From positions 1-21,471 of the IMG/VR virus record IMGVR_UViG_3300042309_000823: a stretch of DNA of 21,471 nt; one strand, given 5' to 3'. The notes below the pieces were generated by a model that had not been told where the DNA came from, did not search any database, and was given only the letters and a program-made list of their open reading frames with translations. Of the stretch, positions 1-21,471 are shown piece after piece (position 1 is the stretch's first letter; every line of letters starts with the position of its first letter). The position numbers and the translations under genes were made by a program. This stretch comes from a virus.

Positions 1-382
1 TAAAAATATTTGCCGCATCGTTTAAGTTATCTGCAGATTCTGCAAATGAAACTCCAATATCATAATTGCCAAATAATCTATCACTACTAATAAAACCAGA
101 AGTTATATTTGCAGCATTTGACAGCGTGTTTGCACTATTTACATCAATTCCATAATAACCAGACAATCTAGAAGAACTAATCGTTCCAGAAGTTATATTC
201 GCAGCATCATTTAATGTGTCTGCACTCGTTGCGTTTCCTTCTAAACTTCCAACAAATTTATCTGCTGTTATAGTTGTGGCACCAACAATACCACTTCCTT
301 GGAGATTTAAATTATCACCAGAAGCCAACTCCTCAATTTGTTTGGATGTTGGATTTGCTATAAGTGGAAATCTGTCCGTCAT
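1..382 (-). CDS. Tail fibre-like repeat protein, N-terminal part (runs off window)
   Basis: The reading frame starts at ATG 382 (MTDRFPLIANPTSK...) and stays open to the left edge, so only the first 127 residues are seen. A short N-terminal segment, which may attach to the particle, is followed by imperfect repeats of about 30 residues containing SADxLNDAANITSGxI and then a S-x-RL-x-G-x-Y segment. Repeats of this kind are common in tail-fibre and structural proteins of T4-like cyanophages, where long beta-rich shafts reach the host receptor; the assignment to a fibre is by this repeat style and is an inference. It lies 58 bp downstream of the 629-aa structural protein in the same direction and is probably the distal gene of the hub operon. 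The leader is AT-rich with no clear Shine-Dalgarno sequence. The receptor-binding C-terminus is outside the window. Confidence 0.7.
   Translation of the reverse strand, partial: MTDRFPLIANPTSKQIEELASGDNLNLQGSGIVGATTITADKFVGSLEGNATSADTLNDAANITSGTISSSRLSGYYGIDVNSANTLSNAANITSGFISSDRLFGNYDIGVSFAESADNLNDAANIF
12..229 (-). repeat. Tail-fibre coding repeats (three imperfect copies)
   Basis: Three imperfect copies of a segment coding for SA(D/N)xLxxAANI begin near plus-strand positions 12, 111 and 201, so the spacing is 99 and 90 bp. They encode the repeating shaft unit of the partial tail-fibre protein. The DNA copies are clearly diverged, mostly at codon third positions, so this is an old protein repeat rather than a recent duplication. 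Confidence 0.7.
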
Positions 383-440
383 TACTTATTGCTGGTACTT
401 TTTTTCTTATAATATATAGGTTTCATTCTATGGAGCAAAA

Positions 441-2330
441 TTAAATAGTTCCAATACCAACAGTGGAAGAAGATGTTTTTCCTGTATCTGGATTGAAATA
501 ATATGTTGGTGGTTCAAACTGTTTTAAATCTACTGCTCGCAATGCTGCAAGTTCTGTTTTGAGTTTATTGACCTCAACATCACCATATACTCTTCCTTGC
601 AAAACAGCAAATGCTTGTCCTTCCATCTTATCTCGGATACTTCTTAGAGCACTTGATGATGTAATTAAACTATCAATCTTTGGAGTGTTTCTTGCAATAA
701 TCGCATCTCTACTTGTTTCTGCAGTAGTAATTGCAGTATCAAGTGGAGTACAAGTACCAGCACTTGGATTGTTCGAAGATGTTCCCGTATAACCAATACC
801 AAAAGGAGTTGTTGAACCAAAACCAACAGTAATTGTATCCCCCTCTTGTGCGTATGTGGATGATGTGGATATTGCGGGATACCCAGTAATTCCATAAGTA
901 TAAGTAATCTTAATAGGCCAAGAAGTATTGCCAGGATAATATCTCTCATAACCAGCACCACAGGCAGGTTCTGGGTATGTTGTCCTTAAATATCTTTCAT
1001 TATCATTTAATTGTGCGTCTGTTTTATCCGAAAAACTAGAAGTCATCACCTCTTTCCATTGGAAAGGACCGACTGGACTTCCATTATTCACTCTTACTAA
1101 CTTATGTCCAAATCCAAGTGCATCATTTCCCATAATTCCAACAGTTACTGGGTCTATAGGATTGTTTGAATAATCAAATATAGTTGCGTCAGTTTGTGTA
1201 GTTCTTATATCTGTAAAATTGGTATTGGTTGCTGCCTTTATGGATGTACCACTCAAAATTACTGATGGAAATGTGGATAAAATACCAACCGTAAATGAAC
1301 CATTTGTTGTATTACCAATTGCTGCGGTACTTACAATCAAACTATTTACAGATACTGATGTGCTTATCATTGAACCAACACCAGCACCACCATAATTTGG
1401 ATTCCAAACTATCTGAGATGCTATTGTGGTTCCAATACCAGAAACTGTTGTATTAAGTGCCAAAACACCAGAGAGAGTTATTGTATCTCCAACATTAATA
1501 TTTCCAGTAGTTCCAATTCCAGTATGTGCGATAATAGTAGAACCAATACTAATTGAACCACTAAATTGTGTAGAAGATGCTACAATTGCTGTCGTTCCAA
1601 ATCCAACAATTGAAGGTAAATTCGCAGAAGAAAATACTGTTGGATTATCTACATTGTCAGTAATTGTATCTCCAACTTGTAAATTTGATGTACCATCACT
1701 ACTTAATATTGCTAAACTAGAACTTCCTATATTAATATTGCCTAAAAATTCTTTAACAATATTTGCACCATAATCCTGGTTTTGTGGTCTTCTATAATAT
1801 TTTGCTCCATATTTACCATAATCCGTCTTTACATTTGGATTTTTCTTACATTCGTATATCGTATCTCCAAAATAGAAACCCCCAAATCCATAAGATTTTG
1901 TACCTATCTGTTCCCAATACAAATCACTTTTACAACCAGCAGCAATCCTAGCATCATAAGCAGTTTTTACTGATGTAATCGCAACATTAATCTCATCAAC
2001 AAGAGGGATAATTTCTTTATCTATATTTTGAATAAGAGCATCAAATCGATCAATCTTAATATCCATAATTGTTAATTGATCCTTTAGCATCTCAACTTCT
2101 GCGAGTTTTCGGTCTAACTCTGTTTGTTGGTCCGCAATAATAGTTGCTGTAATTGAAGTATCACTATTTCCTACACCTATTCGTTGATTGTCTAATTGTG
2201 CTTGAAGAGTATTTACATTATTTGATGGTTTCTCATAATATTCTTGAGATTGACCGATGGACGCAAAATATTGCGAGACTGTGGAATTAATCTCTTGTAT
2301 TTCAGCAATATAATCTCTTTCATTGGCCAT
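441..2330 (-). CDS. Virion structural protein with coiled-coil ends and beta-rich GIGTT/VGDTIT repeats
   Basis: This 629-residue protein has three visible parts. Residues 1-120 are charged and helical with heptad-like spacing, likely coiled coil. Residues about 190-400 are rich in short beta-prone repeats such as VGDTIT, GIGTT and SIGSTII. The C-terminal 90 residues are helical again, ending in a Pro/Tyr/Gly segment and a VGIGTI tail. Proteins of this style occur downstream of the gp5 spike gene in T4-like cyanophages and are usually annotated only as virion structural proteins; I cannot assign a more precise role. It follows the 301-aa structural gene after 43 bp that contain a late-promoter-like AATAAATA. 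It may be a baseplate-attached fibre or an adaptor for the adjacent tail fibre (inference from position). Confidence 0.65.
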   Translation of the reverse strand: MANERDYIAEIQEINSTVSQYFASIGQSQEYYEKPSNNVNTLQAQLDNQRIGVGNSDTSITATIIADQQTELDRKLAEVEMLKDQLTIMDIKIDRFDALIQNIDKEIIPLVDEINVAITSVKTAYDARIAAGCKSDLYWEQIGTKSYGFGGFYFGDTIYECKKNPNVKTDYGKYGAKYYRRPQNQDYGANIVKEFLGNINIGSSSLAILSSDGTSNLQVGDTITDNVDNPTVFSSANLPSIVGFGTTAIVASSTQFSGSISIGSTIIAHTGIGTTGNINVGDTITLSGVLALNTTVSGIGTTIASQIVWNPNYGGAGVGSMISTSVSVNSLIVSTAAIGNTTNGSFTVGILSTFPSVILSGTSIKAATNTNFTDIRTTQTDATIFDYSNNPIDPVTVGIMGNDALGFGHKLVRVNNGSPVGPFQWKEVMTSSFSDKTDAQLNDNERYLRTTYPEPACGAGYERYYPGNTSWPIKITYTYGITGYPAISTSSTYAQEGDTITVGFGSTTPFGIGYTGTSSNNPSAGTCTPLDTAITTAETSRDAIIARNTPKIDSLITSSSALRSIRDKMEGQAFAVLQGRVYGDVEVNKLKTELAALRAVDLKQFEPPTYYFNPDTGKTSSSTVGIGTI

Positions 2331-2370
2331 AATAATTAATTATATTCTCTTTCTTTATAGTAATTAAACA

Positions 2371-2378
2371 TATTTATT
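2371..2378 (-). promoter_or_regulatory. Candidate T4-type late promoter AATAAATA
   Basis: Read on the minus strand, AATAAATA differs from the T4 late consensus TATAAATA only at the first base. It overlaps the stop of the 301-aa gene and sits about 40 nt before the ATG at 2330, so a transcript would start near 2365. The only independent support is its place in one of the few real gaps of the operon. Confidence 0.4.
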
Positions 2379-3279
2379 GGACTATTGCTTCTGTCCCAGA
2401 AGAAGTATATTGGCTATTGTCACCAGGATAGTCATTATAAGTTCCTTCATACTCTGGAATATTTTTATCTGTATCTGCTCTTTCACCATAAACAGTATAA
2501 TAGCAATTTATAGCAGAACTACAATTATTTTTAATTAAAATTTTAGTTCCCCATTCAATCTTATCCACATACAATTCTTGATGTGATCCAACTGGAGTTA
2601 AATTTACAGTAATTGTTTCTGGATCTACTAATCTTCTCCAATATTCTGGTAATTCAATTACATTTGAGTTATTCAGTCTTCCTCGTACATACACATCCGC
2701 ACTTGGACCTTCAATACAAACGTGCCTCAATCTCCACCCTTCCTTCGTTGGGTGTGGAATATCAAAGTTTTTTTTTCCAACACATCCTGCAATATTAACA
2801 CCAGTCATAACACCATTTTTAGCAACAATGGTATTAAAAACTCCTGCTTGTGCTTGAATTAATGGGGTTATAGTAACTGCTTGACAAACCTTTGGTCCTT
2901 GTGTTATTTGTACCGCAGCATTTGACTTAAGACCAAAAATTGATTTAAATGCTGCTTGAATTTCAGCACCAATTCTACTTGTAAATCCAAATACATTTGA
3001 TAATGCCAAATCGTTTATAGTTCCTGCTGTATTTGTAATGCCAGCAAAATTTGATATTCCAGCAACTTCAAGAGACACAGGAGCAGCAAGTCCCGGCAAA
3101 GGTGGTCCAATCATACAAGTTGCTCTTGCAACTCCAATCTGTGGCGTTAAACCAATATAACAAGGTCCATTGATAACTGCTGTTCCTGGAGTAAGTTTAT
3201 CAGTAGCAGTCAAAAAGGACATATCTAATTGTCCAACAATTAATTTCTCTCCAGCAGTAACAACTGTAAAATCTGCCAT
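2374..3279 (-). CDS. Virion structural (tail/baseplate) protein with conserved C-terminal adhesin-like domain
   Basis: This protein has 301 residues. The N-terminal half is Gly/Ala/Ile-rich, with segments such as GTAVINGPCYIGLTPQIGVA. From about residue 168 it has a distinctive module that begins KKNFDIPHPTKEGWRLRHV and continues with CIEGPSADVYVRGRL, IELPEYWRRLVDP and a Tyr/Glu-rich end. I recognise this HPTKEGWRLRHVCxEGP module from many structural and tail-fibre proteins of T4-like cyanophages; its molecular function is unknown to me. Translation is coupled to the upstream spike-like gene by a TAATG overlap at 3279. The neighbourhood (gp27, gp5, spike) suggests a component of the central hub or tail tip, or a protein linking it to fibres. 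Confidence 0.65.
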   Translation of the reverse strand: MADFTVVTAGEKLIVGQLDMSFLTATDKLTPGTAVINGPCYIGLTPQIGVARATCMIGPPLPGLAAPVSLEVAGISNFAGITNTAGTINDLALSNVFGFTSRIGAEIQAAFKSIFGLKSNAAVQITQGPKVCQAVTITPLIQAQAGVFNTIVAKNGVMTGVNIAGCVGKKNFDIPHPTKEGWRLRHVCIEGPSADVYVRGRLNNSNVIELPEYWRRLVDPETITVNLTPVGSHQELYVDKIEWGTKILIKNNCSSAINCYYTVYGERADTDKNIPEYEGTYNDYPGDNSQYTSSGTEAIVQ

Positions 3280-3863
3280 TATTTGCCTCCAGGATTATCG
3301 GAGCAAATGGAAGCAAAGAAATTTTTAAACCTAGTAATTGCATCTAATATTTTGCCCAAAACAGAAGACTTATCGGAGTCTATTCCTGATTGAACTTCTG
3401 CTTGTGTATTCGCACTTAAAGATGCAGTGCTTCCAGTTACTGAAGCATTATTTGCTGCTGCAGTTGTTGTATTTGTTCCTTGTGTAGTGACCGTTGGAGC
3501 GTCTTGATGAATTAATTTAGATGCTTGAAATGTAATCTCTCCTCCTCCTGTTCCATCAAGAGCAACAAACCGAATGTTTGCTGCAACAATTGTAACAGTT
3601 CCATAGGGTGCAGATAGTACTATTCCTCCATTTTCCGCACGAATAATTTTTGCTGGTTCAGATTCATTGGTAATTTTTCTTCCGACAACTTCTTTTGATG
3701 TTTTATCGGCAACAATATCTAAATCACCATTTTCATAATAGATAAATCCTTGACCTTTTTTTGTTGTGCAAGAATAGTCTATCTTCCCATTATGAGGACT
3801 TTCTACTCCACAAGCTTCTATAAAATGGTCAGTCTGTCTTAAATGTGGGTCTGGAGTTGTCAT
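3279..3863 (-). CDS. Spike-like beta-rich protein following gp5
   Basis: I chose ATG 3863, which overlaps the gp5 stop as ATGA and gives 194 residues; an in-frame TTG six bases upstream is less likely. Residues about 25-115 alternate short beta strands and turns (GFIYYENGDLDIVAD, GGIVLSAPYGTVTIVAANIRF, GGGEITFQASKLI), as in the beta-helical or OB-like C-terminal spike of VgrG and T4 gp5. The middle, about 115-160, is a Thr/Ala/Ser/Asn-rich linker, and the end is helical (SVLGKILDAITRFKNFFASIC). I infer that it forms the distal part of the membrane-puncturing needle, encoded separately from the gp5 base. No catalytic motif and no metal-binding PAAR tip is evident. It could instead be an unrelated tail-tip structural protein. 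Confidence 0.55.
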   Translation of the reverse strand: MTTPDPHLRQTDHFIEACGVESPHNGKIDYSCTTKKGQGFIYYENGDLDIVADKTSKEVVGRKITNESEPAKIIRAENGGIVLSAPYGTVTIVAANIRFVALDGTGGGEITFQASKLIHQDAPTVTTQGTNTTTAAANNASVTGSTASLSANTQAEVQSGIDSDKSSVLGKILDAITRFKNFFASICSDNPGGK

Positions 3864-6073
3864 ACACAATCTATCACTGAGGTTACTGCGATTCCAGAGA
3901 CTGCTGGAACACCAGTTGTTGAAGAATAACTTGGAGTAAATTGCATAACTGGAATGAGTTCTGCTCCTACTCCTGTGTTGGTATTTATAGTTAGTGTGGG
4001 AATGGTTTTAAATTCTCCTATAATATTTGTTGGCAACTTAACATCTACAATTGCTCCACTTCCAGGAGAAATAATTGGTTCATAAGTATTTTTACCATCA
4101 GTAATTTTATCCCCAGTTGTATATCCATATCCTGGTTTATCTACCACAACATCAGTAACTATGCCAGTTATAGAAGAACTTATTCCTGGTACTGTGCCAG
4201 TTATAGAAGAACTTATTCCTGGTGCTGTAACATTGCCTTTACAATATCCATCACCAGAATTTAGAATTATAACTTTATCAATACCACCATCTTTTTCATT
4301 CACCTCAACTCTTGCAGTTGCACCTAAACCATAATTACTTTTATCAACAATTCTTACATCTGTTGTTCCATTTGTATAACCAACTCCCCTGTTGGCAATT
4401 TGAACAGAGAAAATCTTACCGTTATCACCAACTATTGGAATTGCTTTAGCACCAACTCCGTCACCTGTGATATAAACTTGTGGTGGTATGCACGTTTTCC
4501 ATCTGCTTCCAATTGGCATTCTCATTAAATCATCCTGATTCTGTGGATTAAGAACTTTAGACACACAAGATGCATTATTAAGTGCTCTATCAATCAAACC
4601 ACCAAATCCAGACCCAAAAGTATCAGTTGCAGAATATAAAGGATTATTACGAAGAGAAACTTCTATTGAACTACCTGCATTGGCAGCAGTTTTAAAAACA
4701 TTCACACTATTAACCATCTTCTTCCAATCATCTGCTTCTTTTTCACTTGGTCCAAATTTTGCTGCCCAAGTATGTGGTTTCTTGCAAGCAAGTCCAGTGC
4801 ATTGAAGAAAACTAAAAATTTGAGATGCCAAAGAACTTGCTTGATTTAAAATTCCAGAAATTGTTCCCAACCCACCAGTCAGCCAACTAATGCCAGACAT
4901 TATATCAGATAATGCATCTTCAATTGCATTCATCATTTTGGCAAGGATGCCCGCAGTCCATTCTTCGGCTGCACAAAGAGGAACATTTACTGTTCTATTC
5001 ACCAAATCACTTAAAGCACCCGTAATAAAATCCAAAAGACTTGATGGGAGTTTTTCCAGAATACAAAAAATCACATCAAGAATTCTTTTCATTGCTTCAA
5101 GAACAACTTTTTGTTGAGGTTGAGGAACAACAAGACCAACCAATTTTCTAAATGCCCAAGTAATACATTTAAAAATTGTATTTCTTAAATTATTGATAAT
5201 GAGTTTTACAATACCAAGTATAGACCTAGCAGTATTACGAATTTGATTTCCTATATCTACAATTTCATTTAATACAGTATCCACATAAACATTTAAATAT
5301 CTATCTAATCCATTTGTAATTGCCATAAAGCTCTGAAGAGCTTGTGAGATATCTCCGATTAATCCATTTTGACAACCATTGGGTATTGTGATTTCTATAT
5401 CTGCTTTTTTTGCAACTTGCCAAATTGATGCGGCATCAAATTTAAATCCATCACCATACTGAGGAAATACACGAGTAGTCCCAGTATAAAATCCAACATT
5501 TGAATTAAAAGCAATATCTACTTTATCTTTTGTTGATAGTGGAGAAGTTTCTGTTTGAGGATTTTCAGGAATAATTTCTTTTTCTTTTCTTGCACTTCTT
5601 TGAGTTGCTGGGATATTATTTCCAGGATGTCCAGTAAATGGTTTGAATTGAGAACTTTTTTCTTTTGCTATTGTCTCTTCACTGATTAAATTATTAACAC
5701 CATCACTACGATATAATAATCCAATAACAACAGGTTGTTGTCCGTCGTCACCATCCAAGAAGAAACCAAAACAAGTTTCTCCACCCTTCAAATTAATAGT
5801 AGCACCCATACCACCTTGGGTGCTTCCAAATGCAGGGTCCATCATAATCTGTGCCCAAGGCAAATCATCATCTGCTAAAATGTCTCCATCAAAAGAATGA
5901 CACCCTACAATTCTTACTTTGCATCTTGCTGCCCATACTTCACCACTGGAGTCTTTTTCTTCTGAAAACTGGGACTTGTCTTTCCAAGAATTTTGATTTG
6001 CTACTTGCCCAATCCACCAATAGAAACCATCTTTACCGATGTAATTGGATTTTAATAAAGCTTCTTCAATCAT
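3860..6073 (-). CDS. 5: gp5-like baseplate hub/spike base protein, no lysozyme domain seen
   Basis: This 737-residue protein opens with a gp5/VgrG-type OB domain at about residues 15-130 (KVRIVGCHSFDGD, DDDLPWAQIMMDP, GETCFGFFLDGDDGQQPVVIGLLY). That is the part of T4 gp5 that sits on the gp27 trimer. Residues about 215-470 form a helical, partly hydrophobic region with several Cys. The C-terminal 190 residues carry three beta modules marked by a GxGY-type motif (RGVGYTNG, SGDGYCKG, PGYGYTTG). T4 gp5 (575 aa) has a lysozyme domain after the OB domain; I see nothing like it here, and hydrolase domains are instead on two other hub proteins. A 33-bp tandem duplication lies in the C-terminal part. 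The start overlaps the 69-aa gene by 8 nt, and the end overlaps the next gene as ATGA. Confidence 0.8.
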   Translation of the reverse strand: MIEEALLKSNYIGKDGFYWWIGQVANQNSWKDKSQFSEEKDSSGEVWAARCKVRIVGCHSFDGDILADDDLPWAQIMMDPAFGSTQGGMGATINLKGGETCFGFFLDGDDGQQPVVIGLLYRSDGVNNLISEETIAKEKSSQFKPFTGHPGNNIPATQRSARKEKEIIPENPQTETSPLSTKDKVDIAFNSNVGFYTGTTRVFPQYGDGFKFDAASIWQVAKKADIEITIPNGCQNGLIGDISQALQSFMAITNGLDRYLNVYVDTVLNEIVDIGNQIRNTARSILGIVKLIINNLRNTIFKCITWAFRKLVGLVVPQPQQKVVLEAMKRILDVIFCILEKLPSSLLDFITGALSDLVNRTVNVPLCAAEEWTAGILAKMMNAIEDALSDIMSGISWLTGGLGTISGILNQASSLASQIFSFLQCTGLACKKPHTWAAKFGPSEKEADDWKKMVNSVNVFKTAANAGSSIEVSLRNNPLYSATDTFGSGFGGLIDRALNNASCVSKVLNPQNQDDLMRMPIGSRWKTCIPPQVYITGDGVGAKAIPIVGDNGKIFSVQIANRGVGYTNGTTDVRIVDKSNYGLGATARVEVNEKDGGIDKVIILNSGDGYCKGNVTAPGISSSITGTVPGISSSITGIVTDVVVDKPGYGYTTGDKITDGKNTYEPIISPGSGAIVDVKLPTNIIGEFKTIPTLTINTNTGVGAELIPVMQFTPSYSSTTGVPAVSGIAVTSVIDCV
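4158..4223 (-). repeat. 33-bp tandem direct repeat inside gp5
   Basis: Plus-strand 4158-4190 and 4191-4223 are two head-to-tail copies of 33 bp with a single mismatch (actat versus actgt). The unit is 11 codons and encodes PGISSSITG(T/I)V twice, so the frame is kept. The near identity points to a recent in-frame duplication between the second and third GxGY modules of the spike base. Confidence 0.9.
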
Positions 6074-6275
6074 TGTAAATTCTACACTCCAATGCGTTTG
6101 GGTTTAAATCACAAAATAGTTCTAATGAATTTGGTGCCACTGTGGACTCTGGATGATTATTTTGATATTTTAAAAGTTCTTCCAGATATGCTTGTAGATA
6201 TCTCTTTCTTTGTACGTTCAATGAGGAATTTTCTAGTTCCTCATATATGTTGTTGATAAGTTCTTGTAGTTCCAT
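6066..6275 (-). CDS. Small conserved-looking protein between gp27 and gp5
   Basis: This is a 69-residue acidic protein. The first 40 residues are strongly helical (MELQELINNIYEELENSSLN), and a C-terminal segment has paired Cys (ELFCDLNPNALECRIYND). It starts 5 nt after the gp27 stop with an AAGAGAA-type ribosome site and overlaps the gp5 start by 8 nt, so all three are translationally coupled. I do not recognise the family. T4 has no obvious counterpart at this position. Its place between the two proteins that form the central hub suggests a chaperone or small hub component, which is inference from position only. Confidence 0.6.
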   Translation of the reverse strand: MELQELINNIYEELENSSLNVQRKRYLQAYLEELLKYQNNHPESTVAPNSLELFCDLNPNALECRIYND

Positions 6276-6280
6276 TTCTC

Positions 6281-7570
6281 TTATTTATTTGGACTATAAA
6301 GACCGTAACTATCACGAATTAATCTCAAACTTGTAACCATTTGCCCACCCTCAAAATGATGTCTCAATTCTTTAATTAAATAATATCCACTCTGCTCTTC
6401 ATCTGATGTCATATTTGTATTTCTATCTATTCGTAGAAACTCTGCGTGAATAATTCCACCTGCTTTCAAATTTACATTACAAGGAACAACCATATTTAGT
6501 GCTTGTGTAAACAATAAATTATATCTAGAATAAGACATAGCCATATCAGCACCACTTCTCAACTTATCACTCACTGAACCATCTGGTTTTAATGCTCCCC
6601 TATCTGATGTTCTTACCATAATACGAGAAATACTATCACCAAATTCATCAGATACAGCAATACTTTCAGCACCACCCAATTTATTCTTAATTTGGTCTTT
6701 TACTTTATAAGTATACAAATCTAAAGTATTGGAATACAAATCATAAAAATAAGTTTTATTTGCATACATACCAACTCGTAATGATTTCATTAAGTCGATA
6801 TTCTTTTCATAGTTATAATTTAATATATTAAAATTGGTTTTTGCCTGATTTTCTTCAATTACTTGCGTGAAAAGATAGTATGGTATATTTTCTTTATCGG
6901 CACTATTATTTTGTATTTTTGTGCTTGAAACTAAACTATCAATACTTCTAAAATTAAATCCATCTTTGTTTTCATAAAATAAGAATCCAGCAGTTCCTCT
7001 TGCTTCTTCTCCTGAAGTTCCTGAATTTTGTCCGTTTGCTGGAACTGCTTTTGGTCCCAACCAAGTTAAAACGTGAAATGGTTTGCGATTGTTTCCGATA
7101 AAAGAATAATCATTTGATGTTTGTTCTATATTTTCAGTTTTATACTTTTTAGTTTTTAAATCATTTTTAAGAATTTTAGTAACAGTAGATTGCAAATTTC
7201 CTCTATAAATTGTCTGACATCTTGAAGTCTCATTTGTTAATCCTTCACGAGAAACAAGATGTAAAGTGAACATTTCTCTTTTTTTCTGTGCATCAAGATT
7301 GCTGACTTTATAAACATATAAGTCATCCAATACAAATTCACCAAAAGCAGTATCAACACTAATTGTAACTTTTTCTCCACCACGAATTGGTAAGATATTA
7401 AACAAGGACGAACTATTCATCAGTTCTGCAATAGCAGTCACACAAGGAGATAAAATATCCTCAAAATAATCAAAGAACAAACAAGAGTTTGTAACATCAA
7501 CAGTTGTACTACCATCCAAAGATTGAATAGTAAAATAATTCGGTTTAAAGGATGCTACTGATGCTGCCAT
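6281..7570 (-). CDS. 27: gp27-like baseplate central hub protein
   Basis: This protein has 429 residues, close to T4 gp27 (391). gp27 forms the trimeric hub torus that joins the tail tube to the gp5 spike. Recognisable parts are the N-terminal tube-like strands (SLDGSTTVDVTNSCLFFDYFEDI), a central FTLHLVSREGLTNETSR segment, the conserved FHVLTWLGPKAVP region and a C-terminal AGGIIHAEFLRID ... GYYLIKELRHHFEGGQMVTSLRLIRD. The last pattern is typical of hub proteins of contractile tails (a GYYLI-(K/R)-x-x-x-H segment followed by T-x-x-x-L-x-R-D). It overlaps the stop of the M23 protein as TAATG and precedes the 69-aa gene and gp5, as expected for a hub cluster. The assignment rests on motif style plus position. 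Confidence 0.78.
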   Translation of the reverse strand: MAASVASFKPNYFTIQSLDGSTTVDVTNSCLFFDYFEDILSPCVTAIAELMNSSSLFNILPIRGGEKVTISVDTAFGEFVLDDLYVYKVSNLDAQKKREMFTLHLVSREGLTNETSRCQTIYRGNLQSTVTKILKNDLKTKKYKTENIEQTSNDYSFIGNNRKPFHVLTWLGPKAVPANGQNSGTSGEEARGTAGFLFYENKDGFNFRSIDSLVSSTKIQNNSADKENIPYYLFTQVIEENQAKTNFNILNYNYEKNIDLMKSLRVGMYANKTYFYDLYSNTLDLYTYKVKDQIKNKLGGAESIAVSDEFGDSISRIMVRTSDRGALKPDGSVSDKLRSGADMAMSYSRYNLLFTQALNMVVPCNVNLKAGGIIHAEFLRIDRNTNMTSDEEQSGYYLIKELRHHFEGGQMVTSLRLIRDSYGLYSPNK

Positions 7571-9318
7571 TACGTTGCGGAAAGATTGGTGAGTAACATT
7601 GTTTTCATAAGACTATTTACCACTTGGCCTTCTGTTGGTCCAGGCATAATCACAGTTCCACCACCTCCACCTCCTCCGACAGGAATGAAGACTGGTTTTT
7701 GTCCTCCACTACCTCCACCCATCATTATAGGCACAATCACAGAGGCACCACCACCTGGTTGATTATATGAAGTATAATACTGAATATTTTGTGGAGCAAC
7801 CGGAAGGTTCATTGGTGCTGCTGCAACCATAGAAGACATTTGAGGAACTTGCATCATTTGTGGTGATGCTGATATTTGTGTTGCTTGTTGCTGTTGAGAT
7901 TGCGGTTGAAATGTCCCAGCAGGATTTTGCTGTTCTTGCTGTGGTGTCATTTGCTGTATTTGTCCACCAGGACTTATCCCATTTGACTTAACAGACTTAA
8001 CTTTTACATTTCCACCAAACCTAAAAATTTGTTTTGCTGCTTGTGTTGGGTCAATTTGTCCTGAACCAGCAGGCAAATATTCAAAATGCAAATGTGGTCC
8101 TTCGGAATTTCCAGAACCTGGTGCTCCTGCTTCCCCCCCAGTATACCCAATGACTTGACCAGGAGAAACTTTAGAACCAGGAGCAACAGATATTCTACTC
8201 ATATGAGCGTATCTACTTAAAGAACCATCTTTATGTCTAACTTCAATTAATGCTCCCCATCCATTGGGATTATAATTCATATCAGCAACAGTAACAGTTC
8301 CTTCTTGTATTAAACTAATTGGCGTTCCCGCACTTTTAAAATAATCATTTCCATTATGTCCAGGTCTCCTGGAAGTTCTAAATCCAGAGTTTGGACTTCC
8401 AGGAACTTCACCGCCACTTGCTTCCACATCTTCAAGTTGAACTCCTGTTGCTTGCGGATCATTTCCAGTGTCAATAGAATGATCTGGTTCTATTGTATCA
8501 CTATCAGTCAATTCTGATTCACTTCCTGCTGCTTGTTGTGAGATACTTCCAAACAATCCCATCGCAACTCCTCTCTCAAATCTACTCACAGCAGCATCAA
8601 ATTTATCAATTGTATCCTTAAATGTAAGACCAGAAGCAATACCCTTTTGTTTTCCTTCTTGTCCTTTTAATCGTTCAGCAAGTTTTTGTTTAAGAGAACT
8701 TCCACCTTCATATACTCTATCAGCAACATATCCACCAAGAAAACTTCCAGCCATATTTCCAACAACAAAACCAAGTCCTGGAATAGGAATGAGTGCTTGA
8801 CCGATTGCTCCACCAAGCAATCCACCAGCAAGTGCTCCACTTGCTCCTGCTGCTGCCTTCCCTACACTTTCACCTTTCGCAAGACCAGTCGCAAAATCAA
8901 GTCCAGCAAATAGTGCATTACCAACACCAACTGCTCTCATACCACCTAATTTTAATTTTGGTCCTCTAATTGTTGGTTTTGGTGGTCTTACATTTGATGG
9001 CCTTTGTGGTTTTCCTAACTTTCCTCTACCTGGAAACATATTACCAACAAATCCAGCAAGGTCCAACGCACCACTAAACAAAGAACCTAATAGATTTCCT
9101 GGTCTTCCAAAATTACTTGCGATATTTAAACTAGCAAGTGCTTTTATCTTTTTCTTGTCTGGTAGTTTTAATTTTTCTAATGACCTTTTTTCTACTTCTA
9201 AAAATTTACCAAAACTATTAAAATCACGTTGAAATCTAGGTAGGGAGTTTGACCTTGAACCAAGGGAAACAATATTATTTGCCGCAGCAACTAATGGAGA
9301 AGAAAGTGTTTTTTTCAT
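7570..9318 (-). CDS. Hub/tape-measure-like tail protein with M23 endopeptidase domain
   Basis: This protein has 582 residues. The N-terminal 230 residues are basic, then Gly/Ala-rich and hydrophobic (for example GALAGGLLGGAIGQALIPIPG), followed by DTIDKF at 235. An M23 (LytM-type) zinc peptidase domain spans about 318-430 with its ligands in place: H321 and D325 in GHNGNDY, H372 in RYAHMS, and H409/H411 in PHLHFE. It should cleave peptide cross-links in the host wall during injection. The C-terminus is Gln/Pro/Met-rich, then poly-Gly, ending in a hydrophobic segment. It shares its layout with the upstream 570-aa protein. The position between gp51 and gp27 is where T4 carries hub/tape-measure genes (gp29, 590 aa), so one or both may set tail length. 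Start and stop both overlap neighbours as TAATG. Confidence 0.75.
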   Translation of the reverse strand: MKKTLSSPLVAAANNIVSLGSRSNSLPRFQRDFNSFGKFLEVEKRSLEKLKLPDKKKIKALASLNIASNFGRPGNLLGSLFSGALDLAGFVGNMFPGRGKLGKPQRPSNVRPPKPTIRGPKLKLGGMRAVGVGNALFAGLDFATGLAKGESVGKAAAGASGALAGGLLGGAIGQALIPIPGLGFVVGNMAGSFLGGYVADRVYEGGSSLKQKLAERLKGQEGKQKGIASGLTFKDTIDKFDAAVSRFERGVAMGLFGSISQQAAGSESELTDSDTIEPDHSIDTGNDPQATGVQLEDVEASGGEVPGSPNSGFRTSRRPGHNGNDYFKSAGTPISLIQEGTVTVADMNYNPNGWGALIEVRHKDGSLSRYAHMSRISVAPGSKVSPGQVIGYTGGEAGAPGSGNSEGPHLHFEYLPAGSGQIDPTQAAKQIFRFGGNVKVKSVKSNGISPGGQIQQMTPQQEQQNPAGTFQPQSQQQQATQISASPQMMQVPQMSSMVAAAPMNLPVAPQNIQYYTSYNQPGGGASVIVPIMMGGGSGGQKPVFIPVGGGGGGGTVIMPGPTEGQVVNSLMKTMLLTNLSAT

Positions 9319-11030
9319 TATCCGTCAACGATATTGTAAACCATTCTAGAATAAAGAACCAAGAAATTATCAGGATTTCCTGCTGGTAAAAATGGAACTG
9401 ATGGTCCACTACCTTGTGAAGGTGGAGGAGCACTTACTCCACCTCCTCCTGATTGTTGTTGTCCTCCACCACCCAAATTAATCGGCATTACAACAGGTTG
9501 TTGCTGCTGTGATGGTGGTGGTTGTGCTACTTGCTGTGCTACTTGTTGTCTTGTTTGTGTTGCTGTTGGTGCTGGTGCTACTTGCGATTTCCCTTTTTCT
9601 GTAGAGATTTGAGAAGTTTTTGGTAAATATTCCCTAACTTTTTTTGATGCTTCTTCTTTTGTTACACTTCCATCTTTATTCAAATCAAGACCTATATTTT
9701 GATCATAAGCAGTTCCAGTGTATCCACTCATTGCTCCTTTACCAAAAAGAACAAAATCATTAGGTTTTCCTACAGCAGCAGGAAAAAGAACAGACATATA
9801 AACATCTGACAAAGAACCACCTTTATTTAAAGTTCCCCCAAAGTATTTGTCAACATATTTAAGTTGCTCTGTCCTTGTCATTTTTGATAACGCATCAGTA
9901 GAAGTTCCTAATCCCTTTGCTGTTTCTGGCATAAATTGAATAAGTCCAGTAGCACCAGAACCCTCTTTATTTTTTACAGAAGGACTAAAAGTTCCTCCAG
10001 TTTCAAATCCCATAACTGCATAAAGATAATCTTCTGGAACATTATATTTTTTAGCAAGTTCTGTAATTCCTTTTGTGAAAGAAGTATCTTGAGAAACTTC
10101 TTTGGGAATTGTTCCTGGAGCATAAGAAGATGGTCCAGTTGTTTCGGGAGGTTTAGTTGTTCCAGGTGGTTTTGTTCCACCACCTTTACCAGAAGAACCA
10201 GGAGGTTGTTGTTTTGGTTTTGTTTTTCCAGATTTAAACAAATTGCTAATTGCATTTGCAAATCTATCAACAATTGAAGAAAATCTATCAATCGTATCAC
10301 CAGGAATTTCGGGTGATGCCCCTGCTGCTTGTGCCTGTGGACTATCAGAAAGAGCATTCACCGCACCAGCACCAAGAGCACCAAGTCCTAATGCACCAGC
10401 ACCAAGAGCAAGCATTTTTCCTTTTCCACCCATCATTCTTCCTAGTCCTCTTGGAGCAGATTTCCTCAATCCACTGCCAGGAATATCAACATCAAGATTC
10501 AATCCTCCACCACCAGAAGGTGAAGCAACAGGAAGATTGGATAATTGTTTTACAATTTTGATTATAACTTGACGAATTAATTTTGCAACCTCAAAACTTT
10601 CAGTAAATGATTTTTTAAGTGCTTCTAAATTATTTCTTACCTTATCAATATTTCTTTTATTTCCAAAGAAGTTTATAAAACCTAATGCAGTCTTATAAAC
10701 ATTTAAAAACTTACCAAGAATTCCAATTGGTTTTGCGTCATCTACTTGTTTCAATCTTCTTTGATAATCAGAAGAAAACCCTTGGAGTGTTTTATTAATT
10801 GTATTCGTTACATTATTATTAATATTTGTAGATATTGTGCTTACGATACTACCTGTTGCTGAAGGTGCTGGTCGAGCTCCTGTTCTTTGAAAACCTACAA
10901 TTTTATTCGCAGCACTATTCACAACAGAAGCACCAACTACAGAACCACCTGAAATAAAGTTCTGTGCTGCTGTTTTATTTGTATTCTGTCTTCCTACTAT
11001 TTTTTCTGGACTAAGAACAGAACTAACCAT
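9318..11030 (-). CDS. Hub/tape-measure-like tail protein with lytic transglycosylase domain and EF-hand loop
   Basis: This protein has 570 residues. Residues 1-165 are helical, followed by a Gly/Ala-rich hydrophobic stretch (about 206-226), DTIDRF at 245, and a Pro/Thr/Lys linker. An SLT-type lytic transglycosylase domain lies at about 318-475. The catalytic Glu is probably E343 in GFETGG, followed by GATGLIQFMPETAKGLG. A 12-residue calcium-binding EF-hand loop, DLNKDGSVTKEE, follows at 449-460. After a Gln/Pro- and Gly-rich spacer comes a hydrophobic end. The domain should cut glycan strands locally during tail penetration. It directly follows gp26/gp51, the usual place of a tape-measure gene, and is close in length to T4 gp29. 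It overlaps the gp51-position ORF by 8 nt and the M23 gene as TAATG. Confidence 0.75.
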   Translation of the reverse strand: MVSSVLSPEKIVGRQNTNKTAAQNFISGGSVVGASVVNSAANKIVGFQRTGARPAPSATGSIVSTISTNINNNVTNTINKTLQGFSSDYQRRLKQVDDAKPIGILGKFLNVYKTALGFINFFGNKRNIDKVRNNLEALKKSFTESFEVAKLIRQVIIKIVKQLSNLPVASPSGGGGLNLDVDIPGSGLRKSAPRGLGRMMGGKGKMLALGAGALGLGALGAGAVNALSDSPQAQAAGASPEIPGDTIDRFSSIVDRFANAISNLFKSGKTKPKQQPPGSSGKGGGTKPPGTTKPPETTGPSSYAPGTIPKEVSQDTSFTKGITELAKKYNVPEDYLYAVMGFETGGTFSPSVKNKEGSGATGLIQFMPETAKGLGTSTDALSKMTRTEQLKYVDKYFGGTLNKGGSLSDVYMSVLFPAAVGKPNDFVLFGKGAMSGYTGTAYDQNIGLDLNKDGSVTKEEASKKVREYLPKTSQISTEKGKSQVAPAPTATQTRQQVAQQVAQPPPSQQQQPVVMPINLGGGGQQQSGGGGVSAPPPSQGSGPSVPFLPAGNPDNFLVLYSRMVYNIVDG

Positions 11031-11202
11031 TTTGTTGTTGCTGCTGTTTTAATTTTTCTTCTTCAATATGTTGCTGTAAAAGTGCTAAGTAAATATCCCT
11101 CTCCCAAGGAATAAGATTTTCTATCTCAGTTAATGAATATTTATGGAACTGCATTAAGGCAAAATTAATTCTAAAATATGACTCTAGTTCCATATGAGCC
11201 AT
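11023..11202 (-). CDS. 51: Small gp51-position protein, possible frameshift extension of gp26
   Basis: This 59-residue ORF from ATG 11202 encodes MAHMELESYFRINFALMQFH, then KYSLTEIENLIPWERDIYLA, and a Gln-rich end. It fills the gap between gp26 and the 570-aa protein, starting 2 nt after the gp26 stop and overlapping the next start by 8 nt. In T4, gene 51 (hub assembly, 249 aa) lies at exactly this place, so the symbol is by position and the length differs. The SLTEIENLIPWER segment recalls the SLTE...WR motif of small P2 GpE-type tail chaperone proteins. It is in the -1 frame of gp26, whose end carries T TTT TTC, so it may be made as a gp26 fusion of about 303 residues as well as, or instead of, from its own ATG. 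No clear Shine-Dalgarno sequence is seen. Confidence 0.65.
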   Translation of the reverse strand: MAHMELESYFRINFALMQFHKYSLTEIENLIPWERDIYLALLQQHIEEEKLKQQQQQNG

Positions 11203-11204
11203 AC

Positions 11205-11933
11205 TTAACCGAAAAAAGATGTCAATCCCTCCAACGTAACTTCACTTTCTGCTTTAGTTTTTGGATTTGTAACTTTTACGGTATGAGAAAGTCTAGGCAT
11301 CGTATCAAAGAACCTCTCAATTTCCTTAAACTGATTTGGTGTTAAAGTTTCAATCCAATCAGTCAATTCTTTTTTGGTAGAATCCGCAGCGGACCAACTT
11401 TCCTCTGCGTTAAAAATAACATCAATACAAGAAGCAATTATATCAAAAGACCTGTCAATACTTGATGAACTTTGATTTGAACTAAAATCAAAATTAGTTT
11501 TAATAAATTGGTCCAATGAAGGATACTTCATTCTCAAAACCAAATCAGTATCAAGTTGAATGTCTCTATTGTGTTCTGGATCTTCTTGAACTTGAATTTG
11601 GTCTATGAAAACAGTCACTGGAACTTGCGTTTCTCCATCATCACCACAAGTTACAATCAAGTCAAGACTCTCTCCAACTGACTTACCACGAACATTTAAG
11701 AAAATATATTCAATATCAAAAGTAGGTAGTTCTTCTACTTTAATTCCTTTTGTCAAAATGCAATCTTTTAATACTTGCTTGATTGCATTTGTAATTTCTT
11801 TTGTGCTTTGACTTTCAAGAGCAAGAATTAATATCTTTTCTTCTTTGACTAGAAATGGTCTGTATTTAATTGTTTTTCCAGTTGATGGTAAAACCAAATC
11901 ATACGTTGGTGTAGAAATCTTGGGTAATGGCAT
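11205..11933 (-). CDS. 26: gp26-like baseplate hub assembly protein
   Basis: This 242-residue protein resembles the T4 gp26 family (T4 baseplate protein; T4 gp26 has 208 aa). It starts with a short beta hairpin (YDLVLPSTGKTIKYRPFLVKEEK) followed by long amphipathic helices (LALESQSTKEITNAIKQVLK), a central beta section and a C-terminal TDWIETLTPNQFKEIERFFD helix. In T4, gp26 acts with gp51, gp27, gp28 and gp29 in assembling the hub. Its place just upstream of the tape-measure-like genes matches that of tail assembly chaperones in other phages. The last codons, TCT TTT TTC GGT TAA, contain a slippery heptamer. It is 24 bp downstream of gp54 and may have its own late promoter at 11955-11962. 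Confidence 0.78.
   Translation of the reverse strand: MPLPKISTPTYDLVLPSTGKTIKYRPFLVKEEKILILALESQSTKEITNAIKQVLKDCILTKGIKVEELPTFDIEYIFLNVRGKSVGESLDLIVTCGDDGETQVPVTVFIDQIQVQEDPEHNRDIQLDTDLVLRMKYPSLDQFIKTNFDFSSNQSSSSIDRSFDIIASCIDVIFNAEESWSAADSTKKELTDWIETLTPNQFKEIERFFDTMPRLSHTVKVTNPKTKAESEVTLEGLTSFFG
11211..11217 (-). promoter_or_regulatory. Candidate -1 ribosomal frameshift heptamer T TTT TTC
   Basis: Read on the minus strand in the gp26 frame, the codons are TCT TTT TTC GGT TAA, so the heptamer T TTT TTC has the X XXY YYZ phasing needed for simultaneous -1 slippage on two Phe codons. After slippage the frame reads CGG TTA AGT ATG GCT, with no stop, straight into the 59-aa ORF. A weak downstream hairpin (ATATG...CATAT) is the only structure I could see. 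Confidence 0.55.
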
Positions 11934-11954
11934 AATTTATTCAGTCATTAAATT

Positions 11955-11962
11955 TATTTATT
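11955..11962 (-). promoter_or_regulatory. Candidate T4-type late promoter AATAAATA before gp26
   Basis: On the minus strand AATAAATA overlaps the gp54 stop codon and would start RNA near 11949, leaving a leader of about 16 nt before gp26. It matches the T4 late motif TATAAATA at seven of eight positions. The surrounding AT-richness makes chance matches likely. Confidence 0.35.
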
Positions 11963-12722
11963 TGGGCAAATTGCCGTAATTCTTTTCCATCACATATCTT
12001 ATATACTGGAATGTGACTGTTGTTTTTACAATTTGACTTCCCTCATAAGTCAAAGGCATCGCAGTAATATTTGTTGGAAATGCTTCAAGCATTCTATAAG
12101 TTAATTGTGGTGGGAATTTTATATTTTTTGGGTTTGAACTATCAAAATTTCTCTCAAACTTTGTAATTGATATAATTCTCTTATAATCATCTGGGTATCT
12201 AAAACGAAAGAAATCTGTTCTATCTTTTCCCAAATCATCTCCTTGTCCTATTGGACTTGGTGGTAATATGCCAGTTCCACCATACAATGGATTGATATAA
12301 TTCATCCATTCTTCAAAAAGACGAATTAAATTATATTCATTATCAACATAAAAAGTCATTGTGAATTCTGGAAAAATTCTTCTCGTTGGAAATCTTTCAA
12401 TCGTTCCTTGACGACTTCCCATTTCTTCAGTTACATCAAATTGTACTCCAGGAATAACTGCTTCCGCACAATAAAAATCATAGATAAAAGGATTTGTTCT
12501 ATTGTATTTGGGATTATTAATTACACCAGATTTATCCAACCAATCCATCAAACCACTTTTATCATTCGTCAAATGTAATGATACTTTAAATTGACTAGTA
12601 AGAGATAAATTAGCAAAAATATCTCTTGCCGAAGGCAATCCATTTACTGAATCACCTTCAGTCATCTTAATATAAAATGGTCCTATTTTTGGATTTCCTC
12701 TTCCTGGAGCTGGAACAGCCAT
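11958..12722 (-). CDS. 54: gp54-like baseplate tail-tube initiator
   Basis: This 254-residue protein (T4 gp54 has 320) shows the features of the tail-tube-like proteins on top of the baseplate. They include FYCAEAVIPGVQFDVTEEMG, a GTIERFPTRRIFPEFTMTFYVD strand pair, LIRLFEEWMNYINP, and a C-terminal YRMLEAFPTNITAMPLTYEG followed by QIVKTTVTFQYIRYV. This pattern (SxPGVxF, then a P-x-FTMTFYVD-x-xY strand, then a FPxxI-x-x-x-x-L-x-Y segment) is usual for gp54/gp19-type tube proteins. gp54 starts tail-tube polymerisation on the gp48-capped baseplate. It is the first gene of the leftward hub operon and is divergent from gp4/HNH. The start ATG 12722 has no Shine-Dalgarno sequence and only a very short possible leader from the TATAAACA motif at 12740-12747. 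Confidence 0.78.
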   Translation of the reverse strand: MAVPAPGRGNPKIGPFYIKMTEGDSVNGLPSARDIFANLSLTSQFKVSLHLTNDKSGLMDWLDKSGVINNPKYNRTNPFIYDFYCAEAVIPGVQFDVTEEMGSRQGTIERFPTRRIFPEFTMTFYVDNEYNLIRLFEEWMNYINPLYGGTGILPPSPIGQGDDLGKDRTDFFRFRYPDDYKRIISITKFERNFDSSNPKNIKFPPQLTYRMLEAFPTNITAMPLTYEGSQIVKTTVTFQYIRYVMEKNYGNLPK

Positions 12723-12723
12723 C

Positions 12724-12731
12724 TATAAATA
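12724..12731 (+). promoter_or_regulatory. Late promoter TATAAATA (rightward, gp4/HNH operon)
   Basis: This is a perfect match to the T4 late promoter core TATAAATA, placed two bases outside the gp54 start and pointing right. RNA would begin near 12737, 17 nt before the ATG at 12754 that begins the relic gp4 N-terminus. It probably drives the whole rightward head/baseplate operon at late times through the phage late sigma factor and the gp33 coactivator. Confidence 0.65.
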
Positions 12732-12739
12732 TCTTTAAG

Positions 12740-12747
12740 TGTTTATA
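12740..12747 (-). promoter_or_regulatory. Candidate late promoter TATAAACA (leftward, gp54 operon)
   Basis: On the minus strand TATAAACA differs from TATAAATA at the seventh base. It would start RNA near 12734, about 12 nt before the gp54 ATG, and faces the rightward promoter at 12724-12731 so that the two initiation regions overlap. No other leftward candidate is visible in the gap. Confidence 0.4.
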
Positions 12748-12753
12748 CTATGT

Positions 12754-12792
12754 ATGCCTCGTAACGAAGATAGTAAATATAGACAGGGGTGA
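12754..12792 (+). pseudogene. Remnant of original gp4 5' end (12 codons)
   Basis: ATG 12754 opens a 12-codon frame, MPRNEDSKYRQG, ending at TGA 12790-12792. The last five residues, KYRQG, match the NYKQG that starts the present gp4 (MKNYKQGKFIPKNP) 830 bp downstream, and gp4-like proteins typically begin with a (K)Y-x-QG-x-(F/Y)-x-PKNP motif. The five shared codons differ by one base each, mostly at third positions. I read this as the ancestral gp4 start, cut off when the HNH gene and its leader entered. It could still be translated as a 12-aa leader peptide or, less likely, be an exon of an intron-split gp4. Confidence 0.55.
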
Positions 12793-12804
12793 ATGGAAAT
12801 TTAA

Positions 12805-12877
12805 TGTGGGCAGCAATAATGTCTGGGGAGATAATATTGCATAAGACCCACACCATAAATAGTAGTACCCCAGACAT
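12805..12877 (+). promoter_or_regulatory. Hairpin/pseudoknot-capable leader upstream of HNH gene
   Basis: A perfect 10-bp inverted repeat pairs 12819-12828 (ATGTCTGGGG) with 12868-12877 (CCCCAGACAT) around a 39-nt loop. A second 6-bp pairing, TGTGGG at 12805-12810 with CCCACA at 12847-12852, interleaves with it, so the two together would form a pseudoknot. The right arm ends 6 nt before the HNH ATG at 12884, which covers the place of a Shine-Dalgarno sequence. This should hide the start in long transcripts. Confidence 0.65.
12854..12861 (+). promoter_or_regulatory. Late-promoter-like CATAAATA inside the hairpin loop
   Basis: CATAAATA lies in the loop of the 10-bp hairpin. By T4 spacing (about 13 nt from the start of the motif) RNA would begin near 12867, just after the left arm and at the edge of the right arm, so such a transcript cannot form the hairpin and would expose the HNH start. 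T4 I-TevI is controlled by a comparable late promoter and hairpin arrangement. Confidence 0.45.
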
Positions 12878-12883
12878 CAAAAA

Positions 12884-13615
12884 ATGAACTACCTAAAGGT
12901 TTATTGTAATCTTATTAGGAAAGCAGAGAACAGAATTGCTCCTGAAGGTTATACTGAAAAGCACCACATATTTCCTAAAAGCATTTATGGAAATAATAAT
13001 AAAATCGTAGTGCTTACTGCAAAAGAACATTTTATTTCACATATATTATTAGCAAAAATTTGTATTAAAAGATATGGGTTGTATCATAAAAATACTCAAA
13101 AAATGTTATATGCTATAATTAATATGAAAGGTAAAAGTAGTAGATATTATAATTCGTACTTGTATGAAAATGCTAAAATAAAAAGAAATGAAAGTATAAG
13201 AGGACAAAATCATCCAAATTATGGAAAACCTAGATCACAAGAAGTTAAAGATAAAATAAGTTTAAAAAATAAAGGAAAACTTGCTTCTGATCCCAAAGGT
13301 GATAGATTTAAAGAATATAGAGAATTATATGGAAATTTTTGGACCGGAAAAAAACATACCGAAGAATACAAAAAACTAAAATCCATAGATAGATTAAATT
13401 ATTATCAAACGAAAGAAGGAAAAAAACAAAGAGAGCAAATATCACAAACTTTAAAACAAAAAGGTATAAAACCCCCAAATCATGCAATGGGACTATCAAA
13501 AGGAACTAAATGGTGGAATAATGGAGTAACCAATAAAAGATCTATTGAAAGTCCTGGAAAAGATTTTGTGCCTGGAAGAATAAAGGGAGAGTGGAAATGG
13601 AGTAAAAATAAATGA
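12884..13615 (+). CDS. HNH homing endonuclease with NUMOD-type DNA-binding motifs
   Basis: This 243-residue protein is a probable site-specific DNA endonuclease that spreads itself between phages. The N-terminal HNH nuclease has the usual phage form: EKHHIFPKS (H27/H28), a short Asn-rich turn (NNNK, 37-40) and LTAKEHFISH (H49, H53). NUMOD3-like motifs follow (NHPNYGKPRSQEVKDKIS at 109-126 and FWTGKKHTEEYKKLKS at 152-167). The C-terminal GTKWWNNGVTNKRS...PGKDFVPGR element (207-231) is often seen in phage homing endonucleases. The gene is visibly more A-rich than its neighbours. Its TGA overlaps the gp4 ATG as ATGA, and a relic of the gp4 N-terminus lies upstream, so it sits exactly in the 5' end of gp4. 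Expression is probably governed by the hairpin leader. All motifs are intact, so it is likely active. Confidence 0.88.
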   Translation: MNYLKVYCNLIRKAENRIAPEGYTEKHHIFPKSIYGNNNKIVVLTAKEHFISHILLAKICIKRYGLYHKNTQKMLYAIINMKGKSSRYYNSYLYENAKIKRNESIRGQNHPNYGKPRSQEVKDKISLKNKGKLASDPKGDRFKEYRELYGNFWTGKKHTEEYKKLKSIDRLNYYQTKEGKKQREQISQTLKQKGIKPPNHAMGLSKGTKWWNNGVTNKRSIESPGKDFVPGRIKGEWKWSKNK

Positions 13616-14064
13616 AAAATTACAAACAAGGAAAATTTATACCGAAAAATCCACAAAAATATGATGGAAATCCAACAGAAATATATTTTCGTTCTAGTTA
13701 TGAATTAAAAATGTTTCAATATTGCGATTTAACTGAAAGTGTAATTTCATATCAAAGTGAAGAATTTTGCATTCCATACCGTTCACCAATAGATGGTCGT
13801 ATCCATAGATATTTTCCAGATATGAAATTGAAGTATAGAGATAAAGAAGGCAACAATCGAACTCTTGTTGTTGAAATCAAACCACAAAAAGACTTAAAAA
13901 TGCCTGAAACAAATCCAAAAAGAAGAACAAAGTCTTGGGCATATTCAGTTAAAATGTGGGCCATCAATCAAGCAAAATGGGAAGCAGCAAGAGATTGGTG
14001 TGCTGATAGAAAATATGAGTTCAAGATTTTTACAGAAAAAGAATTGGGGATTCCAGTCAAATGA
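13612..14064 (+). CDS. 4: gp4 head completion protein (TnsA-like nuclease fold)
   Basis: This 150-residue protein has the length of T4 gp4 (gp50/65), which acts on the filled head before tail joining. It starts MKNYKQGKFIPKNPQKY and shows a PD-(D/E)XK/TnsA-like arrangement: E31 in RSSYELK, D70 in RYFPDMKL, and E88-x-K90 in VVEIKP. The ATG overlaps the stop of the HNH gene, and the end overlaps the next gene as ATGA. Compared with the remnant at 12754 (MPRNEDSKYRQG), the present N-terminus is shortened by five residues and recoded, apparently carried along with the HNH insertion. The core is complete, so the protein should still work. In T4, gp4 precedes gp53; here gp48 and gp53 follow. Confidence 0.82.
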   Translation: MKNYKQGKFIPKNPQKYDGNPTEIYFRSSYELKMFQYCDLTESVISYQSEEFCIPYRSPIDGRIHRYFPDMKLKYRDKEGNNRTLVVEIKPQKDLKMPETNPKRRTKSWAYSVKMWAINQAKWEAARDWCADRKYEFKIFTEKELGIPVK

Positions 14065-14558
14065 TCGCAGATGATATCAGAAAGCAAGCAGGCAACAAAT
14101 ATCGTAGCACTGATTGGTGGACCAATTCACTAATGAATGAGTTGAGAAATCAACAAAAAAGAGATATTAATGAAGCAGATACTGGATTTATAAAACCAGG
14201 TGATTTGGTTTTCTTTTTATATTCCGCAAAGTATCCACAAAAATATGAATACTGGGATAAACACCCTTTGTCTTATGTTTTAGACATTAGTTTTAATGAA
14301 GGTTGGTTTCTTGGTGCAAATCTCCATTACCTCAATCCACAATACCGTGGAGGTGTCGCACAATCCTTTCTAAATAAAGAAGGAATTGTAAACGCACCCA
14401 AGAAAACTTTACACAAATACCTCTTCTCTGGGGTAATGACCGAATTCTTTAAAGTGCCTGAAAAAGAATGGAGAGAGGTATCATTACTTCCAACAGAGAA
14501 GTTTGTTGATAAAAGAGGTCAACCAGTATTTAAAACCAAAGTTTGGGACGCACCATAA
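14061..14558 (+). CDS. Conserved-type T4-like phage protein of unknown role between gp4 and gp48
   Basis: This is a 165-residue protein. The core reads GDLVFFLYSAKYPQKYEYWD, then HPLSYVLDISFNEGWFLGANLHYLNPQYRG, and the end has KYLFSGV, EWREVSLLPTEKF and a terminal VFKTKVWD. I recognise the FFxYxAK...YxDxxPL...GxNLHYLxPxxR pattern from small proteins common in T4-like cyanophages, but I do not know a tested function. No transmembrane segment or catalytic triad is evident. It overlaps gp4 as ATGA and abuts gp48 with no gap (TAA then ATG), so its product is probably made with head-completion and baseplate proteins. A head-neck or DNA-end role would fit the position, but this is inference. Confidence 0.65.
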   Translation: MIADDIRKQAGNKYRSTDWWTNSLMNELRNQQKRDINEADTGFIKPGDLVFFLYSAKYPQKYEYWDKHPLSYVLDISFNEGWFLGANLHYLNPQYRGGVAQSFLNKEGIVNAPKKTLHKYLFSGVMTEFFKVPEKEWREVSLLPTEKFVDKRGQPVFKTKVWDAP

Positions 14559-16085
14559 ATGGCTTATGAATTATTAAAAGACAAATATTATGTGTCTGGA
14601 ATTTACCAACTTGGTGTTCCTCTTGGTTTTGGGTTGAGGTATAATCCTACAAATGGTGATTATGAATTAAAACAGTTGGGTCTTGGTGGTAGTTATGATA
14701 TTGGAATTGGATTAGCACAATTGTATAAAAATGGAACTTGGACGAGTGATGCAATACAAGATCCAAAGTTGTTTATAAATAATGACCCGACCAAGATGAC
14801 CCCACTGGCGCAACAATTGTCTGTGGATATGAGAAAGAAGGTATATGCAGCATATCAAGCAAAAGGGGGCACTGCTGGTGGAAACGTAATTAATGCTACC
14901 GCAAGACCAGCAAATCAAAATAGTCAAGCAGGAGTAAACAATAGTTTTCCAGGAACAAATCCAGGAATAGCAACAGCAATACCAGGAACAGGTGCATTAG
15001 CAGCACCACCAGGACAAGGAAATATTTTCGATCCTGGTTTAGGAAATATCACCAATCTCAATTTTAGCAGTAGCAATGAAAAAGATATTTTTAAAACTGG
15101 TCTTTTATTGTATCCAGTTGACATTTTAAAAGAACAACAAGATACATTACAAATTACAATGTATCGTTATAGAGCACCATTGGAAGGTGTATTTTCTGGA
15201 AAAGTAGATACAAAATCAATATTCACAAAAGGATTGCAAAGAAATAGTGCTCTAAAAGAAGCAATTGCAACTACTATTTTGCCAATTCCCTCTGGCATTC
15301 AAGATAATAATGCTATAAGTTGGGGTGATGACTCAATGAACAATATGACTGCTGGTGTTGCTTCGTATGTAATTGGAAACCCAGGACAAGCAGCAGCAGG
15401 ACAAGCAGCAACAGCAGCAGGTGGAGCAGCATCGAGTGCATTGGGAGTTCCATTGCCAATACAATCAATCAACAACATAGCAACATTATTAGCAGCTGGT
15501 GCATCCCCAGATAATCCTATGTTTAAAACTGCAATTGTTTCTTTACTATTAAAAAATGCTGGGTTTGAAGTTTCTCCAGAAACTATATTAGCAAGAGGTG
15601 CTGGAATTGTTCCAAACTCAAACTTGGAACTACTATTTCAAGGACCAACACTTCGTCAATTTGGGTTCACTTGGCGTATGAGTCCAAGAAGTGAACTAGA
15701 AGCAAAAAATGTAAAAAGAATTATTCGTTTCTTTAAGCAAGGTAGTTCCCCAAGAAAAGTAAATTCCCAATCTGGTGCTGGTGCTAATTCTCTTTTTCTT
15801 GGAACTCCAAATGTTTTTAAACTTTCATATAAAACAGCAGGAAATAAAGAAATATCTGGATTAAATAAATTTAAGATATGTGCTCTTGTCAATATGAGTG
15901 TAGTTTATGCTCCTGATGGTCAATGGGCTGCATATGATGAAGGACAACCAGTATCTTTAACAATGAATTTAAACTTCCAAGAAATTGAACCTGTATATGA
16001 AAATGATTACCAAAAAGATATTTTTAGTGATCTTGTTGGTAAAGATGATTATTCAATAGTCAACGACGACGATGTAGGGTACTAA
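14559..16085 (+). CDS. 48: gp48-like baseplate tail-tube cap
   Basis: This 508-residue protein is longer than T4 gp48 (364). The conserved C-terminal half has LLFQGPTLRQFGFTWRMSPR, a run of charged helix (SELEAKNVKRIIRFFKQGSSPR), NSLFLGTPNVFKLSYKTAG, KFKICALVNMSVVYAPDGQW and SLTMNLNFQEIEPVYENDY. This is the typical gp48 signature. gp48 and gp54 form the top of the baseplate on which the tube grows. The N-terminal part (about 1-170) is Gly/Asn-rich with a Pro/Gly linker (NSFPGTNPGIATAIPGTGA), and residues 275-300 are Ala-rich, so the extra length seems to be low-complexity insertions. In T4 gp48 and gp54 are adjacent and co-directional; here they are on opposite strands about 1.8 kb apart. Confidence 0.85.
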   Translation: MAYELLKDKYYVSGIYQLGVPLGFGLRYNPTNGDYELKQLGLGGSYDIGIGLAQLYKNGTWTSDAIQDPKLFINNDPTKMTPLAQQLSVDMRKKVYAAYQAKGGTAGGNVINATARPANQNSQAGVNNSFPGTNPGIATAIPGTGALAAPPGQGNIFDPGLGNITNLNFSSSNEKDIFKTGLLLYPVDILKEQQDTLQITMYRYRAPLEGVFSGKVDTKSIFTKGLQRNSALKEAIATTILPIPSGIQDNNAISWGDDSMNNMTAGVASYVIGNPGQAAAGQAATAAGGAASSALGVPLPIQSINNIATLLAAGASPDNPMFKTAIVSLLLKNAGFEVSPETILARGAGIVPNSNLELLFQGPTLRQFGFTWRMSPRSELEAKNVKRIIRFFKQGSSPRKVNSQSGAGANSLFLGTPNVFKLSYKTAGNKEISGLNKFKICALVNMSVVYAPDGQWAAYDEGQPVSLTMNLNFQEIEPVYENDYQKDIFSDLVGKDDYSIVNDDDVGY

Positions 16086-16088
16086 AAA

Positions 16089-16922
16089 ATGCCGTATTTT
16101 AAAGAACTTCCAAATTTCGAATATATTGCGAATTTTCCTAATCAGTCATTTAATGACGATTATGTCGTAGCAAAAAATATATTCAAAAGAGCAAAATTAC
16201 GTAGTGATATTGCAAATGCCGTAACTGCTTTTAACTATTATCAAATTATTGATAACGAAAGACCAGACCAAGTTGCTGCAAAAGTTTATGATAATGCAGA
16301 CCTGGATTGGGTAATTTTAACAACAAATAATATCACAAATATCAATCAAGATTGGCCGTTAGATAATAATAGTTTTTATAAGTATCTTATTGATAAGTAT
16401 GGAAGTGATGAAGAACTTGGAAAAACACATCACTGGGAAACTGTTGAGTTTAAAGATGAATATGGACGTGTTGTAGTTCCTGGTGGTTATCAAGTTGACC
16501 CAGCAAAAGCACTATCAGTCACCACTTCTGAAGGTCAAAACGATTATATTTTAAGTGAGTTTCCAAATGAAAATACAAATTATAGTATTACAATAAACTT
16601 AAATCAATATCTTCCTGTTTATAATGGTGAAACAGAAACCGCACAAGCAATCATAAAAGATATTGATCTTAACTCGTCTACATTAAAAGTTGCTGGAAGA
16701 CAAAATAAAATTGATATTAGTGTCACAAATATTTTAGATAATTGGCCTACTAGTTGGGGAGGAAATACTACAATCAAGGGAAGATCTCAAAATACTAAAA
16801 TTCAAGTTCTTGATATTGCATTTGAGAATGATATAATCCTTAATCCATTATTATATGAAATTGTAGGAGAAGAAGTAAATGGTGAAATTGTCCCTGTGTT
16901 TAAATTTAGACAACAAATCTAA
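16089..16922 (+). CDS. 53: gp53-like baseplate wedge protein, N-terminal part
   Basis: This protein has 277 residues. The first 110 residues match the gp53 wedge pattern: a segment of the type KNIFKRAKLRSDIANAVTAF, then YYQIIDNERPDQVAAKVYDN and ADLDWVILTTNNITNINQDW, ending with a Tyr-rich helix before HHWETVEFKDEYGRVVVPGG. gp53 is the last wedge protein and helps wedges join around the hub. Residues about 150-277 are beta-rich (NYSITINLNQYLPVYN ... TIKGRSQNTKIQVLDIAFEN) and not obviously present in T4 gp53 (196 aa). The C-terminal helix conserved in T4 gp53 is missing here and instead lies in the next ORF. It starts 3 nt after gp48. Confidence 0.8.
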   Translation: MPYFKELPNFEYIANFPNQSFNDDYVVAKNIFKRAKLRSDIANAVTAFNYYQIIDNERPDQVAAKVYDNADLDWVILTTNNITNINQDWPLDNNSFYKYLIDKYGSDEELGKTHHWETVEFKDEYGRVVVPGGYQVDPAKALSVTTSEGQNDYILSEFPNENTNYSITINLNQYLPVYNGETETAQAIIKDIDLNSSTLKVAGRQNKIDISVTNILDNWPTSWGGNTTIKGRSQNTKIQVLDIAFENDIILNPLLYEIVGEEVNGEIVPVFKFRQQI

Positions 16923-16938
16923 ATAAAATAAAAACCAT

Positions 16939-17235
16939 ATGTCTATCCCAACTCCTATAAGTGGTGTAAAAATAAAAATATCAACCGACGTTCAAGCAAC
17001 TTCTATCACTGACACAAATGCGTCCAAAGTATCAACTTCATCAATTAAAGAAGTAAGTAATTATGAATATGAAGTTTTGGAAAATGAAAAGAAAAGAAAA
17101 ATATTAATCCTAAAACCAGAATACTTATCAGTCTTTGTAAGTGATATGAAAAATATTATGAAATATGCGGAATCTTCACAATACGTAGATCAAAATACTA
17201 AACGTGGTTATAATCCAAAAATAACTGGGGTGTGA
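16939..17235 (+). CDS. Detached C-terminal part of gp53
   Basis: This is a 98-residue ORF with its own ATG, 16 nt after the 277-aa gp53 ORF and in a different frame. It contains NYEYEVLENEKKRKILILKP followed by a helix of the form EYLSVFVSDMKNIMKY. This resembles the C-terminus of T4 gp53 as I remember it (a YEAAVLENEKLRQIKII segment, then a helix ending near IRIMEKSYG). The N-terminal 40 residues are Ser/Thr-rich. The tail STxQYVDQNTKRGYNP-type end is seen in cyanophage gp53 proteins. Both frames contain stops in the gap (TAA 16920-16922 and TAA 16924-16926), so a simple frameshift would not rejoin them. There is no clear ribosome site. It probably supplies the gp53 C-terminal segment as a separate polypeptide, or the split is an assembly error. 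Confidence 0.65.
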   Translation: MSIPTPISGVKIKISTDVQATSITDTNASKVSTSSIKEVSNYEYEVLENEKKRKILILKPEYLSVFVSDMKNIMKYAESSQYVDQNTKRGYNPKITGV

Positions 17236-17246
17236 ACCCTACAGAC

Positions 17247-17277
17247 AAAAAAATACCCCCGATTTTTTTCGGGGGTA
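17247..17277 (-). terminator. Rho-independent terminator downstream of gp32
   Basis: A 9-bp GC-rich stem (17254-17262 with 17269-17277, core CCCCC/GGGGG) has a 6-nt loop. For leftward RNA it is followed by seven U (the A-run at 17247-17253), a classical intrinsic terminator for the gp32 transcript. For rightward RNA from the gp53 operon the same hairpin lacks a U-tract, so termination there would be weaker. It fills the gap between the two convergent operons. Confidence 0.88.
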
Positions 17278-17304
17278 AAATGGATTTAAAAGTCGATTTT
17301 GAAA

Positions 17305-18207
17305 TCAGGAGTTTGCTAGCTTAGAAAAATAGCTCATTGGATCATCCTCGTCTTCGTCATCATCACTAGAAGCAGAAGAACGAACTGAAACAGATTCCTT
17401 CACAGGACGTGAAACTTCAACTTCTTCATCTTCATCAATCGTTTCAGGGTCTTGGAACTTGGGAGTTCCCTTGAGACCAAGTGTATAATCAAGACGTTTC
17501 TTCAAATCTTCATAAGACTTGAATTCACTTGGAGCAACAAAATCATTTAAGTTGTTGAGTGATTTGTAGATTGCTTCCAGTTCATCATCGTCATCAAGAA
17601 GAGCAGAAGGTGATGCAAATTCAGATTTATCATAGTTCCAATAACCATCTTTCTTCACCAACTTCAGTTTGAAGTTAGCACCCTTCCAGAAATCAAAAGG
17701 ATTGATTGGTTCTTCATCATCAAACTCTGGTTGCATAGAAGCCATAATCTTATCAAAGATTTTCTTACCAAACTTATAAAGGAACACTCGTCCTTCATTC
17801 GCAGGGTTCGCAGGATCTTTTACAACATAGATGTTTGCGAAATACGAAAGCTTGCGCTTGCGATCACGAACAATATTTTGATTATCTTTACTACCAGTAT
17901 TCCAAAGTTCTCGGTTTGCTTCACATACAGGACAGTTTTGTCCCAAAGTTGTGAGACAGTTATCAATCAACCAACCACCAGTTCCTTGAAATGCGTGAGA
18001 CCAGACCTGAGCCCAAGGTAGATCACAACCTTCGGGAGCAGGAAGAAAACGGATTACAGCAGAACCAGTTCCACCTTTATCCATTACAGGTTTCCAAAAA
18101 CGATCATCATCTTTGGAACCACCGTCGTTGAGTTTTTCAACTTGTTTGATGAGTTTCTCGGTCAAAGAACCCAGTTTTGATTGCTTCTTCAAATCAGCAA
18201 ATGACAT
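17305..18207 (-). CDS. 32: gp32 single-stranded DNA-binding protein
   Basis: This 300-residue protein (T4 gp32 has 301) is the phage replication and recombination ssDNA-binding protein. The basic N-terminus (LKKQSKLGS) is in the place of the cooperativity motif. The OB core contains VIRFLPAPEGCDLPWAQVW and a zinc site H71-x12-C84-x7-C92-x2-C95 (in WSHAF, DNCLT, NCPVC), close to T4 H-x12-C-x9-C-x2-C. The C-terminus is strongly acidic (SSDDDEDEDDPMSYFSKLAN), the tail that contacts helicase loader and other partners. It lies downstream of gp59, as in T4, with a DUF1825-like gene between them. It has its own sigma70-like promoter, a periodic repeat leader and a terminator, so it can be expressed alone. 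The ATG at 18207 is preceded by GGAG 10 nt upstream. Confidence 0.95.
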   Translation of the reverse strand: MSFADLKKQSKLGSLTEKLIKQVEKLNDGGSKDDDRFWKPVMDKGGTGSAVIRFLPAPEGCDLPWAQVWSHAFQGTGGWLIDNCLTTLGQNCPVCEANRELWNTGSKDNQNIVRDRKRKLSYFANIYVVKDPANPANEGRVFLYKFGKKIFDKIMASMQPEFDDEEPINPFDFWKGANFKLKLVKKDGYWNYDKSEFASPSALLDDDDELEAIYKSLNNLNDFVAPSEFKSYEDLKKRLDYTLGLKGTPKFQDPETIDEDEEVEVSRPVKESVSVRSSASSDDDEDEDDPMSYFSKLANS

Positions 18208-18259
18208 TTGTATTCTCCGTATTTTTTGTATTGAGAGTATTGGATGTATTATCCGTATT
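18206..18259 (-). repeat. Six exact-period 9-nt repeats (AATAC-N4) in gp32 leader
   Basis: Read on the minus strand, AATAC occurs at 18259, 18250, 18241, 18232, 18223 and 18214, each exactly 9 nt after the last. The units are AATAC followed by GGAT, ATCC, TCTC, AAAA, GGAG and AAAT. The last unit includes the AT of the gp32 ATG and the fifth contains the Shine-Dalgarno GGAG. In mRNA this is an unstructured A-rich tract covering the whole leader, a plausible operator for gp32 binding to its own message. Confidence 0.9.
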
Positions 18260-18260
18260 A

Positions 18261-18289
18261 ATTATAGCAGATATAAGGTCAGTCGTCAA
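18261..18289 (-). promoter_or_regulatory. Strong sigma70-type promoter of gp32
   Basis: On the minus strand, -35 TTGACG (18289-18284) and -10 TATAAT (18266-18261) are separated by 17 bp, and TGC precedes the -10 as an extended element. RNA should start near 18254, giving a leader of about 47 nt to the gp32 ATG. The -35 lies in the last codons of the DUF1825-like gene. This would allow early expression by the host RNA polymerase. Confidence 0.85.
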
Positions 18290-18611
18290 GGGTCTTTTCG
18301 AGGTTTTCAATCGACTCTTCCATCTTCGCAAAGAATGTATTGATATTGTCTCCTGGTTCTAATCCAAATAATAAAGCAGAATCAAGAATTCGATTCTTCA
18401 TTTCTATTGCTTCTGGATCATTAGATAGGGATAATCTAAAAATAAAGACTTTTTGTTTTTCTAAAAAATTCTTCATTGTTTCTAGAAGGTCCTTTTTTTT
18501 ATCCGAATCGGAAAAAGGAATTTCAAATAATTCACTAAAAAGTTTGTGTTGAAGTTCATCAAGTTCAAACAAAGATTCTCTGACCTGTTCTGAATCAAAA
18601 AATCCACTCAT
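18279..18611 (-). CDS. DUF1825-like small protein (cyanobacterial family)
   Basis: This 110-residue, helical, acidic protein begins MSGFFDSEQVRESLFELDEL. The GFFDSE-x-V start, the length, the central FLEKQKVFIFRLSLSNDPEA segment and the end NTFFAKMEESIENLEKTL fit DUF1825, a protein family I know from cyanobacteria (start GFFDSEIVQ, central RYRIFMKRFELSEDF, end QMxxTLERMK). The biochemical role is not known to me. It overlaps gp59 as ATGA, so it is co-translated with it, and the gp32 promoter starts in its last codons. T4 has no gene at this place. It may be an acquired host protein or regulator, and its position among gp33/gp59/gp32 hints at a link to replication or transcription, which is inference. 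Confidence 0.7.
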   Translation of the reverse strand: MSGFFDSEQVRESLFELDELQHKLFSELFEIPFSDSDKKKDLLETMKNFLEKQKVFIFRLSLSNDPEAIEMKNRILDSALLFGLEPGDNINTFFAKMEESIENLEKTLDD

Positions 18612-19198
18612 AAAACAATCTCCTTGACAATTTGTTTATACTTTGCTACATCAATATTTAGAAAAGGTTGATACTTGCGAATTCTCAGACTGACGGTTTC
18701 CCACACTGGGTCTGTTAGTTTCTTATCAAACTTTTTCACATAACCCAATATCATATCCAATATAACCATTGTCTCCAAACTGATTGCTTTTTGAAAATAC
18801 TTTTTGAGAATTTCTGGATGTTGATTGTTTTTTATCTCAAATAATTCCACAAAACTATCTTTGTTTATAAAGATTTCTGCTTCTGTTTTGAATAAGTAAA
18901 AAAGACTTTGAGATTTTTTCAACCAATTTGTATAAACTTGTTCTCCATTCTCAATGATTTCACCAATCCATAAAGATTGAGTGTCATTACATTCTGCAAA
19001 GTTTGCTACAAAATATGCTTTGATTTCATCATCATTTTTCTGTCTAGAAGTTCGTTCAAAGAAATACCTATCCTTCCTCTTATGAAAAGAGTCCAGAGAT
19101 GCTCTGGACTTTCCACAATATTTAAAGTAATCGTAATTTTCTTTTGTAAAATGATTTTTGAATGCTAAGTAAGTTTTATATACATCAAAAGGAGTCAC
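18608..19198 (-). CDS. 59: gp59 loader of replicative helicase
   Basis: This protein has 196 residues, close to T4 gp59 (217). It loads the gp41 helicase onto gp32-coated forks. The alignment from memory is clear: DVYKTYLAFKNHF / VYKLYLMIKQH, then SFHKRKDRYFFERTSR / YQKRRDKYFFQKLSE, SLWIGEI / AWIGDI, ISLETMVILDMILGYVKKFD, DPVWETVSLRIRKY and FLNIDVAKYKQI near the end. The start is GTG 19198, overlapping the gp33 stop as GTGA; no in-frame ATG occurs nearby, and conserved residues begin at position 5, so GTG is favoured. This leaves it about a dozen residues shorter at the N-terminus than T4. It is coupled to the DUF1825-like gene downstream. Confidence 0.92.
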   Translation of the reverse strand: MTPFDVYKTYLAFKNHFTKENYDYFKYCGKSRASLDSFHKRKDRYFFERTSRQKNDDEIKAYFVANFAECNDTQSLWIGEIIENGEQVYTNWLKKSQSLFYLFKTEAEIFINKDSFVELFEIKNNQHPEILKKYFQKAISLETMVILDMILGYVKKFDKKLTDPVWETVSLRIRKYQPFLNIDVAKYKQIVKEIVL

Positions 19199-19449
19199 AA
19201 TGGCAATTTAGCACGAGTAGTTTTTTTCAAAAAATTCAATTCCATAGCATCATTTTTAAGTTTCTCTTTCAATGGTTTAGAAACTAATTTAGATATAGTA
19301 TCAATTTCAATGCTATTTTCTTCACAATATGTGACGATTGCATCAATATAATTGATTTTGGATTCTTTAACAATATTCTCTATATCCTGAGCGAACTTTT
19401 GAGGACATAGAAACTTGTTATTTAATTCTTCCTTGAGTTTATCATTCAT
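19195..19449 (-). CDS. 33: gp33-like late-transcription coactivator
   Basis: I chose ATG 19449, giving 84 residues; the open frame extends further upstream, but that part overlaps the nuclease gene and lacks a good start. The protein reads MNDKLKEELNNKFLCPQKFA, then IENIVKESKINYIDAIVTYCEENSIEID and a C-terminal LKNDAMELNFLKKTTRAKLPL. This resembles the gp33 (late transcription coactivator) proteins of T4-like cyanophages, with the YIDAIxxYCE helix and the short hydrophobic end thought to touch the RNA polymerase beta flap. In T4, gp33 directly precedes gp59 and gp32, the same order as here. With the late sigma factor (outside this window) it would activate the TATAAATA promoters. It overlaps the nuclease stop by 8 nt and gp59 as GTGA. 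Confidence 0.75.
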   Translation of the reverse strand: MNDKLKEELNNKFLCPQKFAQDIENIVKESKINYIDAIVTYCEENSIEIDTISKLVSKPLKEKLKNDAMELNFLKKTTRAKLPL

Positions 19450-20182
19450 ACTGCTGAAGTTTATCTCTAACAAATTCTCTAATATATTCGGTGAGTAACT
19501 TAATGTACTTTCCTTTATCATACTCTTCATAAATTTCGCATTCTCCATTTTCACAAGCCATAATGATGACAAATTTCTTTACCATTATACCAGTCATTTC
19601 ATATAACATGCAAGCATAAGCAGCACATTGAACGAAATAATGCTCAATCCAATCTCTTGGTTTTGGTTTCTTAGAAGTTTTAAAGTCAATGACTGCTAAT
19701 TCACCATTGTATTCGGCAATACAATCAACAGTTCCCGCAATACCTAAAACTTTGCTATACAAAGAATTTTCAAGTGCGTGAATATTATTTATCTTATTCA
19801 AATAAGGTTTCGCAATTCCAAATAACATTTGCGAAATTGGAAGAACCTCAGAATTAAACTCTTCATTCTTCAAATACATTTCAGCAAGTGTATGCATATC
19901 AGTCCCACGACTGGTTGCTTGCTTTGTGATTTTATTTGCTTGTTCTTCTCCTACTTTTTTTCTCCAATCAGCAAAGAACTGACGGTTCTTATGACTGGTT
20001 ACAGAAGTAATGGAGACCAATTTAATTAACTGGTCTTCATTTGGAACCTTATAATAACGAACTCCATCAATGGTCTCCCTCTCCAATTGAGGGAGATTCA
20101 AATTCACATAATTAAATCTTTCTATTTTCTTTTGCTTTGAACCATATAATTCATTATATTTTTCAATTAAAGGATTTGACAT
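19442..20182 (-). CDS. PD-(D/E)XK exonuclease (RecB/MGME1-like)
   Basis: I chose ATG 20182, which overlaps the PhoH stop as TGATG; a GTG three bases upstream would add one residue. The protein has 246 residues. The catalytic pattern of RecB/Cas4/MGME1-type nucleases is complete (numbering from the GTG): H98 in GTDMHTLAE, E139 in ALENSLYS, D154 in IAGTVDCIAEY, D167-x-K169 in LAVIDFKTSKK, and Q186 in YFVQCAAYA. It probably degrades DNA ends or flaps in a metal-dependent manner. It stands upstream of gp33-gp59-gp32, close to where T4 encodes RNase H, so a role in RNA-primer or flap removal, recombination or host DNA breakdown would fit (inference). It ends in a charged helix and overlaps gp33 by 8 nt. 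Confidence 0.8.
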   Translation of the reverse strand: MSNPLIEKYNELYGSKQKKIERFNYVNLNLPQLERETIDGVRYYKVPNEDQLIKLVSITSVTSHKNRQFFADWRKKVGEEQANKITKQATSRGTDMHTLAEMYLKNEEFNSEVLPISQMLFGIAKPYLNKINNIHALENSLYSKVLGIAGTVDCIAEYNGELAVIDFKTSKKPKPRDWIEHYFVQCAAYACMLYEMTGIMVKKFVIIMACENGECEIYEEYDKGKYIKLLTEYIREFVRDKLQQYE

Positions 20183-20940
20183 CACAACCCGAGTTCAAGT
20201 TTTGCAGTAATATATTCTTTCACAAGACCAGAACGAACAATGTCATCAACACCAAATTCGACCAGTTCGAATGAATCCATTTTTCTCAAAATATTCATAA
20301 AGTCAACAATGCCATTTCTCTCATTTGCTTTTACTAAATCAGATTGAGTTGCATCACCACAAAAACAAATTCTACTATTTTCACCAACACGAGTGATAAT
20401 AGAATCCAATTCGTGAAAATTAAGATTCTGCATCTCATCAATAATGATAATTGAATTATCAAGTGTTGTACCACGAATAAAAGATGTACTCCAGAACTTT
20501 ACAGTTTCCTGAGATTTGAGATTACCATAAAGCATCTCGAAATCAGCATCACTTGGCATCTGGAACATATACTTTACCATATTCTTATAAGGAATTTGAT
20601 AAAGAGCAGACTTATCATCGTGGTCTCCTGGGAGAAAACCAATCTCACGAGTTGCTACAAGAGAACGAACCACATAGATTTGTTCGTATGGTGTTGTCTC
20701 ATCAAATACATCTTTGAGTGCGTTGTAAAGAGTGATAAATGTCTTTCCTGTACCAGCAGCACCATAAGCAACTAAATGCTTACCTTCCTCGTATGCCTTA
20801 AAAAGTTTCCTTTGATTTTCTGTAAGAGGTTCAATATCAACCAAATAGTCAGCACTAATTGGTTTTCTTTTTTTCATTTGCCTAGTCGTCAAACCAACTC
20901 CAATTGGGTGGTTGTCATTGCTCCTTCTTTTTCTTGCCAT
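20182..20940 (-). CDS. phoH: PhoH-like ATPase
   Basis: This protein has 252 residues. It has a P-loop Walker A GAAGTGKT at 60-67, a VVRSLVATREIGFLPGD segment (90-106), Walker B SIIIIDEMQN (DE at 168-169) and a GENSRICFCGDATQSD sensor motif (about 186-201), typical of PhoH NTPases related to superfamily 1 helicases. The N-terminus is basic (MARKRRSND). phoH is common in marine T4-like phages, often carried as an auxiliary gene, but its job in infection is unsettled (phosphate-stress response or RNA-related functions have been suggested). It follows the 80-aa gene after 2 nt and is coupled to the nuclease gene by TGATG. All catalytic motifs are intact. Confidence 0.95.
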   Translation of the reverse strand: MARKRRSNDNHPIGVGLTTRQMKKRKPISADYLVDIEPLTENQRKLFKAYEEGKHLVAYGAAGTGKTFITLYNALKDVFDETTPYEQIYVVRSLVATREIGFLPGDHDDKSALYQIPYKNMVKYMFQMPSDADFEMLYGNLKSQETVKFWSTSFIRGTTLDNSIIIIDEMQNLNFHELDSIITRVGENSRICFCGDATQSDLVKANERNGIVDFMNILRKMDSFELVEFGVDDIVRSGLVKEYITAKLELGL

Positions 20941-20942
20941 AG

Positions 20943-21185
20943 TTAAATAGGTTTTACATTTGCACCTGGGACTTTTGAAACCTTGTGTAGGACATCATTC
21001 CATCCAGGGTTTCTTCTGATATGTTTACTTAATAAATCCCCAACCTCTCCTGGTGAGGCACAACCCTTAGACCAATCTCTATGCCATTCTGGATTGTCTT
21101 TATACCATTGAGTAATGTCATGAACACTCATTTCAATTACTTTTGTTTCACCAGTTTCTTTGTGAATAATTGGATATATTGCCAA
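20943..21185 (-). CDS. Small conserved-type phage protein, TTG start
   Basis: This is an 80-residue protein. The start is TTG 21185, supported by a perfect GGAGGT at 21198-21193 with a 7-nt spacer; an ATG upstream runs into a stop after three codons and there is no usable ATG near the conserved beginning. The sequence AIYPIIHKETGETKVIEMSV is followed by Trp/Asp/Asn-rich DNPEWHRDWSKGCASPGEVG and a NPGWNDVLHKVSKV end. It recalls small T4-like cyanophage proteins that resemble the FmdB zinc-ribbon family (Y-x...TGE...M-x-x...NP) but without the paired cysteines. The function is unknown. It is the first gene after ThyX in the same direction and precedes phoH by 2 nt. Confidence 0.65.
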   Translation of the reverse strand: MAIYPIIHKETGETKVIEMSVHDITQWYKDNPEWHRDWSKGCASPGEVGDLLSKHIRRNPGWNDVLHKVSKVPGANVKPI

Positions 21186-21192
21186 AAGTTAT

Positions 21193-21198
21193 ACCTCC
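21193..21198 (-). promoter_or_regulatory. Shine-Dalgarno GGAGGT deciding a TTG start
   Basis: GGAGGT on the minus strand lies 7 nt before TTG 21185, the only good start for the 80-aa gene. An ATG directly in front of the GGAGGT opens only ATG-GAG-GTA-TAA and cannot be the start. This is the strongest ribosome site seen in the window. Confidence 0.75.
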
Positions 21199-21212
21199 AT
21201 TTTATATAAAAT
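21199..21212. promoter_or_regulatory. 14-bp perfect AT palindrome between ThyX and the 80-aa gene
   Basis: ATTTTATATAAAAT is a perfect palindrome in the 35-bp gap, next to a leftward late-promoter-like TCTAAATA (21221-21214). It could be an operator or -10 region, or simply reflect high AT content. Confidence 0.3.
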
Positions 21213-21220
21213 TATTTAGA

Positions 21221-21471
21221 TCAGGGACTCAAACGTGCCTTATGAAGACGCTTCTCTTCATAATAACTAAAAATCTCAGGAACCCATTCTTTAATGATAG
21301 GGACCATTGCCTCACAAAGTGCCTGAATTTCTACTTGTGCATCCAACTTTGCACGAAGATCGAGAAAGTGTAGTGCAGCACGAAGAGAGAATGAGACTAC
21401 AAAGTTCTGACGAATATTTTGAGGAAGATAATCGCGGAGATGTTCTTCTGCCATACCACGAGTATTGTAAC
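21221..21471 (-). CDS. thyX: ThyX flavin-dependent thymidylate synthase, C-terminal part
   Basis: The frame is open from the right edge to TGA at 21221, showing the last 82 residues: YNTRGMAEEHLRDYLPQNIR, then FVVSFSLRAALHFLDLRAKL, DAQVEIQALCEAMVPIIKEW and a short charged tail. The R-x-x-LP-x-N...SLRALLxFLxLR-x-x-x-x-AQ-E-I pattern is the C-terminal FAD/dUMP-binding part of ThyX, which makes dTMP from dUMP using methylene-tetrahydrofolate and FAD. T4-like cyanophages commonly carry it to support DNA synthesis in hosts that use ThyX. The N-terminal part with the RHRxxSxNxxSxR motif is outside the window. It is co-directional with the 80-aa gene and phoH, 35 bp upstream. Confidence 0.9.
   Translation of the reverse strand, partial: YNTRGMAEEHLRDYLPQNIRQNFVVSFSLRAALHFLDLRAKLDAQVEIQALCEAMVPIIKEWVPEIFSYYEEKRLHKARLSP

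Follow-up and report, generated by a model that had tools for sequence, protein, structure and literature searches.

We analyzed a 21,471-nucleotide stretch of viral DNA (positions 1 to 21,471 of IMG/VR record IMGVR_UViG_3300042309_000823, hereafter the window) in which the leader of the gp32 gene consists of six AATAC-N4 units repeated with an exact 9-nt period. On the strength of pattern scans with shuffled controls, comparison with relatives and covariation analysis, we infer that gp32 binds this leader and represses its own translation, and that the array is very probably an autogenous operator of gp32. The features concerned are as follows.

18206..18259, minus strand: periodic array of six AATAC-N4 units, the proposed gp32 translational operator
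18259-18251, 18250-18242, 18241-18233, 18232-18224, 18223-18215 and 18214-18206, minus strand: array units 1 to 6
18215..18218, minus strand: Shine-Dalgarno sequence GGAG
18261..18289, minus strand: sigma-70-type promoter TTGACG-17-TATAAT, matching the consensus at 11 of 12 positions, the -10 element preceded by TG
17305..18207, minus strand: gp32 gene (phrog_224, E 1.1e-116; PF08804, E 7e-47; PDB gp32 chains)
18001..18003, minus strand: codon of gp32 Trp69 (T4 Val62 position; T4 numbering by alignment), covarying with core base 4
18007..18009, minus strand: codon of gp32 Gln67 (T4 position 60), covarying column ranked second
18279..18611, minus strand: gene upstream of gp32 for a DUF1825 protein (PF08855, phrog_468), its 3' end overlapping the promoter -35
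17254..17277, minus strand: terminator-like hairpin 3' of gp32

The AATAC cores start at minus-strand positions 18259, 18250, 18241, 18232, 18223 and 18214, and these coordinates and spacings confirm the initial annotation, which had described six units without phase slip from the promoter to the start codon. The spacers of units 1 to 5 are all different (GGAT, ATCC, TCTC, AAAA and GGAG). The ribosome site and part of the ATG do lie within units 5 and 6, as had also been claimed: the Shine-Dalgarno sequence is the spacer of unit 5, and unit 6 (AATACAAAT, 18214-18206) overlaps the gp32 ATG (18207-18205). The array therefore sits in the gene 32 leader over the ribosome-binding site, as in the T4-type gp32 operator. 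A scan of the window for runs of three cores, allowing two mismatches at most, gave four matches, every one in the array tract; in dinucleotide shuffles the same pattern averaged 0.14 matches and never exceeded 2. The six-unit array exceeds chance, and its conservation is a stronger argument than this shuffle test.

Plain self-similarity at lag 9 was rejected as an array detector, because coding repeats at 15375 (29 of 45) and 9535 (28) rival the leader (29 of 45), and at least 1 of 300 simulated windows also reached 29. The distinctive feature is an exact core with varying spacers, rather than 9-nt self-similarity. A search of 17900-18700 against Rfam 15 returned three matches at a cutoff of E 10, all of them far short of the gathering score of their family.

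The six units fill the leader between the promoter and the gp32 ATG, and the array directly follows the -10 element. At a lax threshold, one promoter was found, compared to 4.1 promoter-like sites in shuffles of the region, so that the case for this promoter is its near-perfect match and its placement. Transcription would start at or near unit 1, and the leader RNA would then be almost pure array. Excerpts of PMC2984593 give NATAAATA as the late promoter form of cyanomyoviruses and report that motA and asiA are absent from them. Downstream of gp32, the single terminator-like hairpin compares with 0.8 expected in shuffles, which is weak when taken alone; the stretch from the promoter through the array and gp32 to the terminator could be a one-gene unit.

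The encoded protein belongs to the gp32 family: it has the core fold (PF08804), structure matches to 2A1K, 1GPC and 8GME, and the internal LAST basic motif, in which Lys117-Arg118-Lys119, aligned with T4 residues 110-112, is invariant in 55 sequences. An AlphaFold model (mean pLDDT 80.7, with block values of 90-97 for residues 41 to 240) matches the RB69 and T4 gp32 cores. Upstream of gp32 lie the DUF1825 and gp59 genes, then gp33, an exonuclease and PhoH; a contig search with gp59 as bait gave no match. In IMG/VR, the closest locus found shares 98% identity in gp32. Since the closest named phage by gp32 is Synechococcus phage S-SCSM2R (70.8% over 89%), we regard the window virus as a cyanophage-like relative of T4.

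Two further loci of the window were noted. The adjacent plus-strand ORFs 16089-16922 and 16939-17235 both match the baseplate wedge family phrog_232 (positions 2-167 and 131-212), and a wedge gene at 16089-17235 may be split or interrupted. A homing endonuclease gene (phrog_655; 12884-13615, plus strand) lies between the tail tube and head closure genes and overlaps the next start codon by 4 bases.

Conservation and fold of the leader in relatives

Leaders were fetched by homology and grouped into 198 gp32 clusters at 90% identity, and cores of the form AAT(A/C)(C/T) were counted in the stretch -45..-1. At least two cores were present in 186 clusters, one in 10 and none in 2. The initial annotation had named a phage with the same gp32 and no periodic leader as a case against an operator; such cases were looked for and are rare (12 of 198 clusters with 0 or 1 core). 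In a set of 104 clusters at 85% identity, fetched by homology or as named records and scored for AATAC or AATCC only, the last 45 nt held at least two cores in 82 clusters, one in 13 and none in 9, and the control stretch -110..-66 lacked both motifs in 92 of the 104. Loci fetched by the AATAC pattern itself were used in a 108-cluster periodicity run and left out of both counts, of the trees, of the pseudoknot and promoter-distance surveys and of the covariation analysis; loci were also left out when no start codon was found, when the leader was shorter than 60 nt or when the protein was under 180-200 aa.

Periodicity was evident in the leaders as a group. Mean self-identity in the 104 clusters was 0.449, 0.405 and 0.355 at lags 9, 18 and 27, and the maxima among 300 mononucleotide-shuffled sets were 0.330, 0.335 and 0.341. 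The 108-cluster run, which was our first and used dinucleotide shuffles, gave z values of 18.7, 11.4 and 4.7 at the same lags and a further peak at lag 15 (z 5.7); its controls reached z 6.1, 5.2 and 2.9 upstream (lags 21, 12 and 9) and 6.2 and 2.4 at the gene start (lags 5 and 9).

The spacing of cores was 9 nt in 203, 10 nt in 109 and 18 or 19 nt in 31 of 400 cases from the 198 clusters. With 312 of the 400 at 9 or 10 nt, not every relative keeps a strict 9-nt step. In the comparison suggested with the initial annotation, position, core and period proved largely conserved among relatives while spacers vary, with a step of either 9 or 10 nt. Phages with Trp or Phe at gp32 residue 69 have 137 of 193 spacings at 9 nt, versus 66 of 207 in those with Tyr, which have 93 at 10 nt. 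The exact 9-nt period is typical of Trp- and Phe-type lineages, including that of the window, and Tyr-type lineages differ.

Cores are kept and spacers vary even among gp32s less than 50% identical. The window carries AAUAC; relatives also have AAUCC/AAUCU or CAUAC. Within a leader the core is mostly uniform, with 12 of 82 leaders mixed compared to 41.3 expected (2000 shuffles, minimum 31). A core (AATAC, AATCC or an NATNY variant) runs directly into GGAG, GAGG or AGGA in 76 of 104 representative leaders. Close relatives can depart from the window: one leader (L015, gp32 85% identical to that of the window) is irregular, and two others (L006 and L008, 93%) have three units only. Many Tyr-type leaders (L300-L726) contain a string resembling GTACACAAAAGCCAAATC just 5' of the first core, about 20-40 nt before the ATG.

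We then considered how these leaders fold. RNAalifold gave the window clade an energy of 0 and no consensus fold (33 of 39 distinct leaders, picked by eye), which indicates that the array is probably single-stranded; the six units form an unstructured stretch of repeated short A/U-rich elements. The 51-nt leader of the window itself shows weak, unconserved pairing (-4.9 kcal/mol, z -2.4, with 5 of 200 shuffles as good). Its individual hairpins, pairing spacer 1 (GGAT) with spacer 2 (ATCC) and CTCT with the Shine-Dalgarno sequence, are absent from the consensus of the 33 relatives and were therefore treated as chance.

In another clade (clade B; 34 of 54 distinct leaders, picked by eye), a covarying hairpin of energy -6.4 lies 5' of the array, with up to five pair types at one position and pairing kept. 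The loop of the best hairpin holds ATAC, ACAC or TA(C/T)AC in 27 of 33 leaders, which are related sequences and not independent. In L204-L272 the covarying hairpin, usually with core-like ATAC or ACAC in its loop, lies about 35-60 nt before the gp32 ATG; by analogy, it could be a nucleation site comparable to the T4 pseudoknot. The earlier view that, unlike in T4, no structure nucleates binding thus agrees with the window clade and fails to extend to this other clade. A simple pseudoknot finder picks out a pseudoknot in T2 (score 30); with it, the window leader scored 17, below the 95% level of shuffled relatives (about 24.6). Twenty-one of the 104 leaders reach that level, and by eye many of these pseudoknots sit in the promoter or the upstream gene. 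H-type pseudoknots 5' of AATAC cores are convincing by eye in L356 and L326, and in L329 a plausible alternative by eye differs from that of the finder. This suggests that a T4-like pseudoknot architecture is present in some cyanophage-like relatives.

Covariation of core base 4 with gp32 residue 69

The fourth base of the core, A or C, covaries with one gp32 residue, which is Trp69 of the motif PWAQVW-S-H in the window and Val62 in T4. In a first pass on the 104 clusters, 78 of which had both traits, Tyr69 was found in 14 of 14 AATCC clusters versus 1 of 64 AATAC clusters. Since this pass held too few switches for a test, three more sequence sets were fetched; all of the fetching queries were Tyr-type, and the added data are therefore mostly Tyr-type. 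They contributed 158 new distinct leaders, 150 of them with at least two cores (Tyr-type: C in 128, A in 2 and a tie in 14; Trp-type: A in 2 and a tie in 1; Phe-type: A in 3). The 375 distinct leaders in total are distributed as follows.

Tyr69: 122 pure AATCC, 3 pure AATAC, 29 mixed, 74 with fewer than two cores
Trp69: 0 pure AATCC, 53 pure AATAC, 14 mixed, 6 with fewer than two cores
Phe69: 0 pure AATCC, 58 pure AATAC, 2 mixed, 14 with fewer than two cores

Counted unit by unit in the 198 clusters, base 4 was C or A in 297 and 25 units of Tyr-type, 12 and 124 of Trp-type, and 3 and 135 of Phe-type leaders; in the last 30 nt only, the counts were 256 and 19, 6 and 92, and 0 and 104. Exceptions to the residue rule amount to 3 of 176 clusters when the majority base in 45 nt is used and to 5 of 198 in the last 30 nt (L334, L346, L473, L575 and L708).

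Shared ancestry was taken into account in several ways. Independent contrasts on a tree built without columns 60-75 gave r 0.545 for Tyr69 (185 contrasts, nominal p 8e-16; such p-values are nominal because the traits are binary and the tree approximate). Tyr69 ranked first among 534 residue traits in 175 columns; column 67 came next (0.35, for Lys at this position) and the rest were at or below 0.21. Nearest edge-disjoint pairs agreed with the residue-base rule in 7 of 7 cases (sign p 0.016), and a stricter count left 3 well-supported pairs (on average 2.9 in agreement and none against), a number that cannot reach p < 0.05. The best tree of gp32 requires four changes of the core; built from one short protein, it is poorly resolved, with 35 of 101 inner branches open.

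GC content and upstream C/(A+C) are equal across the Tyr, Trp and Phe classes. In the upstream control (-150..-60), the C/A counts of the motif were 43/57 for Tyr, 16/13 for Trp and 3/29 for Phe, and motif instances in the gene-start control were all C-type in every class. The Tyr-Trp split is confined to the leader; Phe-type phages are A-rich upstream too.

Outside the set, a KVP40-like Vibrio phage (PP712906, L480) has Phe69 and AATAC/AATAT cores, as the rule predicts. T4, T2 and RB49 have Val at the equivalent position and UUAAA-type units. Stenotrophomonas phage BUCT608 and Nitratidesulfovibrio phage SRB7757 fall outside the rule: Tyr69 is present in both, without clear AATCC cores.

In the AlphaFold model, residue 69 lies on a predicted strand, 65-75, followed by the strand 78-83; by alignment these are T4 58-68 and 71-76. 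The T4-equivalent stretch includes Lys67, Lys71 and Trp72, which excerpts of PMC11551737 list as ssDNA contacts, a list from which T4 residue 62 is absent. Because an unrelated reader that merely followed the phage lineages would not pick out two neighboring gp32 positions, gp32 itself is the most likely reader. The association of motif type with one gp32 residue makes it very probable that gp32 recognizes its own mRNA and represses its own production.

Gene specificity and alternative readings

In order to determine whether such arrays occur elsewhere, IMG/VR was scanned blindly for four exact units, which yielded at least 119 stretches. Among the 80 loci listed, 21 have gp32 directly downstream and varied spacers; for the remaining 59, the DNA fetched gave no match to gp32, and many of them have near-constant spacers like coding repeats. 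Twenty larger IMG/VR records (2.13 Mb in all, either fragmentary or of uncertain completeness) carry an array of at least three cores at gp32 in 14 cases (10 AATAC, 4 AATCC). Matches away from gp32 occur in three of the 20 (G019, G017 and G001), where near-constant spacers indicate that they are probably coding sequence. In 12 named phage records, a three-core array was found in four, each time at gp32, and two other matches fall within genes annotated as sigma factors. In 6 of the 20 IMG/VR and 8 of the 12 named phage records, arrays of three exact cores were found nowhere. The array is largely gene-specific to gp32.

These data bear on who reads the array. One rival is that the array is bound, in place of gp32, by RegA, which represses translation generally in T4-type phages. 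All 17 records searched contain a PF01818 (Translat_reg) gene, which we take to encode RegA. Selection with RB69 RegA yields UAA triplets, according to a title cited in PMC3014915, and UAAU occurs in parts of some arrays. Excerpts of the same source have RegA acting on many mRNAs, which should place the same site before several replication genes; we found arrays of at least three cores at gp32 and the few other matches in, or resembling, coding sequence. A RegA reader would also not explain why the core covaries with one gp32 site, and we consider it improbable. Slightly less probable still is a generic unstructured leader that aids ribosome loading, as an S1-type enhancer would, with no specific repressor. 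The leader is indeed A-rich and the consensus fold energy of the window clade fits; however, a loading aid has no need of a fixed core every 9-10 nt, or of one that varies with a residue of gp32, and it would be expected before other strongly expressed genes, where the 20 + 12 records held no leader-like array of at least three cores (the five other matches being unannotated or coding).

The placement of the array argues for action on RNA. In 104 leaders, the gap between the end of the last core and the start codon is 0-4 nt in 62 and 8-12 nt in 26, whereas the distance from the -10 element to the start codon ranges from 23 to 107 nt in the 89 leaders with a promoter match. Anchoring to the start codon with a variable promoter distance fits an RNA-level operator at the ribosome site. 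The position of the window array directly behind the -10 element would suit a DNA-level operator for a transcription regulator, yet this anchoring, the covarying hairpin before the array in one clade and the Shine-Dalgarno sequence built into the array leave such a reading quite unlikely. Least credible of all is a neutral tandem repeat, for slippage does produce short-unit repeats but would copy the spacers, and here spacers differ and cores are kept across widely diverged gp32s. Near-constant spacers are seen in many other arrays among the 80 listed loci of the blind scan.

Taken together, these results favor gp32 as the regulator of its own leader. The initial proposal of a linear array serving as gp32's translational operator gains from comparative conservation and from the core-residue covariation, and overall is supported in part.

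Proposed mechanism and known systems

We propose that when gp32 is in excess of the available single-stranded DNA, free gp32 would bind the leader RNA cooperatively. The cores would set the register, the OB-fold surface around gp32 residues 67-69 would read base 4, and the resulting filament would cover the Shine-Dalgarno sequence and the AUG and block ribosomes. In the window lineage, where we see no folded element for nucleation and the transcript probably starts within the array, specificity would come from evenly spaced sequence cores instead of a pseudoknot; the other lineage would place a hairpin 5' of the same kind of array. One gp32 monomer per unit is a plausible and the simplest reading of the period, and the weakest step. 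A 9-10-nt step fits a filament register, yet T4 gp32 occludes 7-8 nt (7 nt in excerpts of PMC10484735 and PMC7826291, 8 +/- 2 in those of PMC12893549), and we therefore put this stoichiometry forward tentatively.

With less confidence, we lean toward a more specific model in which gp32 of these phages is a base-reading RNA protein. Residue 69 (Trp/Phe versus Tyr), helped by residue 67, would set AAUAC versus AAUC(C/U), the leader would be a ruler of cores in filament register, the pair would have switched together several times, and hairpins or pseudoknots would be optional 5' additions. If so, gp32, which has long been regarded as coating ssDNA essentially without regard to sequence, reads RNA bases, a rare case of protein-RNA coevolution readable at one residue and one base. 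According to excerpts of PMC535899, how gp32 distinguishes its own RNA from other nucleic acids is unclear, and leader binding by gp32 of pseudoknot-less T4-like phages remains to be seen. These phages provide natural matched pairs, with two leader alphabets and two residue classes, so that the specificity question becomes testable with a handful of proteins and short RNAs. The model would also describe gp32 control in marine cyanophage-like phages, on which we found nothing in the portions of the open-access literature searched. The same portions contained no description of the periodic array, its spread or the base-residue covariation; within them, these appear new, and an autogenous gp32 operator is of a known kind.

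Autogenous repression by T4 and RB69 gp32 acts through a leader with repeated unstructured elements, according to excerpts of PMC535899 and PMC3014915. The window shares with the T4, T2 and RB69 operators the gene, the place over the ribosome site and the unstructured A/U-rich repeats of short elements, and its protein has the fold of T4 and RB69 gp32 by model match. It differs in that no pseudoknot was found in the window clade, in having AAUAC/AAUCC cores at 9-10 nt rather than UUAAA/UAAA, in the promoter directly before the array, and in the core-residue covariation, for which we found no description in T4. The RB49 gene 32 leader is likewise reported, in excerpts of PMC535899, to lack a pseudoknot yet to carry repeated units; these are UUAA/UUAAA, however, and no 9-nt period was measured in that leader. 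T4 RegA resembles the proposed regulator as a phage protein that represses translation at ribosome sites, and its gene is present in these phages, but it has many target genes, unlike the long array here before one gene. The KVP40-like Vibrio phage, a single example, combines AATAC/AATAT cores before gp32 with Phe69, in line with the residue rule, but has a period of 5/10/15 nt instead of 9.
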